From assembly GCA_021816865.1 (NCBI GenBank), contig JAKAWX010000004.1:1-64000 (forward strand): a DNA stretch of 64,000 bases. Reading direction: 5' to 3'. The position numbers were made by a program, and so were the translations under genes. The notes beneath the pieces were generated by a model. The model searched no databases. It had not been told where the DNA came from and was given only the letters and a program-made list of their open reading frames with translations. The stretch's first letter is position 1; the number at the start of each line of letters is the position of its first letter. The stretch comes from Thermoplasmata archaeon. GTDB taxonomy: Archaea; Thermoplasmatota; Thermoplasmata; Lutacidiplasmatales; UBA184. Of this stretch, positions 1 through 64,000 are shown one piece after another.

Positions 1-3
1 AGG

Positions 4-111
4 CGCCCGTGCTGGGATTCGAACCCAGGTCTGAGGCTCCGCAGGCCTCTAGGATAATCCATTGCAGCGGGGCGGGGAAGAGCCCCGACCCCGTAGCTAC
101 CCCACACGGGC
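4..111 (-). tRNA. tRNA-Arg (anticodon GCG) with a D-loop insertion
   Basis: The acceptor stem is GCCCGTG (111-105) with CACGGGC (11-5) and discriminator G at 4; CCA is not encoded. The anticodon arm is GAGGC-CTGCGGA-GCCTC, giving anticodon GCG at 42-40, and the T arm is CTGGG-TTCGAAT-CCCAG. The gene spans 108 nt because about 30 extra nt sit in the D loop after GGGTAGCTA. The extra part folds into stacked CGGGG/CCCCG helices and is most simply an archaeal tRNA intron at a non-canonical position. The tRNA-Pro gene in this window has an insertion at the same place. The exact splice sites cannot be fixed by eye. Confidence 0.9.
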
Positions 112-154
112 TTACGGGTGCGGCATCGTTGCCGGCGCGGCGAGGTAGGTCGCC

Positions 155-161
155 TATAAAA
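155..161 (-). promoter_or_regulatory. TATA box of tRNA-Arg
   Basis: On the minus strand this reads TTTTATA. It lies 44-50 nt ahead of the tRNA 5' end, which would give a short 5' leader of about 15-20 nt. Confidence 0.6.
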
Positions 162-196
162 GGCCGGGGACGAGCGCGTCGCCCCGCGATGGACAC

Positions 197-202
197 TTTA
201 TA
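197..202 (+). promoter_or_regulatory. TATA box of gatD
   Basis: TTTATA lies 44-49 nt ahead of the ATG at 246, so transcription should start near 226-230. This favours ATG 246 over the upstream in-frame ATG at 189, which would place the promoter inside the gene. Confidence 0.6.
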
Positions 203-215
203 CCGGGCGAAGCTC

Positions 216-236
216 CCCGACCCCGTGGGGGTCGGG
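216..236. promoter_or_regulatory. Perfect inverted repeat at the gatD transcription start
   Basis: CCCGACCCC (216-224), spacer GTG, GGGGTCGGG (228-236): a perfect 9-bp inverted repeat centred on the predicted start of transcription. It could be an operator or a leader hairpin. No function is known. Confidence 0.4.
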
Positions 237-245
237 CTCCCGTCG

Positions 246-1568
246 ATGTCGTCGTCCGGTACCGAGGACCCGTGGGCCGAGCTCTCCCGCTTGCCGATGG
301 GGACCCACCTCGAGCTCGTGGACGAGGCGGGCCGAACGTGGACCGGCACCGTCGTTCCCCGTCACGAGCTCTCGGGCGACCGCGTGCTGCCGCTCAAGCT
401 CTCGAGCGGGTACAACGTAGGGATCCTCATCGGACCGGGATGCCGCTACCGACAGCTCGAGCCGTCCCACGCCCCGGATCGGGCGGAAGGAGTGGGGGCC
501 GCACCCCCGGCCGCCTCGACCGAGCGACCCGGACCGTGGGTCGCGCTCCTGACCACAGGCGGAACGATCGCGTCCCGGGTCGACTACGAGACCGGCGGCG
601 TCCGGCCGGTCCGGGACGAGCGGGAGATCCTCGCTTTCTATCCCGACCTCGAGCGCAAGGGACGGGTGCGTATCGTCCCCGTCTTCGACCGGCTGAGCGA
701 GGAGATCGTTCCGGACGACTGGCTGGTCATCGGCCAGCACGTGGTGACCGCGTTCGCCGAGGGCGCGGAAGGGGTCGTCGTCGCGCACGGGACCGACACG
801 CTCGGGTTCACGGCGGCCGGGCTCAGCTTCCTTCTTGAGGGTCTACCGGGCCCGGTCGTCCTCGTCGGGGCGCAACGCTCGCCCGACCGCCCCTCCTCCG
901 ACGGGGCGAGCAATCTCCGGGCGGCGGTCGAGGTCGCCCGCGACCGCCGCATCGGCGAGGTGGTCGTCGTTCTGCACGCGGGACTCTCGGACTCCCGGTT
1001 CGCGGTCCATCGCGGAACCTGGGTACGCAAGATGCACTCGAGCCGCCGCGACGCGTTCGAGAGCCGCAACGGGCCCGCGCTCGGCTATGTCACGGAGGCC
1101 GGGGTCCAGCTCGAGCTTTCGGTCCGCCCTCCCTCTACCGGCCCCGCTCGCCTGGACGGACCGATCGACCCGGCGGCGGGGTTGCTCTGGTTCTATCCCG
1201 GTCTCTCGCCCGAGCGAGCCGGGGCCTTTGCGAGCGACCTGCGCGGTCTCGTGCTCGCCGGCACCGGTCTCGGCCACGTCGCCTCGTCTCACCTCGGCTG
1301 GATCCGTGCGGCCACCGAGCGGGGCGTCTTGGTCGCGATGACGACCCAGTGCCTTGGAGGGAACGCCGACCCGTTCGTCTACGCCACGGGACGCGAGCTC
1401 GTCCGCGCGGGAGTGGTGTATCTCGGGGACCTCCTCCCCGAGACCGCTTACGCAAAGCTCCTCTGGGCGCTCGGTCATGCCCAAGACGCCGCGGGCGCGA
1501 CCGCTCTCCTCACCGCGGACCGTGCGGGGGAGTTCGTTCGCCGCCACGGGCCGGGGGGGGCCGATTGA
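246..1568 (+). CDS. gatD: Glu-tRNA(Gln) amidotransferase subunit D
   Basis: Subunit of the archaeal GatDE amidotransferase. The family's asparaginase-like GatD releases ammonia from glutamine or asparagine, and GatE uses it to convert Glu-tRNA(Gln) to Gln-tRNA(Gln). From ATG 246 the protein is 440 aa, the usual GatD length. An N-terminal GatD-specific domain (about residues 1-90) is followed by an L-asparaginase-type domain with TTGGTIA (near residue 103) and VVAHGTDT (near 180), which carry the catalytic threonines and the aspartate. The last codons contain a run of eight G (1553-1560) just before the stop, a place where sequencing errors are possible. The stop codon overlaps the gatE start, so the two are translationally coupled. 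Confidence 0.95.
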   Translation: MSSSGTEDPWAELSRLPMGTHLELVDEAGRTWTGTVVPRHELSGDRVLPLKLSSGYNVGILIGPGCRYRQLEPSHAPDRAEGVGAAPPAASTERPGPWVALLTTGGTIASRVDYETGGVRPVRDEREILAFYPDLERKGRVRIVPVFDRLSEEIVPDDWLVIGQHVVTAFAEGAEGVVVAHGTDTLGFTAAGLSFLLEGLPGPVVLVGAQRSPDRPSSDGASNLRAAVEVARDRRIGEVVVVLHAGLSDSRFAVHRGTWVRKMHSSRRDAFESRNGPALGYVTEAGVQLELSVRPPSTGPARLDGPIDPAAGLLWFYPGLSPERAGAFASDLRGLVLAGTGLGHVASSHLGWIRAATERGVLVAMTTQCLGGNADPFVYATGRELVRAGVVYLGDLLPETAYAKLLWALGHAQDAAGATALLTADRAGEFVRRHGPGGAD

Positions 1569-3439
1569 AGGCCGGGCTCGAGGTCCACCAGCAGCTCGCG
1601 GTGGGCAAGCTCTTCTGCGCGTGCCCGGCCGAGCTCTCCGACGAGGTCGTCGGGTCGTTCACCCGTCGCTTGAGGGCGGCGGGCGGCGAGGACCGCGGGA
1701 TCGACGCCGCCGCCGCGTTCCAGGCGGCCCGGGGGTTCGAGTACCGCTACGAGGTCTCCCCGATGAACTGCCTTGTCGAGATGGACGAGGAGCCGCCGCA
1801 CGCGCTCAACGCCGCCGCACTCGACACGGCGCTCGCCCTCGCCCTCCTTCTGCACGCCCGCCCGGTCGACGAGATCGAGGTGATGCGCAAGATCGTGGTC
1901 GACGGCTCGAACACCTCGGGGTTCCAGCGCACCGCGCTGGTCGCGGTCGACGGCCACCTCGAGGTCGGGGGCCACCGGGTCTCGGTCCTGTCGATCTGCC
2001 TCGAAGAGGACGCCGCGCGCAAGGTCGAATCGTCGGACACCCAGGTCGTCTACCGACTCGACCGTCTCGGGATCCCGCTCATCGAGATCGCGACAGGCCC
2101 CGACCTCACGTCGGGCGCTCAGGCACGGGAGGTGGCGGAGGAGCTCGGGGCACTCTTGAGGGCCACGCGACGGGTTCGCCGGGGGATCGGGTCGATCCGC
2201 GAGGACCTGAACGTCTCGATTGAAGGTGGCCGTCGCGTCGAGATAAAAGGAGTTCAGGAGCTCGGAAAGATCCAGGAATACGTCGACGGGGAGGCGGCCC
2301 GCCAGAAACTCCTCCTCTCGGTCTCGGTTGAGCTCCGCGCCCGAGGTGCCTCGGTTCCGGACCGGCCGCCCGTCGACCTCACGTCGCTGTGCGAAGGCAT
2401 CGCCTCGGGTCCCCTCGCCGGCGCCGGCCACGACGACCGCCGGGCGTTCGGGATCGCTCTCGTCGGATTCGCCGGCCTTCTTCGCGGCCGGGACGGCTCG
2501 GGCGAGCGACTCGGGCGGGAGCTCGCGGAGCGGGCGCGGGCCGTCGGACTCCGCGGCCTGGTCCATTCCGACGAGGCCCCCGACTACGGCCTGACCGCGG
2601 ATCGAGTAGGAGCGATCCGGGAGGCGCTCGCCCTCTCGGAGCGGGACGCGTTCGTGCTCCTCACCGACCGCTCGCGCGAACGGGCCACGACCGCGCTCCG
2701 CCACGTGGCCGAGCGGGCGCGCGCCGCCCTCGACGGCGTGCCCCACGAGACCCGGGACCCTCTTCCCGACGGGCGCAGCCGCTACTCCCGACCCCTCCCC
2801 GGCCGCGACCGGATGTACCCCGAGACCGACATCCCCCCGATCCCGGTCACGGCCGCGCGCCTCCGCGAACTGGAAGATCGCCTTCCCGAACGTCCCGCCG
2901 CGCTGCGCGCGAGGCTCGAACGGGAGCACGGGCTCTCCTCCGAGGTGGTCCGCCGCATCGTCTACAGCGACGACGAGGAGGCGTTCGAGACGCTGACCCG
3001 ACGCGGTCACGGCGCGGCCCTGGTCGTGCGTCTCCTCACCCAGGACCTCCCCGCTCTCGACGTCGCCGGAGGAACCCCCGGGCGGCCGACCCTCGAGATG
3101 CTCGATAGGATCCTCGGGGCCGTCGAGGCGGGCCGCTTCGCCAAGGAAGGGATCCCCGCGGTGCTCGGTGCTCTCCGCGCCGGAGCACCCGACATGGACT
3201 CGGCCGTCGAGCGGGCGGGGCTTTCCGGCTTCACGGTACGGGAGCTCGAGGCGCTCGTCGACCGCCTCGTCCGTTCCAATCGCGATCTCGTCCGTCGGCG
3301 CGGCGACGAGGCGTTCTCACCGCTCATGGGCGACGTGATGCGGGAGGTCCGTGGCCGCTTGGACGGCAAGGTCGTCGCCGATACCCTGCGGCGGACGATC
3401 GCGACGGTGCGCGCCGAGGGCGGTCCGTTTGGGGCGTGA
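1565..3439 (+). CDS. gatE: Glu-tRNA(Gln) amidotransferase subunit E
   Basis: Catalytic tRNA-binding partner of GatD. It activates the glutamate of Glu-tRNA(Gln) by phosphorylation and transfers ammonia to it. The chosen start is TTG 1565, which overlaps the gatD stop (TTGA) and gives an N-terminus KAGLEVHQQL that matches the KIGLEIHQQL opening of the GatB/GatE family. The 624-aa product has the expected family length. A GatB/GatE core with motifs such as PMNCLVEMDEEPPH and EDLNVSI is followed by an AspRS-like insertion (about 270-430) and a C-terminal YqeY/tail domain (about 480-620). An ATG further upstream in the same frame would overlap gatD deeply and is not needed. Confidence 0.95.
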   Translation: MKAGLEVHQQLAVGKLFCACPAELSDEVVGSFTRRLRAAGGEDRGIDAAAAFQAARGFEYRYEVSPMNCLVEMDEEPPHALNAAALDTALALALLLHARPVDEIEVMRKIVVDGSNTSGFQRTALVAVDGHLEVGGHRVSVLSICLEEDAARKVESSDTQVVYRLDRLGIPLIEIATGPDLTSGAQAREVAEELGALLRATRRVRRGIGSIREDLNVSIEGGRRVEIKGVQELGKIQEYVDGEAARQKLLLSVSVELRARGASVPDRPPVDLTSLCEGIASGPLAGAGHDDRRAFGIALVGFAGLLRGRDGSGERLGRELAERARAVGLRGLVHSDEAPDYGLTADRVGAIREALALSERDAFVLLTDRSRERATTALRHVAERARAALDGVPHETRDPLPDGRSRYSRPLPGRDRMYPETDIPPIPVTAARLRELEDRLPERPAALRARLEREHGLSSEVVRRIVYSDDEEAFETLTRRGHGAALVVRLLTQDLPALDVAGGTPGRPTLEMLDRILGAVEAGRFAKEGIPAVLGALRAGAPDMDSAVERAGLSGFTVRELEALVDRLVRSNRDLVRRRGDEAFSPLMGDVMREVRGRLDGKVVADTLRRTIATVRAEGGPFGA

Positions 3440-3466
3440 GCCTTCGGGCGGCGCGCGGGCGGAGAG

Positions 3467-4204
3467 ATGACTCGGGAGGGTCCTTCGAAACGGCGAGCCC
3501 GCGCGACCAGGGTCAAGCTGCGCGCCGTCGTCACCGACGTCGACGGCACCCTCACGGACGCCGGGCGTCGGCTCGACCCCCTCGCCATCGACGCCGTGCG
3601 TCGCGTCGAGGACGCGGGGTTCCCCGTCCTCCTCGCCACGGGGAACGTCCTCCCGATCGCGCTCGCCCTCTACCGCTCGCTCGGCCTCTCGGGACCGATC
3701 GTCGCCGAGAACGGGGGGCTCCTCTACCGGACGCGTCGCGACGGCCGGCCGGTGGTCGAGCGGCTCGCCGACCCCACCGGCCCGCGAGCCGCCCTGCGCG
3801 CCCTGCGGCATGCCGGCGTCCCCGTGCGACGCCTGTTCACCGACCGCTGGCGGGAGACCGAGGTCGCGCTCGAGCCGAACGTGCCGGTCGCCCGGTTGAA
3901 AAGGGTCCTGGGCTCCCGGCCCGTCGTCGTGGAATCGACCGGCTACGCGATCCACCTGATGCAGTACGGGACGGGCAAGCGTCCCGCCCTCGAGCGCGCG
4001 CTTGGCTACGTCGGATTGACCCTCGGCGAGTGCGTCGTGGCGGGGGACGGCGACAACGACGTGGGGATGCTCGGGGCGGCCGGCTTCGGAGTGAGCTTCT
4101 CCTCGGCGAGTCCACGGGCGCGCCGGGCGGCCCGGTACGTCGCGCGCTCGGGGTACTCCCGCGGATTCGTCGAAGGCCTTAAGGCCAGTGGGATTCTGCG
4201 TTGA
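3467..4204 (+). CDS. HAD-family phosphatase, archaeal phosphoglycolate phosphatase type
   Basis: A 245-aa HAD hydrolase, Cof-like subfamily IIB, resembling archaeal phosphoglycolate phosphatase. The motifs are complete: motif I TDVDGTLTD (nucleophile D24 and acid D26), motif II around LATGN, and motif IV GDGDNDVGML. The family dephosphorylates 2-phosphoglycolate or related sugar phosphates in the cytoplasm. The first 16 residues are a basic extension not usual in relatives. ATG 3467 follows gatE by 27 bp with no evident promoter, so it may be read through from gatDE. The substrate is inferred from the family only. Confidence 0.85.
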   Translation: MTREGPSKRRARATRVKLRAVVTDVDGTLTDAGRRLDPLAIDAVRRVEDAGFPVLLATGNVLPIALALYRSLGLSGPIVAENGGLLYRTRRDGRPVVERLADPTGPRAALRALRHAGVPVRRLFTDRWRETEVALEPNVPVARLKRVLGSRPVVVESTGYAIHLMQYGTGKRPALERALGYVGLTLGECVVAGDGDNDVGMLGAAGFGVSFSSASPRARRAARYVARSGYSRGFVEGLKASGILR

Positions 4205-4231
4205 CCCGGTTCCGACCGGGAGGGACCTCAG

Positions 4232-4447
4232 GTGCTTGTCGGTCAATGTTCCCGCTGCGGCAAGCCGGCCGCGCTCGCCTGTACGGTCTGCGGACGGACG
4301 TTCTGCCGGGACGACCTCGACTCGGACGAGCGGATCTGCGCGGATTGCGCGCAGGTGAAACGCAACCCCAACAGCACGGTCGAGTCCCGGCCCCCACCGT
4401 CCCGTCCCCTCCGTCGCGGGGCCCGAGCCCCCGGCCGGGTTCAGTAA
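4232..4447 (+). CDS. Small zinc-binding protein, B-box/ribbon-like
   Basis: A 71-aa protein starting at GTG 4232. Eight cysteines are arranged as CSRC, CTVC, C and CADC, with an aspartate pair between them, which resembles a treble-clef or B-box-type zinc module covering residues 6-43. The rest is a Pro/Arg-rich basic tail. The function is unknown; small proteins of this sort in archaea are often nucleic-acid or protein adaptors. The 3' end overlaps the convergent gene at 4441 by 7 bp. Confidence 0.6.
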   Translation: MLVGQCSRCGKPAALACTVCGRTFCRDDLDSDERICADCAQVKRNPNSTVESRPPPSRPLRRGARAPGRVQ

Positions 4448-4722
4448 TCGTACCCGGGCAGCACGATCGGCCCCCGGACGCTGCGCGTCGCGAGCGCGAC
4501 GAGAACGACGCCGACCGTGCCGGTGAAGGCGCCGAAGGCGAGGACCGCCCACGCGTAGCTCCCGAGCGTCGAGGTGAGGTGCACCCAACCGACGGTCCTG
4601 CCCGCCGTGCCCGCCGCCGCGTGGAGGAGGAGGTTCGCGGCGACACCGAGGCCCCAGCCGAGGAAGAGCAGGAGACCGCCCGCGAGGTAGTACCCGAGGC
4701 GTTCGTCGCCCCCCGGGTCCAT
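4441..4722 (-). CDS. Small two-helix membrane protein
   Basis: A 93-aa protein from ATG 4722 with two hydrophobic segments, about residues 11-35 and 53-78, and a short C-terminal tail GPIVLPGYDY. The function is not recognised. A TATA-like CTATAC on the minus strand near 4772-4779 would start transcription around 4745-4750, so an in-frame GTG slightly upstream is an alternative start. The product is probably an integral membrane protein of unknown role. It is divergent from the MFS transporter gene. Confidence 0.6.
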   Translation of the reverse strand: MDPGGDERLGYYLAGGLLLFLGWGLGVAANLLLHAAAGTAGRTVGWVHLTSTLGSYAWAVLAFGAFTGTVGVVLVALATRSVRGPIVLPGYDY

Positions 4723-4979
4723 CGGTGGCACGGCGGGAGCCTCGTGAACGTCGACCACGAATCCGGCCACCGCGATGGCCCGTATAGGAGTTGCGGCCGA
4801 CGCGGGCGGGTCGGACGCGGACGAGGGCCGGTGCGGCGTCCCGAGCCGGGGGCCGAGAGCCCCGGTCGCTCGTCCCCGGCTCGGTCGGTCACCCCCTCGT
4901 TCTTTAGCGGCGCCGGTCCTCCGCGGTCGATGAGCGTCCCGCTCCGGCCGAGCCCGGACCAACGGCGAGAGGACGCGGC

Positions 4980-6308
4980 GTGCCGGGACGCGCGACGGCC
5001 GTGGCGACAGGGGAGGTGAAGGCGGTGGATCCCGCGTCGTCGGAACTATGGGAGCCGACCGGTCCCACGCGGTCGGACGAATCGGGCGAGTACCGGCGAG
5101 GGGGCTGGCGAGAGCTCTTCGGGAACCGTCGCTTCCTCCTGCTCGAAACCTCGGGAACGCTCGCCGGCGCCGGGTACGCGGTCTACTCCGTCGCCGTGCT
5201 CTACCTCGCCTACGGGCTCACGGGGAACCTCCTCGTGGCGGGGACCGTCCTCTTCGTCGAGTATGGCGTCTACACCGCGACGTTCCTGATCGCCCCGCTC
5301 GTCGACCGGGCCCGCGACAAGCGCACGGTCCTCCTGGTCTGCTATCCGATCCAGGTCGCGGCGGCGGCCGCGCTCGCCCTCGCGCTCCGGAGCGGTACGC
5401 TCACCGTGCCGCTCCTGCTCGGCCTCGTCCTCCTGCTCGCGGTCCTCTGGGACTTCGTCTGGGCGGTCTTCATGATCGCCCCGCGGATCGTGCTCGAGAA
5501 GCGCCAGCTGTTCGTCGCGAACGGCTTCTCGAACGTCGTCTCGGTCGGAACCCAGGTCGGCGGGTACGCGGGCGGGGGGGCGCTCGTCTACCTGGTCGGT
5601 CCGGCCGGGGGCGCGAGCGCTTACGCGGTCCTGCTCCTCGGCGCCCTGGTCGCAGCGCTCCCGCTCGCCCTCCGGGTCGAACGGGCCCCCCGGACCCCGT
5701 TCGCCGAAACGTTCCGCCGAGGATGGGACGCGTTCCGCGGCCGGGCCGGTCGCTCGATGCGGGCGCTGGCGGGCGTCGAGGTCGTCGTCGGGTTTTTTGG
5801 CGCGGTCCCCCCGCTCCTCATCACCGCCGTTGCCTACCAGCGGTTCTCGGACCCTGCGGCCGTCTACGGCCCTCTCGTGACGGCGTACGCGCTCGGAGGC
5901 TCCCTGGCCGGGGTCGTGGTCGGCCACCTGAACCCCCGCCGCCGGGTCGGCCTCATCCTCGTCCTCACGCCGATCGTGGCGGGCGCCGCCCTCTTCGCGC
6001 TCGAGGGGTCCGGCGCCTCGCCGCTTTTCCTCGCGGGCGCGCTCGCGGTCGTCGGGGGAGCTCTTTCCGTCCGCTACACCGCGAAGTACGGCTGGGTCCA
6101 GGGGTCGTTCCCGTCGGAGCTCCTCGGGCGGGTCACCGCGAACCTCTACCTCTTCACAGGAGTTGCGGGCTCGCTCGCGGTCCTCCTCGTGGGAACGCTC
6201 TCCGAGCGGTTCTCCCTCGGCACCCTCGAGTCCCTGACCGGTCTTGGACTGGTCGCGGGCGGGCTGCTCGCGGTCGCAGTGCCGTTCGTGCGTCGCATGG
6301 CGTTCTGA
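4980..6308 (+). CDS. Major facilitator superfamily transporter
   Basis: A 442-aa integral membrane protein of the MFS_3 / enterobactin-exporter-like type. A polar N-terminal tail of about 55 residues is followed by roughly 12 hydrophobic helices. A basic loop containing DRARDKR after the second helix is typical of the loop 2-3 region, and the central cytoplasmic loop is charged. The substrate cannot be told from sequence. The GTG at 4980 is the longest start; the GTG at 5016 is an alternative. A TTTAG-type TATA near 4900 could drive it. Confidence 0.8.
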   Translation: MPGRATAVATGEVKAVDPASSELWEPTGPTRSDESGEYRRGGWRELFGNRRFLLLETSGTLAGAGYAVYSVAVLYLAYGLTGNLLVAGTVLFVEYGVYTATFLIAPLVDRARDKRTVLLVCYPIQVAAAAALALALRSGTLTVPLLLGLVLLLAVLWDFVWAVFMIAPRIVLEKRQLFVANGFSNVVSVGTQVGGYAGGGALVYLVGPAGGASAYAVLLLGALVAALPLALRVERAPRTPFAETFRRGWDAFRGRAGRSMRALAGVEVVVGFFGAVPPLLITAVAYQRFSDPAAVYGPLVTAYALGGSLAGVVVGHLNPRRRVGLILVLTPIVAGAALFALEGSGASPLFLAGALAVVGGALSVRYTAKYGWVQGSFPSELLGRVTANLYLFTGVAGSLAVLLVGTLSERFSLGTLESLTGLGLVAGGLLAVAVPFVRRMAF

Positions 6309-6356
6309 GGAGCAGCGGCCGGTCCGGGGGACGGCCGTCGCCGCGGTCCGACCGAC

Positions 6357-7115
6357 CTAGGCGGGTTCCCGAGGGACCTCCTCGAGCGCGCGGAGTCCCG
6401 GCAGGGCCTCGTTCGCCGCGTCGAGCGAGCGCGCGGTGTAGCGGTCGAGCGACCCTGCCTGCGCCGGTGTCAGCACGACCGCCGGGTGGCCCCAGTGGAC
6501 CGCAACCGTGTCGCCCGTCCCGATCTCGGGCAGGATCGCGGGGTCGAATCGTCGCCGCTCGCGCACCGGGGCCGCGAGCGCGAGGCGACCGCCGGCGAGG
6601 GCGAGCGGACGCCGCTCGAGATCGAGGAAGGGGGCGTCGACCCCGACGACACGAGCCGCCGTGGGCCGGCACGCCTCCATGTTCGCGAGCGTGGTCGCGA
6701 CGTGGCCGGTGACCTCACCGACACCGACGAACGCCACGTGGAAGGTGTGGTGGAAGACCGGGTGGGCCGGCAGGTGCGCGGCCAGTCGCGCGGCGGTCGA
6801 CCGGGGGAGGCCGCGACGGGCGAGCGCGTCGAGGAGGGCCCGGAAGTCCTCCGGGGCGAAGGCGTCGAGGAGGTCGTTGCCGATCCAGTACGCCTCCACG
6901 ACCCGCTCGTCGAACGGGTCGAGGCCGTGGCGTCCGCCGATCGCGGCGAGGTACGGGTAAAGCGCCTCGAACCGCTCGAGGCTCCCCCGGGCGGCCGCAA
7001 GGCCGGCGTCGCGGGTGATCGCGCCGTAGAGGAGCGGTTCGGCGTCGCTCGGGCCGCAGTACTCGAGACGGTTCGTGGCGAGGCTGAACCGGGAGCAGAG
7101 GGCGACCCCGTCCAT
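6357..7115 (-). CDS. DUF6390 family protein, hydrogenase-associated
   Basis: A 252-aa soluble protein matching the DUF6390 pattern I know from NiFe-hydrogenase loci: an N-terminal RLEYCGP, a central [35 protein letters not shown] and a C-terminal [10 protein letters not shown]. The function is unknown; the conserved association with hydrogenase genes suggests assembly or maturation. It is the last gene of the minus-strand hydrogenase locus and directly follows the DMT transporter, with 1 bp between them. Confidence 0.75.
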
Positions 7116-7116
7116 C

Positions 7117-8070
7117 TCACACCGGGGCGGCGTCCGGCCGCACCCGGGCCCGGACGAACCGAACGGCGTCGCGCAGCTCGGTGAAACCGACCGCGACCCC
7201 TACTCCGACCACGACGGCGAGGGCCCCGAAGGCCTCGACGATGGTGAACGCGGCTCCGCGAACGAGGACGCTCAGGAGCCACGTCACCGGAAAGCCGAGC
7301 GCGAGGATCGCGGTCGCGTCGCTCACGCCGACCCGCTTCAGACCCGGGTAGAAGCTCGCGACGAAGGCGGCGAGGAACGCCGCGCTGATCCCGACCCATG
7401 CCCACTGGGTGCTCGAGAACGTCGCGACCGTTCCCCACCCGGTCGTGAGCGTAAGGTACCCCGCGAGGAACGCCGCACCGAACCCCATGCGGCCGAGCGC
7501 GACGGTGGCGGACGGAAGGTCGGAGAGCGTGCGCTTCGAGATCGCGTACTCGGCCGCCCAGAGGACCGTCGCCCCGAGGACGTAGGCCGTGCCGTCGGTG
7601 AGGATCGCCGAGGTGAGGCCGAGGAGGAGGACGTTCCCGACGAGGACGAGCGCGACCGCGGCCAGGAAACGTCCGTGCAGACGCTCGCGCAGTCCGACGA
7701 CCGCGAAGACCGAGGCGAAGACGAAGAGGGTCCGATAGCCGAAGGCCGCGGTCGTCGCTCCGCCCTGCGCCGCCGCGAGGGCGAGGCCGTGGAAGAAGAG
7801 GAGGAACGGCACCGCTCCCCCGACGAGTCCGATGACCACGAGGCGGCCCCAGTCGACGGGCCGAAGCGCGGGCGCGCGGAGCGTCCGCGTCGCCACGAGG
7901 GCGACGGGGGCGAGCGCGGCGGCGACCGCGAGGTTGCGGACCGTGACGAAGGCATCCGAGCTCGTCCCGGCCACGGCGTAGACGTTCACGAACGTGGAGA
8001 CCCCGCTCACGAACGCGGTCAGGAGGACGAGCAGGACCCCGGCACCGACCCAGGAGGCTCTCGCGCTCAT
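7117..8070 (-). CDS. DMT/EamA-family membrane transporter
   Basis: From ATG 8070, 317 aa with about ten hydrophobic helices in two EamA-like halves and a basic C-terminal tail. The start is chosen because hydrophobicity begins directly after MSARASWVG, and upstream codons overlap hypC. The family exports metabolites or amino acids; the substrate is unknown. It lies 7 bp downstream of hypC and abuts the DUF6390 gene, so it is probably co-transcribed with the hydrogenase accessory genes. Its presence there could be coincidental. Confidence 0.8.
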
Positions 8071-8077
8071 CGTCCTC

Positions 8078-8353
8078 TCACCGACCGGGGGCCGGCGCGC
8101 GAGCGCGCGGAGGGTTCCCCGCCCCGAGCGCATCGAACTCCCGGCGGGCGGCGATCGCCTCTTCGGCCTCGTGCGCACCGAGACGACGGGTCGCGAACCC
8201 CGACTGGACGATGACGAAGTCCCCGACGGCGGCTTCGGGGACGTAGAGGAGGTTCGCCGTGCGGACGGCAACGCCAAAGTCGATCCGGGCGACCCGGCCC
8301 GTCGCCTCGCTCTCCTCGACCTGAACGATCCGGCCGGGTACGGTGAGGCACAT
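8078..8353 (-). CDS. hypC: Hydrogenase assembly chaperone HypC/HupF
   Basis: A 91-aa protein that begins MCLTVPGRI, the diagnostic HypC N-terminus with the essential Cys2. HypC works with HypD to carry the Fe(CN)2CO group to the large subunit during NiFe-site assembly. An OB-like core (about 1-75) is followed by a Pro/Arg-rich tail. A TATA-like CTTGAAAAG near 8412-8421 on the minus strand could give it its own promoter within the 122-bp gap after HypA. HypD, HypE, HypF and HypB are not in the window. Confidence 0.92.
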   Translation of the reverse strand: MCLTVPGRIVQVEESEATGRVARIDFGVAVRTANLLYVPEAAVGDFVIVQSGFATRRLGAHEAEEAIAARREFDALGAGNPPRARAPAPGR

Positions 8354-8475
8354 CGTCCGTCGTCCCCTCGAAGCGTCCGCCGCCCGGCTCCGTCACCGCC
8401 AGGGCCGCCGACCTTTTCAAGCCCACGGCCGGGAACCCGAAACCGGCGGGGGGCGGGCGGGCGCCGCGCGACGCG

Positions 8476-8745
8476 CTAGCGGGAGGGTTCGGCGTCGACG
8501 CTGACGAGCACGATCCCGGTCGCCCTCGGGTCGGAGGTGTCGTGGGAGAACTCGATGTCGAGCTCGGCCCGTTCGGCGGGGGTGTCGGCAGCGGCGGTCG
8601 TCCACCGCTCGCGGAGCTGGGGCGGCGAGAGGTGGGCGAAGGCGCCGACCCACAGTCGCACCCGCGTGACCCGCTCGGCGCGATGGGCGTGCGCCACCTC
8701 CCCGACCTTGCGGACGAGGTCTCGAAGGAGCGCTTCCTCGTGCAT
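8476..8745 (-). CDS. HypA-like nickel metallochaperone lacking the zinc ribbon
   Basis: An 89-aa HypA-family protein from ATG 8745. It starts MHEEALL (His2 is the nickel ligand in HypA) and continues with the usual alpha/beta core, RVTRVRLWVGAFAHLSP. Standard HypA is about 115 aa with two CxxC pairs binding zinc. Here the segment between AELDIEF and IVLVSVDAE is only SHDTSDPRATG, with no cysteine. The core strands either side are kept, so this looks like a clean domain loss rather than truncation. HypA-like proteins without the ribbon occur in some other hydrogenase loci to my knowledge. It sits 16 bp after the protease gene. Confidence 0.8.
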   Translation of the reverse strand: MHEEALLRDLVRKVGEVAHAHRAERVTRVRLWVGAFAHLSPPQLRERWTTAAADTPAERAELDIEFSHDTSDPRATGIVLVSVDAEPSR

Positions 8746-8761
8746 CGTCGGAACGTGCCCC

Positions 8762-9277
8762 CTATCCTTCGCCCGCCCCGAGCGCGGCCCCCGCGAGCTC
8801 GTCCGCCACTCGGCGGGCGGCCTCGACCACCCCTCGAGCCACGGGTCCCGATAGGCCGCGTCCGGCGGCGAAGTCGCCGGCCTCGACGCCGTAGACGACG
8901 AGCGACCGGGGCATCGCCCCGAGAGAGATCCCAAGGCCGACCGCCTCGGCCAGCGAGAGGCCGTGGGTCGAGCTCGGGCGGACGGAGGACGGGAACCCGT
9001 GCGGACCGACCTCGACGCGCACCACGGTGCCGGGCGGCCGACCCGAGCGTACGGCGTCGACGACGATCACCCGTTCGACCCCGGTCCAGAGGTCGAGGAG
9101 GCCGGTCGCCTCGCGCGGGCCCTCGAGGACGCGGGCGGCCCCGAGCGTACGGCTTCCGAGCGCACGGACGACCGCGAGCCCGGCCGCGTCGTCCCCCCGG
9201 TCGTCGTTGCCGAGTCCGATCACGAGCGGCGTTCGGCGGGTGGGGGCGTCGGACGGATCGGCCGGAGGGAGCGCCAC
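8762..9277 (-). CDS. Hydrogenase maturation protease
   Basis: A 171-aa endopeptidase of the HycI/HyaD family, which removes the C-terminal extension of the NiFe large subunit after nickel insertion. The family signature GLGNDDRGDDAAG lies near residues 21-33, with the nickel-sensing Glu/Asp position at the first DD. A second conserved acidic strand VIVVDAV and a late His-containing motif near STHGLSL follow. It starts 6 bp downstream of its presumed substrate hydA. The large subunit keeps a nine-residue tail after DPCISCATH, consistent with a need for this protease. Confidence 0.9.
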   Translation of the reverse strand: MALPPADPSDAPTRRTPLVIGLGNDDRGDDAAGLAVVRALGSRTLGAARVLEGPREATGLLDLWTGVERVIVVDAVRSGRPPGTVVRVEVGPHGFPSSVRPSSTHGLSLAEAVGLGISLGAMPRSLVVYGVEAGDFAAGRGLSGPVARGVVEAARRVADELAGAALGAGEG

Positions 9278-9283
9278 GGGGAC

Positions 9284-10579
9284 CTAGCGACGCTCCACGT
9301 CGAGGGAGAGGAAGTGCGTGGCGCACGAGATGCACGGGTCGTGGTTGCGGATCGCGCGCTCGCAGGCGTCGGTGAGCGTCGCCTCGTCGAGGTCCAGCGA
9401 CCGCTCGACCAGGTGGCGGAGGTCGTCCTCGATGCGCTTCTGGTTCTGGGAGGTCGGCGCGACGATCTTCGCCTCGTCGATCAGCCCGTCCGCATTCAGC
9501 CGGTACCGGTGGTAGAGCATACCGCGGGGAGCCTCCGTGATCGCGGCGCCTTCGGTCGCGTGGAACGACGCGGGCGGCTCGACGTACGGGGCCGGCGGCG
9601 GGGTGTAGGCGTCGAGGATCCTCAGCGCCTCCTCGACCGCGTAGACGACCTCGACCGCTCGGACGACGATGCTGCGGTACGGGTTGCGGACGACCGGCGG
9701 CAGCCCCGCGGCGTGCGCGGCCGATAGGGCGCGCGGTGAGAGCCGGTCGTGGTTGAGCGCGTAGCGGGCGAGGGGCCCGACGAGGTAGGAGCCGGCGCCG
9801 CGCCGCACCGACTGGAGGGCGTTCGAGTGCGGCACCTGGACCTCCTCGAAGACGTCCTCGAACTCGGTCACGGGGAGGTGAAGTCCCCGGCTCGAGGCGA
9901 CCGACCCTTCGTTCATCGGGTACTCGCGCGGATGCTGGAGGGCGACGAACTCGTACTCCTCCTCGATGTCGGGGAAGTCGAGGCCGGCGACGAACCGGAC
10001 CGTCTCCTCGGCGAGGCCGAGCGCGTTCGAGAGCATCGGGCGGAGCGCCTCGAGCTCGCCGCGCGTCGGGACGCGGTAGAAGCCGCCGACGCGCGGATTG
10101 ATCGGGTGGATCTCCCGGCCCCCGAGGACCTGCATCAGCGCGTTCCCCGCCTTCTTGAGCGCGAGGCCGTGCGCGACCGCCTCCGGGTGGTCCTTCGCGA
10201 GGCGGATCGCGTCCGGGTAGCCGAGGAAGTCGGGGGCGTGGAGGAGGTAGATGTGGAGCGCGTGGCTCTCGATCCACTCGCCGCAGTACAGGAGGCGGCG
10301 CAGCTCGCGCAGGGGGCCGTCGACCGTCATTCCGAGCGCGCGCTCCATCGCGTGGGCGCTGCTCATCTGGTAGGCGACCGGGCAGATCCCGCAGATCCGC
10401 GCGGTGATGTCCGGCGCCTCGAGGTACGACCGACCGCGCAGGAACGCCTCGAAGAATCGCGGAGGCTCGAAGATCTTGAGCTCGACGTCCTCGACCCGAC
10501 CGTTCTCGATCCGGACCTTGAGCGCGCCTTCTCCTTCGACCCGGGCGAGGTAGTCGACGCGGATCGTCCGCTCCGCCAT
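9284..10579 (-). CDS. hydA: NiFe hydrogenase large (alpha) subunit, group-3b-like
   Basis: A 431-aa catalytic subunit. Both nickel-binding motifs are present: RICGICP (residues 61-67) and DPCISCATH (414-422), followed by a nine-residue tail for protease removal. With HydB, HydG and HydD it forms the soluble bidirectional NAD(P)-linked hydrogenase (sulfhydrogenase) type of group 3b, which couples H2 to NAD(P)(H). The stop of hydD abuts the hydA start. Assignment to 3b rests on gene order and subunit make-up; a phylogeny would settle the subgroup. Confidence 0.93.
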
Positions 10580-11374
10580 CTACCTCGCCTCCGGCTCGGC
10601 CGCCGCGCTCTCGGAGGCGACCCGGAACGCGGGCGCGTTCGCGTTGAACGTCCGGAAGACCCGCCGGATCTCGGGCGCGCTCAGGCCGAGGTCGCGGGCG
10701 TGCGCGAGGAACGAAGGGATGTTGGGGCTCCCCTGCGGCCCGAAGCAGCCGTAGCACCCCCGGTGGAAGGCGGGACAGATCGCGCCGCAGCCGGCCTGCG
10801 TCACGGGGCCGAGGCACGGAGTCCCGTGCGCCACGACCACGCAGACGTTCCCCCGCCGCTTGCACTCGATGCAGACGCTGTCGTTCGGGAGGTTGGGGGC
10901 CCGCTGGCCGAGGAACGCCGAGACGGCCTCGAGGAGCTGCGCTTTCGAGATCGGGCACCCCCTCAGCTCGAGGTCGACCGGCACGTGCTCCGCGATCCCC
11001 GACGAGGTCGCGAGGGTCTCGATGTACTCGGGCCGGGCGTACACCGCCCGTCGGTACTCCTCCACGTCGGCGAAGTTGCGCAGCGCCTGGATCCCGCCCG
11101 ACGTCGCGCACGCCCCGATCGTGACGAGCACGCGGGACTGGGCCCGGACCTCGCGGATCCTCTTCGCGTCCTCGGCCGTCGTGACCGACCCCTCGACCAG
11201 CGAAAGGTCGTACGGCCCGTCGACGACCGCGCTCGACGCCTCGCGGAAGTTCGCGATCTCGATCCGGTCGGCCAGGGCGAGGAGCTCGTCTTCGAGGTCG
11301 AGCACGGACAGCTGGCAGCCGTCGCACGACGCGAACTTCCACACCGCCAGGCGGGGGCGACGGACCGCAGGCAT
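10580..11374 (-). CDS. hydD: NiFe hydrogenase small (delta) subunit
   Basis: A 264-aa electron-transfer subunit that passes electrons between the NiFe site and HydG. Cysteine motifs for the proximal cluster are visible: SCDGC (16-20), GACAT and RGCP. A C-terminal ferredoxin-like cysteine set [11 protein letters not shown] ... CLG ... CGAICP ... CYGC suggests two further 4Fe-4S clusters. The tail is Ala/Glu-rich. It lacks a Tat signal, consistent with a cytoplasmic enzyme. It is separated from hydG by 4 bp. Confidence 0.9.
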
Positions 11375-11378
11375 CGGG

Positions 11379-12245
11379 CTAGACCTCCTTGACCGAGAGG
11401 AACGGCTCGAGGGCGGAGAAGCGGAGCACCGGGCCGTCCCGGCAGACGAACGACGGACCGAACTGGCAGTGACCGCACAGGCCGACCGCGCACTTCATGT
11501 TCCGCTCCATGGAGACCCAGATCCGGTCGCGCGGGACGCCGCGGTCCGCGAGCGCCTTCGCCGAGAGCGTCATCATGATCTCGGGCCCGCAGACGAAGGC
11601 GGTCGTCTTCGGCGGGTCGAACCGGGCGTCGGGCAGGCGGGTCGTGACGACCCCGACGTCGCCGTACCAGTCCCGGCCCGCGGCATCGACCGTCGTCTGG
11701 AACCGGACATCGGTCCGCCGCCGCCAGGTCTGGATCTCGTCGTAATAGACGAGGTCCTTCGGGGAGCGGGCGCCGTAGATGACCTCGACACGCCCGAACG
11801 ACTCGCGCTGGGAGAGTATCGCGTAGATCGCGGGACGCAGCGGCGGAAGCCCGAGGCCGCCCGCGATGACCACGACGTCGCCGCCGCGGGCCTCCGCGAT
11901 CGGCCAGCCCCGTCCGTACGGCCCTCGCACCCCGACCGTGTCGCCCGGCGTCACCGCCGAGAGGGCGTTCGTGACCTTGCCGACCCGCCGGACGGTGTGG
12001 ACGAGCTCGCCCTCGAGCGACGCACGGCTCACCGATATCGCCGACTCGCCAACCCCGAAGGCGTAGAGCATGTTGAACTGGCCCGGCCGGGGCGTCGCGA
12101 TCCGCCGCGTCGCGCTCGGTCGGATCGTGAGCGTGACGGTGTCCGGGGTCTCGGTCGTGACGCTGCGCACGACGTACGGGATCGGGGCAAGGGGCGGGGG
12201 CTCCGGGTCGCCGGAGGCCCCCGACGGGCTCGGGTCAGCGAGCAT
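11379..12245 (-). CDS. hydG: Hydrogenase gamma subunit, FAD/NAD(P)-binding reductase
   Basis: A 288-aa ferredoxin-NADP reductase-like diaphorase subunit. It has an FAD-binding barrel with [11 protein letters not shown], an NAD(P)-binding Rossmann half with [17 protein letters not shown] and FVCGPEIMM, and a C-terminal 2Fe-2S site from [12 protein letters not shown] plus a later C. This is the same architecture as sulfhydrogenase gamma and dihydroorotate dehydrogenase electron-transfer subunits. It transfers electrons from HydD/HydB clusters to NAD(P)+. Its start overlaps the end of the upstream cNMP-binding gene by 11 bp, indicating translational coupling. Confidence 0.9.
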
Positions 12246-12705
12246 GGATGTCCAGGAGCTGGATGCGGGTGTTCTCGAGCCGCTCGGCGATCAGGGGAAG
12301 GAACCGGACGAGGAACGCGAACCCCCAGGCGGGGTGCCGCGAGAGGGTCTCGCGGAGCGCGGGGCCGTTCACCACGACCGCGCGGGTCGGCTTGACCGCG
12401 CGCGCGTCGAACCGCCAGCGGAACGGCGGTACGAACCACGACCATCCGACGACCTCCCCCGGTCCGACCGTCTGCACGGTGAGGGTCGGCCGGTCGGCCG
12501 CGCCGACCTCGAGCGCGACCTTGCCGCGGAGAATGAGGAGGAGGGTGTCGGCCGTCGTCCCTTCTCGGGCGAGGAGGTCGCCGGCGGCGAACTCCCGCTC
12601 TTGCGCGGTCGAGGCGGCGGCGCGGACGAGCTTCGGGTCGAGCCCGGCGAAGAGCGGGTGGTTCGCGATCTCGTCGACGAGGCTCGGCGGCGACGCGGCG
12701 TTCAT
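12235..12705 (-). CDS. Cyclic-nucleotide-binding-domain protein in the hydrogenase operon
   Basis: A 156-aa protein made of one CRP-type cNMP-binding beta-barrel (about 15-135: [43 protein letters not shown]) without a DNA-binding domain. Such single-domain proteins are often seen between hydB and hydG in group 3b loci. The role is unknown; it may regulate or stabilise the complex. The canonical phosphate-binding Arg of the cassette is not obvious, so cyclic nucleotide binding is uncertain. ATG 12705 overlaps the hydB stop by 4 bp. Confidence 0.85.
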
Positions 12706-13853
12706 CGGGGCGCCTCCTTCGTGACGGAGACCGGCGGGACGCGCAGCGCGGCGATCTCGGCGGTGAGGTCGATGCCGACCGGACACCAGGTGATGCACCG
12801 GCCGCACCCGATGCAGCCGGAGGTGCCGAACTGGTCGTGCCAGGTGCCCAGCTTGTGCGTGAGCCACTGGCGGTAGCGGGAGAGCCCGCTCTTGCGCACG
12901 GCCGTGCCGTGGAGCTCGGTGAACCCGAGGTTGAAGCACGAGTCCCAGCGACGCCAGCGCTCGACCGTCGCGCCCGTAAGGTCGGGCACTTCCTCCTGGG
13001 TGGAGCAGAAGCAGGTGGGGCAGACCATCGTGCAGTTCGTGCACGAGAGGCACCGGCGGGCGACATCGTCCCAGCGCGGGTGCGAGAGGGTCTCCCGCAA
13101 GAGGTCGCGGACCCCCTCCGTCTCGAGCGCGCGGCCCATCGAGCTCGCGGTGCGCGCGACGATCTCGCCCGCCGTCCGCTCGTCCGCGACCGGCGCGACC
13201 GCCGTCTTCAGGCGCGCGAGCACGCTCGTACCGGCGCCGGTCCGGGCTTCGAAGAGGAAGCGGTGGGGTCCGGGCTCGAGGATCTCGGTGAGGACGAGGT
13301 CCGCGCCGTCGCGCACTCCCGGGCCCGTCCCCATCGAGACGCAGAAGCACGTCCCTCCGGCCTGCCCGCACTGCACGGCGACCCGGAGGATCCGCGAGCG
13401 GCGCGCCGAGTACCCGGGGTCGACGACCGGTCCTCCCTGGAAGACCCGGTCGGTCACGTCGAGCCCGGCGAGCTCGCACGCGCGCATCCCGAGGAGCGCG
13501 AAGCGCGTCGGGTCCGTCGGCTCGGGAGCGACCGAGAACGACGGTCCGTCGCGGGAGATTGTGAAGAGGCGCTCGCGCGCGGGGAAGAGGAACTTCTTCC
13601 ACGTGAACGGGCCCACCGAGTAGCCGAAGAGCGCGCGGTCGCCGCGACGCTCGAGCCGGTAGCGACCGGCCTCCTGCCGGTCCGTCCATCCGATCGGCAG
13701 GTCGTCGACCCCCTCGAGGCGGTCGTAGACGATCGCGCCGTCGCGCACGGTCGGGCCGACGATCGAGTACCCCTCGGCGCGCAGCGCCTCGAAGAAGGCC
13801 GGGAACTCCTCGCGCGGCAGGCTCCGCGGGCCGCCCGCACCCGAACCGACCAC
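12702..13853 (-). CDS. hydB: Hydrogenase beta subunit, 4Fe-4S dicluster protein
   Basis: A 383-aa iron-sulfur subunit of the group 3b enzyme, related to anaerobic sulfite reductase A. The N-terminal two-thirds is the HydB/AsrA domain with LFPARERLF and [13 protein letters not shown]. Two ferredoxin-type 4Fe-4S sites follow: [14 protein letters not shown] (about 290-303) and [14 protein letters not shown] (about 350-363). It is the first gene of a minus-strand run that continues to 6357 with gaps of 0-17 bp except for the hypC leader. A TTTACC-type TATA near 13907-13913 would start transcription about 30 nt ahead of the GTG/ATG region. Confidence 0.92.
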
Positions 13854-13979
13854 GTGCCTCCCGCCCTGGCCCCTACCCGGGGCCTCGCTGTCGGATGAGG
13901 CCCCGGGGTAAACCCTTGTCGGCGAGTCCCGTCCAACGGGCCCCCGTGACGGTCGGATTCGGGGACCGGTATAGGTGAC

Positions 13980-14009
13980 TTCTTATAGTATAGCAAACAT
14001 ACTGTTTAC
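13980..14009 (+). promoter_or_regulatory. hsp20 promoter with operator-like inverted repeat
   Basis: The TATA word TTCTTATAG (13980-13988) is followed by AAACA-TAC-TGTTT (13995-14007), a perfect 5-bp inverted repeat just before the expected start site near 14010-14015. The overlapping word ATACTGTTTAC (13999-14009) recurs in reverse complement at 24111-24121, and TTCTTATAG recurs at 24121-24129. This position suits a repressor site of the heat-shock type, but the regulator is unknown. Confidence 0.55.
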
Positions 14010-14029
14010 GTACGCCGCGAGGTGCAACG

Positions 14030-14518
14030 ATGACGAAGGAGATCCAGAAGAAGGAGAGCCGAATCGACCCGTGGAGCGACATGGACCGAGCGTTCGACGA
14101 GATGCGACAGCGCCTGTTCGACGTCTGGGGGATCCAGCCGTTCGGGGCACCGTTTTTGCCCGTCGAGGGCCGCGAGTCCGCCTACTTCCGCGCGGCGCGG
14201 ACCGACGTGAGCGACACCGGCCCGGCGTACAGGATCGTCGCCGAGATCCCGGGCATCCCGAAGGACCGGCTGGATATCCGCATCCGCGGCTCGACGGTCG
14301 AGATCCGCGGCGAGAGCGCGAAGGAGTCCGAGGAAAAGTCGAGCAGCTACGTCCACCGCGAGCGGACGTACGCGGGCTACTACCGCAGCCTCGAGCTGCC
14401 CGAGCCGGTCGTGGCGACCCACGCGAAGGCGAAGGTCGAGAACGGTCTGCTCGAGCTAGAGCTGCCGAAGCAGAACCCGACCCCCTCCGAGGCCGAGGTC
14501 AAGATCGCGGTCGAGTGA
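14030..14518 (+). CDS. hsp20: Hsp20/alpha-crystallin small heat-shock protein
   Basis: A 162-aa cytoplasmic chaperone that holds unfolding proteins. The N-terminal arm (about 1-50: KKESRIDPWSDMDRAFDEM) precedes the alpha-crystallin domain (about 57-150). That domain contains YRIVAEIPGIPKDRLDIRI and the conserved ELPEPV..., with A-x(n)-NGLLELELPK as the A-x-x-x-G-L-like strand. The C-terminus AEVKIAVE carries a short I-x-V anchoring motif. It is transcribed alone, with an operator-like promoter and a strong hairpin terminator. Confidence 0.95.
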   Translation: MTKEIQKKESRIDPWSDMDRAFDEMRQRLFDVWGIQPFGAPFLPVEGRESAYFRAARTDVSDTGPAYRIVAEIPGIPKDRLDIRIRGSTVEIRGESAKESEEKSSSYVHRERTYAGYYRSLELPEPVVATHAKAKVENGLLELELPKQNPTPSEAEVKIAVE

Positions 14519-14538
14519 GTCCGACCACCGTTTCCCCG

Positions 14539-14573
14539 CTCCGGGAGAGAACTCCCGGAGCCCCCTTTTTTTT
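14539..14573 (+). terminator. Hairpin plus poly-T terminator after hsp20
   Basis: CTCCGGGAG (14539-14547), loop AGAA, CTCCCGGAG (14552-14560): a perfect 9-bp stem. It is followed by five C and eight T (14566-14573). It lies 20 nt after the hsp20 stop. The T run alone would suffice in archaea; the added stem is bacterial-like. Confidence 0.75.
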
Positions 14574-14618
14574 CCCAGGTCGCCGGGAGGACCGCGCGTC
14601 CCTCGGCCGCCGAGCGAG

Positions 14619-14918
14619 CTACCCGAACCCGGGAATCGCTTTCGTGTCGGTGCGACCGCCCGGTCGCAGGGGCGGCTTGCGCAGCTCCTTGGGGCATTCG
14701 ACGAGCCGCACGAGGGGAGCCGATTGCACGATGTACGCGGGAAGGCCCGTGTTCGGGTCGTTGCCCGCGCGCAGGATGTTCATGATCTCGAGCCGGACCT
14801 CCACGATCGAGCCGTCCTTGAGCTTGAGCCGGAGCCGGCCGTCGCCCTCGATGACCTGGTAATCGACGATCTCGGCGTTCGAGAGGTCGGGGGGCGGCGC
14901 CCCCGGCGCCCCCATCAT
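14619..14918 (-). CDS. Conserved-looking small protein downstream of L11
   Basis: A 99-aa protein whose ATG 14918 overlaps the L11 stop (ATGA), so it should be translated with L11. The middle (about 15-80) alternates short strands, EIVDYQVIEGDGRLRLKLK then DGSIVEVRLEIMNILRAG, and ends with conserved-looking LVRLVECP, suggesting a small beta-barrel. The function is not recognised. Position at the end of the ftsZ-secE-spt5-rpl11 run suggests a role tied to transcription or translation, which is only inference. Confidence 0.7.
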   Translation of the reverse strand: MMGAPGAPPPDLSNAEIVDYQVIEGDGRLRLKLKDGSIVEVRLEIMNILRAGNDPNTGLPAYIVQSAPLVRLVECPKELRKPPLRPGGRTDTKAIPGFG

Positions 14919-15382
14919 CGGGAGCCCCGAGCCGCGGTCCGGGCCTTCAGGAGGGTTCGGGGGTCTTCGTTCCCGACGGTGAGCCCGAGCGAGACGCACG
15001 TCCCGATGACCTGGTTCATCCGCTCCTCGATCGTGCGCCCGTAGAGGTCTTCGCCCTTCGCCTCGGCGATCCGCTTCACCGCGTCGAGCGAGACGTCACC
15101 GATCACCTCGCCCTTCGGCTTGCCCGAGCCTTTCTCCTTCTTCGCCTCCTTGAGGAGAAGCGCCGCGACCGGGGGCCGGCCGACGACGAGGGTGAACTCG
15201 CGCGTGTTCGGGTCGACGCGCACGACCACCGGCACGCGCATCCCGGCGAACTCCCGGGTCTGTTCGTTGATCTTCTGGACGACCTGGCCGACGTTGACGC
15301 CGAGCGGGCCGAGCGCCGAGCCGAGCGTCGCGCCGGCCGCCGCCTTTCCGCCCTCGACCAGAATGCTCACTTCAACCGCCAC
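14915..15382 (-). CDS. rpl11: Ribosomal protein L11
   Basis: A 155-aa large-subunit protein (uL11) of the GTPase-associated centre, binding 23S rRNA and the stalk. It begins AVEVSILVEGGKAAAG and contains the conserved GPLGVNVGQVVQKINEQT loop of the N-terminal domain. The C-terminal RNA-binding domain has GDVSLDAVKRIAEAKGEDL and GTCVSLGLTV. Its start overlaps the end of spt5 by 11 bp. Upstream and downstream overlaps place it inside one co-translated block. Confidence 0.96.
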   Translation of the reverse strand: MAVEVSILVEGGKAAAGATLGSALGPLGVNVGQVVQKINEQTREFAGMRVPVVVRVDPNTREFTLVVGRPPVAALLLKEAKKEKGSGKPKGEVIGDVSLDAVKRIAEAKGEDLYGRTIEERMNQVIGTCVSLGLTVGNEDPRTLLKARTAARGSR

Positions 15383-16367
15383 TCTTCCCGCCTCCTCGCT
15401 CCAGCATTCGTACGTGGTCGCCGCGGACCGTCACCGGGATCGGCACGACCGCCTCGATCAGCTCGACCGTGATCTCTTCCTTGGCCTGGTCGATCTTCTT
15501 GACGCGGGCCTTTTCGCCCTTGAACGGCCCCGAGATGAGCTCGACGATCGCGCCCTCGACGAACCCTTCGACCGTGATCTTCGGCACGAGGAGCGGCTCG
15601 ACCTCCTTGAGGGTCGTCTCGCCCTCGACGAGGCCCCGCGCCTTGCGGATCCCCTTCAGCATCTCGCGCACGCCCTCGAGGCTCATTCCCTCGGCGAAGA
15701 CGTAGCCGCGCAGCGCGCTCGGGACGAGCAGGGCGAAGACGACGTCGGCCTTCTCCTCCGCTCGCGCCAAGAGCGTGTCGGCGACCTCCCGTTCGTACCC
15801 GCGAGACGTCTTGATCGCGAGCACCGCCTGGCGGGCGACGCACGCGAGCGTGAGCTTCACTGCGGTTCCTCCGTCCGGCCCGGTCACGGCGAGGCGGACC
15901 TCGACCCGGTCGCCGTAGCGGACGCCGACCGGAGCCTCGATCTCGAACGAGATCGGCACGCCGGCGTTCGGAGCGAGCGGGACCGCGACCGTCTCCTTGC
16001 GGGCGAACAGGTTCGCCCGAGTCTTCTTCCCCGGGGGGATCCAGGAGACCGGCCACTCGGCGCCTTCGCCCGGGTACGTCGACGTGAACGCGACCTCGAT
16101 CGTCAGCGATGCGATGAGCGGCTCGGCGGCGCGGCTGGTCAGGACCGCGGAGAGCGTCGTGATCGTGTTCGCGGTCACCTCGCGGGTCGTGTCGTCCGCG
16201 GCCCGGAGCGAGAGCTCCTTCGTGAGGTCGGGTTTCGCGACCACCACCGGCGGGGGCGCCGCCACCGGTGCAGGCGCCGGAGCGACCTCGGCGGGCTTCT
16301 TCTCGGGCACCTGCGGGGGGCCTCCGGAGAGCAGCCCGATCCCCTCGTCTCCGGTATCCTCGACCAT
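15372..16367 (-). CDS. spt5: Transcription elongation factor Spt5/NusG with a large N-terminal addition
   Basis: The C-terminal about 145 residues are a normal archaeal Spt5: an NGN domain starting VLAIKTSRGYEREVADTLL with VPSALRGYVFAEG, then a KOW domain EGAIVELISGPFKGEKARVKKI. Spt5 with Spt4 clamps RNA polymerase for processivity. Here it is 331 aa instead of about 150. Residues 1-45 are Pro/Ala-rich and acidic. Residues about 46-185 form an extra beta-rich segment resembling an immunoglobulin-like or CARDB-like sandwich (PLIASLTIEVAF, PNAGVPISFEIEAPVG, DRVEVRLAVTGPDG). No stop or start fits a split into two genes, because the frame is continuous. Confidence 0.9.
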   Translation of the reverse strand: MVEDTGDEGIGLLSGGPPQVPEKKPAEVAPAPAPVAAPPPVVVAKPDLTKELSLRAADDTTREVTANTITTLSAVLTSRAAEPLIASLTIEVAFTSTYPGEGAEWPVSWIPPGKKTRANLFARKETVAVPLAPNAGVPISFEIEAPVGVRYGDRVEVRLAVTGPDGGTAVKLTLACVARQAVLAIKTSRGYEREVADTLLARAEEKADVVFALLVPSALRGYVFAEGMSLEGVREMLKGIRKARGLVEGETTLKEVEPLLVPKITVEGFVEGAIVELISGPFKGEKARVKKIDQAKEEITVELIEAVVPIPVTVRGDHVRMLERGGGKSGG

Positions 16368-16389
16368 GACGTCCTCCGCGCTCCGAGTC

Positions 16390-16635
16390 CTAGAGACCCT
16401 GGAGCCAGTTCGCCCAGATCCACGGCCCGGCCTGGGTGAAGAAGATGTACAGCGCGAACCCCACGAGCCCGATGAGGATCGCGCCGAGCCACGTGACCCC
16501 GAGGACCTTGACGTACTCCTCCGAGGTCGGCCGTCGCGCCATCCGAAGGATGCGGCCGTACTTGCCGTGACCGACGGTCCTGAGGCGGCCGTCGAACTGG
16601 TCCTGCACGCGTCGTGCGCGGTCGAGGAATGCCAT
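16390..16635 (-). CDS. secE: Preprotein translocase subunit SecE/Sec61-gamma
   Basis: An 81-aa small subunit of the SecYE protein channel. An amphipathic N-terminal region is followed by the conserved RMARRPTSEEYVKVLGVTW and a single membrane helix (about 50-68: GAILIGLVGFALYIFFTQ). It is a little longer than typical archaeal SecE because of the N-terminal 25 residues. It lies between ftsZ and spt5, the widespread archaeal arrangement. Confidence 0.93.
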   Translation of the reverse strand: MAFLDRARRVQDQFDGRLRTVGHGKYGRILRMARRPTSEEYVKVLGVTWLGAILIGLVGFALYIFFTQAGPWIWANWLQGL

Positions 16636-16644
16636 GCGAAGTTC

Positions 16645-17766
16645 CTACTTCACGACGTCCAGTTCCGGCCCGGACCTGCGCCCGGCGGCGACGCCGCTCG
16701 CCCCACCGAAAATCTGGGGGGATTTAACTCCGGTCACCACCAGCATGACCCGGATCGTGCTGTGCATCGTCGGGTCGACGGCGGCACCCCAGATGATCCG
16801 TGCGGTCGGGCTCACGGCCTTCTGGACGACCTCGGCCGCCTTCTGCGCCTCGCTGACCGTCATGTCCGGCCCGCCGGTCACGTTGATGAGCGCGCCGGTC
16901 GCGCCGGCGATGTCGACGTGCAGGAGCGGCGAGTTGATCGCTTCGAGCACCGCGTCCTCGGCCCGGTTGTCGCTCTCCGACTCCCCGATGCCGATGAGCG
17001 CGACGCCGCCGCCCTTCATGATCGTGCGCAGGTCGTTGAAGTCGAGGTTCACGAGGCCGGGCCGGGTGATGATCTCCGTGATCCCACGGATCGCGCGCGC
17101 GAGGACGGAGTCCGCGACCTTGAAGGCCGTTTGGATGGGAAGGCGCGGCACGAGCTCGAGCAAACGGTCGTTCGGGATCGTGATCACCGTGTCGATGGTC
17201 GAGCGCAGCCGCTCGAGCCCCCACATCGCGTTCTCCTGGCGCACGAGCCCTTCCGAGGCGAACGGGAGCGTGCAGACCGCGATCGTGAGCGGGTTGCCGC
17301 CGCCCGCGTCCTTCGCGAGCTGGGCGACGACGGGCGCGGAGCCGGTCCCGGTCCCGCCCCCCAGTCCGAGGGTGATGAAGACCATGTCCGAGTTCGCGAG
17401 CGACTTCTTGAGCTCCTCCTCGGCCTCGTGGGCGGCTTGCTCTCCGATCTGGGGGAGCGCGCCGGCCCCGAGGCCCCGCGTGAGGCGGCGCCCGAGCAGG
17501 ATCTTGCGAGGCGAGTGGATCGTGAGGAGATGCTGGGCGTCGGTGTTGCACGCGATCATCTCGGCCCCCGAGAGGCCCTCCTCGGCGAGGCGGTTGATCG
17601 TGTTGCAGCCCCCCCCGCCGCATCCGACGACCTTGATGTTCGTCTTCAGCGAAGCGAGGACCGCCTCGAGCTCGGCATCGTCGTTGGACGGGGGCGGCGG
17701 CGCCTCGACGGCGCGTTTGCCTTCTCCGGGCAGGTGCGCAAGGATTTCCTGAGCGAGCGGTCGCAT
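16645..17766 (-). CDS. ftsZ: Cell division protein FtsZ
   Basis: A 373-aa tubulin-like GTPase that builds the division ring. It has the N-terminal [13 protein letters not shown] nucleotide loop (49-60), the tubulin signature [10 protein letters not shown] (136-145) and the T7 loop [11 protein letters not shown] with its catalytic acidic residue (DFNDL). A 40-residue N-terminal extension is Pro-rich, and the C-terminal tail after about 350 is short. ATG 17766 is used; GTG 17769 directly before it is possible. The TATA box at 17802-17809 lies about 36-43 nt upstream. It leads the ftsZ-secE-spt5-rpl11 operon. Confidence 0.96.
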
Positions 17767-17801
17767 CACGGCGGGACTCCGTCCGGGGGAGCAGAGACTC
17801 C

Positions 17802-17810
17802 GTTATAAAG
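17802..17810. promoter_or_regulatory. Shared bidirectional TATA box, ftsZ / mptE
   Basis: GTTATAAAG reads as a TATA element on both strands. It lies about 40 nt ahead of the ftsZ start on the minus strand and 20-27 nt ahead of the GTG at 17830 on the plus strand. One symmetric element may therefore serve both genes. Confidence 0.5.
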
Positions 17811-17829
17811 CGTTACGCCGCTACTGACG

Positions 17830-18579
17830 GTGGCCGTGGAGTACAGCGCGTGGGCTCCGCAGTACGCGCGCATCCGTGAGGAGTTCGGCTTTCCGTTCGA
17901 GCGCGAAGAGGAGGCGGCCGGCCTCCTCGAGTCCCTGTTGCCTCCGCCCGCGCGGTCGGACGCGCTTCGACGCCTCCGGCCGCTCCTCGCGGGCCGGGAA
18001 GTGATCGTCGTGGGACTCGCGCCGTCGGCCGGCCCGCCCCCGCTCTGGCGTCGGCCGGCCCGGGTTCGGCCGCCGGCCCTCGTGTGCGCGGACGGCGCGA
18101 CGGCGACGTGCCTCGGCGCGGGGCTGGTGCCCACGGTCGTCGTCACGGACCTCGACGGGCCGGTTCCGAGCGAGGTCGCCGCGAACCGCCGGGGCAGCTT
18201 CGTGGTCGTCCACGCCCACGGGGACAACCGGCCCGCGGTGCGCGAGTGGGTCCCCGAGTTTCCGGGAGAGCTGGCGGGATCGTGGGCCGGCCCGCCCCGG
18301 GAGTCACTATTGAACGTCGGGGGGTTCACGGACGGCGACCGCGCCGTCTACCTCGCCGAGCACCTCGGCGCCGAGTCGGTCCTTCTCTGGGGGTTCGACT
18401 TCGACGCCGTCGCCGACGAGGACCCCGGCCGCCGGGCGCGCAAGCTCGCTAAGCTCGCTTGGGCGCGCCGTCTCCTCGACACGCTCGCCGCCGCGAGCCG
18501 TGTCCCGATCGCCGGATGGAATCGGGACGGGACGTTCACGCCTTACCCGCTCGGCAAGAGCGGCGCGTCGACCAAGTAG
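17830..18579 (+). CDS. mptE: 6-hydroxymethyl-7,8-dihydropterin pyrophosphokinase, MptE type
   Basis: A 249-aa archaeal pterin kinase of the DUF115/MptE family, acting in methanopterin or folate-type cofactor biosynthesis: it transfers pyrophosphate from ATP to 6-hydroxymethyldihydropterin. Conserved motifs are seen in order: VIVVGLAPSAG, CADGATATCL, VVVTDLDGP, VVHAHGDN and LNVGGFTDGDRAVYLA. A late LLWGFDFD follows. It starts at GTG 17830, probably leaderless given the TATA spacing. The 3' end overlaps the convergent membrane protein gene by 37 bp. Confidence 0.88.
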   Translation: MAVEYSAWAPQYARIREEFGFPFEREEEAAGLLESLLPPPARSDALRRLRPLLAGREVIVVGLAPSAGPPPLWRRPARVRPPALVCADGATATCLGAGLVPTVVVTDLDGPVPSEVAANRRGSFVVVHAHGDNRPAVREWVPEFPGELAGSWAGPPRESLLNVGGFTDGDRAVYLAEHLGAESVLLWGFDFDAVADEDPGRRARKLAKLAWARRLLDTLAAASRVPIAGWNRDGTFTPYPLGKSGASTK

Positions 18580-20384
18580 ACCGCGTACTCCCCGTTCTCG
18601 TAGAGCAGGACGAACGGGAGGCCCGCGAACCAGGCTATCGCCGCCGGGCTGAGGGGCAGCGCGAGCGCGGACGGGGAGAGCGCGACCCCGGAGTACATGA
18701 CCGAGTCGACCGCGACGAGGTCGATCGCGTGCCGGTGGCTCGGGTTCGGCGCCTGGGCGAGCGTGAGCTCGGCGGCGGCGGCCGGCCAGTCGGACGCGTT
18801 CCCGTTGAACAGGTACGGGGTCGTCCACCAGGTCGCCGGGTTGCCGTCGAAGCCGAAGATCATCGAGCTCAACCGGTGGTCCGAAGCGACCGCCCACGTC
18901 GGAGGGGCGGCGACCCCGACCCACAGCCACAGCGCGGCGTCGCCCGTCGTGAGGCCCTCCTGGAAGCCTCCCAGGTCGCTCGGGGGCGGGTAGGCGATCG
19001 CCGCGTTCGCCGCGACGACCACGATCACGCCGACGGCCGCCGCGAGGAACGCCCGGCGGCCGAAGCGATCCCCGGCCCGCGCGACCAGCCGGGCGGCCCC
19101 GATCGCGAACAAGAGACCGACCGGGATCATCAGGTACTCGACGTGCCGCGCGGGACTCAGGGTGCTGCCGAGAGTGCCGAGGGTCGGGTTGACGGGACCG
19201 GTCGCGGAGAGCGCGAGCGCCGCGGCCGCGCTGAGCGCCAGCACACCGGCCCAGGCGAGGGCGAACGGACCCAGTCGGGCGACGGACGGGGCCCGTCGGC
19301 TCCCCGCGCAAAAGACGCCCAGCGCGAGCACGGGGGCGAACCAGAGGAACGCCGCGGGGTCCACGATCGTCTGCGTCGTTCCCGGGAGCGGGACGACGAG
19401 GACGAGCGCGAGCGCGCCGAAGACGCCCACGCCGAGCGCCACCATGTCGCGCACGAGGCTCGCGTCCGTCGGCAGGCGGACCCAGGGCCGCCGCGCGACG
19501 AACGCGCGGCGTCGCCACGCGAGGAGCGCGCCGCAGCCGAGGAGGACGACGACCGCGGCGGCTTCGAACGCGGCAAAGCCGACGTAGGAGGCGTGGCCAA
19601 GGCCCGGCAGGAGGACGTAGCGGACGAACGCGATCGTGCCGTAGAACCAGTAAAGGAACGTCGCGGTCGCGAACCCGCCGACGAACACGAGCTCGCGCAG
19701 GGGGAACCGTCGGCTCCACAGCCCCGGACGCCACAGCTCGAGGAGGACCAGGGCCCCGACGGCGCTCACCGCGAAGAAGTACGACGAGAGGTGGTGCGTG
19801 ACGATCAGCGCGCCGCCCGTGAGCGCGAGCGGCACGAACCAGCGGCGGTCGTGGCGGCTCTCGACGAACATCCAGAGCGCCGCGACGCACAGGAAGTCGC
19901 CGAGGGCGAGCGGAGCGGGATGGGCGATCGAGAAGAGCCTCGGCATGACCACGGACGAGAGCGCAGCACCGAGGAGGGCGATGGTGTCGTTCGGGTACAG
20001 CCGCCGGAAGAGCAGGAAGAGCGGAAGGACCGACAGCACGGCGATGACGGGGACGATCACCGTGAGGGCACTGAACGCGTCGATTCCCAGCGCGCCGGAG
20101 CCCGCCCCCGCGAGGAGGAAGATGCCGGGGAAATCGGGGTAAGCGCTCCCCCAGCCCGCGTAGGTGAGCCCGTGGGGGAGCGTGCCGGTGGACAGGAGGG
20201 TGCTCGTGAGCCGGTAGTACTCGCCCGTGTCCGAGCCGAACAGGACGAACGACAGGAACGGTTCGAGCGCGAGGAAGACGAGCAGGAGAACCGTCCCGCC
20301 GAGAAAAAGGGCCGTCTCGGGCCGCAGCGGGGACGGGGTGTCGCACCCGTTCGCCCGCAACCCCGGCGCCGGTTCCGGGACCAT
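18543..20384 (-). CDS. Multi-membrane glycosyltransferase-like protein
   Basis: A 613-aa protein with about 12-13 hydrophobic helices followed by a soluble C-terminal part (about 490-613). The first luminal loop carries an acidic motif FGSDTGEYYRLT, and there is a later THHLSSYFF. This is the layout of GT-C glycosyltransferases (ArnT, AglB or PMT type), which use lipid-linked sugars on the outer face of the membrane. No WWD(Y/N)G oligosaccharyltransferase motif is seen, so it is not a clear AglB. A CCTAAAG TATA at 20411-20417 lies about 30 nt ahead of the ATG, so it is probably leaderless. Confidence 0.65.
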   Translation of the reverse strand: MVPEPAPGLRANGCDTPSPLRPETALFLGGTVLLLVFLALEPFLSFVLFGSDTGEYYRLTSTLLSTGTLPHGLTYAGWGSAYPDFPGIFLLAGAGSGALGIDAFSALTVIVPVIAVLSVLPLFLLFRRLYPNDTIALLGAALSSVVMPRLFSIAHPAPLALGDFLCVAALWMFVESRHDRRWFVPLALTGGALIVTHHLSSYFFAVSAVGALVLLELWRPGLWSRRFPLRELVFVGGFATATFLYWFYGTIAFVRYVLLPGLGHASYVGFAAFEAAAVVVLLGCGALLAWRRRAFVARRPWVRLPTDASLVRDMVALGVGVFGALALVLVVPLPGTTQTIVDPAAFLWFAPVLALGVFCAGSRRAPSVARLGPFALAWAGVLALSAAAALALSATGPVNPTLGTLGSTLSPARHVEYLMIPVGLLFAIGAARLVARAGDRFGRRAFLAAAVGVIVVVAANAAIAYPPPSDLGGFQEGLTTGDAALWLWVGVAAPPTWAVASDHRLSSMIFGFDGNPATWWTTPYLFNGNASDWPAAAAELTLAQAPNPSHRHAIDLVAVDSVMYSGVALSPSALALPLSPAAIAWFAGLPFVLLYENGEYAVYLVDAPLLPSG

Positions 20385-20469
20385 CGGGGACGCGAAGGCC
20401 GGTTCCCGCCTTTAGGGGTGCGCTCGACGGGTCCCGCGCCCGCCGGGCGCCGGCGACCGTGACCATACG

Positions 20470-20479
20470 CATAAATAGG
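20470..20479 (+). promoter_or_regulatory. TATA box for the gene at 20515
   Basis: CATAAATAGG lies 36-45 nt ahead of ATG 20515, with an expected start of transcription near 20500. It supports ATG 20515 over the upstream GTG 20488. Confidence 0.55.
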
Positions 20480-20514
20480 GGGGCCTTGTGCGCCCGACGC
20501 GAGGCCGCAGTAGC

Positions 20515-20886
20515 ATGCCGTCGGCGCGCCGTCAGACCCCGAGCTCCCGATCCGCCGCGAAGCCACGCCCGGCTTCCCCGGCGCGCGGAGGTCGGGCCGC
20601 CACGAAGCCCGCCGCCAAGCGGCCGGCGTCCCCGTCGAAGAAGTCGGCCGCCAGGCCGTCCGCGGCCGCGGGCCGCACGAAGGCCGAGGGCCGGCCGGCC
20701 CCCGCGCTCGCCCTCTCCCTTCCCGGGGGACGCCGGCACGTCCTCTCCCTCTCGTTCGTGCGCGACGGCGACGACTTCCTCGCTCGGCTCGAGAGCGACG
20801 GCGGCCAGATCACGGAACTCAAGAACCGCTCGCTCGACCAGCTCCTCACTTTGGTCGCCGGGGAACTCGAGGACCTCCTCGAGTGA
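20515..20886 (+). CDS. Small protein with a long basic Ala/Pro/Lys tail
   Basis: A 123-aa protein of two parts. Residues 1-70 are low-complexity, rich in Ala, Pro, Ser, Lys and Arg (for example AKRPASPSKKSAARPS), similar in composition to histone H1 or HU-type tails. Residues 71-123 are an ordered part: a beta-strand pair RRHVLSLSFVRDGDDFLARL followed by an acidic helix SLDQLLTLVAGELEDLLE. The function is unknown; the composition suggests nucleic acid binding through the tail. The ordered part is acidic, so a dimerising or partner-binding core is possible. Confidence 0.6.
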   Translation: MPSARRQTPSSRSAAKPRPASPARGGRAATKPAAKRPASPSKKSAARPSAAAGRTKAEGRPAPALALSLPGGRRHVLSLSFVRDGDDFLARLESDGGQITELKNRSLDQLLTLVAGELEDLLE

Positions 20887-20905
20887 ATCGGGCCACCCGC
20901 CGGAC

Positions 20906-21451
20906 CTACCGCTCTCGCGGTTCCCCGACGAGCCCGGCGGTGACGAGGTAGTGGCGGCGCCGTCCGACCAAGGCGAGCTCGACCGACTCGACCGGCTCGC
21001 TCGCGAGGAGTCCGGCCGGGTACCTTCGCAGCACCCGCACCTGGACCGAGTCGCGGGGCGCCCACTCGCGGCGGCGCCCCCACCGCTCGACGACGACGAT
21101 CGACCCCGGTCGAAGCTCGACCGAACGGGGCGCGGGGCCGAGCGAGAGGAGCGCGCCTGCGACCCCGAGGAGGAGCGCGACGGCCCCGAACACGGTGAGG
21201 TCGCCCGTCACCCCCGGGGTCAATAGGTCCGGTCGGCTCGCGTCGAAGAGGAGCGTGCCGAGATAGAGCGCCGCGACCGCCGCGAGGTAGCCCAGCGCGA
21301 GTCGGACCGCGCGCTGGGTGCCCGCCCGGTTCACGCGTACCTCGGCCGGCCCGGTCGGTGCCGGGAGCGCTCGCACGACCGTGGGGCGGACCGCCCGGGC
21401 GGTACCGGGCGGAAGGGCCCGGGGGATACGGACGGCGCGGGGGCTCGTCAC
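20906..21451 (-). CDS. Membrane protein with a PH-like C-terminal domain
   Basis: A 181-aa protein. A basic, Pro-rich N-terminus (1-45) is followed by two membrane helices (about 48-67 and 85-103) and a beta-rich cytoplasmic domain (about 108-181) with [22 protein letters not shown] and [17 protein letters not shown]. The latter resembles bacterial PH-like domains, though weakly. The function is not known. The TATA box at 21486-21491 is shared with the divergent YjbQ gene and lies about 35 nt upstream. Confidence 0.6.
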
Positions 21452-21485
21452 GGGAGCTCTCGACCGGAAACGGTCGGGCCTCGGG

Positions 21486-21491
21486 TTTAAA
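21486..21491. promoter_or_regulatory. Palindromic TATA box between divergent genes
   Basis: TTTAAA is its own reverse complement. It lies 35-40 nt ahead of the minus-strand start at 21451 and 26-31 nt ahead of the plus-strand ATG at 21517, the correct spacing for both. Confidence 0.5.
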
Positions 21492-21516
21492 GCCAGCGGC
21501 GGAGCCTCCGGGTCGC

Positions 21517-21930
21517 ATGCCGAGCCGGACCGAGTACCTGGTGCTCGAGACGAGACGCGAGCGGGAGTTCCTCAACCTCACCGAGCGGGTCCGCGAGGTC
21601 GTCGGGCGGAGCGGCGTGAAGGAAGGCCTCGCGCTCGTCTCCTCGATGCACATCACGGCGGCCGTGTTCGTCAACGACAACGAGCCCGGCCTCCTCGCCG
21701 ACATCGCGGCCTGGACCGACCGTCTCGCGCCGCCCGGCGACTACCGGCACCACCGCACGGGAGAGACGAACGGCGACGCCCACCTCAAGAACCTGCTCTT
21801 GGGCCACCAGGTCGTGCTTCCGGTGACGAACGGCGCCCTCGACCTCGGCCCTTGGGAACAGGTGTTCTACGCGGAGTTCGACGGCCAGCGCCCGAAGCGC
21901 GTCGTCGTGAAGGTCGTCGGCGACGCCTAG
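21517..21930 (+). CDS. yjbQ: YjbQ/UPF0047 family protein
   Basis: A 137-aa protein of the widespread UPF0047 (YjbQ) family. The family metal-binding residues are visible: [21 protein letters not shown], then [21 protein letters not shown] and [13 protein letters not shown]. Members have weak thiamin phosphate synthase activity in vitro; the true role is unsettled. ATG 21517 sits about 26 nt from the shared TATA box, so the mRNA is probably leaderless. Confidence 0.92.
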
Positions 21931-21971
21931 GCGGAGCGCCTTCGGGTCGCGAACGGAACGCGGCCCGTCGC

Positions 21972-23084
21972 CTACCCGCCCGCCTCGAGGTGTTCGTCGT
22001 GCGCCCCGGCCGGCCCGCGCGGGCGCGGGAGCGGCGTCGAGAGGTCGACGCGCGGAACCTTCCGGGCGATCTCCGCCGCCATCGCGGAGCAGGAGGACGG
22101 GGGGACCGGGTGGGACGTGTAGCCGGGAAGGGCGAGGTCGTAGGTGACGACCTTCTTCTCGGCGATCGTCTCCCAAACGGCCCGGAACACCCGGTCGGCC
22201 GCCTCCGTTTCGCCGATGTGGCGCAGGAGGAGCTCGACGCACAGGATCTCCGCGACCGGATCCGCCTTGTCCTGCCCCGCATACTTCGGCGCGGAGCCGT
22301 GGACCGGCTCGAAGACCGCGAGATTGTCGCCGTAAAGCGCCCCGGGGGCGACGCCGAGCCCGCCCGCGAGGCCCGCGCACAGGTCGGAGAGGATGTCCCC
22401 GAAGAGGTTCGTCGTGACGATGACGTTGTACTCCTCGGGCTTCTTCGCGAGCTGCATGCACATGTTGTCGATCAGCCGCTCGTCGGCCCGGATGTCCGGG
22501 TAGTGGGCGGCCATCTCCTGGAACGCCGTCTGGAAAAGCGCGCCCGTCGTCTTCATGATGTTCGCCTTGTGAACGGCGGTGACGTGGAGGCGGCGCTCGC
22601 GGCGCGCGAGGTCGAACGCGAAGCGGACGATCCGGTCGGACGCCTTCCGCGTGATGACGTTCACCGTCTCCGCCGCGGTGTGGTCGCGGTCGACCCAGTG
22701 CTCGACGCCCGAGTAGAGTCCCTCGGTCGCCTCGCGCACGACGACGAGGTCGGTCTCGGGGAACCGCGTCCCCTCGCCCGCGATCGCGCGGGCGGGGCGG
22801 ACGGAGGCGTAGAGGTCGAGCTGCTGGCGGAGCGCCACGTTGACGGAGCGGAACCCGCTGCCGATCGGGGTCGTGATCGGACCCTTGAGCGCGAGCCGGT
22901 TGCGGCGGATCGAGGCGAGGACGTCGTCCGGAAGGGGCGTTCCCCGGCTCGCGATCGCCTTCTCGCCGGCGTCGATCACGTCCCACTCGAGGTCGACCTC
23001 GGTCGCGTCGGCCACGTGGCGGGCCGCGTCCGTGACCTCCGGTCCGATCCCATCGCCCGGGATCAACGTTACCCGATACGTCAT
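21972..23084 (-). CDS. Isocitrate/isopropylmalate dehydrogenase family, probably isocitrate dehydrogenase
   Basis: A 370-aa beta-decarboxylating dehydrogenase. The start ATG 23084 gives TYRVTLIPGDGIGPEVTDAA and lies about 27-33 nt from a TTAAAT box (23111-23117). Substrate motifs TTPIGSGFRSVNVALRQQL and REATEGLYSGVEHW match NAD-linked isocitrate dehydrogenase better than isopropylmalate dehydrogenase, and YASVRP, HKANIMK, DNMCMQL and HGSAPKYAG are conserved. It converts isocitrate to 2-oxoglutarate if so; homoisocitrate or isopropylmalate remain possible. The C-terminal 25 residues are a non-conserved tail. Confidence 0.85.
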   Translation of the reverse strand: MTYRVTLIPGDGIGPEVTDAARHVADATEVDLEWDVIDAGEKAIASRGTPLPDDVLASIRRNRLALKGPITTPIGSGFRSVNVALRQQLDLYASVRPARAIAGEGTRFPETDLVVVREATEGLYSGVEHWVDRDHTAAETVNVITRKASDRIVRFAFDLARRERRLHVTAVHKANIMKTTGALFQTAFQEMAAHYPDIRADERLIDNMCMQLAKKPEEYNVIVTTNLFGDILSDLCAGLAGGLGVAPGALYGDNLAVFEPVHGSAPKYAGQDKADPVAEILCVELLLRHIGETEAADRVFRAVWETIAEKKVVTYDLALPGYTSHPVPPSSCSAMAAEIARKVPRVDLSTPLPRPRGPAGAHDEHLEAGG

Positions 23085-23112
23085 CGCGGTCCCGGCGGAG
23101 CTTCGCCCGAAT

Positions 23113-24057
23113 TTAAGCAGTCGGCCGTCCCCGAGCGTCCGAACCGGTTTCCGGGGGCGGCCCCGCGAGCCGGGCGAGCACCGACCGAAGGACCGCGTCC
23201 CGCACAACGTTCTCTTCGGCGGCGGTCGTCCAGAGGACCACGACCCCGTCCCACGTCGTCGGGCCGACGTCGGCGACCTCGATCCGGGGCGAAGGACGGC
23301 CGACCGGGCTCGAAACGCGCGCAGGGTCGAGCCGGGCGACCGCCGCCTCGACCGATGCGACGGGAAGGGCGGACGGGAAGGTCATCCGTACCCGCAGGGA
23401 CCGGGGCGCTCCCGCGGGGATGTGGACGACCAGCGCCCCGATCACGACGCTGTTCGGGATCTTGGCCAAGCTGCCGGAGTCGAGGCGCAGCCGGGTGTAG
23501 ATGAGGCCCACGTCCTCGACGGTGCCCGAGTAGCTCGGGTACATCATCTCGTGCGGGTAGCTCGGCCAGATCGCCCCGTAGCTCGACGAAACGAGGCTGA
23601 TGCGGTCCCCGGGCCGGAACGGGTCCGACACCACGAGCAGAAGGCCCGCGAAGACGTTCGCGAGGACCGTCTGGGCGGCGAGACCCAGGACGATGCCCGC
23701 GAGCGCGCTCCCGAGGAAGATCGACTCGAGCGAGACCCCGGCGAGCTTGAAGAGGGCCAGGACCGCGCCGACCATGATCAACAGGTTGAGGAAGAGCCGG
23801 ACCGCGTGGCCCCGCGTCACCCCGCTGTGGCGGGCGAGCAACGCGTTCGTCGCCGCCGTCACCGCCCGAGCGACGAGGTACGTCACGAGGACGATCGCCC
23901 CGGCCTCGAGGACGAGCAGCCCGATCGACCCGGCCGCGGGGTGAAACTCTCGATTGATCGCGTAGAAGACCACGAACAGCCCGACCGCCACCGCGAGCGC
24001 GACCAGGAGGTTCAGCACGAGGACGGAGAGCGGGCGGCCGGACGAGGACTGCGCCAT
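23113..24057 (-). CDS. MscS-family mechanosensitive channel
   Basis: A 314-aa small-conductance mechanosensitive channel homologue. Three membrane segments lie at about 10-33, 43-65 and 83-103. The pore helix TM3 follows as GVSLESIFLGSALAGIVLGLA then QTVLANVFAGLLLV, and the beta domain begins DPFRPGDRIS. An alpha/beta C-terminal domain ends in a disordered tail. It releases solutes under membrane tension. ATG 24057 has a GGAGG upstream; an in-frame TTG at 24096, close to the expected leaderless position for a CTATAAG box, is an alternative start. Confidence 0.87.
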   Translation of the reverse strand: MAQSSSGRPLSVLVLNLLVALAVAVGLFVVFYAINREFHPAAGSIGLLVLEAGAIVLVTYLVARAVTAATNALLARHSGVTRGHAVRLFLNLLIMVGAVLALFKLAGVSLESIFLGSALAGIVLGLAAQTVLANVFAGLLLVVSDPFRPGDRISLVSSSYGAIWPSYPHEMMYPSYSGTVEDVGLIYTRLRLDSGSLAKIPNSVVIGALVVHIPAGAPRSLRVRMTFPSALPVASVEAAVARLDPARVSSPVGRPSPRIEVADVGPTTWDGVVVLWTTAAEENVVRDAVLRSVLARLAGPPPETGSDARGRPTA

Positions 24058-24110
24058 CGACTCGGGGGACCTCCGCTGCCCGATAGCAGTTTCCAAGGGT
24101 CCCGGGGTCG

Positions 24111-24142
24111 GTAAACAGTATTCTTATAGCAATTAGTTATAC
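24111..24142. promoter_or_regulatory. AT-rich divergent promoter, MscS / Orc1-Cdc6-like
   Basis: This island contrasts sharply with the GC-rich surroundings. It holds GTAAACAGTAT (24111-24121), which is the reverse complement of the hsp20 operator word. It also holds TTCTTATAG (24121-24129, TATA for the GTG at 24152) and GTTATAC (24136-24142). On the minus strand CTATAAG faces MscS. Archaeal origins often lie beside orc1/cdc6 genes, but I see no ORB repeats here. Confidence 0.5.
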
Positions 24143-24151
24143 AGTCGCTCC

Positions 24152-25363
24152 GTGCATCCTGGGGTACGGACCGAGGTGCTCGCGAACGACTGGCTTCCTC
24201 CCATCGCCATCGGGCGGCAACGCGAGGTCGACGAGGTGGTCCGGCGCCTCGACCCTCCGACCCCCCATGCTCCTCCACCGTGGGTGATCGGGGTCGCGGG
24301 TCCGAGCGGGGCCGGGAGTTCGACCGTCGCACGGAGGGCCGCCCGGGAGGTCGCCGACCGGCTGCGCGCGGCCCGTCCGGACGGGACGCCCCGCCTCGTC
24401 GACGTCCGTGCGGCGGCCCAGCGGGGCACGCACGGGGTCGCCTCGAGCCTCCTCCGTCGGCTCGACGACGGGTTCGACGGCCGGGGGTTCTCGACCGTCG
24501 AGATCCTCGCCGGCTTTCTCCGGCGCCTCCGACGGGACGCGCGTCCGGTGGTCCTCGTGCTCGACGACGCGCGGATCGGCGGACCCGACCTCGCCCCCAT
24601 CCTCCGTGCGGTCGCCGAGCCAGACCGCTTCCTGCCCGAAGGCGAGCACGGGCTTCCGCCGCTCTGGACGGTGGTCGCCGGCGCGGCGGAAGCGCTGTCG
24701 AGCCTCGCGGTCTCGCTCGGCGGGCGGTTCCCGTTCGACCCGTTCGTCTCGCTCGGCCCGTACGACGGGCCGACCCTCGAGGCGATCGTCCGCGACCGAG
24801 CCGACCGCGCGTTCGGGCGGCCGGCCCCCGCGGAGCTTATCGGCCGGATCGTCCGCCGGTCGGTCGAGGACGGTGGCAGCACGCGCCGGGCGCTCGACCT
24901 TCTGCGCCGCGAGCTGCTCGGACCCGGGCCGGGCCCGCCCGGTCCCGGGCTCCGTCATCTCCTCGGCGTTGGGGTCTCGGTCGAGCCTCGGGTCGTTCGA
25001 GCGATCGGGGTCGCCTCGGGGAAGGGTGCGGCCCGGCTCGGGGAGGTACGTCGCCTCGAGGCCGAGATCGCCCGGGCGCAGGGCCTCCGCCCGTTGCCCA
25101 CGACGACGCTCTGGCGTCGGATCGTCCGGCTCGAGCAGGCCGGTTACGTACGGCGGGAGATCCGTGCCGGCGGCCTCGGGGGCTCCCGATCCCTTCTGCG
25201 GGTGCTGACCCCGATCGACGAGTGGGTCATGGCGCCCCGCCCTCGGGAAACTCTTCGAGGGTACGAACGGTGGAGCGAGGGCGAACCGTGGCGGGCGGAG
25301 GGCCCGTCGGGGCCGATTCGTCCCGGCGCGGGCCCCCCTCCGAGCGACGACGGAGCTGACTAG
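24152..25363 (+). CDS. Orc1/Cdc6-family protein with a degenerate ATP site
   Basis: A 403-aa homologue of the archaeal replication initiator. Family features are kept: LPPIAIGRQREVDEVVRRL (15-33), FSTVEILAGFLRRLRRDA (113-130), AIVRDRADRAF (211-221) and the sensor-2 region GGSTRRALDLLRR (241-253). A winged helix (about 275-375) contains LPTTTLWRRIVRLEQAGYV. The Walker A motif reads GPSGAGSST (50-58), so the invariant lysine is serine, and Walker B reads VLVLDDA instead of DE. ATP hydrolysis is therefore unlikely. It starts at GTG 24152, probably leaderless. The last 137 bp overlap Hel308 on the other strand. It may be a DNA-binding paralogue or regulator rather than the main initiator. Confidence 0.85.
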   Translation: MHPGVRTEVLANDWLPPIAIGRQREVDEVVRRLDPPTPHAPPPWVIGVAGPSGAGSSTVARRAAREVADRLRAARPDGTPRLVDVRAAAQRGTHGVASSLLRRLDDGFDGRGFSTVEILAGFLRRLRRDARPVVLVLDDARIGGPDLAPILRAVAEPDRFLPEGEHGLPPLWTVVAGAAEALSSLAVSLGGRFPFDPFVSLGPYDGPTLEAIVRDRADRAFGRPAPAELIGRIVRRSVEDGGSTRRALDLLRRELLGPGPGPPGPGLRHLLGVGVSVEPRVVRAIGVASGKGAARLGEVRRLEAEIARAQGLRPLPTTTLWRRIVRLEQAGYVRREIRAGGLGGSRSLLRVLTPIDEWVMAPRPRETLRGYERWSEGEPWRAEGPSGPIRPGAGPPPSDDGAD

Positions 25364-27524
25364 CGACCATCTCGGCGAGCTTGCGCGAGCGCAGCGCCTG
25401 TTCGATCCGGTCGATCGGCGCTTGGCGCAGCGATTCCCGGTCGGCGTAGCCGGCCCGGTAGAGCAGGCGCGCGCGAACCCGTCCGATCCCCCGAAGGCGA
25501 ACGAGGTCGAGGAGCTCCTCCTTCACGCCGTAGCGCACGCGCAACGAGAGGTCGTCGATCGGACGCCCGAGCCGGCGCTGGAACGCCATCGAGAGCCGGC
25601 TCGCGCCGAAGAGAAGCCACTCCGCGTCCTCAACCTTCGTCCGGAGGTCGCCGGCGCCGATGCCGAAGCGTTTCGTGATCTCGAGGATCGGCTCTTCGGC
25701 GATCCACTGCTCGAGCACCGTGGCCGTCTTGAGGGTCGCGAGGAAGACCTCGATGTCGAGGTCGAGCGGCGCCTCCTCGGGTTTCACGAGCAGCTCCTCC
25801 GCCTCGTCCGTGTACCGCGCGAGGAGGTCCGGCTCCTCGCCCCGACGCAAGAAGAGCGGAGGGAGGTCGGGGGTCGCCGCGACCGCCGCGAGGAGCGGGA
25901 AGGGGCCGACGCCGATCGGCGCCCGCTCGAGGGCCTGCTTGAGGACGATCGCGCTCAACGGGTCGAGGTAGAGCTCGCTCGTGAGCTGTCCGAACCGCGT
26001 CGCCCGGAGCTCCCGGCCGACGTCGAGGAGCCCGTTCTCCTCGAGGAATCGGCGGACCGAGCCGAACTTGTGGCGGAGCTCGGAGAGCGGGAGGGTCTGG
26101 CCGTAGAACGTCGACCCGAAGAACGATTCGAGGCTCTCCTCGTCCGAGACCGCCCGGCTCGCGACCAGCGCGAGCAAGTGCATCCGCAGCGCCGGCTCGG
26201 CCGCGAGCCGGCTCTCGATCGGCTCGGGCGGGGCGGAGAGGTAGCGGTCGAGGAGACGGTCCTCGTCGTCCGGGCTGCGGGCGATCAGGAGCGCTTCCCC
26301 GACCGGGTCGTAGCGGGGGCGGCCGGCGCGTCCGAGCATCTGGTGGACCTCGGTCGCCGGGATCGGGGCCTGCATCCCGAGCCGGTCGTCGTAGCGGCTC
26401 GTGTCGCGCACGATCACCCGGCGGGCGGGCAGGTTGATCCCCGCGGCGAGCGTCGGGGTCGCCACGAGCGCCTTGAGGGTGCGATCCCGGAACGCGCGCT
26501 CGACGACCCGGCGCTCGGGGTTCGTAAGCGAGGCGTTGTGGAACGCGACCCCGTAGGGCATCAATCCCGAGAGCCGACGGATCCCCTCGGTCTCCTCGTC
26601 GGAGACGTTCAGGAGCTCGGTCGCGGCGGCCCGCGCGCGGACGAGCTCGTCGGCGGTGAGGAGGGCGCGGACCGTGTGGGTGAGAGACTCGGCGGTCTGC
26701 TCGCTCGCCCGCCGGCTGTTGACGAAGACGAGCGCCTGTCCGCCGTCCTGGACGACGGTGCGCACGAGCCGGGGAACCGGCTCCCCCGGTCCGCCGACCT
26801 CGGTGACCGAGAGGTCGGTGAACGTGACCCGGCCGTCGCGGTAGACGCCCAGTTTGAGGGGGACCGGTCGGTAGGAGCTCGCGATGTGCCGCGCGCCCAG
26901 CCAGGCGGCGACCTCTTCGGAGTTGCGGACGGTCGCGGAGAGCGCGACGATCTGGAGATCCGGGTAGGCGCGACGCAGTCGCGTCAGGCTCACCTCGAGG
27001 GTCGGACCGCGGTCCGGGTCGCGCATGAGGTGAACTTCGTCCGCGACCACGACGCCCAGCCGGTCGAGCCAGGGACTTCCGCGCCGCAGAAGGCCGTCCG
27101 CCTTCTCGCTCGTCGCGACGAGCACGTCGAGCGTTTCGAGCTTGTCGGCCGTGAGGTCGAAGTCCCCGATCGAGATCCCGACCTTGAGCCCGAGCTCCTC
27201 GAACTTCGCGAGCTCCTCCGCCTTCTCGTGCGCGAGCGCTCTCAGCGGGACGAGGTAGAGCCCCGTCCGCCCCGCGCGTGCGGCGCGCAGGAGGGCGAGG
27301 TAGGCGACCAGCGACTTCCCGCTCGCGGTCGGGCAGGCGAGGAGCAGGTTCTCGCCCGCGAGGACCGGGCCGACCGCCATCGCCTGGGGCGGGTAGAGCG
27401 AGGAGATCCCGTCCTTTTCGAGGATCCGACGCCACTCGGGGTCGATGGCGGTCTCGGCGAGCGGCACCGGCGCGGCCGGCTCTACGAGGTCGACCGGCGC
27501 GCTCGTCGGGGCCCGTTTCGGCAC
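25227..27524 (-). CDS. hel308: Hel308-type ATP-dependent DNA helicase
   Basis: A 765-aa superfamily-2 3'-5' helicase involved in replication-fork repair. Motifs in order are: Q-motif region LYPPQAMAVGP, Walker A CPTASGKSL (64-72), motif II DEVHLM, motif III ALSATVRN, motif IV/V TPTLAAGINLPARRVIV and motif VI QMLGRAGRPRYD. The winged-helix and ratchet domains follow, and the helix-hairpin-helix RLRGIGRVRARLLYRAGY lies near 690. The C-terminal 50 residues are low-complexity and overlap the Orc1-like gene. It is convergent with that gene and 22 bp downstream of the acyl-CoA dehydrogenase gene. Confidence 0.94.
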   Translation of the reverse strand: MPKRAPTSAPVDLVEPAAPVPLAETAIDPEWRRILEKDGISSLYPPQAMAVGPVLAGENLLLACPTASGKSLVAYLALLRAARAGRTGLYLVPLRALAHEKAEELAKFEELGLKVGISIGDFDLTADKLETLDVLVATSEKADGLLRRGSPWLDRLGVVVADEVHLMRDPDRGPTLEVSLTRLRRAYPDLQIVALSATVRNSEEVAAWLGARHIASSYRPVPLKLGVYRDGRVTFTDLSVTEVGGPGEPVPRLVRTVVQDGGQALVFVNSRRASEQTAESLTHTVRALLTADELVRARAAATELLNVSDEETEGIRRLSGLMPYGVAFHNASLTNPERRVVERAFRDRTLKALVATPTLAAGINLPARRVIVRDTSRYDDRLGMQAPIPATEVHQMLGRAGRPRYDPVGEALLIARSPDDEDRLLDRYLSAPPEPIESRLAAEPALRMHLLALVASRAVSDEESLESFFGSTFYGQTLPLSELRHKFGSVRRFLEENGLLDVGRELRATRFGQLTSELYLDPLSAIVLKQALERAPIGVGPFPLLAAVAATPDLPPLFLRRGEEPDLLARYTDEAEELLVKPEEAPLDLDIEVFLATLKTATVLEQWIAEEPILEITKRFGIGAGDLRTKVEDAEWLLFGASRLSMAFQRRLGRPIDDLSLRVRYGVKEELLDLVRLRGIGRVRARLLYRAGYADRESLRQAPIDRIEQALRSRKLAEMVASQLRRRSEGGPRRDESAPTGPPPATVRPRSTVRTLEEFPEGGAP

Positions 27525-27546
27525 GACGACTCCGAGCCGCGACCGC

Positions 27547-28683
27547 CTATAGGTTCGAGGTCGGTCGGCCGCCGAGCAACCCGCGAGCGAGGATCAGTTC
27601 CTGGATCTCGGTCGTCCCTTCGACGATGGGGAAGACGCGGGCATCGCGCCAGAGGCGCTCGGCGGTCGCCCCCGCGCGGGCTCCGGGGGGGCCCGCGACG
27701 CTCACCCCCGTCGACGCGATCGAGACCGCGGCGTGGGACGCGACGAGCTTGGCGACCGACGCGGCCTCGACGTAGGGGCGACCGGCGTCCTTCAGCTCGG
27801 CGGCCCGCGCGACCAGCGCCTCGGCCGACGCGAGGCGGGCGTACGCTCGGGCGAGCTCGCCGCGGGCCCACTCGGCGTCCGCCGCGCGGACCGACCGCAG
27901 GAGTTCCTCGAACGCGGCGCGGGCGACGCCGAGCGCGCAACTCGCGATCCCCACGCGACCGGCCGTAAGCGACTCGAGGGCGATCCGCAGGCCCTCCCCT
28001 TCCGGCCCCAGGAGGCTCTCGGGAGGCAGCGTCGCCCCGTCCAGGACGAGCTCGGTCGTCTCGCTTCCGCGAAGGCCGAGCTTGTCGAGACGCTGGGCGA
28101 CGGAGAACCCCGGCGTGCCGGAAGGGACGATGAACGCCGAGATCCCCTTCGGCCCGAGCGCGGGGTCGCGTGTCGCGAAGACAAGGACCGTGCCCGCGCC
28201 CGCCGCGTTCGAGGTGAACATCTTCGTTCCCTTGAGCCGGAACCCCTCCGCCCGCCGCTCGTACCGAGTCGAGAGCCGGGCCGCGTCGGACCCTACGCCC
28301 GGTTCCGTGAGGCCGAACGCGCCGACCCGGTCGCCGCGGGCGAGCGGTCGGAGGTGCGTCTCCTTCTGCCCGTCGGTCCCCCACCGTAGGATCGGGTGGG
28401 CGCAGACCGCGAGATGGACCGAGAGGAGGACCGCGACGGCGGCGCTCCCGCGCGCGAGCTCTTCGAGCACGGCGGAGAGAACTCGGGTGTCCCCACCGAC
28501 GCCGTCCCAGGCCTCCGGGACCCCGAGCCCGAGGAACCGCTCCCGCGCGAGGCTCCGTACGACCTCGTCCGGGACCCGGTCCTCCCGGTCGATCGCGCTC
28601 GCGAGCGGGGCTAAGTGGCGTTCGGTGAAGGCCCGGGCTCGTGCCCTCCACTCCCCGGGGGGTTCGGGCGGTTCGGGCGCCAC
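27547..28683 (-). CDS. Acyl-CoA dehydrogenase
   Basis: A 378-aa flavoenzyme that oxidises an acyl-CoA to the enoyl-CoA and passes electrons to ETF. Start GTG 28683 gives APEPPEPPGEWRARARAF and lies 23-29 nt from a TTAAG box, so it is probably leaderless; upstream codons would cross the promoter. The FAD-contact motif AFGLTEPGVGSDAA and the substrate region MFTSNAAGAGTVLVFA are present. The C-terminal VEGTTEIQELILAR contains the usual catalytic-base glutamate. Whether the substrate is short-chain or branched cannot be told. Confidence 0.9.
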   Translation of the reverse strand: MAPEPPEPPGEWRARARAFTERHLAPLASAIDREDRVPDEVVRSLARERFLGLGVPEAWDGVGGDTRVLSAVLEELARGSAAVAVLLSVHLAVCAHPILRWGTDGQKETHLRPLARGDRVGAFGLTEPGVGSDAARLSTRYERRAEGFRLKGTKMFTSNAAGAGTVLVFATRDPALGPKGISAFIVPSGTPGFSVAQRLDKLGLRGSETTELVLDGATLPPESLLGPEGEGLRIALESLTAGRVGIASCALGVARAAFEELLRSVRAADAEWARGELARAYARLASAEALVARAAELKDAGRPYVEAASVAKLVASHAAVSIASTGVSVAGPPGARAGATAERLWRDARVFPIVEGTTEIQELILARGLLGGRPTSNL

Positions 28684-28705
28684 GACGCGGGCAGGCCGAC
28701 GAACC

Positions 28706-28712
28706 CTTAATG
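28706..28712. promoter_or_regulatory. Divergent promoter, acyl-CoA dehydrogenase / NFACT
   Basis: CTTAATG on the plus strand is CATTAAG on the minus strand. It is spaced 23-29 nt from GTG 28683 and 27-33 nt from GTG 28739. Both directions fit an archaeal TATA element. Confidence 0.4.
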
Positions 28713-28753
28713 CTCGCCTCCGGTCGCGGACTGCGGCGGTGGTCGAGGTGTCG

Positions 28754-30658
28754 ATGCCGAACGGACCGACCCCGAAGGACCGATTCACGGCCCTGGACAC
28801 CCTCGCCCTCGTCCGCGAGCTCCGGGCTCTCGCCGGCGCCCGCGTCGACAAGGTGTTCGACCTCCCGGGCGCCGGCTGGTCGATCGCCCTGCGGGTGCCG
28901 GGCGAGTCGAAGCGAGAGCTCGTGCTCGTCCCGGGCCGCTACGCCGCGCTGTTGCGCGACGTCCCGAGCCACCTCCCGGAGCTGGGTGCGTTCGCCCGCG
29001 ACCTGCGTCGGCTCCTCACCGGGGCCGCGATCCGGTCGGTCGCAGACCCTCAGGGGGAGCGGCTCCTAGAGGTCGGCTTCGGCCGCCACGACGAGCGGGA
29101 GGCGCTCCTGCTCGTCGTCGAGATGTTCGGCCGTGGCAATCTCCTCGTCGTGGGGGACGGGAAGATCCTGGCGGTCGCCCAGCCGCGTCAGTGGGCCCAC
29201 CGCTCCGTCCGGATCGGCGTGGCCTACGTTCGGCCGCCCCAGCGCGTCGACCCGTGGTCGCTCGGGTCCCGCGAGCTCGCCGCCGAGCTCGCCGCCTCGC
29301 GGACCGACCTCGCGAGCACCCTCGCCGCCCGCCTCGCGCTCGGCGGCCCGGTCGCCGAGGAGCTGATCGCCCGCGTGGGGGCGAGCGGCGCGGACCCCGC
29401 CTCGTTGAAGTCGGAGGAGCTCGGAGGAAAGTTCCACGCGGCGATGGCGAAGCTCCTCGAGGAGGTCGGGGGGACCCCGACCGGTTACCTCGTGCGGCGG
29501 GAAGGCACGGTCGTCGACGCGACCCCGTACCTCTCCCGCCGATGGGACGGCCTCCCCGACGCGGTGCGGGAGACCCGAGCGACGTTCTCCGAGGCCGCGA
29601 GCGCCTACTTCTCGACCCTCGTGCCCGTCGTTCGACCGCCCGAGGTCGTCGCCGCCGAGAAGGCCCGCCGCGACCTCGAGCACCTTGCCGACCGCCAGCG
29701 GGTCGCGGTCGAGGAGCTCGGCCGGGCGATCGCTGACCTCAAGGCGCAGGCCGAGACGATCTTCGCGCACTATCCCGCCGCCGAGTCGGAGGTCGAGCGC
29801 CGTCGGGCCGAGGCGAAGCGCGGCGACCGGTCGGAGGTCCATCTCGGTCCGCGGACGGTCTCCCTCTACCTGGACCGTTCGCCCCGCGAGTCGGCGCAGG
29901 AGCTCTACGCGGAGGCGAAGCGACTCGAGGCGAAGCTCGCGGGGGCTCGGGCCGCGTTGGCGGAGACGGAGGAAAAACAGCTCCCGGGCCGGACCCCGGC
30001 CGGCGCGACCGCCGCCCGGCCCCATGGGGTCGGGGACCCCAAGCGGGCGACCCATTGGTTCGAGCGGCACCGCTGGTTCGTGAGCTCCGAGGGGGCGATC
30101 GTCGTCGGCGGCCGGGACGCGGGTTCGAACGACCTCCTCGTCCGGCGCCACCTCAAGGACGGGGACGTCTACCTCCACGCGGACATCCAGGGCGCGGCGA
30201 GCGTCATCGTGAAGCATCCGGACCCGGGCGCACCGCCGGTGACCGAGCTCACCCTGCGCGAAGCCGGCCAGTGGGCCGTTGCGTTCTCGAAGGCGTGGAG
30301 GGCCGGCCTCGCCTCCGCCTCGGCGTTCTGGGTCCACCCGGACCAGGTGTCGAAGCAGGGGGCGAGCGGGGAGTTCGTCGCCCGGGGCGCGTGGGTCATC
30401 CACGGGACGAAGCACGTGATGGACGACCTGCCCACCGAGGTCGGGATCGGGACGATCGATTACCGGGGGGCGGCGCTCTGGACGGTGGCCCCGCCCTCCG
30501 CGCTGCGGTCCCGGGGCACGGTGCGCTTTCTCCTCACTCCTGGCCCCGAGCGCGAGCGCGCCGAGCGGGAGGTCGAACTCGCCCGGGAGCTCGGGATCTC
30601 CCGGTCGCTCCTCCAGACGCTCCTGCCCGCCGGCGGGCTCTCGGTGCGCCGGACGTAG
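28754..30658 (+). CDS. rqcH: NFACT family protein (RqcH/Rqc2 homologue)
   Basis: A 634-aa ribosome-associated quality-control factor. In relatives it binds the large subunit with a stalled peptidyl-tRNA and adds C-terminal alanine tails. The NFACT-N domain spans about 1-270 (FTALDTLALVRELRAL, MFGRGNLLVVGDG). A charged coiled coil spans about 290-420, and the NFACT-R/DUF814 domain about 430-550 (HRWFVSSEGAIVVGGRDAGS, HLKDGDVYLHADIQGAAS, QVSKQGASGEF). GTG 28739, five codons upstream, matches leaderless spacing and is an alternative start. The 3' end overlaps the convergent HVO_0476-like gene by 199 bp. Confidence 0.9.
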   Translation: MPNGPTPKDRFTALDTLALVRELRALAGARVDKVFDLPGAGWSIALRVPGESKRELVLVPGRYAALLRDVPSHLPELGAFARDLRRLLTGAAIRSVADPQGERLLEVGFGRHDEREALLLVVEMFGRGNLLVVGDGKILAVAQPRQWAHRSVRIGVAYVRPPQRVDPWSLGSRELAAELAASRTDLASTLAARLALGGPVAEELIARVGASGADPASLKSEELGGKFHAAMAKLLEEVGGTPTGYLVRREGTVVDATPYLSRRWDGLPDAVRETRATFSEAASAYFSTLVPVVRPPEVVAAEKARRDLEHLADRQRVAVEELGRAIADLKAQAETIFAHYPAAESEVERRRAEAKRGDRSEVHLGPRTVSLYLDRSPRESAQELYAEAKRLEAKLAGARAALAETEEKQLPGRTPAGATAARPHGVGDPKRATHWFERHRWFVSSEGAIVVGGRDAGSNDLLVRRHLKDGDVYLHADIQGAASVIVKHPDPGAPPVTELTLREAGQWAVAFSKAWRAGLASASAFWVHPDQVSKQGASGEFVARGAWVIHGTKHVMDDLPTEVGIGTIDYRGAALWTVAPPSALRSRGTVRFLLTPGPERERAEREVELARELGISRSLLQTLLPAGGLSVRRT

Positions 30659-31290
30659 ACCCGTTGGACCTCGGCGGCCGTGAACCGGTCGCCGGCGCGA
30701 CGCCAGGTGTGCCCGCGCGCCCGCAACGCGACGATCCTCAGCGACCCGCCCGATAGCCCCAGCGGTTCCCCGACGGCGACCTCGGTCTCGGGGGGCAGGA
30801 CGATCCGCGTCGCCTCGGTGCGCCGTCCGCCCGTGATCGAGACCCGGAGGACCGCCCCGACGTCCGGCGTTACCCAGAGGACCGAGACGTCGGGGGCCCC
30901 GGCCCAACGGACCCGCTCCTTTCGCGTCGTGTCGATCCGGTGGATCTTCATGGGGGGGACGGAGCCGGGAACGACCTCGCCGACCGCGAGCCGCGCGCCG
31001 GCCGGTACGGCCAACCGGGCGGGCCGGCTGGTCGCGCCGTCGGAGACGATGGTGCGGACCTCGACCGGCGGCGGCGATACCTCCTCGAACGGATGGGTGA
31101 AGCGGCAGACGCGGCAGCGCGCGACCCCCCGGACCCGGCCGGTCGCGGCGTCGCTGCGCGGGTCGAGGCGAAGGATCCGGTGCCCGGTGCGCTCTCCGCA
31201 GTTCTCGCAGAAGAGCCCGGCGGCGAGGAGCCGGGGCGTCGGGGAGCCCTCGCCCTCCTCCTCGTTCGAGGTCGGTTCCGGGTCGCTCAT
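30460..31290 (-). CDS. HVO_0476-like zinc-finger protein with a long C-terminal tail
   Basis: A 276-aa archaeal protein of the HVO_0476 type. An N-terminal zinc ribbon CENCGERTGHRILRLD...CRVCRF lies at about 28-65. A beta-rich domain (about 75-215) follows, with VGEVVPGSVPPMKIHRIDT, and the conserved core ends RFTAAEVQRVYVRR. Relatives are about 200 aa. The last 60 residues are Arg/Ser-rich and arise where the gene runs 199 bp into the convergent NFACT gene, so the tail may not be conserved. The function is unknown. ATG 31290 lies 24-33 nt from a CATAAG box. Confidence 0.75.
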   Translation of the reverse strand: MSDPEPTSNEEEGEGSPTPRLLAAGLFCENCGERTGHRILRLDPRSDAATGRVRGVARCRVCRFTHPFEEVSPPPVEVRTIVSDGATSRPARLAVPAGARLAVGEVVPGSVPPMKIHRIDTTRKERVRWAGAPDVSVLWVTPDVGAVLRVSITGGRRTEATRIVLPPETEVAVGEPLGLSGGSLRIVALRARGHTWRRAGDRFTAAEVQRVYVRRTESPPAGRSVWRSDREIPSSRASSTSRSARSRSGPGVRRKRTVPRDRSAEGGATVQSAAPR

Positions 31291-31397
31291 CGGGACCGGG
31301 ACGCGCGGCCGGGGGCTTATGGCTTGCCGGTCGGCCCCGAGCAAGGGGCAGGTGACGGACCGTCAACTTGATTTTGTCGGGCGCCCGCGCTCCGGGG

Positions 31398-32339
31398 ATG
31401 ACCGGTCCCGCGGAGGTGTCGTTCTGCGCCACGAACCTCAACACGCTCGACCGGTTGCCCGCGTCGCTCGACAGCATCGAGCGGATCGGCGTCGCGCTCG
31501 CGCGGCCGTTCGAGATCGTGGTCGCCGACGGCCCGAGCGACGACGGGGCCCGCGCGTACCTCAAGGAGCGCGCGGACCGCTCGGCGCACGTCCGCCTCGT
31601 GCCCCACACGGAGCGGAACCGCGGATACGGCCGTCGCCTCGCGTTCGAGGCGAGCGTCGGCGCGACGATCGTTCCGTTCGACACGTCGATCGCATACGGA
31701 AGCGAGTACGCGGAGCTCCTTCGCGCCTACCTCCGCCTCGCGACCGATCGGATGCTTTTCTCCGAGATCTGCGCGCTCCCCCGCTCCTCCGTCACCGCGG
31801 TGGGGGGCTGGCGGGACCTCGTCGGCGGTGAGGACATCGACCTTTACGCGCGGGCGATCCGACGCTTCGGCGTCATCGCCTACCCGACCGGCCGCGCCGG
31901 CTCGCAGTCCCGGCCGATGTCCGCGGTCGACCGCCAGATGCGCTACGTTCGGAGGTCGCGACTCGGCCGGGTCGCGCGGATGTACGCCGTCCAGCGCGAC
32001 CAGATCGTCGGGGCGAACTATCGCGTCCGCGACCTGATGGGGTTCAATCGGCGCAAGCCCTGGTTCGAACGCGTCGCGCTGCGCGGCTTCTTCACGCTCG
32101 CGTTCGTCGGTTCGCGCCTAGGCGCCCTGCGCCCGATCGACCTCGGCCGGAACAACTACCTTGTCTTCCGCGACGCCCTGCTCGAGTCGATCGTGCGGGC
32201 CGACTACCGGGCGCTCGACGTCGCGCTCGGTGCCCCGCTCCTCCTCCTCACCGCCGACGAGCGGGAGTACCTGAGCCGCGCGCTCCCCCGATGGGCCGAG
32301 TACGCGGCCGCCGAGCCCCCGATCCTCGGGCCGAAGTGA
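31398..32339 (+). CDS. Family-2 glycosyltransferase
   Basis: A 313-aa GT2 enzyme. It has an N-terminal nucleotide-sugar-binding fold VSFCATNLNTLDRLPASLDS with EIVVADGPSDDGARAYL (DGPSDDG is the usual DxSxDG region). Next are RGYGRRLAFEASVGA, the metal-site area VPFDTS, and the acceptor-side acidic motif GGWRDLVGGEDIDLYARA. The C-terminal half is more basic. No membrane helix is obvious. The sugar and acceptor are unknown; cell-surface glycan or glycolipid synthesis is likely by family. Confidence 0.85.
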   Translation: MTGPAEVSFCATNLNTLDRLPASLDSIERIGVALARPFEIVVADGPSDDGARAYLKERADRSAHVRLVPHTERNRGYGRRLAFEASVGATIVPFDTSIAYGSEYAELLRAYLRLATDRMLFSEICALPRSSVTAVGGWRDLVGGEDIDLYARAIRRFGVIAYPTGRAGSQSRPMSAVDRQMRYVRRSRLGRVARMYAVQRDQIVGANYRVRDLMGFNRRKPWFERVALRGFFTLAFVGSRLGALRPIDLGRNNYLVFRDALLESIVRADYRALDVALGAPLLLLTADEREYLSRALPRWAEYAAAEPPILGPK

Positions 32340-32383
32340 CGGACGGCCGCGCCTACCGCCGGACCGACGGGGCCGCGCCGGGG

Positions 32384-32492
32384 TGGGGCTGCCCGAATTT
32401 GAATCGGGGTCCCGGGCTCCCAAAGCCCGAAGGATGGACCAGTAGAGCGGACCGAGGCGCGTTCCTCGCGCCCGTAGCTACCCCACAGCCCC
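32384..32492 (-). tRNA. tRNA-Pro (anticodon TGG) with a D-loop insertion
   Basis: The acceptor is GGGGCTG (32492-32486) with CAGCCCC (32391-32385) and discriminator A at 32384; CCA is not encoded. The anticodon arm is CGGGC-TTTGGGA-GCCCG, anticodon TGG (32422-32420), and the T arm is CCCGA-TTCAAAT-TCGGG. The gene is 109 nt because about 31 extra nt follow GGGTAGCTA in the D loop; they include a GGCGCG-AGGAA-CGCGCC hairpin. The site is the same as in tRNA-Arg at 4-111. The gene starts 10 bp after the UPF0179 stop with no visible promoter, so it may be processed from the egsA-UPF0179 transcript. Confidence 0.9.
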
Positions 32493-32502
32493 GCATGTCC
32501 GG

Positions 32503-32931
32503 CTAGACCGCGTCGACCCGTTTCAACGTTCGGCCGATGCGGCATTCGACCGACGCGTCGTCCACGGCCTCGACCCGGTAGCGTTGCTTCGAGGGCAGCG
32601 ATGGCCCCGCGCACGCCCACCACGTCGGGCAGTCGAGCCGCCGGCACGGGTACCGTCCGACCTCGACCGAGCTCCCGACGATCGCCGAGCGCGTGTCGAC
32701 GACCAGCGACCGAGGCACCGGCTTCACCTCGACCACATGCGCCGCCGACTCCTGGAGGGCGCACGGGTGGGTGACCGAACGGACCTTCGTAACCGTGTAC
32801 CGGCGGCCGGGGTCGAGCGTGAGGCAGGCGTGCCGGTACGGGCACGTCCGGCAGACGGGACCCCCGCCCTCGTAGACGAACTCGAATCCCTCGCGCGCCT
32901 GGGAGATAGCGAGCAGCGTGATCTCGGCCAT
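32503..32931 (-). CDS. UPF0179 family protein
   Basis: A 142-aa archaeal protein of the UPF0179 family. It carries conserved cysteines CRTCPYRHAC (about 27-36), HPCALQE, and CRRLDCPTWWAC (about 95-106), which suggest a metal or iron-sulfur site. The function is unknown. The ATG lies 1 bp after the egsA stop, so the two form an operon, with tRNA-Pro immediately downstream. Confidence 0.85.
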   Translation of the reverse strand: MAEITLLAISQAREGFEFVYEGGGPVCRTCPYRHACLTLDPGRRYTVTKVRSVTHPCALQESAAHVVEVKPVPRSLVVDTRSAIVGSSVEVGRYPCRRLDCPTWWACAGPSLPSKQRYRVEAVDDASVECRIGRTLKRVDAV

Positions 32932-32932
32932 C

Positions 32933-34042
32933 CTACTCGGCCACCCCCGTGACGTTCGCGAGCCGTTCGGCGGCCTCGCGCGAGAGGCCGTTGTCGCCGA
33001 GGATCGTGTAGCGGTCCGGTCGGATCGAGTGCGCGAGGACGAGCGCCCGGACGACCTCGTCCCTCGTGACCCCGAGCTCGCGCGCGGTCGTCGGCGCCCC
33101 GATGGTCAGGAGGGCGTTCTTGAGGTGTCGCCAGTCGCCGCCGTGCAGGTACATCATCATGATCGCGCCGACGCCGCACTGCTCCCCGTGCAGGCTCGGA
33201 CGCTCGCTCGTGCGGTCGAGCGCGTGGCTGAAGAGGTGCTCGCTGCCCGAGCACGGCCGGGACGACCCGGCGACGCTCATCGCGATGCCGGCGACCAGGA
33301 TCGGCCGGATCGCGATCCAGACCGACTCCTCGAGGTTCGGCTTGATCGACCCGGCGTGGTCGATGATCTCGCGGGCGGCGTACTCGCTCAGCGCGGCCGC
33401 CGTGCTCGAGTACTCCTCGTTGCGCAGCCGCATGGCGAGGCGCCAGTCGAGGATCGCGGTGACGTTCGAGATCACGTCCGCGCAGCCTGACGCGAGGAGG
33501 CGGAACGGGGCCTGGACGATGAGCTCGGTGTCGGCGATCACGCCGATCGGCACCGCCGCTTCGGTGCTCGCGACGTTCTCGGTGCCGTGCAGGGAGGCGC
33601 GGGGGGAGGAGATCCCGTCGTGGGCGGCGGACGTGGGGAGGCTCAGGAACGGGACCCGGAGCCGGTGGGCGACGACCTTCGTGATGTCGATCTTGCTGCC
33701 TCCCCCCACTCCGACCATGAACCGGGCGCCGCCCGACCGTGCTTCGGCCTCGACCCGCGCCACTTCCGCCTCGGTCGCCTCGTGCGCGACGATCGTGCTC
33801 ACCTCGAACCCGTCCGCGCCCAAGATCTCGGCGGCGCGGTGACCGGCGAGGACCGCCGTCTTCGGACCGGTGACCACCGCGCCCCGAGGGGCAAAGTCGA
33901 GCTGGTGGCACGTCTTCGCGAGGTCCTCGAGGACCCCATGTCCGACGAGCACGACCCGGGGGAAGACCATCTGCTTCGCCTTCCCGAAAAGAGCCTCCGG
34001 GCCGAGCGCGCTGGATCGCGAGAACGCCTCCGGGCCGGCCAT
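32933..34042 (-). CDS. egsA: Glycerol-1-phosphate dehydrogenase
   Basis: A 369-aa NAD(P)H-dependent enzyme that makes sn-glycerol-1-phosphate from dihydroxyacetone phosphate, the defining step of archaeal lipid backbones. The Rossmann part contains VGVGGGSKIDITKVVAHRL and LPTSAAHDGISSPRAS. Metal-ligand residues are the aspartate of ASGCADVISN and histidines in GSEHLFSHALD and SLHGEQCGVGA. A CCTAAAG box near 34073-34079 precedes the start by about 31-37 nt. The length matches the family. Confidence 0.96.
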   Translation of the reverse strand: MAGPEAFSRSSALGPEALFGKAKQMVFPRVVLVGHGVLEDLAKTCHQLDFAPRGAVVTGPKTAVLAGHRAAEILGADGFEVSTIVAHEATEAEVARVEAEARSGGARFMVGVGGGSKIDITKVVAHRLRVPFLSLPTSAAHDGISSPRASLHGTENVASTEAAVPIGVIADTELIVQAPFRLLASGCADVISNVTAILDWRLAMRLRNEEYSSTAAALSEYAAREIIDHAGSIKPNLEESVWIAIRPILVAGIAMSVAGSSRPCSGSEHLFSHALDRTSERPSLHGEQCGVGAIMMMYLHGGDWRHLKNALLTIGAPTTARELGVTRDEVVRALVLAHSIRPDRYTILGDNGLSREAAERLANVTGVAE

Positions 34043-34114
34043 GGTCCGAGAGGGCGGACGAGGGGAGGTCGCTCTTTAGGGTATCCGTCCCCGGCGACGA
34101 CCCTGCCCGCGACC

Positions 34115-34744
34115 CTACCGGCCCGGAACGTCGCCCCAGAGGACCTTGTGTTCCTGCAGCATGACCCGGACGTCGAGCCGGTCGGCGAGCACCCAGTCGG
34201 CGAGGCGGCCGGGGTCGGTTTTCCAGACCGGCTGGAACACGACGGTCGCCGGACCCGTATAGCCCCGGAGGACGCGCTTCGCGTAGAGGTAGTCGGCGCG
34301 GTCGGCGATGACGAACTTGAGGACATCCTGCGGTCGGAGGAGGGGGAGGTTCTCGAAGCGGTTGCGGGCCTGCATCCGCGAGGACGGGCACTTCACGTCC
34401 ATGCTCAGGATGACGCGCGAAAAGCGGGTGTACGGGCGCACGTCGAGCGATCCGCCGGTCTCGATCACGGTCGTGACGCCCCGGCGGCTCAGCTCGCGCA
34501 CGAGGGTCTCCGACTCCCGCTGGAGGAGGGGCTCGCCGCCGGTCAGGCAGACGTGCCGCGTGCGGTTCCGGGCGACCTCCCGCAGGATCGACGGCACCGA
34601 GCGCTCGCGGCCCGGCCCGAAGGAGTAGGCCGTGTCGCACCAGGCGCAGCGCAGGTTGCAGCGCGCGGTCCGGACGAACGTCGTCCGGACCCCGGTGAGC
34701 GGGCCCTCCCCCTGGAGGGAATGGAAGACCTCGATGATCCGCAT
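34115..34744 (-). CDS. queE: 7-carboxy-7-deazaguanine synthase
   Basis: A 209-aa radical-SAM enzyme that forms the deazaguanine ring for archaeosine/queuosine tRNA modification. The N-terminus MRIIEVFHSLQGEGPLTGV is typical of the family. The iron-sulfur motif is CNLRCAWCDT (29-38), and CLTGGEPLLQ is the SAM-binding GGEP motif. VIETGGS and FKFVI-like strands follow. A CTATAG box near 34769-34775 precedes the ATG by about 25-31 nt, suggesting a leaderless message. It is divergent from leuS. Confidence 0.94.
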   Translation of the reverse strand: MRIIEVFHSLQGEGPLTGVRTTFVRTARCNLRCAWCDTAYSFGPGRERSVPSILREVARNRTRHVCLTGGEPLLQRESETLVRELSRRGVTTVIETGGSLDVRPYTRFSRVILSMDVKCPSSRMQARNRFENLPLLRPQDVLKFVIADRADYLYAKRVLRGYTGPATVVFQPVWKTDPGRLADWVLADRLDVRVMLQEHKVLWGDVPGR

Positions 34745-34822
34745 CGACGGGGTCCAGTCGCGGTCCCCGCTATAGGGGCTTTGCTTCGGCTCGAGGAGAA
34801 CCCCTCCCGTACCGAGAACTCC

Positions 34823-34831
34823 TCAAATACC
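34823..34831 (+). promoter_or_regulatory. TATA box of leuS
   Basis: TCAAATACC is centred about 27 nt ahead of ATG 34854, the spacing expected for a leaderless mRNA. Confidence 0.45.
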
Positions 34832-34853
34832 GAGGTCGCGTCAAACCCACGCG

Positions 34854-37751
34854 ATGGACGCCGCGCGGGTCCGCCACTGGCAGGAGGCATGGGCGAAGGC
34901 CGGGGTCTCGACCGGCCGGCGGATCGCGGGGCGCAACAAGTACTACGCGGTGATCGCCTACCCGGGCACGAGCGGCCTCCTGCATGTCGGCCACTTGCGG
35001 CAGTTCGCCTACGCCGACCCGCTCCACCGCTACCACCGGATGCTCGGCGAACAGTCGCTCTTTCCTTTCGGCGTCCACGCCTCCGGGCTCCCCGCGGTCA
35101 CGTGGGCGCAGCGGGTGAAGGACCGCGACCCGGCCACACTCCGGCAGCTGGTCCGCGCGGGCGTCCGCGAACGCGAGCTCGCGCGGCTCGAGGACCCCGA
35201 GACGGCGGCCCGGTTCCTGGGCGATAGCTACCGGGCGGTGCTGCGCTCGCTCGGGATCCTCGTCGACGAAACCACGTACCTCACGACGGTCGACGCGGAC
35301 TACCGGGCGTTCGTCCGGTGGCAGTTCGGTGCGCTGCACGCCGCCGGGGCGCTCATCCAGGGGACGTACTACGCGTCGGTCTGCCCCGTCTGCGGACCGG
35401 TGGCGGTCGACCCCTCCGAGACCGACCTCTCGTCGGGAGGGACGGCCGAGGTCGTTCGCTTCACGACCGTGCCGTTCCGTCTCGAAGACGGCCGGATCCT
35501 CCTCGCAGCGACCCTTCGGCCCGAGACAGTGTACGGCGTCACCAACCTCTGGCTCCGGCCCGGGGAGGGGCTGGTCGTCTGGCACCACGGGTCGGCGGCG
35601 TTCGTCGTCAGTCGGGCGGGCGGCGAGCGGCTGGTCGAGCAGCACGGCGGCCACCTGGGTCACGAACTCCTCGCGTCCGAGCTCGTCGGGCGGACGGTCG
35701 TCGTTCCGCTCACGGGGCGCTCGGTCCCCGTCCTGGAGAGCGATCTCGTCGACCCCGACCTCGGCACCGGGGTCGTGATGAGCGTCCCGGCGCATGCGCC
35801 CGCGGACGCGGCGGCGCTCCGCGAGCTCCCCGAGGAGACACGGGCGCGGCTCGGCGCTGTCCCCGTCATCCTCGAGATCCCGGCCGACGCGTCGCTGACG
35901 CCCTCCGAGTCCGAGCTCGTCGTGGGCATCGGGACGCCGGCCGAGCGGGCGCTCGCGGCGCTCCGCGTCCGGAGCCTCGCGGACGCCGACGCGCTCGCCG
36001 AAGCGACGGAACGGTCGTACCGCCTCGAGTTCGTGCGCGGCCGCATGACCGTCCCCGAGCTCGCGGCCGTGTCCGTCCGGGAGGCGAGGGACCGGGTCGC
36101 CCGCCGGCTGCGCGAGGAGGGGACGAGCTTCGAGGTCCAGGAGTTCTCCGTGCCCGTCGTCTGCCGCAACGGCCATGCGGTCATCATCCGGCGTGTGCCG
36201 GACCAGTGGTTCCTCCACTACGGGGACCCGGCCTGGAAGGCGTCCACGCTCGCGGCGAGCGCCCGGGTCTCGTCCTGGCCCCCCGAGTTCGCGCGCGAGC
36301 TTTCGGAGATCGTCGAGTGGTTCAACGACCGTCCCTGCACGCGACGCGGCCGCTGGCTCGGGACCCCGTTCCCCTACGACCCCGAGTGGGTCATCGAGCC
36401 GATCGCCGACTCGACGTTCTATATGGCCTACTACGTCGTGCGACGGTTCGTCTCGACCGGACGGTTGCGGGCGGAGGAACTGACCCCGCCGTTCTTCGAC
36501 TACGTCTTCCTCGGACGGGGGCCGGGCGAGCCAACGGTCGACCGCGCGCTCCAGGAGGAGGTCCGGGCCGAGTTCCTCTACTGGTACCCTCTCGACCTCA
36601 ACATGGGCGGGAAGGAGCACAAGCGGGTCCACTTCCCCGCGTTCCTCTACACGCACGTCCGCCTCCTTCCCCCCGAGCTCCTCCCGAGGGGCGTCTACGT
36701 CACCGGATGGATCACCGGACCTTCGGGCGAGAAGCTCTCGAAGAAGGAGGTCGGAACGAAAGGCGGTCGGATCCCTTCGATCGACGAGGCGCTCGAGCGG
36801 TGGGGGCCGGACGCCCTGCGGCTCTTCTACGTCCTCGCGGCGTCCCCCGCGCAGGACATCGAGTGGGACCCCGACCTCGTCGACACGATCGCGGGGCGGC
36901 TCGACGACGTCGAGCGCGTGGTTCGCGAGTCGGCCGGTGATTCCGCCGGACGACCCGAGCTCGACGCCTGGCTCTTTTCCCGGATGCGCGACCTCGTGCG
37001 ACGTGTGCGCGCCGCCTACGACGCGGGCGAGCTGCGCGAGGCGGCGGAGCTCACGTACGTGGCGATCCCCTCGCTCCTGCGCCGGTACTACGCCCGCGGC
37101 GGGGTCCCCGGGGCCCCGACCCACCGCGTCGCCGGGGCGTGGGTGCGGCTCCTATCGCCGATGACGCCCCACCTCGCCGAGGAGCTCGGCGAAGGCCGTT
37201 TCGGCGGCCTCGTCGCGGTCCAGCCGATGCCGTCGCCCGACGACTTCCCGGCCTCCGAGGTCGCCGAGGCGCGCGAGGCGTTCCTCGAGCGCGTCGAGGA
37301 GGACCTGAGGGCGGTGCTTCGACCGGTGACCGAGCGCGGAGAGCCCGTCCCCGAGGAGGCGATCTTCTACGTCGCGCCCGGCTGGAAGGCGACGGTCGAA
37401 TCGTGGGTCCGCGAGGCGTCGGAGCGCGGCGAGACGCTCGGCGTGCGCGAGGCGATGGATCGCTCCGCTTCCCATCCCGAGGTGATGGCGCGCCGCGGCG
37501 AGCTCGCGAAGTACCTCGCGCGGGTCCAGGCGCTCGTGCGGGCCGAGCCCCCGCCGGCCCACCGTCCGGTCGACGAGGTCGAGACCCTCCGGTCGGCCGA
37601 GGGGTACCTCGTCCGTCGCTTCGGGTTCCGGTCGATCTCGGTCTACCGCGAGGAGGAGGCGGCCACGTTCGACCCTATGGGTCGAAGGGACCGAGCGCGT
37701 CCCGGGCGGCCCGCCTTCTACCTGATGCGGCGGCCGGCGACCGACGGATAG
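34854..37751 (+). CDS. leuS: Leucyl-tRNA synthetase, archaeal type
   Basis: A 965-aa class-I synthetase that charges tRNA-Leu. The HIGH motif appears as HVGH in YPGTSGLLHVGHLRQFAY (near residue 45). The CP1 editing domain spans about 160-420 with the threonine-rich TLRPETVYGVTN and a conserved Asp in GVVMSVPAHAPAD. The catalytic core continues with ADSTFYMAYYVV and LNMGGKEHKRVHF. The KMSKS loop is KLSKKEVGTKGG (near 629). The anticodon-binding helical bundle and archaeal C-terminal domain follow. The length and order match archaeal/eukaryotic cytosolic LeuRS. Confidence 0.96.
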   Translation: MDAARVRHWQEAWAKAGVSTGRRIAGRNKYYAVIAYPGTSGLLHVGHLRQFAYADPLHRYHRMLGEQSLFPFGVHASGLPAVTWAQRVKDRDPATLRQLVRAGVRERELARLEDPETAARFLGDSYRAVLRSLGILVDETTYLTTVDADYRAFVRWQFGALHAAGALIQGTYYASVCPVCGPVAVDPSETDLSSGGTAEVVRFTTVPFRLEDGRILLAATLRPETVYGVTNLWLRPGEGLVVWHHGSAAFVVSRAGGERLVEQHGGHLGHELLASELVGRTVVVPLTGRSVPVLESDLVDPDLGTGVVMSVPAHAPADAAALRELPEETRARLGAVPVILEIPADASLTPSESELVVGIGTPAERALAALRVRSLADADALAEATERSYRLEFVRGRMTVPELAAVSVREARDRVARRLREEGTSFEVQEFSVPVVCRNGHAVIIRRVPDQWFLHYGDPAWKASTLAASARVSSWPPEFARELSEIVEWFNDRPCTRRGRWLGTPFPYDPEWVIEPIADSTFYMAYYVVRRFVSTGRLRAEELTPPFFDYVFLGRGPGEPTVDRALQEEVRAEFLYWYPLDLNMGGKEHKRVHFPAFLYTHVRLLPPELLPRGVYVTGWITGPSGEKLSKKEVGTKGGRIPSIDEALERWGPDALRLFYVLAASPAQDIEWDPDLVDTIAGRLDDVERVVRESAGDSAGRPELDAWLFSRMRDLVRRVRAAYDAGELREAAELTYVAIPSLLRRYYARGGVPGAPTHRVAGAWVRLLSPMTPHLAEELGEGRFGGLVAVQPMPSPDDFPASEVAEAREAFLERVEEDLRAVLRPVTERGEPVPEEAIFYVAPGWKATVESWVREASERGETLGVREAMDRSASHPEVMARRGELAKYLARVQALVRAEPPPAHRPVDEVETLRSAEGYLVRRFGFRSISVYREEEAATFDPMGRRDRARPGRPAFYLMRRPATDG

Positions 37752-37794
37752 GCTCCCCAGCGGATCCGCGGCGCCGCCGTCCGCGTCGCGACCT

Positions 37795-38361
37795 TTACCG
37801 GGCCTTGCGAGAGTCGGCGCGCGGCCGACGGAAGTTGAGGTGCATGCGCGACGGCGTCGGGTGGGCCGAGACTTTCCGGTACTTGGCGGAGCCCTTCGCC
37901 GAGTAGCTCTTGTCGACCGTGCCCGAGATCTCGAAGTAGATCAGCTGCCCGACCGGCATCCCGGCGTAGACGCGCACGGGGATCTTCACGCTCATCTCGA
38001 GCGTCCAGTAGTTGCAGAACCCCTCGTCGCCCTTGCCCGCGGTCGAGTGGATGTCGATCCCGAGACGCCCCACGCTCGACTTCCCTTCGAGGAACGGGAC
38101 GTAGCCGTGGGTCTCCGTGTACTCTTCGGTGACCCCGAGGTAGAGCTGACCCGGGATCAGGACGAACCCCTCCTCGGGGATGCGGCACTCCTCGACCGGG
38201 TTCGCCCGGCGCGCGTCGAGGGCCGCGGTCCGATAGACCGCGAGGTAGGGTCCCAGGTGGACGTCGTACGAGTTCGTCCCGAGGCACTCGGGCCGGAACG
38301 GGCGGATGACGATACGGCCCTCGCGCAGAGCGGCCCGGATCTTGGAGTCCGAGAGGATCAT
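37795..38361 (-). CDS. dcd: dCTP deaminase
   Basis: A 188-aa trimeric enzyme that converts dCTP to dUTP for thymidylate synthesis. It begins MILSDSKIRAALREGRIVI, with LGTNSYDVHLG and the active-site segment EGKSSVGRLGIDIHSTAG (conserved Arg and Glu of the Dcd/dUTPase family). SYSAKGSAKYRK near the C-terminus matches the lid. It starts 31 bp after the MEMO stop, with TTAAAT (38390-38397) 29-36 nt upstream, so it probably has its own leaderless transcript. Confidence 0.94.
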   Translation of the reverse strand: MILSDSKIRAALREGRIVIRPFRPECLGTNSYDVHLGPYLAVYRTAALDARRANPVEECRIPEEGFVLIPGQLYLGVTEEYTETHGYVPFLEGKSSVGRLGIDIHSTAGKGDEGFCNYWTLEMSVKIPVRVYAGMPVGQLIYFEISGTVDKSYSAKGSAKYRKVSAHPTPSRMHLNFRRPRADSRKAR

Positions 38362-38389
38362 CGCGAACCGCGCGCCGAGCCGCCCCCGC

Positions 38390-38397
38390 TATTTAAG
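38390..38397 (-). promoter_or_regulatory. TATA box of dcd
   Basis: On the minus strand CTTAAATAG sits 29-36 nt ahead of ATG 38361, overlapping the last codons of the upstream MEMO gene. Confidence 0.5.
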
Positions 38398-39253
38398 GGG
38401 CGGGCGCGCCTCCCCCGGCGGACTCGAGGGCGAGGGCCGCGTAGCCGACGACCTCGCGCATCGGGGTCACCTCGCCCGAGTGCCCCCACTTGAGAAGGCG
38501 GGCCCCGAGCGGACGGTCCGCGGTCGCCGCGAGGAGGACGGTCGTCGGCGCGAGGCCGCACATGGTGATGTCGTTGTCCCGCACGGTCGCGTAGAGCTTC
38601 CGGGCGTCCCGGGCGAGGATCGCGTCGATCGCCAGCCGGTCGAGGCGCTCCGCCGTGCGCGGCGCCACGTAGTGGGAGAAGTCCGTCGAGGCGAGGAGGA
38701 GGACGTCCCGACCGCGCACCGCGTCCCGGACGACCGCGGCGACCTCCTCGAGGTCCTCGAACGACCGTTCGTGGACCATCAGCGCGACGAACCGGGGCTT
38801 CGGCAGGACGTACTCGAGGAACGGTAGCTGCACCTCGATCGAGTGCTCGGCGGCGTGCGCGCGCTCGTCCACCTCGACCGGCCCCCGTGCGAGAGCGCGG
38901 ACGAGCTCCGAGTCGACCTCGCTCGGTCCGAGCGGCGTGAGCCACGCCCGGTCGGAGAGCGACGCGGCCCGGCTCGTCCCGTGGTGGTCGACCCCGAGGA
39001 CGAGCACGGTCGTCGGCGGCGGGTCGGCGGCGACGAGCGCGTAGGCGTGGGCGGCGATCGGGCCGGAGTAGACGAGCCCGGCGTGCGGCACGACGGCCGC
39101 GGCCAGCCGACGCTCGGACGCCCGGTGCCGCGTCGGGAGCGCGCCCGGCCCCCGGGCGTCCGTGAAGCACGCCTCGACCTCTTCGGCGAGCGCCCTGCCG
39201 TCGGCCGCGTAGAACTGCCCGGCGACCGCCGCGCGCCGAAACGAGCGCGTCAA
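38393..39253 (-). CDS. MEMO1 family protein
   Basis: A 286-aa protein of the MEMO (AmmeMemoRadiSam B) family. Conserved elements are RRAAVAGQFYAADG, VVPHAGLVYSGPIAAHAY, LGVDHHG, EHSIEVQLPFL, SSTDFSHY-like LLASTDFSHYVA, and a late MCGLAPTTVLL. Histidines and a cysteine form the metal or redox site seen in human MEMO1. Start TTG 39253 is preferred: it follows a strong GGGAGGGAA ribosome-binding site and puts FRRAAVAGQFY at the N-terminus as in relatives. The biochemical role is uncertain. It is 10 bp from the HIT gene. Confidence 0.88.
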   Translation of the reverse strand: MTRSFRRAAVAGQFYAADGRALAEEVEACFTDARGPGALPTRHRASERRLAAAVVPHAGLVYSGPIAAHAYALVAADPPPTTVLVLGVDHHGTSRAASLSDRAWLTPLGPSEVDSELVRALARGPVEVDERAHAAEHSIEVQLPFLEYVLPKPRFVALMVHERSFEDLEEVAAVVRDAVRGRDVLLLASTDFSHYVAPRTAERLDRLAIDAILARDARKLYATVRDNDITMCGLAPTTVLLAATADRPLGARLLKWGHSGEVTPMREVVGYAALALESAGGGAPAP

Positions 39254-39263
39254 CGTTCCCTCC

Positions 39264-39689
39264 CTACGGGCGCGCGAGCTCGGCGACCACCGCGCGCGCT
39301 TCGGGCTCGGAGAGCGGCGGGCGGTAACCCGCGCGGAACGGATTCGACTCACCGTAACGCGGGATCACGTGGAAGTGGACGTGAAAGACGATCTGGCCGG
39401 CCCGCGCGCCGGCGTTCAGCGCGAGGTTGTAGTCGGGGGTGAGGCGTTCGGCCCTCCGGCAGACCTCGTCGAGCGTGCGGACGAGCGCCATCTGGTCCTC
39501 GAAGGGGAGGTCGGTCAGCCGCGGGCCGTGACGCTTCGGGATCACGAGCAGGTGGCCCCGGGTGAACGGGAAGATGTCGAGGAACGCGACCGTCGTCGAG
39601 TCCTCGTAGACGATCCACGCAGGGGCGCGCCGGGCGACGATGTCGCAAAAGACGCACTTCGTCCCCGGAGCCGGGGCGCCCTCGTCCAT
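39264..39689 (-). CDS. HIT family nucleotide hydrolase
   Basis: A 141-aa histidine-triad protein. It has an N-terminal zinc-type pair CVFCDIVARRAPAWIVYED, the nucleotide-binding LDIFPFTRGHLLVIPKRH, and the catalytic triad HVHFHVIPRY (near 106-115). Members hydrolyse AMP-lysine or dinucleotide-type bonds. A CTTTAGTTT box (39711-39719) lies 22-30 nt ahead of the ATG, so the HIT-MEMO mRNA is probably leaderless. Confidence 0.93.
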   Translation of the reverse strand: MDEGAPAPGTKCVFCDIVARRAPAWIVYEDSTTVAFLDIFPFTRGHLLVIPKRHGPRLTDLPFEDQMALVRTLDEVCRRAERLTPDYNLALNAGARAGQIVFHVHFHVIPRYGESNPFRAGYRPPLSEPEARAVVAELARP

Positions 39690-39780
39690 CGGACGACGGG
39701 AACCCGGTAGAAACTAAAGGGTTGCCGCGCGCCGCGAGCCCCCTTTACCTCATTAGGAGGGCCGCGCCTCTATCTTCGCG

Positions 39781-42114
39781 ATGCGGGCGGGCTGGCACGG
39801 GCTGGTCGCCGTCGTCGCGGCGGCCGTCATCGTCTCGGGGCTCGGGCCGCTGGCGCACGCCCACGCGTCGACCCCGGTCGCTCCCCCGACGGACGTGGGG
39901 GCGTCGTTCGTCACGGACGCGAGCGCGGTCCCGAGCGGGATCGCGGCGCAGCCGATGCCGGGCGACGCCCGGGTCTCGCTGACTCTGACGCTCGTCGCGC
40001 CGCATCCCTCCCTCGAATCGGCGTTCCTTTCCGCCGTCAGCGACCCCGCCTCGCCGTCGTACCGACACTTCCTCACCTACGCCGAGTACGTTCGGGCGTT
40101 CGCCCCATCGCCCCGGACGGTCGCGGTCGTCGTGGCCGCGCTGGCCGCCGGCGGGGCCCGATCGGTCTCGGTCGCACCGGACCGGGCCGCGGTCACCGCG
40201 ACGCTGACGCCGCCCGAGGTGAGCGCCCTCTTCGGGGTCTCGCTCGTGGAGTACCGCCTCCCCGGGGCGCGGACGGCATACACCGCGACCGGGACGGCCC
40301 ACCTACCGCCCGGTCTCGCCGGTCGGGTCGCGGCGGTCGACGGTCTCTCGAGTGCGGCGAACGCCGGGCTCTCGCTCGACCTCGCGCCGACGGCTCCACG
40401 GCCCTGGGCCGGAGGGTCCGGCCCTTCGCAGTTCGTGATCGACCATGCGAGCGGGGACCCGTGGTTCGTCGGCTCCGACTACACCCAGGCGTTCCAGGCC
40501 GATCGGCTCTTCCCGGGCACGGGCAGCGTGCCGAACGCGACGTTCCCGACGCGGGTCGCGATCGCGACGCTCCTCGCCGGGGCGTTCAACCAGAGCACCG
40601 GTCAGGAACTTCCCCCCTGGGACCCCGCCGTCATCGACGCCTACTTCAACGGGACGCTACCGGCGGCTTGGCCGCATCCCTCCGTCGTCGGCGTTCCGGT
40701 CACGATCGGCTCGCTGACCCCTCCGCCGCCCGGTTCGTTCGGGGGGCTGAACGACTCGACGCTCGATGAGTTCGAGAACTCGCTCGACGTCGAGATGGCG
40801 GGAAGCCTCGCTCCGGGGGCATCGGTCTACAACTTCTATTTCGCGGGCAGCCTGCTCGCCGGATCGACCCCGACGGGGGCGATCGCGGACGACTTCGCCC
40901 AGAGCCTCTCCGAGGCCCTCGCGTACAACTACTCGCCCGCCCACCTCGCGGTCGTCTCGGGCTCCTTCGGTCTTCCCGACCTCAACAACTCGTTCTGGAA
41001 CGTCGAGCTCGCCGCGGCGGCGGCGACCGGCGTCACGGTCGTCGCCTCCAGCGGGGACCAGGGGAACGCCCCCGACAATCTCACGGGCCGGCAGGACGGG
41101 CCGTGGCCGGTCTGGCCGGCGAGCGCGTCGTTCAACACCTCGGGCGCCGTCTCGGTCGGGGGGGTTTCGCTCTCCCTCTCGGGCGCGCCGACGAGCGTCT
41201 ACAACGGCACCTCGCTCAACCTCTCGTACGACGCGTCGGTCGGCGGGATCGCGTCGGCCTCGGCCTGGTACGCTTCGGGCGGCGGGTCGGGCCCGGTGGC
41301 GGGCACGGAGGGGGGGATCAGCACGGTCTATGCCGAGCCGCCCTGGCAGCTCCGCTCGGCCGCCCAGGTCGATATCGTCAACGCGACCCTCCGTCAGGGA
41401 GCCTCGACCCTCGGCCGGGCGGAACCCGATGTCGCGCTCCCGGCCAACGCGACGATCGCGACCGTGGTCGCGGACGCTTCGGGGACGATCTACTTCAGCG
41501 TCCTCGCGGGCACGAGCGTCGCGGCGCCCGTCTTCGCGGGCCTTCTCGCCGACCTGGTCGCGGTCGAGAGCGCACGGTCCCCTTCCGGCTGGGCGCCGCT
41601 CGGGTTCTTCGACCCCGCGCTCTACCGTATCGCGAGCTACTACGAGCTCTTCTCCGGGAGCCCGAACGACCCGTTCTACGACGTGACCACCGGGAGCAAC
41701 TACGTCTTCGCCGCGGGGCCGGGCTGGGACGCCACGACCGGCTGGGGCGCGGTGATCGCACCGCTCCTGCTCGCGGCCGACGAGAACGCGACCGTGCGGG
41801 GGTACACCTACATCGGCCCCACGCCCGGCCTGCCGAGCCCCGCGCCGCCGACCCCGCCGGTCCCGTGGCTCGTGGCGGTTCTCATCCTCGCGGCCGGCGG
41901 CGCGACCGCGATCGCGCTCGCGGTCGTCTTCGCGCGGCCGGGCCGGTCCCGCGGCGTGCCGGTCGTGCCGTACGGGGCCCAGGGGCTCGGGCCGTCGTCG
42001 TTCGGCCCGGGGGTCCAGGGGAACATCTACCCCGGAGCCACATTCCTGTGTCCGTACTGCGGCACCGTACGGCCGGCCGAACCGGTGCGATGTCCCCGAT
42101 GCGGAGCGCTCTAG
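39781..42114 (+). CDS. Secreted, membrane-anchored S53 peptidase (sedolisin/pseudomonalisin type)
   Basis: A 777-aa acid-active serine-carboxyl peptidase. A signal peptide (about 1-29) is followed by a pro-domain (about 60-200: SPSYRHFLTYAEYVRAFAP). In the catalytic domain the Glu-Asp pair is E332 and D336 (in FENSLDVEMA), the oxyanion Asp is D426 (ASSGDQGN) and the nucleophile is S579 in LAGTSVAAP. The calcium site is YDVTTGSNY with GWDATTGWG. After about 690 comes a Pro-rich linker, one membrane helix (about 697-722) and a C-terminal zinc ribbon CPYC...CPRC. The enzyme should face outside with the ribbon in the cytoplasm. S53 enzymes suit an acidic habitat. Confidence 0.93.
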   Translation: MRAGWHGLVAVVAAAVIVSGLGPLAHAHASTPVAPPTDVGASFVTDASAVPSGIAAQPMPGDARVSLTLTLVAPHPSLESAFLSAVSDPASPSYRHFLTYAEYVRAFAPSPRTVAVVVAALAAGGARSVSVAPDRAAVTATLTPPEVSALFGVSLVEYRLPGARTAYTATGTAHLPPGLAGRVAAVDGLSSAANAGLSLDLAPTAPRPWAGGSGPSQFVIDHASGDPWFVGSDYTQAFQADRLFPGTGSVPNATFPTRVAIATLLAGAFNQSTGQELPPWDPAVIDAYFNGTLPAAWPHPSVVGVPVTIGSLTPPPPGSFGGLNDSTLDEFENSLDVEMAGSLAPGASVYNFYFAGSLLAGSTPTGAIADDFAQSLSEALAYNYSPAHLAVVSGSFGLPDLNNSFWNVELAAAAATGVTVVASSGDQGNAPDNLTGRQDGPWPVWPASASFNTSGAVSVGGVSLSLSGAPTSVYNGTSLNLSYDASVGGIASASAWYASGGGSGPVAGTEGGISTVYAEPPWQLRSAAQVDIVNATLRQGASTLGRAEPDVALPANATIATVVADASGTIYFSVLAGTSVAAPVFAGLLADLVAVESARSPSGWAPLGFFDPALYRIASYYELFSGSPNDPFYDVTTGSNYVFAAGPGWDATTGWGAVIAPLLLAADENATVRGYTYIGPTPGLPSPAPPTPPVPWLVAVLILAAGGATAIALAVVFARPGRSRGVPVVPYGAQGLGPSSFGPGVQGNIYPGATFLCPYCGTVRPAEPVRCPRCGAL

Positions 42115-42123
42115 CGGGCGGAC

Positions 42124-42789
42124 CTACCGCGCGGGCATCGGGTCCGCGGGAGGCGCATCGGCCGTCCCGGGTTCGATGGGCCCGGCGTCCGGCACTGCCG
42201 GGGCGTTGGGCCCGGGCCCCTCGGGGGGCGCGCCGGGGTCGAGCGTCTCGGAAGCGGCCGGGAGCGTCGGCGACGCCACTCCGAGCTTTTTCTCGAGCAT
42301 GCGCCGGATCTCTTCGGGGCGCGTCGAAGCAAGTCCGAAGTATTCGGCGAACCGACGCGTCGTCGTGAGCTCGAGCGTCGACCCCTTCGGCTCGGTGCGC
42401 ACGAGGCCGGTCCCTCGAAGGTGCTGGACCTCCTCGTAGGCGACGTCCCCGATCATTCGGACGAGGTTGCTCTGGAGGATCGGTTGATGGTAGGCGATCA
42501 GCGTGAGCGCCTTCAGGGTCCGCGGCGCCATCTCGACCGGGGTCACCGACTGGACGGTGGGCACGAACCGTTCCTGGAGCTGGAGCGCGTAGCGCTCGCC
42601 GACGCGGCGGACCTCGAGGGCCGACTGGCGGTGGGAGTACGTTTGCTCGAGCGTGCGCAGCGCGCGCTGGACGGGACGGAAGTCGTCCCGGCCGAGCGCG
42701 CTCGTGAGCTCCTTGACGCTCAGCGGCTTTCCGCTCGCGAACAGCACCGCTTCGACCTCGAAGACGAGGTCGTCCATCTTGGACGGCAT
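42124..42789 (-). CDS. scpB: Segregation and condensation protein B
   Basis: A 221-aa winged-helix subunit (kite protein) of the SMC-ScpAB condensin. The N-terminal winged helix contains LVFEVEAVLFASGKPLSVKEL. The second winged helix contains PRTLKALTLIAYHQPILQSNL then VRMIGDVAYEEVQHLRGTGL and TTTRRFAEYFGLAS, all classic ScpB patterns. The C-terminal 45 residues are a Pro/Ala/Gly-rich tail. ATG 42789 begins 2 bp after the scpA stop. It is convergent with the S53 peptidase gene, with 9 bp between. Confidence 0.93.
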   Translation of the reverse strand: MPSKMDDLVFEVEAVLFASGKPLSVKELTSALGRDDFRPVQRALRTLEQTYSHRQSALEVRRVGERYALQLQERFVPTVQSVTPVEMAPRTLKALTLIAYHQPILQSNLVRMIGDVAYEEVQHLRGTGLVRTEPKGSTLELTTTRRFAEYFGLASTRPEEIRRMLEKKLGVASPTLPAASETLDPGAPPEGPGPNAPAVPDAGPIEPGTADAPPADPMPAR

Positions 42790-42791
42790 TC

Positions 42792-43751
42792 CTACGGGTC
42801 CTCCGCGACCGGCTGCCGCGTCTCCGCCGTCCGAACGACCATCACGGGCGACACGCAAAGAACCTCCTGGTGGAGCTCGATCGAGCGTTCGCGGGCGAGG
42901 AAGAGGGCGGCGAGGAAGACCGCGACCAGCCGGTCGCGGCCCTCGAGCGGGTTCCAGAGGTCGAGAAGCGGGAACTCCGCACCGGCCGGGTGCCGGAGCG
43001 CGGCCGTCCAGGCGTCCTCGAGGTCGCGCTCGGGGACGTCGCCGTGAACGAGGACCTCGGGCGGCGCCCGCTGCTCTTCGCGGAGGCGGTCGCGCAGCTC
43101 CTGGATGTGGATCGACCGGCGGGCTTCGGCCTCCGCCTCCCCGAAGGCCCGGACGAGCTCGAGAAGCGAGACCGGACGGGTCTCGGGGTGTCGGACCATC
43201 TCGACGAGAGGGGAAGTGTCGGGCGAGCCGAGCACGGCGGTCGTGACGTCGACGGCCTCCGGGCTGTCGAGGAGCGGAAGGTAACCGTCGTCGAGGGGGG
43301 CGGCGTCGGCTTCGAGGCCGGTCGGCAGCGCGGGGTCGGGTGGGGTCCGGAGCTTGAGGAGGGCCTCCGACTGGAGGTAGAGGATGCTCCACGCCATGTA
43401 GAGGAGGCGACCGGCGATCGCGAAGTTGACCTCGCCGTCGGTCTTCACCCGGTCGAGGTACGACTGCGTGAACTTCACGAGGTCGATCTCCCACGGGTCG
43501 AACTCCTCTTCCATCACGAGCTCGAAGAGGAGCGCCATCGCCTTCTGGAACGGGTCCGGGATCACGACGTGGACGCCCTCGCGCAGGTTCTCGACGAGCG
43601 AGAGGTACCGTTCGAGGAGCTGCGAGGTGTCCTCGGACTCGCCGAGCAGGGACCGATGGAAGACGAGGTAGCGAAGCACCTTCTCGGCCGCCTCGCGAGG
43701 GACCGCGTTCGGCGCGACGAGCCCCGACGCCTCGGTCTCGGAGATCGTCAT
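42792..43751 (-). CDS. scpA: Segregation and condensation protein A (kleisin)
   Basis: A 319-aa kleisin that bridges the SMC heads and binds ScpB. The N-terminal region has EKVLRYLVFHRSLL and ALLFELVMEEEFDPWEIDLV followed by KFTQSYLDRVK, the ScpA signature. A variable acidic linker (about 140-240) leads to a C-terminal winged helix GRDRLVAVFLAALFLARERSI with LHQEVL. Its ATG overlaps the smc stop by 4 bp, so the three genes are translationally coupled. Confidence 0.92.
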   Translation of the reverse strand: MTISETEASGLVAPNAVPREAAEKVLRYLVFHRSLLGESEDTSQLLERYLSLVENLREGVHVVIPDPFQKAMALLFELVMEEEFDPWEIDLVKFTQSYLDRVKTDGEVNFAIAGRLLYMAWSILYLQSEALLKLRTPPDPALPTGLEADAAPLDDGYLPLLDSPEAVDVTTAVLGSPDTSPLVEMVRHPETRPVSLLELVRAFGEAEAEARRSIHIQELRDRLREEQRAPPEVLVHGDVPERDLEDAWTAALRHPAGAEFPLLDLWNPLEGRDRLVAVFLAALFLARERSIELHQEVLCVSPVMVVRTAETRQPVAEDP

Positions 43752-46700
43752 CGGGCCTCCAGGGTCGGCGGCACGTCCTCGGGTCCGCGCGCGTTCTCGC
43801 GGCCCTCGACGTCGTGGATGTCGTCAAGGTGGATCCCAACGACGCGGGAGCAGCCGTCGCCGCGCATGGTCACGCCGAAGAGGTGGTGCGCGAACTTGAG
43901 CGTCACCTTGCGCAGGCTGATCACGACGAACTGCGCGCGCTCGGCGTTGCGTCGGAGCATGCGACCGACGTACTCGGCGTTGAGGCCGTCGAGCGACATG
44001 TCGACCTCGTCAAAGACGTAGAGCGGGCTCGGGTCGTAGCGCTGCATCGAAAAGATGAACGCGAGGCTCGCGAGCGACTTCTCGCCGCCCGAGAGCTGTT
44101 CGAGGCGGGCGACGGTCTTGCCGACCGGTCGCGCGCGGATGAGCAGGCCCCCGGCGAGCGGGTCGTCCGGGTTCTCGAGGGCGATCTCGCCTTCCCCGCC
44201 GGCCGAGAGTTCGCCGTAGATCTCGCGGAAGTTCGTGTTGACCTGGCCGACGACCTCGCTGATCTTCTCGCGCTTCTTCTTTTCGATCTCGGTGACGAGG
44301 GCGATCAGCTCGTTCTTTTCGGTGGTGAGACGAGCGACCTCCGACTGGAACTCGTCGAGGCGCGCCTTCTCGGCGTCGTACTCCTCGACGGCACGCTGGT
44401 TGACGTCCCCCAGGGCCCCGAGCTGCTGGTCCAGGGACGAGATCCGCTTCTTGAGATCCTCGAGGCTCATCGGCTTCTCGTCGGCCTCGGGCTCGGGGAA
44501 CTGGCGGAGCGCCTCCTCGAGCTCGCGGGCCTTCTGCTCGGCCTGGGCGAGGCGCGTCTCCTCCTGGGTCAGCATTCCCTTGCGGGTCTCGAGGTTGGCT
44601 TGGACCTGGCCGAGCTTGCCCGTCACGGAGAGACGTTCGTCCTCGAGGAGACGCTTCTTCTCGGCGAACCCCTTGGCGGCCTCGCTCTGCTTCGCCTCGA
44701 CCGACTTGAGGGCCTCGAGCGCCGACCGGGCCTCCTGGAGGGAGCGCTCGGTCCGGCCGATCTCCTTCCTCTTCTCGGCAGCCTCGCCGCGGACCTTCTC
44801 GAGCTCCTTGGTCCGGGCCTCGAGGTTGGTGCCGAGCGCTTGGAGCGACGCCCGGATCCCTTCGAGCTCCCCGTTGACCCGGACCCGCTCCTCGGAGGTC
44901 TTCTGGATCGCCTCTTGGAGGGTCCTCAACCGTGCGGAGAGCGAGTCGGGGAGCTGGCTCAGGTACTGCTCCTGGGCCTTCTGGATGGCGGCCTTGAGCT
45001 CGGCGACCTCGGCCCCGAGCTTGGCGAGGGTCCCTTCCGACGAGGCGAGCGAGGTCTCGGCCTTCTTCTGGTCGGCGACGGCCGCTTGGAGCCGCCCGCG
45101 GGCCTGGGTAAGCCGTTCGCGCGCGGCCTGGAGGTCCTTTCCGAACGCTTCCCGGGTCGACTGGTGGGCCTGGTCCTCGATCGACCGCTTCGCGAGTTCC
45201 TCGGCGAGGACGCGGATCCGCTCGGCGGCCTTCGAGAGCTCCGTCCTCGCGGCCGCTTCGGCCCCGCTCTTCTCGCGGAGCTCGTCGCCGAGCCGCTTCA
45301 GTTCGACCGCGCTGTCCGCGCCTCGGCCCTGGACCGAAGGGTCAAGGAAGCCGCCCGAGATCGCCCCGGTGGCCTCGATGAGGTCCCCGTTCAGCGTGAC
45401 CAGCCGGACGCCGCCCATCTGGGTCCGAGCGCGGCCGAGGTCGTCCATCACGACCGTCTCGCCGAAGACGTACCAGAATGCGGGACGCAGCGCCTCGTCG
45501 AAGCGGACGAGGTCGATCGCGAACCCCTGCGCGCCCGCCGCCTTCGAGGTCACGAGCGACTTGCCGTGGGGCCGGCCGGGGAGCATCTTGTTGAGCGGCA
45601 GGAACGTCGCACGACCGCGCTTCTCGGAGCGAAGCAGCTTGATGCACTCCTCGGCGATCTGGTCCGTCTCGACGACCAGCGCCTGGAGCCGGTTGCCGCC
45701 CGCGACCTGGAGCGCGACCTTGAACTTCGGGTCGATCTCCGCGAGCTCCTCGACCGTGCCCCGTATCCCGGGGAGCTTGTTCATGTTGCGCTGCGAGAGG
45801 AGGAAGTCGACCGCGGCGAGCTGGTTCGGCCGCGCGCCGGATTCGGTCCGGGCCTTCATCCGAGCGTCGAGCGCCATGTATCGGCGGTTGAGCTCGAGGA
45901 CTTCTTGGCCGAGCCGCTCGGTCTCCGCGGTCAGCGACTTCTCCTTCGATTTGAGCGAGAAGAGCTCCTTCTGGAGCTCGCCCGTCGCGGGGCCCCCGGA
46001 GCCCTTGCCGGGTCCGGCGTCCCGCGAGCGCAGTTCGAGGTCCTTCACCTCGACCTCGCGCTCCCGGACGTCGTCCTCGAGCTGGGCCTGGGAACGTTCG
46101 GCGCCCTGGAGGGCGGCGTGGGCGGCCTCCCGCGACTGCACGGCGGACTGCCACGCCTTCTGCTTCGCGTCGAACTGACGCTCGAGCTCGAGTTGCTGCT
46201 TGCGGGCTCCCGCGAGCTTGTCCGGGGACTTCCCCGGGGGGGCCGCCGCCGATTGCATCTCCCGACCCTGGGTCTCCGCCCGGGCGGCGAGTTCCTTGAG
46301 GGTCGCGGCGAGCTTCCCTTCCTGGACCTGGAGCGAACGGCGCTGCGTCTCGTCAGAGGCCGAGGCCGACGCGAGCTCCTTGACCTGAGCGTCGACGGCT
46401 TCGAGCGCCTCTTTGAGGTGGCCCAGGCTCTGGTCGAGGCGCGCGTAGGCCATCTTCTTCTCGTCGAGCTCCTGCTTGAACTTCACCGCCGCGGCCCCAC
46501 CGGCCTCGGCCACCTCGCGGTCGACCGCGTCGATCGAGCGGGTCAGCTCGTCCTGGCGGGTCGCCAGGGTCACCCGTTCCTGCTCGAGCCGGCCGAGCTC
46601 CGCGCGCACCGTTTCCACTTGATGCTGGCACGTGGCGAGCTCGTGCTCGGCGAGACGGTGGCCGGCGCGGGCCAGCCGGGCCTCGGAGCGGCGCTTGTCG

Positions 46701-47377
46701 TCGTGAAGCTGCTTGTACTGGATCGCCTGGAGCCGCTGGCCCTCGAGCGAGGCGAGACGGCTCTTGATGTCGGTGAGGAGGGTCTGGATCCGGTCCAGGT
46801 TCTGGTCGAGGTCCGTGCGTTTCACGGTGGCCCGTTCGAGCTCCTCGTCGTACTGGCTGATGCCGGCGAGGCGTTCGAGGAGGCCGCGGCGGGGAACCGG
46901 TCCCATCGTGACGACCTTGTTGACGTCCCCCTGCTGCACTAGGTTGTAGCCGTCCCCCGAGAGGCGGGCGTGCGAGAGGAGGCCGTCGATCTCGGTCTGG
47001 GTCGTTCGGCGACCGTTCACGTAGAAGTAGGAGTAGTAGCCGTCCGGATTGCTGGGCGTGAGCTTGACGTACCGGGTGACCTCGACCTCGTCGCTATCGG
47101 AGGGGAGGAGCTTGTCGGAGTTGTCGAAGACGAGCGAGACCTCGCACTCGGTGGCGGGCTTCTTCGACGAACCCCCGTTGAAGAACAGGTGGGTGAGGCG
47201 GTCGGCCCGCAACGCCTTCGAACTGGTCGGGCCGAGGACGAAGAGGATCGCGTCGGAGATGTTCGACTTTCCCATGCCGTTCGGGCCCGCGACGCCGCTG
47301 AACCCGGGCTGGAACGGGATCTCGGTCGAACCCGCGAACGACTTGAAATTCCTCAGCTTGATCCGCTTCAGGTACAT
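43748..47377 (-). CDS. smc: Chromosome segregation protein SMC
   Basis: A 1209-aa condensin ATPase that forms loops and organises the chromosome. The N-terminal head has FKSFAGSTEIPFQPGFSG and Walker A GPNGMGKSN (31-39). A long coiled coil spans about 170-520. The hinge spans about 525-690 with LPGIRGTVEELAEIDPKF, FLPLNKMLPGRP and GDLIEATGAISGGF. The return coiled coil reaches about 1040. The C-terminal head has the ABC signature LSGGEKSLASLAF and Walker B PLYVFDEVDMSLDGLN. The D-loop glycine-leucine variation is minor. A TTAAATA box at about 47479-47487 suggests a leader of about 75 nt. Confidence 0.96.
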   Translation of the reverse strand: MYLKRIKLRNFKSFAGSTEIPFQPGFSGVAGPNGMGKSNISDAILFVLGPTSSKALRADRLTHLFFNGGSSKKPATECEVSLVFDNSDKLLPSDSDEVEVTRYVKLTPSNPDGYYSYFYVNGRRTTQTEIDGLLSHARLSGDGYNLVQQGDVNKVVTMGPVPRRGLLERLAGISQYDEELERATVKRTDLDQNLDRIQTLLTDIKSRLASLEGQRLQAIQYKQLHDDKRRSEARLARAGHRLAEHELATCQHQVETVRAELGRLEQERVTLATRQDELTRSIDAVDREVAEAGGAAAVKFKQELDEKKMAYARLDQSLGHLKEALEAVDAQVKELASASASDETQRRSLQVQEGKLAATLKELAARAETQGREMQSAAAPPGKSPDKLAGARKQQLELERQFDAKQKAWQSAVQSREAAHAALQGAERSQAQLEDDVREREVEVKDLELRSRDAGPGKGSGGPATGELQKELFSLKSKEKSLTAETERLGQEVLELNRRYMALDARMKARTESGARPNQLAAVDFLLSQRNMNKLPGIRGTVEELAEIDPKFKVALQVAGGNRLQALVVETDQIAEECIKLLRSEKRGRATFLPLNKMLPGRPHGKSLVTSKAAGAQGFAIDLVRFDEALRPAFWYVFGETVVMDDLGRARTQMGGVRLVTLNGDLIEATGAISGGFLDPSVQGRGADSAVELKRLGDELREKSGAEAAARTELSKAAERIRVLAEELAKRSIEDQAHQSTREAFGKDLQAARERLTQARGRLQAAVADQKKAETSLASSEGTLAKLGAEVAELKAAIQKAQEQYLSQLPDSLSARLRTLQEAIQKTSEERVRVNGELEGIRASLQALGTNLEARTKELEKVRGEAAEKRKEIGRTERSLQEARSALEALKSVEAKQSEAAKGFAEKKRLLEDERLSVTGKLGQVQANLETRKGMLTQEETRLAQAEQKARELEEALRQFPEPEADEKPMSLEDLKKRISSLDQQLGALGDVNQRAVEEYDAEKARLDEFQSEVARLTTEKNELIALVTEIEKKKREKISEVVGQVNTNFREIYGELSAGGEGEIALENPDDPLAGGLLIRARPVGKTVARLEQLSGGEKSLASLAFIFSMQRYDPSPLYVFDEVDMSLDGLNAEYVGRMLRRNAERAQFVVISLRKVTLKFAHHLFGVTMRGDGCSRVVGIHLDDIHDVEGRENARGPEDVPPTLEAR

Positions 47378-47811
47378 CGAGCGTGTCTCCCCGTCGGTCC
47401 CCTTCTCGGCTCGTCCGTCGCCGACGACCGCCCGTTTGTCGGACGGTTGTCAGCGCGTCATCCCGAGCCCTGTCCGCCATATTTAACCGTTGGCTCCGAA
47501 CGGAACTGTTCAGAATCGGGTGGTGGAGGGGTCTCGACTCTTTCCTGTTCGGTTAGCGGGTGGTCGAGCAAGGTCTTCGAGGTGCGGCCCGCAACCCGGA
47601 CCACATTTCAATACGCATCGGGGTGTCTGACAAACAGCTTGGAGCATCCTCCAGCGGTTGAATCGGCTCCTGATTTCTTTCCTACGGACACTCGCGCCGG
47701 TACAAGTGTCTGACACGCGGATTCGGTAGGCTCTTCCCTGCACGTTTCAGCTTTCACCAGCATCGCAAACCACTAGGAGTGAGTCTGCATCGTCAGGGTA
47801 GGTGACGGTCG
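47378..47811. other. Intergenic stretch between smc and the transposase
   Basis: A 434-bp gap. It holds the presumed smc TATA box (TTAAATA on the minus strand, 47479-47487) and two copies of GTGTCTGACA. The GC content is visibly lower than in neighbours, and I see no convincing gene on either strand. It probably includes the left end of an insertion element, but I could not find matching terminal inverted repeats. Confidence 0.5.
47623..47716. repeat. Two copies of GTGTCTGACA
   Basis: GTGTCTGACA occurs at 47623-47632 and 47706-47715, 83 bp apart in direct orientation. The second copy extends to a perfect palindrome GTGTC-T-GACAC (47706-47716). They lie upstream of the transposase gene and could be protein-binding sites or element-end motifs. 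Confidence 0.5.
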
Positions 47812-48978
47812 ATGGAGGCCGAGCCCCCCGCTCCGTGGCCGGACGAGAGAACGCCCGCTTTGGCAATCGTCGCTCGAGGCGATCAGATTCGCTCGTTGTC
47901 CCCCATCCAATACGAGGTGCGTTCCCAGAGCCGCCCCGGACGAAAGTATGCGGTCGTCGTTCGCAAAGAACGGTGGGGCTGCTCGTGCCTGTATCACCGG
48001 TCCACCCATCGAGTTTGCATCCACATTCTCGCCGTCCGCTATCGGGAAGGATTGGGTGACCCCCCGGACCGAGACCTTCCGCCGCCCGAGTGTCCCAAGT
48101 GCGGCTCCTCTCAGGTCATTCGCTTCGGCCGGCGCCACAATCGATCGGGGATCGTTTGTCGCTATCTCTGCAAGGCGTGCGGGGGCCGCTTTACCCACCG
48201 CAGTGGAGCGCTCCGGCTCCGATGCGATTCCCGAACGGTGGCCCTCGCTCTCGACCTGTACTTTCGCGGACTCTCGCTCCGGAAGGTCTCGGACCACCTG
48301 AAGCAGGCTCACGGCGTCTTCGCCGCCCCCAGCACGATCTATGATTGGATCCGGCGCTTCGCCCCAAAGGCGGCCCGATGGATGGACTCGCTGGGGGCTC
48401 GAACCGGGGATCAGTGGCATGTCGACGAGACGGTCGTAACGTCGGACGGGAACCCCCGTTGGGTCTGGAACCTAGAGGATGCGGCGACTCGATATCTCAT
48501 GGCCACCCACGTAACGAAGCTGAGGCGGGTGCGCGACGCGCGGGTCTTGATACGACGTGCGAAGCAAGCGACGCCCGATCGGCCACTCGCGGTCCTTTCC
48601 GACGGCCTTCCGGCGTATCGAACGGCGATCGGCCGGGAACTCGCCTTCCGAAGCGGGGCGGAGGTCGTGAACCCGCACCACCGCGTGCCCTCCATCCGTG
48701 CGAAGGTGTCGAACAACCTCGTCGAACGCCTGCACGGTACGGAGAAGGAACGGTTCAAGGTCATGAGAGGGTTCCACGGAAACAAGGGACCCACGTCGAT
48801 CCTGGAGGGTTTCCGGGTCCACTACAACCTGGTGAGAACCCACGGGGCGCTCGGAGTGACGCCGGGAGTCGCCGCGGGTCTGCCGGACCCTGGCTCGTTC
48901 CGATGGAACGAGATTCTCCGAGACTCATCTCGGAACGTCCCGAAGGGCCAAGCGGAGATCGTTTTCCTCGTGAGTTGA
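47812..48978 (+). CDS. DDE transposase of the IS6/IS240 type with SWIM and zinc-ribbon domains
   Basis: A 388-aa transposase. Residues about 35-75 carry a SWIM zinc finger WGCSCLYHRSTHRVCIH (CxCx(n)CxH). A zinc ribbon CPKCGS...CKACGG follows at about 94-125. A helix-turn-helix area is LRKVSDHLKQAHGVFAAPST. The RNase-H-like DDE core has D in WHVDETVVTSD, D in VLSDGLPAY and E in NNLVERLHGTEKERFKV. IS6-family enzymes move by replicative transposition. All three acidic residues are present, so it may be active. Base composition is less GC-extreme than that of the flanking smc operon. Element ends were not located. Confidence 0.85.
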   Translation: MEAEPPAPWPDERTPALAIVARGDQIRSLSPIQYEVRSQSRPGRKYAVVVRKERWGCSCLYHRSTHRVCIHILAVRYREGLGDPPDRDLPPPECPKCGSSQVIRFGRRHNRSGIVCRYLCKACGGRFTHRSGALRLRCDSRTVALALDLYFRGLSLRKVSDHLKQAHGVFAAPSTIYDWIRRFAPKAARWMDSLGARTGDQWHVDETVVTSDGNPRWVWNLEDAATRYLMATHVTKLRRVRDARVLIRRAKQATPDRPLAVLSDGLPAYRTAIGRELAFRSGAEVVNPHHRVPSIRAKVSNNLVERLHGTEKERFKVMRGFHGNKGPTSILEGFRVHYNLVRTHGALGVTPGVAAGLPDPGSFRWNEILRDSSRNVPKGQAEIVFLVS

Positions 48979-49933
48979 CCGCCACGGATGGCGCCGGAAG
49001 CTTCGCGCACACGGAGCTAAGGCGGGCGCCTCGCCGCCGCCGAGTCCTCCCGGGGCGGACAGGTTATCGACGGGCCACGATTCGGAATCCGACGGGCCAG
49101 ATTCGAGCGGAATGAATCGACCGCACGGAGCCCCACTGACCCGCCGCACGGGGAGACATTCGTGGGGTTCGATTCCACGAGGGAGTTCTCGAAAGTAACG
49201 CTCGAATCCCGAGGGAAGAGGGTCGATGGCTCGTTCCCATCCGAAGTGCTGCCGGGCCCGATCGAGGCGAGCCCGGCATAGCCTCCCCAGTCTCCCCACG
49301 CGACGTCCACTGGGTACGGGTGAGTGCAATGAGGGTTCGACCCCGATCCGCAGACCGCGGCGTTTCGCAGAGCGACCACGGTGAGACTCGTTCCGTAGCC
49401 CACGGTCGCCGCGGCTCCACTACTTGCGTCGGCTCCGTCCGTCTCGGTCAGCCCGCCCCCGCCGCTGTAGTACCCGGGGAGTTTACGTTCCCCTAACCAC
49501 GCCTTCGAAAGGCGAGCTCAGCCAACGAGACGGTATCAACGCCGAGGTCCGAACCGCAACGCTCCCTGTCTCGAACGCCGTGTGAAGCACCGACCCCCGG
49601 TTCGGCCCGAGAGTCGGACCGAGAGTCGGACCGAGCAGTGCCAGGTCGCGGCGACGACGGCTGCTGCCGCGCCGGAGGCGAGGCGTCGTCGACGGTTTCG
49701 ACGGCGGTGGTCCGTTCCGCGCCGCCGTTTCGATGGAGCAGCGAGGCGAGTGCAATGGCCCGAAGCTAGGTTGCCGTCGCGCGGAGTCCATGCCGGAACC
49801 GCCAAGAAGCTCAGCACCAGGCTCCCATTCGCATGGAGCAGGGGCAGGGTCGACCACCCGAATCCGGGCACTGGCGGCCCGCTAGCGGGCCGCCTCCCGA
49901 GTTCTGGACAGAACCCCGCTGTGGGGGATCGCG
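48979..49933. other. 955-bp region with no convincing intact gene
   Basis: It lies between the transposase and the small kinase gene. Codon patterns look decayed and the composition is more even than that of the neighbours. A minus-strand open stretch (about 49017-49518) is listed separately. A 12-bp tandem duplication of CGAGAGTCGGAC lies at 49608-49631. Other open frames here are Arg/Pro-rich and look accidental. The region may be the remains of genes disrupted by the insertion element. Confidence 0.5.
49017..49518 (-). pseudogene. Possible remnant of a surface-protein gene
   Basis: An open stretch without an obvious start. It reads, among others, YYSGGGGLTETDGADASSGA, TVGYGTSLTVVALRNAAVC, VDVAWGDWGGYAGLASIGPG and PRDSSVTFENSLVESNPTN. 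The Gly/Ser/Thr-rich composition, paired cysteines and possible N-glycosylation sites resemble the extracellular proteins of this genome. The 5' side is cut by a stop near 49518, and the 3' side degenerates into an Arg/Pro-rich tail. It could also be a short real gene from GTG 49403. Confidence 0.35.
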
Positions 49934-50494
49934 ATGGGGGTTCCGCCCACCGCGCCGACTTCCGGGCGGCGATCCCTGACGAAGACCCCCCTCTTGATCG
50001 TGTTCGCGGGACTGCCCGGGACCGGGAAGTCGACGCTGGCCCGGGCGGTCGCGTCCCGGAGCGATGCGGTGTGGCTCCGAGTGGACACCGCCGAGGCGGC
50101 GATGCTCAGGGCGGGTCTCCCCCGCTCGGCCGAGACCGGCCTTGCGGCGTACCTCGTCGTTCGCGACTTGGCCGCGGAAGAGCTCCGGCTCGGACGAAAC
50201 GTGGTCGTCGACGCGGTGAACGGGGTCGAAGAGGCCCGCGCGATGTGGCGTGCCTTGGCGACAGAATCGGGCGCCCGACGCTGCGTCGTCAAGGTCGTTT
50301 GCTCGGACCCGCTGGAACACAGAAGGAGGGTGGAGTCCCGCGGCGCCCCGACACCCCCTTTGCCCCGACCGACCTGGGAGGCGGTTCAAGAGCGAGAGTA
50401 TCTCGCGTGGAACGAACCCGTCCTGACGGTCGATACCGTGCGGCCCGCCGATGAGGTCCTTCGGCAGATCCTGGGTTGCCTCGCTCCCCGGTAG
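49934..50494 (+). CDS. P-loop predicted kinase (COG0645/zeta-like AAA family)
   Basis: A 186-aa small P-loop protein. Walker A GLPGTGKST lies at 26-34, a WLRVDTAEAAML segment gives the second acidic position, and LGRNVVVDAVNGVEEARAMW is the Walker B-like strand. A lid region with an arginine-rich EHRRRVESR follows. Similar proteins are annotated as predicted kinases, or are related to zeta toxins and chloramphenicol phosphotransferase. No antitoxin-like neighbour is seen. The substrate is unknown. It follows the decayed region near the insertion element. Confidence 0.8.
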   Translation: MGVPPTAPTSGRRSLTKTPLLIVFAGLPGTGKSTLARAVASRSDAVWLRVDTAEAAMLRAGLPRSAETGLAAYLVVRDLAAEELRLGRNVVVDAVNGVEEARAMWRALATESGARRCVVKVVCSDPLEHRRRVESRGAPTPPLPRPTWEAVQEREYLAWNEPVLTVDTVRPADEVLRQILGCLAPR

Positions 50495-50663
50495 CACGAG
50501 TAACGGCGGGCGGTCGACCGAACGACGGGAGCCCGTCCGGACGACCGGCGTTCCGCAAACGCTTTTATTGAGAACCCACCTCGCCGGGGCGAATGCGTCG
50601 TCTCCTCTCGGAGGACTAGGCCCCCGCGGCCCACCTCGCCCCGCTCTTTTTCGGTCGGTCGTC

Positions 50664-51200
50664 ATGGACCTCCTCGACGCGATTCGCTCGTTCCGCCCGT
50701 GCCTGCAGTATAACCCTCGCCCCGTTTCGCCCGAGAAGCTGAAGACGATCCTCTCCGCGGCCCGGCTCGCTCCGAGCCAACGGAACCTGCAGCCGTGGCG
50801 GTTCGTGGTCGTTCAGGACGACGAACGCAAGCGTCTCCTCGCCCAGGCATCGAACCGCGGCAAGCTGATCGCCGAGGCCCCGGCGGTGATCGTCGCATTC
50901 GCCGTCGAGGAGGATATTCCGGTGACGATCGGGGGGTACATCTCGGCCTATCCGCTCGACGTCGCGGTCGCGGTCGACCATCTCCAGCTCGCCGCGACCG
51001 CCGAAGGGCTCGGCACGAACTGGATTATCGAGTTCCACGAGGACAAGGTCCGCAGCGTGTTGAACGTCCCCGAAGGGGTCCATCCGATCGCGGTCATCCC
51101 GATCGGGTACCCCGCAGAGACGAACGGAGGGGCGAAACCCGCGAGCGAGGGACGCAAGAGCCCCGACGAGGTCATCGCCTACGACGCCTACCCCTGGTAG
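50664..51200 (+). CDS. Nitroreductase family protein
   Basis: A 178-aa FMN-dependent oxidoreductase. It begins MDLLDAIRSFRPCLQYNPRPV, with ARLAPSQRNLQPWRFVVVQD (FMN phosphate site). The core continues with AVDHLQLAATAEGLGTNWI and GVHPIAVIPIGYPAE, characteristic of the short nitroreductases. The physiological electron acceptor cannot be told. It is followed after 6 bp by the HAM1-type pyrophosphatase gene, so the two are probably an operon. An A/T-rich CTTTTATT at about 50563-50570 is a possible promoter with a leader of about 70 nt. Confidence 0.9.
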   Translation: MDLLDAIRSFRPCLQYNPRPVSPEKLKTILSAARLAPSQRNLQPWRFVVVQDDERKRLLAQASNRGKLIAEAPAVIVAFAVEEDIPVTIGGYISAYPLDVAVAVDHLQLAATAEGLGTNWIIEFHEDKVRSVLNVPEGVHPIAVIPIGYPAETNGGAKPASEGRKSPDEVIAYDAYPW

Positions 51201-51206
51201 TCCCGC

Positions 51207-51767
51207 GTGACCGACCTCACTTTCGTGAGCACGAACCCGGGCAAGTTCCGCGAAGTGGAGGCCGTCCTGCGGCCGTTCGGGATCCGGACCCGGTGGACAC
51301 GCCGGTCGCTCCCGGAGCCCCAGGTCGAAACGCTCGAGGAGGTCGTGGACGCGAAGCTCGATGCGGTCCGCGATCTCAAGGGGTGGGTCCTCGTCGAGGA
51401 TTCGGGCCTTTTCATCCCCTCGCTCAAGGGGTTCCCGGGGGTCTACTCGGCGCATTTTCTCAAGGTCTGGAGGTTCGGCCCGATCTACGAGCTGCTCGTC
51501 CACCGAGACCGCCGAGCCTACTTCCGGACGGTCGCGGGGGTGGCCCACGGACGTCGCCGCTGGACGTTCGTCGGGGAGGTCCGGGGGTCGATCGCGCCGA
51601 AGCCGAAAGGGCGCCACGGGTTCGGCTACGACCCGATCTTCGTACCCGCGGGTTGGGACCGGACGTTTGCCGAGGTGCCGACGGCGTCGAAGAACGCGAT
51701 CTCTCACCGGGCCCGGGCGGTCGCCAAGGTCGGCGAAGCCCTCGCCCGCGGGCGCCTCCCCCGGTAG
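51207..51767 (+). CDS. rdgB: HAM1/RdgB-type NTP pyrophosphatase
   Basis: A 186-aa house-cleaning enzyme that hydrolyses ITP, XTP or dITP to monophosphates. It begins at GTG 51207 with TDLTFVSTNPGKFREVEAVL. It contains VLVEDSGLFIPSLKGFPGVYS (the catalytic DSGL.. element) and GRHGFGYDPIFVPAGWDRTF followed by SHRARA, all diagnostic. It starts 6 bp after the nitroreductase stop. Confidence 0.93.
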   Translation: MTDLTFVSTNPGKFREVEAVLRPFGIRTRWTRRSLPEPQVETLEEVVDAKLDAVRDLKGWVLVEDSGLFIPSLKGFPGVYSAHFLKVWRFGPIYELLVHRDRRAYFRTVAGVAHGRRRWTFVGEVRGSIAPKPKGRHGFGYDPIFVPAGWDRTFAEVPTASKNAISHRARAVAKVGEALARGRLPR

Positions 51768-51798
51768 CGGGGTCCCGAGCGGACGGCGGCCGTCTTTT

Positions 51799-51839
51799 GC
51801 GCCCGGTCGCTCGAGCGCGACCGGGCGCCGCCCTTATGC
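51799..51839 (+). promoter_or_regulatory. 12-bp perfect inverted repeat abutting a TATA box
   Basis: GCGCCCGGTCGC (51799-51810), loop TCGAGC, GCGACCGGGCGC (51817-51828). The TATA-like CTTATGC lies at 51833-51839, with ATG 51861 about 22-28 nt further on. The repeat occupies the place of the TFB-recognition element, so it may be an operator for the aminotransferase gene or a terminator hairpin for rdgB. Confidence 0.5.
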
Positions 51840-51860
51840 TCGCGTCCCGTTGGGGGACGC

Positions 51861-53018
51861 ATGCTCGTGGACGAGCTCGGCGAGTCCCCGATCCTTTCCC
51901 TCATCGACCGGATCTTCGAGCTGAGGCAGCGGGGAGAAGAGGTCCTCGGCCTCCACATCGGGGAGCCGGACTTCGACACTCCCGCCGGGATCCGGGACGC
52001 CGCCGCGCAGGCGTTGAACGAGGGGCTCACGCACTACGTCTCGGCCCAGGGAATGCCCGACCTCCGGCGGGCGATCGCCGAGCGTCTCGTCTCCCGCCAC
52101 CGCATCCCGGCGACGGCCGACGACGTGGTCGTGCTCTCCGCAAAGTTCGCGATCTACGCAACGCTGCTCTCCACGCTCTCGCGCGGCGACGAGGTGCTCC
52201 TTCCCGACCCGACGTACCTGTTCGACCAGCCGGTCCGTCTCGCGGGCGGCCGTCCTGTCTACTTCCCCCTGCGCCCCGACTTCTCCCTCGACCCCGGAGC
52301 GCTCGAGTCCGCGGTCACCCCGCGAAGCCGGCTCCTCGTCCTGGTCTCCCCGGCGAACCCGACCGGCCGGGTGATGCGGCGGGACGAGGTGAAGGCGGCG
52401 CTCGAGGTCGCCCGCGACCACCGCCTCACGGTGGTGAGCGACGAGACCTACGAGTCGCTGATCTACGAGGGCACTCACTGCGCGCCCGCGAGCGTCGCGG
52501 AGGGGGAGGTCCCCGTCGTGACGATCGGGAGCTTCTCGAAGGCGTACGCGATGACCGGCTGGCGCGCCGGCTACGCGGTCGCGCCGCCCGAGGTCCGCGG
52601 CCGTATCGTGAAGGTCATGGAGCACACGCTCACCTGCCTCCCCCCGTTCGTTCAGCGGGCCTGCGTCTGGGCCCTGGAGAACGCCGGGCCGGACGAGGCG
52701 AGGTTCCGGTCGACGTTCCGGGAGCGCCGCGACCACCTCCTGAACCGGCTCGACGATCTCCCGGGGCTCACGTACGTCCGGCCCGAGGGGGCGTTCTACG
52801 TCTTCCCGTCGTACGACGTCCCGATGTCGTCGATCGAGTTCGCTCTCCGCCTGCTGGACGAGGAGCACCTCGCGCTCGTACCGGGGGTCTCGTTCGGACC
52901 CAGGGGCGAGCGTCACGTGCGGATCTCGTACAGCAGCCCGGTCGCCCAGCTGGACGACGGCATGCAGCGCCTCGGTCGTTTCCTCGATCGGCACGGGGCG
53001 AGACGCGGCGGCCGCTAG
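51861..53018 (+). CDS. Class I/II aminotransferase (PLP-dependent)
   Basis: A 385-aa aspartate-aminotransferase-family enzyme. It has LGLHIGEPDFDTPAGI, the tyrosine region YVSAQGMPDLRRAI, SPANPTGRVM (Asn contacting PLP) and VVSDETYESLIYEG (Asp pairing with the pyridine N). The lysine lies in GSFSKAYAMTGWRAGY, and the substrate arginine is HVRISYSS. It transfers an amino group between an amino acid and a 2-oxo acid. The exact pair (aspartate, aromatic or branched) is unknown. It is probably leaderless given the TATA spacing. Confidence 0.93.
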   Translation: MLVDELGESPILSLIDRIFELRQRGEEVLGLHIGEPDFDTPAGIRDAAAQALNEGLTHYVSAQGMPDLRRAIAERLVSRHRIPATADDVVVLSAKFAIYATLLSTLSRGDEVLLPDPTYLFDQPVRLAGGRPVYFPLRPDFSLDPGALESAVTPRSRLLVLVSPANPTGRVMRRDEVKAALEVARDHRLTVVSDETYESLIYEGTHCAPASVAEGEVPVVTIGSFSKAYAMTGWRAGYAVAPPEVRGRIVKVMEHTLTCLPPFVQRACVWALENAGPDEARFRSTFRERRDHLLNRLDDLPGLTYVRPEGAFYVFPSYDVPMSSIEFALRLLDEEHLALVPGVSFGPRGERHVRISYSSPVAQLDDGMQRLGRFLDRHGARRGGR

Positions 53019-53034
53019 GCCCGCCCCTCCCGGC

Positions 53035-53044
53035 TTTTGTATAC
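53035..53044 (+). promoter_or_regulatory. TATA box of the cyclase-family gene
   Basis: TTTTGTATAC is centred about 25 nt ahead of GTG 53064. It argues against the in-frame TTG at 53037, which lies inside the element. Confidence 0.5.
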
Positions 53045-53063
53045 CGACTCGATAGCCGGCGGC

Positions 53064-53723
53064 GTGTCCGCAACCCCGCGCGTCCACGACCTGACCGCCG
53101 TTCTCCAGACCCACATGCCCGTGTGGCCCACCTCGCCGCTGCCCGTCTTCGAGCCGGTCGGGCTCGTGGCCCGCGACGGCTACGCGATCGAACGGGTGAA
53201 CTGCCTCACCCACACGGGGACCCACATCGACGCTCCGTACCACTTCCTCGAGGACGGGCTCACGGTCGACCAGATCCCCCCGTCCGAGCTCGTCGGTCGG
53301 GCCGCGCTCCTCGACCTCCGAAAAGACCTCTCGGGTCCTGTGATCGGGCGGGAGCTCCTCGAACGCCACTGGCCCGCCTCGTTCCGCCCCGAGATCGTCC
53401 TCCTCGAGACCGGCTGGAGTCGCGAGCGGGCTCCCACGCGTCGGTACCTCTACGAGTTTCCCGGCCTCTCCCCGGACGCCGCGGCCTGGGTCGCCGACCA
53501 GAGGATCCGGGGGATCGGTACGGACACGCTCGGGATCGACCCGTACGCGAACGAGAAGTTCGAGGCCCACAAGGTCCTCCTGAAGCGGGGGATCTGGATC
53601 CTCGAGGCGCTCGACCACCTCGACGCGCTCACGGAGGACCGTCCGTACACCCTCGTCGCCGCCCCGCTCAAGATCGCCGGGGCGAGCGGCGCGATGGCCC
53701 GCGTCTTCGCCTTCGAGGCGTAG
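53064..53723 (+). CDS. Cyclase / kynurenine-formamidase-like hydrolase
   Basis: A 219-aa metal-dependent hydrolase of the cyclase (PF04199) family. The signature [12 protein letters not shown] (50-61) supplies histidines and the aspartate that bind metal. [11 protein letters not shown] and [20 protein letters not shown] follow, as in arylformamidases. Family members open formylkynurenine or related amides or lactones; the substrate here is unknown. It is followed after 10 bp by the SDR gene, suggesting a shared pathway. Confidence 0.88.
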
Positions 53724-53733
53724 GGGGGACGGC

Positions 53734-54528
53734 ATGCCGCTCGCATCGGGTCTGCGCGGTGCCCGCGTCCTCGTGACGGCCGCGAGCCAGGGGATCGGGT
53801 ACGGCGCCGCGCGCGCTTTCCTGGACGAGGGGGCCCGCGTAGTGGTCAACTCCTCGAACGAGGCGCGGATCGCCCGCGCGACCGGGAGCCTCTCCTCGTT
53901 CGGCGATGTCCACGGGGTCGTCGCGGACCTCCGGGAGAAGGCCGGCCTCGACCGCCTGCTCGAGGAAACGGTCCGATACCTTGGCGGCCTCGACACGCTG
54001 GTCTATGTGACGGGGTCGCCGCGCCCCGGGGTCTTCATGGAACAGGCCTACGAGGATTGGGCGGAGGCGTCGCGCCTCCTCGTCGTCAGCCCGGCATACC
54101 TCGCCCGCAAGTCGGCCGACGCGATGCTCGCCGGCGGGCACGGTGGACGAATGGTCTTCCTCACGTCGATCGCGATCCGAGAACCGATCCCCACCATCGC
54201 CACCTCGAGCGTATGCCGGATCGCGGTCGCGGGCCTTGTCCGCACCCTCGCCCGCGAGCTCGGGCCGAAAGGGATCCGCGTCAACGGCATCCTGCCCGGC
54301 TACATCCGCACGGGTCGGCTCGACGAGGTCATCGACGACGCCGCCCGCCGACGCGGAACCACCCCCGAAGCCCAGCGTCGCACGCTCGAGTCGGAGATCC
54401 CGCTCGGCCGGGTCGGCACGCCCGAGGAGCTCGCGCGCGCGGTCCTCTTCCTGGGGAGCGAGATGTCGAGCTACGTCAGCGGGGCTCTCCTGCCGGTCGA
54501 CGGGGGACTCCTGCGCTCGGTCGGCTGA
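53734..54528 (+). CDS. Short-chain dehydrogenase-like protein with an atypical active site
   Basis: A 264-aa SDR protein with a clear Rossmann fold: [20 protein letters not shown] (12-31, TGxxxGxG variant), a dinucleotide NSSNE position, and VADLRE. C-terminal FabG-like [19 protein letters not shown] and [16 protein letters not shown] are conserved. The usual S-Y-K triad is altered: S145 is kept, but the YxxxK positions read S158 and R162 (in [10 protein letters not shown]). A group of SDRs with this change exists among FabG-like proteins. Catalysis may use another residue, or the role may be non-catalytic. It is probably in an operon with the cyclase gene. Confidence 0.85.
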
Positions 54529-54541
54529 GGGCCGAACCGAC

Positions 54542-54898
54542 CTAGGGCTGGTCGGCCCGTCGCGCCTCGGGCAGGAAGTCCTCCCGCTCGGGCACAAAGA
54601 CGTCGAGGACGATGCTCGAGACCCCCGGGTCCGAGACGAACTCGTGCGGGACGCCGCCCGGGATCGAGTACGCCGAGCCCTTGACGGTGCGGTACGTCTC
54701 GGCGCCCACCTTCAAGCACCCGCCGCCGTCGAGGACCGTCCCCGCCTGCACGTGCGGGTGCGTGTGCATCGGGAACGTCGAGTTGGGCGCGATCTGGTAG
54801 AGCACCATCATCACCCCGTGCCCGTGGGTGAGGATGCGTCGCTTCACTCCGGGAAGGATCTCGTGCCAAGCGTCGGGGCGGTCGTTCCAGAGGGTCAT
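54542..54898 (-). CDS. Cupin-domain protein
   Basis: A 118-aa single-domain cupin. Metal-binding motif 1 is STFPMHTHPHVQAGTVLDG, with two histidines, one more histidine and then a glutamine in place of the usual glutamate. Motif 2 is YSIPGGVPHEFVSD, with a late histidine. Such small cupins act as metal-dependent dioxygenases, isomerases or sensors. The function is unknown. It lies between the SDR gene (convergent) and the transsulfuration enzyme gene. Confidence 0.87.
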   Translation of the reverse strand: MTLWNDRPDAWHEILPGVKRRILTHGHGVMMVLYQIAPNSTFPMHTHPHVQAGTVLDGGGCLKVGAETYRTVKGSAYSIPGGVPHEFVSDPGVSSIVLDVFVPEREDFLPEARRADQP

Positions 54899-54943
54899 GG
54901 CATCCGGGACGGCCCGTCGGTATTTGGACGTGCCGAGGTCATG

Positions 54944-56083
54944 TCAGCCGAGCGCGTGCTCGAGGTCGGCGACGAGGTCGTCCGCGGCCTCGACCCCGAC
55001 CGAGAACCGAAGGAGGCCCCCCGTGATCCCCTGGGCCTCGCGCACGGGCGCGGGCACGGACCGGTGGGTCATGAGGGCCGGGTGGTTCACGAGCGACTCG
55101 ACGCCTCCGAGGCTCTCCGCGAGGGTGAAGAGCTTGAGCCGTCGCAGGACCCGACGGGCGCCGGGGAGACCGCCGCGGATCTCCGCGGAAACCATGCCGC
55201 CAAAGTCGTCCATCTGCCGCCGCGCCACGGGGTATCCCGGATGGTCGGGCAATCCCGGATAGAGCGTGCGAACCACCTTCGGGTGGCGGGCGAGGAATGC
55301 CGCGACCTTCCGGGCGTTCTGGCAGTGCGCCCGGACGCGGAGGCCGAGCGTGTGGATCCCCCGGAGGACGAGGAAGCTCTCGAGCGGTCCGAGGATCCCG
55401 CCCTGGGTGTTCTGGTACCAGCGGAACCGCTCGAGCTGGCGGCGGTCCCGAAAGACGAGCGCCCCCCCGATGAGGTCGCTGTGGCCCCCCAGGTACTTCG
55501 TCGTCGAGTGGAGGACGACGTCCGCACCGAGCTCGAGCGGGCGCTGGAGGACCGGCGAGGCGAACGTGTTGTCGACGGCCACGCGCGCCTTCGACGTTCG
55601 AGCGATCGCGATCGCGCCCTTGAGGTCGGTCACCTTGAGCAGGGGGTTCGTCGGGGTCTCGAGGTAGAGGAGGTCGACGCGCGGTCCGTCCGCGAGCGCG
55701 CCTCGCACGTTCGCGAGGTCGGAGGTGTCGATGAGGTCGACGCGCACACCGTGGGTCACCGCCACGTCGAGCAGCCGCCGGGTCCCCGAGTAGAGGTCGT
55801 CGCCCGCGACGATCCGCGAGCCCGAGGGGTACGCCATGAAGAGCGCCGAGGCGGCGGCGAGTCCTGAGGCGAACGCGAGCCCCCCAGCGCCTCCTTCGAG
55901 CTTCCCGAGCACGCGCTCGAGGACGGCGCGCGTCGGGTTGCCCGTCCGAGAGTAAACGAACCCCTTCGCCCGACCGGGGGCGGACTGCGCGTAGGTCGAC
56001 GTCAGGTAGACCGGCGGATTGACCGAGCCGGTCAGGGGGTCGGGGGTCTGTCCCTCGTGGATCAACCGTGTGTCCCAGTTCAT
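54944..56083 (-). CDS. Cystathionine gamma-synthase/lyase family PLP enzyme
   Basis: A 379-aa Cys/Met-metabolism PLP enzyme. It has WDTRLIHEGQTPDPLTGSVN then PPVYLTSTYAQ, VYSRTGNPTRAVLE (Tyr and Arg contacting the neighbour's PLP phosphate), and LASGLAA-like AFASGLAAAS. LLYLETPTNPLLKVTD follows, the PLP lysine is in HSTTKYLGGHSDLIGG, and the C-terminal ESLGGVESLVNHPALMTH and LLRFSVGVE complete the set. It acts in transsulfuration or methionine degradation. The exact reaction (cystathionine synthesis, cystathionine cleavage or methionine gamma-lysis) is not decidable here. Confidence 0.92.
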   Translation of the reverse strand: MNWDTRLIHEGQTPDPLTGSVNPPVYLTSTYAQSAPGRAKGFVYSRTGNPTRAVLERVLGKLEGGAGGLAFASGLAAASALFMAYPSGSRIVAGDDLYSGTRRLLDVAVTHGVRVDLIDTSDLANVRGALADGPRVDLLYLETPTNPLLKVTDLKGAIAIARTSKARVAVDNTFASPVLQRPLELGADVVLHSTTKYLGGHSDLIGGALVFRDRRQLERFRWYQNTQGGILGPLESFLVLRGIHTLGLRVRAHCQNARKVAAFLARHPKVVRTLYPGLPDHPGYPVARRQMDDFGGMVSAEIRGGLPGARRVLRRLKLFTLAESLGGVESLVNHPALMTHRSVPAPVREAQGITGGLLRFSVGVEAADDLVADLEHALG

Positions 56084-56172
56084 CCCGTGGGCCCAGCGCT
56101 CGGTGCGATTTCAACCATTCCCCCGCGGCCGGACCGCTCGAGCCGGGGTGGGGTCGGGAGGCCCGGGCTCGC

Positions 56173-57393
56173 TCAGCAGGAGAGCTCGAAGTTCACCGTC
56201 GCGGAGGAGTTCGAGACCGTGAACTCCTGAAGGTCGCTTCCGCACGCGTCCTCGGAATTGAAGGCGGCGATCGTGTAGGTCCCGTTGGAGAGGGTCAGTT
56301 CGTAGGTCCCGTTCGAGGCGGTCGTGGCGGTGTAGCCGTCCCCGCGGACGATCGCTCCGGCGACGGGGTCTCCGTCGTGCGACACGGTCCCACGGACCGG
56401 GTACGTGGCCGCGAAATCGAAGAGGTCGGTCATCGGGGGCTCCGCCGTCCAGTTGTCGTTGTGATTCGTGTGACCCAGACCGAGAAGCCATTCCGTCGTC
56501 GTGAGGAGGTTGTAATGGCTGTACTCCACCGCCGACGAGAACCCCCGAGAGGCGTACGGACTCACCGCGACGAAGTAGACCAGGCCATTCCCCAGTTTCG
56601 GCGCTCCGCCGCCGGACGCGTTCGAGTCGTACGTCACGAAGACCACGCTCGTGGAAAAGAGCGAGCTGTTGAGGAACGGGGAAAGGAACCCGGCGAGCCA
56701 ATGGTCGGCGAACGCCACGGAGGTGTTGTGACCGTCATCGTCCATGTTCGGCGTGATCCAGGCGTAGTTGGGGAGGGTCCCCGCGGCGACCGACGCGTTC
56801 CATGCGTCGAGGTTCAGGACATGCGCCGCGCAGTACGAGGGGGAGTTGGTGACGTAGCGATAGTCGACGAACGGGTCGTGGGCCACCGAGTAGACCCCGG
56901 AGCTACGGTTGTCGCACGGTGTGGGCATGCTTTCCATGTACGCCGCCCAGGTCTCACCCGCACGGTCGACGAGCCCGGGGACCGGGAGGACGGCCGCGGA
57001 GTCGGCCCCGCTCGTGGCGTCCAAGTAGTCGACGATCGAGTTGCCGGTGAGCCCGTGGTAGTTGCTCGCGGACGCGAACTGGGTCGCGAGATGTCTCTCG
57101 AACGGCCCGTCGAGCACGGTCGCCACCGATGGCTCGTTCTCGAGGAAGATGGTGACGACGTGGCGGATGGGGGTCGGCAAGCTCGGTAGAGGCGCCGGGT
57201 CGACCGGGGGCGCCTCCATCGGTCGGGTGGAGTGGAGGAAGTAGAGGAGCCCTCCGCCGGCCATCAGAAGGCTCGCGAGCACCGCCCCCAGGGCTACGTT
57301 GGGGTTCGCCCCACGGATCGCACGGACCCGCCTTCGGAGCGTGGGGCGGCGGGCCGCCGGTGGAGTCGGATCGAGGGGAGCGAGGTCGGACAA
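56173..57393 (-). CDS. Membrane-anchored PF04185 phosphoesterase with a carboxypeptidase-regulatory-like domain
   Basis: A 406-aa surface enzyme. Start TTG 57393 is chosen because GGTTATACG (57417-57425) lies 24-32 nt upstream. An N-terminal cytoplasmic stretch is followed by one membrane helix (about 35-57: VALGAVLASLLMAGGGLLYFL). The phosphoesterase domain (phospholipase C/acid phosphatase family) has HVVTIFLENEPSVATVL, WITPNMDDDGHNTSVAFADH and VVFVTYDSNASG, then NLLTTTEWLLGLGHTNHND. Residues 330-406 form a small beta-sandwich, RGTVSHDGDPVAGAIVRGDG with TASNGTYELTLSNGTYTI, like carboxypeptidase-regulatory domains. Several NxT/S sites suggest glycosylation. Confidence 0.85.
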   Translation of the reverse strand: MSDLAPLDPTPPAARRPTLRRRVRAIRGANPNVALGAVLASLLMAGGGLLYFLHSTRPMEAPPVDPAPLPSLPTPIRHVVTIFLENEPSVATVLDGPFERHLATQFASASNYHGLTGNSIVDYLDATSGADSAAVLPVPGLVDRAGETWAAYMESMPTPCDNRSSGVYSVAHDPFVDYRYVTNSPSYCAAHVLNLDAWNASVAAGTLPNYAWITPNMDDDGHNTSVAFADHWLAGFLSPFLNSSLFSTSVVFVTYDSNASGGGAPKLGNGLVYFVAVSPYASRGFSSAVEYSHYNLLTTTEWLLGLGHTNHNDNWTAEPPMTDLFDFAATYPVRGTVSHDGDPVAGAIVRGDGYTATTASNGTYELTLSNGTYTIAAFNSEDACGSDLQEFTVSNSSATVNFELSC

Positions 57394-57416
57394 GGCGCCG
57401 CAGCATGCATCGAAGA

Positions 57417-57425
57417 CGTATAACC
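57417..57425 (-). promoter_or_regulatory. TATA box of the phosphoesterase gene at 56173
   Basis: On the minus strand it reads GGTTATACG, spaced for a leaderless start at TTG 57393. Confidence 0.45.
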
Positions 57426-57644
57426 AAGCGATGACCCCGGCCCCCGAATCCCCGGCACGCTCGACCCGATTCTCGGACCGGCGGAGCCTCCTCCCGGTCC
57501 CGGACCGTGCGGCGATTGTAGGTGGCATTCGTGCGCAGATCCTACGCAAACTGCATCCATGCGGTCGTTCTAATACCGGGTTCCCGTCGCCGTGACAATG
57601 CGTCGCTCGGGCCCGGTGCTCGACGCGGCCTTGAGGGGATCCAC

Positions 57645-59297
57645 GTGGCCACTACGCTAGGGCTCGAGGCGCCGACGAACGTCGTAAACATGCCGAAGGT
57701 CGTGACGGTCCGAGAGGATGTCTACGTTCGCAAGGCGTCGGGTCTCGTGCGCACGGTCGGACCCTCGAGCGCGCTCTTCTCGAACCTGGTGGCGATGGGA
57801 ATCATCGTCAATTTCTTCTGGGTCGTCTTCGCGTCCGCCGGGTACCCGAACGCGAACCTCGTCGACACCGTGCTCATCGGGGTACTGATCAACGTAGGGG
57901 TCGGGTTCGTCTACTGGATGCTCTCGAGCGCGATGCCGCGCTCGGGGGGCGACTACGTCTTCATGGGACGGATCTTCCATCCCAGCATTGGCCTCGCGAC
58001 CAACCTCGTCTTCTCGGCGGTCTTCATCACGTGGGCGGGCCTGTTCGCCTACTACATCACGGTCTACGGCCTGCCGATGATGCTCGGCAGCTATGCGATC
58101 GCCGGCGGGAGCTCGGGTCCCCTCACCACCTTCCAGAGCATGATCAGCTCGAGCAACGAGATCTTCGCGATCTCGGCTCTCATCCTGGTCCTCGTCATCC
58201 TCATCAGTTTCCTGCCCACCAAGTGGATCTTCCGCACCACGGTCGGCATCTTCGCCGTGACCGCGGTGATCTACGTGGTCATGATCGGGCTCCTCCTCTT
58301 CACGAACCAGGCGACGTTCGCGAGCCACTGGAACGCCGCGAACCCGGCGAACACCTACGCGACCATCGCCGCGAGCGGTGCCTCGGGCGACACCATAACG
58401 ACCTCGGGTACGTTCCTCGGAATCGTCTACACGATGCTCAGCTTCGTGGGGTACGCGAACAGCTCGTACTACGCCGGCGAGATCCGAGGTAGCCCCACCC
58501 GGACCCAGGGGCTCGCGATCTTCGGCGCCCCGATCATCTTCGCGGTCCTCATCGCCGTCCTCTACGCGACGACCTACCTCACCTTCGGGCGGGACTTCAT
58601 CGTGGGGCTCAGCACCGGCTACGTGTCGGGTACGGTCGCGGTTCCGGCGTTCCCGTCCCCGCTCCTCCTCGCGGCGTACATCCTTCCCTCGGGCGGCATC
58701 AGCCCGGTCCTCGCGGCGTTCCTCTCGTTCGGGGTCGTCCTGACCTTCTTCGGGTTCTCCCTGATCTACTTCATCGTCCCGACGCGCAACGTCTTCGCGT
58801 GGTCGTTCGACCGCGTCTTCCCCTCCGCTCTCGCGCGCGTGAGCCGCCGAGGCGTTCCGTGGGTCGCGGTGATCGGCCTCGCCGTCTTCGCGTTCGTCTC
58901 GCTCTACATCTCCGTGTACACGACGCTCTTCAACTACCTCGGGTACTCCAACTTCGGGTTCTGGTTCGCGGTCGGGATCGTCTGCCTCGGAGGGGCGCTC
59001 TTCCCGTTGATTCGGCCGAAGCTCTTCGCCCAGGCCCCCCGAATCGTCCGCGCCCGGATCGGACCCGTCCCCGTCCTGACCCTGGTCGGGCTCCTCTCGT
59101 TCGGGGCGTCGTGGTATGTCAGCTACGCCTCCTCGACCGCGGCGTTCCTCGAGTTTAGCAGCTACAGCTATTCCGGACTCATGGTCCTGCCGGCCATATT
59201 CGTCGTCGGGTTCGTCCTCTACTGGGCCTCCTACGCGATCCAGAAGCGGCGGGGGATTCCGGTCGACCTGATCAGCAAGGAGCTCCCGCCCGATTAG
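57645..59297 (+). CDS. APC-superfamily amino acid/polyamine permease
   Basis: A 550-aa permease with a polar N-terminal 40 residues and about 12-14 hydrophobic helices. The start GTG 57645 follows GAGGGGAT, a good ribosome-binding site. Helix 1 contains SALFSNLVAMGIIVNFFWV and a second helix area is LSSAMPRSGGDYVFMGRIFH, which is the strongly conserved APC motif (PRSGGDYV). The transported compound is unknown; amino acids or polyamines are typical. It is divergent from the phosphoesterase gene. Confidence 0.9.
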   Translation: MATTLGLEAPTNVVNMPKVVTVREDVYVRKASGLVRTVGPSSALFSNLVAMGIIVNFFWVVFASAGYPNANLVDTVLIGVLINVGVGFVYWMLSSAMPRSGGDYVFMGRIFHPSIGLATNLVFSAVFITWAGLFAYYITVYGLPMMLGSYAIAGGSSGPLTTFQSMISSSNEIFAISALILVLVILISFLPTKWIFRTTVGIFAVTAVIYVVMIGLLLFTNQATFASHWNAANPANTYATIAASGASGDTITTSGTFLGIVYTMLSFVGYANSSYYAGEIRGSPTRTQGLAIFGAPIIFAVLIAVLYATTYLTFGRDFIVGLSTGYVSGTVAVPAFPSPLLLAAYILPSGGISPVLAAFLSFGVVLTFFGFSLIYFIVPTRNVFAWSFDRVFPSALARVSRRGVPWVAVIGLAVFAFVSLYISVYTTLFNYLGYSNFGFWFAVGIVCLGGALFPLIRPKLFAQAPRIVRARIGPVPVLTLVGLLSFGASWYVSYASSTAAFLEFSSYSYSGLMVLPAIFVVGFVLYWASYAIQKRRGIPVDLISKELPPD

Positions 59298-59338
59298 GCC
59301 GACCGCCCCCGTTTTCTGCCGGGGGGGTTGCCGGAGCC

Positions 59339-60370
59339 GTGGGGGAGCGCGTAGAACTCGTGATCGACCCGCTCCGACGCGAGCGGGTCTCGATCGAGCT
59401 CCCGCTCACCTACCGGGTGCCCGTCGAATCGGTACGGTCGGAGCTCGGGCTCCCCGACTCGGTCGACCTCTCCGATCCGATCGTCGCGAGAGCGGTCGCG
59501 CTCGCGGGGGCCGCGCGGCGCCAGGTACCGGGCGTGCGGTTCGCCGTCTTCGGTGGGGTCGCCCACCGGCTGCGCTGCGCGGCGAGCAATCGGGCGTCAT
59601 TCGGCCTGCGGCACGAGCTCCACGACCTGGACATCGCGATCCGCCTCGACGAGGTCCGCTCGTTCGAGCGATTCCTGCGCGGGGTCGCCGCGTCCGAGGG
59701 CAGCGGTCTCACGTTCTTCGAAACACCGGGAGACCGGATCTTCAACTCGCTGAGCGGCGGGCAACGTCTGCGCTGGCACATGGTGGTCGGCCAGCAGGAC
59801 TCCGAGGTCGCGCTCGGGACGCTCGACATCGTGGCGGACGAGTTCTCCTTCTGCCACCGCTTCGACGTCCGCGACGACGTCGAGGCCGCGCCGCGGAACG
59901 GCTGGACCCTCTCGCCCGCCCACCTCCTCCTGGCCAAGGGCCAGTTCATCCAGCGGATCCCAAAGTCGGAGAGCGTGACGGTGTCGGACCGCGTCCTCGA
60001 GCCGTTCGGAAAGCACGATGTCGTCATCGGACCGGAATCGAAGGACGTCCGGGACCTCCTCGCCCTCCTGCACGACCACGCGCTCGGCGAGGGACCCGGG
60101 GAGATCTCCCCCCGCGTCCTGGAGCGCCGGCTCCGATCCGACTGGGGGCTCTGGAAGACGATCGGGCTCAATCTCGGGATGGTCGGCCGCTCGAAGGTCC
60201 TAGCCGCCGTCCCGGAGACGGCCCGCGCGCAGATCCGCGAACGCCTGGACGCGCTCACCGCGCTCGTGGCCCCGATCGCCCCGAAGCGTCGCTTTGGCTT
60301 TCTTGGGGGACCCTGGTGGCAGGAGGTCGACTCGACCCCCTCGGTCGACACCACGGTCGCCGTCGGGTAG
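59339..60370 (+). CDS. Nucleotidyltransferase-fold protein
   Basis: A 343-aa soluble protein from GTG 59339. Residues about 65-135 resemble the nucleotidyltransferase superfamily (MNT/AbiEii-like): FAVFGGVAHRLRC supplies the GG motif and ELHDLDIAIRL the DxD metal site, with GTLDIVADEF as a third acid. A charged helical C-terminal half (about 180-343) contains LLLAKGQFIQRI. Relatives are antitoxin/toxin or tRNA/nucleotide modifying enzymes. No partner gene of the AbiEi type is visible nearby, so the function is open. Confidence 0.65.
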   Translation: MGERVELVIDPLRRERVSIELPLTYRVPVESVRSELGLPDSVDLSDPIVARAVALAGAARRQVPGVRFAVFGGVAHRLRCAASNRASFGLRHELHDLDIAIRLDEVRSFERFLRGVAASEGSGLTFFETPGDRIFNSLSGGQRLRWHMVVGQQDSEVALGTLDIVADEFSFCHRFDVRDDVEAAPRNGWTLSPAHLLLAKGQFIQRIPKSESVTVSDRVLEPFGKHDVVIGPESKDVRDLLALLHDHALGEGPGEISPRVLERRLRSDWGLWKTIGLNLGMVGRSKVLAAVPETARAQIRERLDALTALVAPIAPKRRFGFLGGPWWQEVDSTPSVDTTVAVG

Positions 60371-60376
60371 CCGTGT

Positions 60377-61333
60377 CTAGCCGCTCGTCAGCATCGTCGC
60401 CCGGACGCCGCCCTTTACGAGGTCGACCACCGCCCCGAGCAGCGTTCCCTCGGTGTACGCGCTTCCAGGGTTTATGGCGGGCGTTCTCCCTAGGGTGACG
60501 GACCCTTTGGATTCGTGGATGTGGCCGTGGAGACCGAGGAGCGGCTGGTGGCGCTCGATCGCCGAGCGCACCGAGGTCGATCCCACGTGGACCATGTCCG
60601 GCTCACCGCCCGGGGCCATCACTTTCGTAAGGTTCTCGTCGAGGCGGGGCGCGAGGTCGAGGGGGGTGTTGTGCGGCGGGACGTGGAGGTTGAAGACGGC
60701 CTGTCGGGGGTCCTCGAGGCGGGCCACGCCGTCGTCGATCCGTCGTGCGATCTCCTCCTCGGAGAGCTCCCGGTTCGTTCGCCAGGGCGTCACGTTCGAG
60801 TAGGGGAGCGTGAGGAGCTCGTGGTGGTCGTCGAGCCTCAGGACCTCGCGGTCCGTGAGCTCGGCGAATCCGTCGGAGGCGATCACGTCCTCCATCGGCG
60901 TGAAGTCGTCGTTCCCCAGGCCGAGCAGGAGCCGGGACCCTCCGCCCGCCATCCGCTCCTTCGCCCAGTCGAGCCACCGGCGCAGCTCGCCGAGCTCGAG
61001 CTCGAGGAAGACCCGGTCGGCCCTCGTCCGGTCCTCGAGGAGCGCCGACCACTCGGCCCGAGTCGTGCGGAAGGGGATTGTCGCGGAGTCCCGCAGCCAC
61101 TCCTCGAGCCTCGCGACCTCGTCCGCCGAGCGCCCGGTGCGCGTCTCCCCCTCGACCGTGACGCTGTAGCCGCCGTCCTCCTCGAAGAGGGGCGTCATCG
61201 TTTTCGCCGCGATGTCGCCGCCGACGACCAGCACATCGGCCCGGTAGACCCGGGCCGCGTTCACGAACTTGCGGAAACAGATCGAGGAACCGTGGATATC
61301 GGCGACGAAGAAGACCCGGGTCGGCCGTGCCAT
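60377..61333 (-). CDS. Calcineurin-like metallophosphoesterase
   Basis: A 318-aa two-metal phosphoesterase. Motifs are FFVADIHGSSICFRKF (DxH), VLVVGGDIAAK (GGD), LLLGLGNDDF (GNxD variant of GNHD), FNLHVPPHNTP and GLHGHIHESKG (GHxH), all in family order. A charged insertion (about 50-110) separates the first blocks. Substrates in this family include nucleotides and phosphodiesters; none can be assigned. The 3' end is 6 bp from the convergent nucleotidyltransferase-like gene. ATG 61333 is the natural start, just ahead of ARPTRVFFVAD. Confidence 0.9.
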   Translation of the reverse strand: MARPTRVFFVADIHGSSICFRKFVNAARVYRADVLVVGGDIAAKTMTPLFEEDGGYSVTVEGETRTGRSADEVARLEEWLRDSATIPFRTTRAEWSALLEDRTRADRVFLELELGELRRWLDWAKERMAGGGSRLLLGLGNDDFTPMEDVIASDGFAELTDREVLRLDDHHELLTLPYSNVTPWRTNRELSEEEIARRIDDGVARLEDPRQAVFNLHVPPHNTPLDLAPRLDENLTKVMAPGGEPDMVHVGSTSVRSAIERHQPLLGLHGHIHESKGSVTLGRTPAINPGSAYTEGTLLGAVVDLVKGGVRATMLTSG

Positions 61334-61454
61334 CGATGCCCCTCGAAGCGCGGGCCGCAGCCGGCGACCGATTATGAGACTATCCGAACCCGTGATCGTC
61401 GGGAAGTGACGCGGGGGGCCGCCCCTCCCCTCCGAGGGGCCGGCTCGGGCTGCG

Positions 61455-63815
61455 TCAGGTCGAGCGGACGAAGATCGAACCGTCAAGCTCGAACAGTCGA
61501 CCCGGCACGGCGGGGGTCGTGAGGCCGAGGGTGACGTCCCCGGGATGGTCGATGGGAACTGCGCCCGAGATGGCCGCGAACGTGACGGCGACCGTCATCG
61601 GGGCATGGGCGACGACCACCGACGTCGGCGAGCCGGAGGCCGTGTACCCCGGCACGGCGCCGAGGGCGTAGGCATACGTGCCGTTCGGGGTCCAGAACGT
61701 GAGGGTGGAGAGCGTGGACGATTCCGTCACGCCCCTCAGACCGACCGACCACGCCGTCCCCGCCGCGAGGCCGGTCTCCTGGAACGTCACGAGATACGCG
61801 TGGACGAACGTGACCGGGACCGTCGTCCCGGAAGCCGAGAGGCTGACGTATCCGGCCGGCTTCTTGGGGGACATGTCGGGCACGGGGCCGACGACCCAGC
61901 TGTACTTCGCAGCCGGAAGATAGAACGTGAGGGTGGCCGTCGAGGAGCTCGCGAGGGACCCTCCTACCGTCACGGACCATTCTGTCCCTACCGGAAGGCC
62001 CGTCTCGGCGAAAGTGAGCGAGGCGCCCGAGCCGACGGTCAGGGTGGTGGTGGCCGAGGCGGACCGGCCCAAGGAATCTGTGACCGTCACGCCGATCGAG
62101 TACGTTCCCCCGGCGGAGGGCGTGCACGGTAGGGACGCGGTATTGGCGCTCAGGCAGCCGGGCGGAAGCCCGGAGTAGGCGTACTGAAGACCTCCGGAGC
62201 CGCCCGAGGCCGTGACCTCCAGTACAGCGGTGCCCCCGACGGAGACGGAGGCGGGGACCGCGATGAACGACGAGACGACCGGCGCTCCGGGGGTGAAGGT
62301 AACGCCGACCGACACGGCCGAGCCGGCGACGCCGACCGTTCCCGACTCGGGCAGGACGGTATATCCCGACACGGGGCCGACCGTGAACGTATAGTTACCG
62401 TTGGCCAACGAGAACGTGATCGAGGTCGACGACGAGGACCCCGCGACGCCCCCGAGCGTCACCGACCACGTCGTCCCGGGGGGGAGCCCCGTCTCTCGGA
62501 ACGACACCGGGTACCACGGGGCGAAGAGAGCGACTTCGGTGAGGTTCGAGTTCATCGTGACCGTGGGCGAGGAGGTTGAACCCGTGTAGCTGCCGATTCC
62601 GGTCCCCCGCCAGCCGGCGAACCCGTAGCCGCTCGCGGGGCTCTCCGACAATGTCACCGAGCTCCCCGCCGGGTAGGTTCCGGACGGCGGCAAGACGGAT
62701 CCGCCCGCCGCCGGTGTCGCAGCGGTCGACAGCGTGTACGTGGCTCCCGAACCGCCGCACGACGGGTTGTTGAAGAACGCCTTCAGCGGCGGGTACGTTG
62801 TCCACGAGTCATGATGGCCGGTGTGGCCGAGACCGAGCAGCCACTCGGTCGTCGTCAGAAGGGAGAAGAGCGAGTACGGCGCGGCCGACGTGTAGTGAGG
62901 GGTCGCGCACGGTCCGACCGCCGCGGTGTAAACGATGCCGCCTCCGGTCGTATTCATGTACCCGCGCGTGTCGCTCAAGTTCGCCTCGTCGTACGTGATC
63001 AGAAAGGCGGTCGACCGGACCCAGGAAGCGCTGCTGTTGAGGATGGGGGAGAGGAAGCCTCGAAGCCACGCGTCTCCGCAGCTCACGAGCGTCTCCCACG
63101 CGGCGCCCGAGCACAGATTGTGGGCATCGTGCGTCTGGTTCGGCACGATAAGGGCGTAACTCGGCATCGTCCCGGCCGCGAGGTCCGTGGACAGGGGCCC
63201 GAACCCGACGTCGTGGCTGTCGCAATAGGACGCGGGGTTCCGGACGTCCTGGTACCACGCGAACGGATTGTGACCCGAGTTGTAGGGCGCGGTGTGCGAC
63301 GGCGAGATCGCGTCGCACGGCTTCGGCATCGACTCCTCGAACGACATCCACGATAGGCCCGCGGCCGCGGTGAGGTCGGCGAGGTTGGACGTGGAATACT
63401 CCTTCAGCGCTGTCCACGTGTTCCCGGAAGTGATCGCGAAGTAGTCCCCGTTCGAGCCGTGCTTGGGCGAGTAGGTCTGCGACGCGTACGCGTACTGGTT
63501 CGCGAGGTACCTTTGGTAGCTCCCGTTCTGAAGCACCCACGAGGCGTTCGCGTTCTCCATCATGATGACCACCACGTGCTGGACCGGGGTCGGAAACGTC
63601 GCGGCAGGGGCGAGCGCGGACGGGAGGGCGGGGGACTGGGAGGCGTACGGGAGCGCCCCGGCGTTGCCCAGGGCTAGAACGACGGTGCTCGTGACCGCGA
63701 GGAGGGCGATCGAGAAGACCCAGAAGAAGCGCCACCGATTGGTGGTCGCCACCGCTCTCGCGGCCCAAGGTCGACGTTGCCTCGGCGGCGGGCGAATCCG
63801 CCCCGGCGCGAACAC
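61455..63815 (-). CDS. Large membrane-anchored phosphoesterase with ETGLPxGTxWSV repeats
   Basis: A 786-aa surface protein. A basic N-terminus leads to one membrane helix (about 29-50). The PF04185 phosphoesterase domain (about 75-350) has HVVVIMMENANASWVL, DAISPSHTAPY, LIVPNQTHDAHNLC, FLITYDEANLSD and LLTTTEWLLGLGHTGHHD. A Ser/Thr/Gly-rich tail follows, with three units of a surface repeat: VSFRETGLPPGTTWSVTLGG, LTFAETGLPVGTEWSVTVGG and VTFQETGLAAGTAWSVGLRG. Between them is a PKD-like domain (about 515-600). The repeat is known from thermopsin-like and other surface proteins of Thermoplasmatota. Start GTG 63815 lies about 42-48 nt from CTTAAAA (63857-63863). Confidence 0.85.
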   Translation of the reverse strand: MFAPGRIRPPPRQRRPWAARAVATTNRWRFFWVFSIALLAVTSTVVLALGNAGALPYASQSPALPSALAPAATFPTPVQHVVVIMMENANASWVLQNGSYQRYLANQYAYASQTYSPKHGSNGDYFAITSGNTWTALKEYSTSNLADLTAAAGLSWMSFEESMPKPCDAISPSHTAPYNSGHNPFAWYQDVRNPASYCDSHDVGFGPLSTDLAAGTMPSYALIVPNQTHDAHNLCSGAAWETLVSCGDAWLRGFLSPILNSSASWVRSTAFLITYDEANLSDTRGYMNTTGGGIVYTAAVGPCATPHYTSAAPYSLFSLLTTTEWLLGLGHTGHHDSWTTYPPLKAFFNNPSCGGSGATYTLSTAATPAAGGSVLPPSGTYPAGSSVTLSESPASGYGFAGWRGTGIGSYTGSTSSPTVTMNSNLTEVALFAPWYPVSFRETGLPPGTTWSVTLGGVAGSSSSTSITFSLANGNYTFTVGPVSGYTVLPESGTVGVAGSAVSVGVTFTPGAPVVSSFIAVPASVSVGGTAVLEVTASGGSGGLQYAYSGLPPGCLSANTASLPCTPSAGGTYSIGVTVTDSLGRSASATTTLTVGSGASLTFAETGLPVGTEWSVTVGGSLASSSTATLTFYLPAAKYSWVVGPVPDMSPKKPAGYVSLSASGTTVPVTFVHAYLVTFQETGLAAGTAWSVGLRGVTESSTLSTLTFWTPNGTYAYALGAVPGYTASGSPTSVVVAHAPMTVAVTFAAISGAVPIDHPGDVTLGLTTPAVPGRLFELDGSIFVRST

Positions 63816-63856
63816 ACTCTTCCCCGCAGCGGGTGGATGCGCAACTTCCGGCGGTG

Positions 63857-63863
63857 TTTTAAG
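63857..63863 (-). promoter_or_regulatory. TATA box of the large phosphoesterase gene
   Basis: On the minus strand CTTAAAA lies 42-48 nt ahead of GTG 63815, with an expected start of transcription near 63835. The remaining 63864-64000 shows no gene. Confidence 0.45.
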
Positions 63864-64000
63864 CGTTCCGCCATGGGCCGGATTCCGCGGGCCCGGCCCG
63901 GAGTCCCTTACCGGTTTGGGGTCGGGCTTCGCCGACTCGCTGCGTACGTAGGGAGGCGGAAAGCACGGCGCACCCGCCCTGCGCGACGGACCAAACGACC

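Follow-up and report, generated by a model that had tools for sequence, protein, structure and literature searches.

The window, a stretch of 64,000 nucleotides from a Thermoplasmata contig, encodes a protein (K0) that is, as judged by sequence comparison, an inherited third Orc1/Cdc6 paralogue that is found throughout a family of soil archaea and lacks the Walker A lysine, and neither a sequencing error nor a dying copy. Because its hydrolytic residues are lost and its DNA-contact residues are kept under selection, K0 is most likely a non-initiator DNA-binding regulator without an ATP hydrolysis switch, a reading to which we assign a probability of roughly 55%. Initiators are thought to require an ATP cycle for switching between DNA-binding states, and the selected, Lys-less K0 clade offers a natural test of the Orc fold without that cycle, as well as a counterpart in prokaryotes to the dead AAA+ subunits found in eukaryotic ORC.

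By sequence, K0 is a remote member of its group. It matches NCBIfam TIGR02928 with an E-value of 6e-15 and 55 bits, under the 181-bit (181.3) cut-off, and its Pfam matches to Cdc6_lid (17 bits) and Cdc6_C (12 bits) are both sub-threshold. Membership is settled by the fold: the best PDB matches found by Foldseek for an AlphaFold2 model of K0 (pLDDT 78.5, with only sequences from the window and related loci as input) are all archaeal Cdc6/Orc1 proteins (2qby, 2v1u, 1w5t, and 1fnn; E-values of 1e-15 to 2e-13, probability 1.00), and the predicted AAA+ module, ISM, and C-terminal winged helix clearly place K0 in the Orc1/Cdc6 group. The first-pass annotation had seen likeness to Orc1/Cdc6 throughout, which holds for the fold, ISM, and winged helix, while sensor 2 is kept only in part. 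K0 shares with archaeal Orc1/Cdc6 initiators (TIGR02928; 2qby, 2v1u, 1w5t, 1fnn) the fold and the AAA+/ISM/winged-helix order, together with the P-loop glycines and Walker B Asp. It differs from them in its score under the family cut-off, in its HTH and wing residues, and in the loss of the ATPase residues of a functional initiator, namely the Walker A Lys, the catalytic Walker B Glu, the sensor 1 Asn, and the box VII Arg, the last two of which had escaped the earlier description.

Features of K0, its neighbours, and the MEY gene (window positions unless a locus is named)
Feature	Position	Strand	Remarks
K0, Lys-less Orc1/Cdc6 paralogue, 403 aa	24152-25363	+	GTG start, no internal stop
Walker A GPSGAGSST, residues 50-58	24299-24325	+	Ser56 replaces Lys; codon AGT, 24317-24319
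ISM region GFDGRGF, residues 107-113	24470-24490	+	invariant Gly across the family; invariant Phe across the genus
Walker B VLVLDD, residues 134-139	24551-24568	+	acids D138-D139
Sensor-2 region, residues 241-252	24872-24907	+	partly degenerate
Winged-helix HTH, residues 312-331, core PLPTTTLWRRIVRLEQAG	25085-25144	+	
Wing, residues 335-347, REIRAGGLGGSRS	25154-25192	+	R335, G340, G341, G343, G344 invariant family-wide
Conserved K0 promoter, GTAAACAGTAT + TTCTTATA (24121-24128) + AGTTATACA	24111-24143	+	
hel308 (Hjm) helicase, convergent, conserved neighbour	25227-27524	-	137-bp overlap of its 3' end with K0
MscS-type channel gene, divergent neighbour	23113-24054	-	in many, not all, relatives
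MEY protein, ~193 aa, begins MEYVVVRATHPTWLT...	L171:1540-2118 (G000:C6:146465 onward)		
MEY promoter sequence, AGGATTCTTATA			

A sequence alignment was made of 53 K0 proteins (44 from the host genus and 9 from sister genera), 14 Orc2, and 29 Orc1; over Walker A, the K0 rows come from the host genus plus five of its sister genera in the family of UBA184, which is assigned to the order Lutacidiplasmatales (PMC9287336). The serine at codon 56, claimed at first reading, is borne out. Across the orthologues the Lys position is occupied by T (40), S (12), or V (1), and all 43 of the aligned Orc1 and Orc2 proteins (29 and 14, respectively) have the Lys; the loss is conserved and the replacing residue varies. 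The first-pass annotation had allowed that orthologues with a normal Walker A might expose the serine as an isolated error; such orthologues were looked for, and Lys is present in 0/53. Since Lys is absent from every orthologue, a single-genome error is excluded, and as its loss is common to independent metagenome-assembled genomes (MAGs) of many studies, the probability that codon 56 reflects a sequencing or assembly error is negligible.

At the catalytic Glu position of Walker B, K0 has D in 44/44 genus rows and N, Q, or D (four, three, and two rows) in the sister genera. The DD that had been pointed out in place of DE is present, but is weak evidence alone because the Pyrobaculum Cdc6 1fnn likewise has DD there in the alignment. 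The first sensor-2 Arg is found in 21/44 genus rows and in 1/9 sister-genus rows. Because the catalytic residues are gone, we infer with good support that K0 is non-hydrolysing, as first proposed.

The nucleotide-facing residues are not all lost. The P-loop glycines are kept in 52 or 53 of the 53 K0 proteins (one A, at the first Gly), and the Mg-site Ser and Walker B Asp in 53/53. This retention exceeds the expectation for free decay and is consistent with a possible but doubtful alternative, in which K0 is a nucleotide-sensing, non-hydrolysing DNA-binding switch whose Lys-independent P-loop, GxxGxG[T/S]S, binds nucleotide. That Lys has mostly given way to T or S, within a fixed GTS/GSS motif, fits this alternative, as does a weak Pfam similarity of K0 to the PRK/uridine-kinase P-loop; some phosphoribulokinase P-loops likewise lack Lys. 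However, the loss of the sensor 1 Asn and the box VII Arg speaks against a nucleotide sensor, as does that of the sensor 2 Arg beyond the genus, and the conserved glycines may simply keep the shape of the loop.

Conservation in K0 is concentrated in the parts that would contact DNA. Within the genus it reaches 0.83 in the HTH and wing and 0.83 in the ISM hairpin, versus 0.66 in the AAA+ module; no such preference for the HTH and wing is seen in Orc1 and Orc2 (0.72 and 0.66, against 0.70). HTH residues W321, R322, and R323 and wing residues R335, R338, and Gly340, 341, 343, and 344 are invariant across genus K0, and R322, R335, and all four wing glycines are also invariant in the sister genera. 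The ISM Gly is invariant, and the Phe is present in 44/44 genus rows, the aromatic being gone in 6/9 sister-genus rows. K0 HTH and wing residues are unlike those of both Orc1 and Orc2 in the alignment, suggesting different DNA targets. In the proposed mechanism, K0 no longer hydrolyses ATP but still binds DNA: it would contact DNA via its winged helix and ISM with no hydrolysis switch, its binding would depend on how much K0 is present or on a partner, with no ATP/ADP cycle in control, and initiation would be left to canonical Orc1 (and Orc2).

The retained Orc fold and ISM, and the coexistence of an intact Orc1, are also what one would expect if K0 were a catalytically dead member of an origin complex that mixes Orc1, Orc2, and K0, tuning origin binding or MCM loading. 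A precedent is Trypanosoma brucei ORC4, a eukaryotic ORC subunit which has lost its Walker A Lys while the gene is retained, and which has been proposed to act as a book-end (PMC3297607). Like K0, it is an Orc-family AAA+ protein with a degenerate Walker B that has been kept in evolution. ORC4 has reported conserved trans residues (PMC3297607), whereas K0 has lost box VII, the trans Arg, a loss that would leave it unable to complete the active site of a neighbour. The divergent HTH and wing residues, and the absence of origin-like repeats beside K0, likewise argue against a mixed complex, which we regard as unlikely, slightly more so than nucleotide sensing. No ORB-like repeats were recognised near K0, where the ORB of the host lineage may have a form of its own. 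With no such repeats and no clear skew turn within the window, a replication origin beside K0 seems unlikely and was set aside.

K0 is carried throughout its family. Relatives of the host are Thermoplasmata MAGs, UBA184 among them, and K0 orthologues were found in 34/37 genus genomes, the remaining three being 57-78% complete. When 390 phylum genomes were searched with a profile, K0 turned up in all sampled genus genomes and in the same-family sister genera g24-g28. In total, 22/22 sampled family genomes with completeness of at least 90% have K0. The one apparent exception in the family, G340, proved to have a K0 copy adjoining hel308, also without Lys. Matches outside the family score ~100 bits or less, and the four retrieved among these are of Orc2 type and keep Lys. 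The host genome (1.54 Mb in 11 contigs, 83% complete) encodes an intact canonical Orc1 (G000:C6:115960-117030, with GKIGTGKT and LDEID), in agreement with the earlier designation of K0 as a paralogue. Most genus genomes carry an Orc2-type protein as well; none was found in the host assembly, probably because of its incompleteness.

K0 proteins are monophyletic (100/100) in two trees, and by this topology the clade arose once. In the unrooted tree the closest neighbour of K0 is the Orc2 of its own family (split support 92/89), and K0 probably derives from duplication of an Orc2-type gene in the family ancestor; the trees suffer from uneven composition and from long branches, the latter leaving moderate evidence for this origin. 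The dN/dS values of K0 (NG86, seven pairs, including the C-terminal part that overlaps hel308) are 0.19-0.32, indicating purifying selection, and the intact frame noted at first reading was confirmed over 403 codons without a stop, with the winged helix under selection.

These values bear on the other half of the original proposal, which had offered an origin-binding regulator or a plasmid-like remnant. K0 does evolve faster than its paralogues (between-genome identity of 49-60%, compared with 79-86% for Orc1 and 70-78% for Orc2 in the same genomes), as a decaying pseudogene or a plasmid- or virus-derived remnant might. Nevertheless, the dN/dS range, the intact frames, and a stable chromosomal locus by hel308 make decay or a mobile origin very improbable, and a search for plasmid, phage, and viral relatives of K0 returned no matches. 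The remnant was rejected on these grounds, and a DNA-binding regulator fits the selected winged helix.

The K0 gene is convergent with hel308 in nearly every orthologue on a long enough contig, sister genera included, often with a 3' overlap. Exceptions are G012 (L035), in which hel308 lies ~4 kb farther along, and one of two K0 copies in G157. No K0-type gene adjoins hel308 in the eight Thermoplasmata genomes outside the family whose contigs extend past the hel308 3' end; two further genomes were uninformative. In the window, the tail-to-tail coding overlap spans 25227-25363, where the C-terminal tail of K0 is poorly conserved (0.37). The two K0 copies of G157 lie at contig ends, and its assembly gave no match in a hel308 search at E 1e-60.

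A regulatory role for an Orc paralogue has been described in Sulfolobus/Saccharolobus, in which Orc1-2, like K0, is an extra paralogue beside the initiators with an ISM, a winged helix, and paired winged-helix arginines (PMC9738581). S. islandicus Orc1-2 is a non-initiator regulator of the DNA damage response that binds its own promoter (PMC9738581); on the K0 side, what was observed is conservation of the promoter. Orc1-2 keeps a working Walker A and B and needs both ATP binding and hydrolysis (PMC9738581), whereas K0 has neither the Walker A Lys nor the Walker B Glu of such an intact ATP switch, and the two lineages are distant. With the Walker A mutation K72A, Orc1-2 no longer bound ATP, was a poor DNA binder, and closely resembled the deletion in its behaviour (PMC9738581). 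This counts against the regulator reading of K0, under which an Orc protein without Lys must somehow have compensated. K0 would then offer a second possible route from initiator to regulator.

The conserved promoter upstream of K0 ends 8 nt before the GTG, with leaderless-type spacing. Conserved across K0 orthologues are AGWWTTCTTATA, ~30 nt upstream of the start, and a following AGTWATNCA. In the 1.54-Mb genome, the K0 promoter is the only place with an exact AGWWTTCTTATA. With one mismatch allowed in 14 family genomes, the search returned the K0 sites, one further site that recurs, and a small number of others near the control rate. In the host and eight other genus genomes this recurring site precedes an orthologous gene for a ~193-aa protein, MEY, by 28-41 nt; in G096 it is closer to the MEY start. 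Most of the tested genomes of the genus share the element at MEY. G274 and G271 have a looser TTCTTATA left upstream of MEY; the element is absent there in G001, G019, G340, G311, G241, and G157, and most sister-genus genomes lack it. MEY is present in 13/293 phylum genomes, all within the family of K0; it has no Pfam match, and its PDB matches are at chance level only. Near-palindromes were seen in the MEY promoter element of G018 (TATAAGATTTCTAATA; L182, G018:C4:54509) and in several K0 promoters (TAAGAWWTCTTA).

The shared element includes the TATA box, so part of its conservation may be basal; the near-palindromic forms suggest that an operator for a dimer overlaps this box. The likeliest K0 targets would be its own promoter and that of the orphan MEY gene. 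The shared element hints at a two-gene regulon, a co-regulation lead and not proof, in which orthologous promoters are not independent observations. The fuller proposal, that K0 is an ATP-independent, Orc-derived transcription factor with a dedicated regulon of itself and MEY, held stably beside hel308 family-wide, is tentative, and less probable than the regulator reading in its general form.

The genome has two copies of GTAAACAGTAT, one at the K0 promoter and one at hsp20 (window 14030); in the hsp20 promoter region at 13980-14030, TTCTTATA is accompanied by GTAAACAGTAT in inverted orientation, the sole other genomic copy of this 11-mer. Co-regulation of hsp20 with K0 was rejected, as orthologous hsp20 promoters do not preserve the K0-type element and have their own, different conserved motif, TATA...AAACWTA. 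G157 has three MEY-like genes, one of them ~2 kb from a K0 copy (L124, G157:C71), and an FtsZ-like gene lies ~2 kb downstream of MEY in the host genome.
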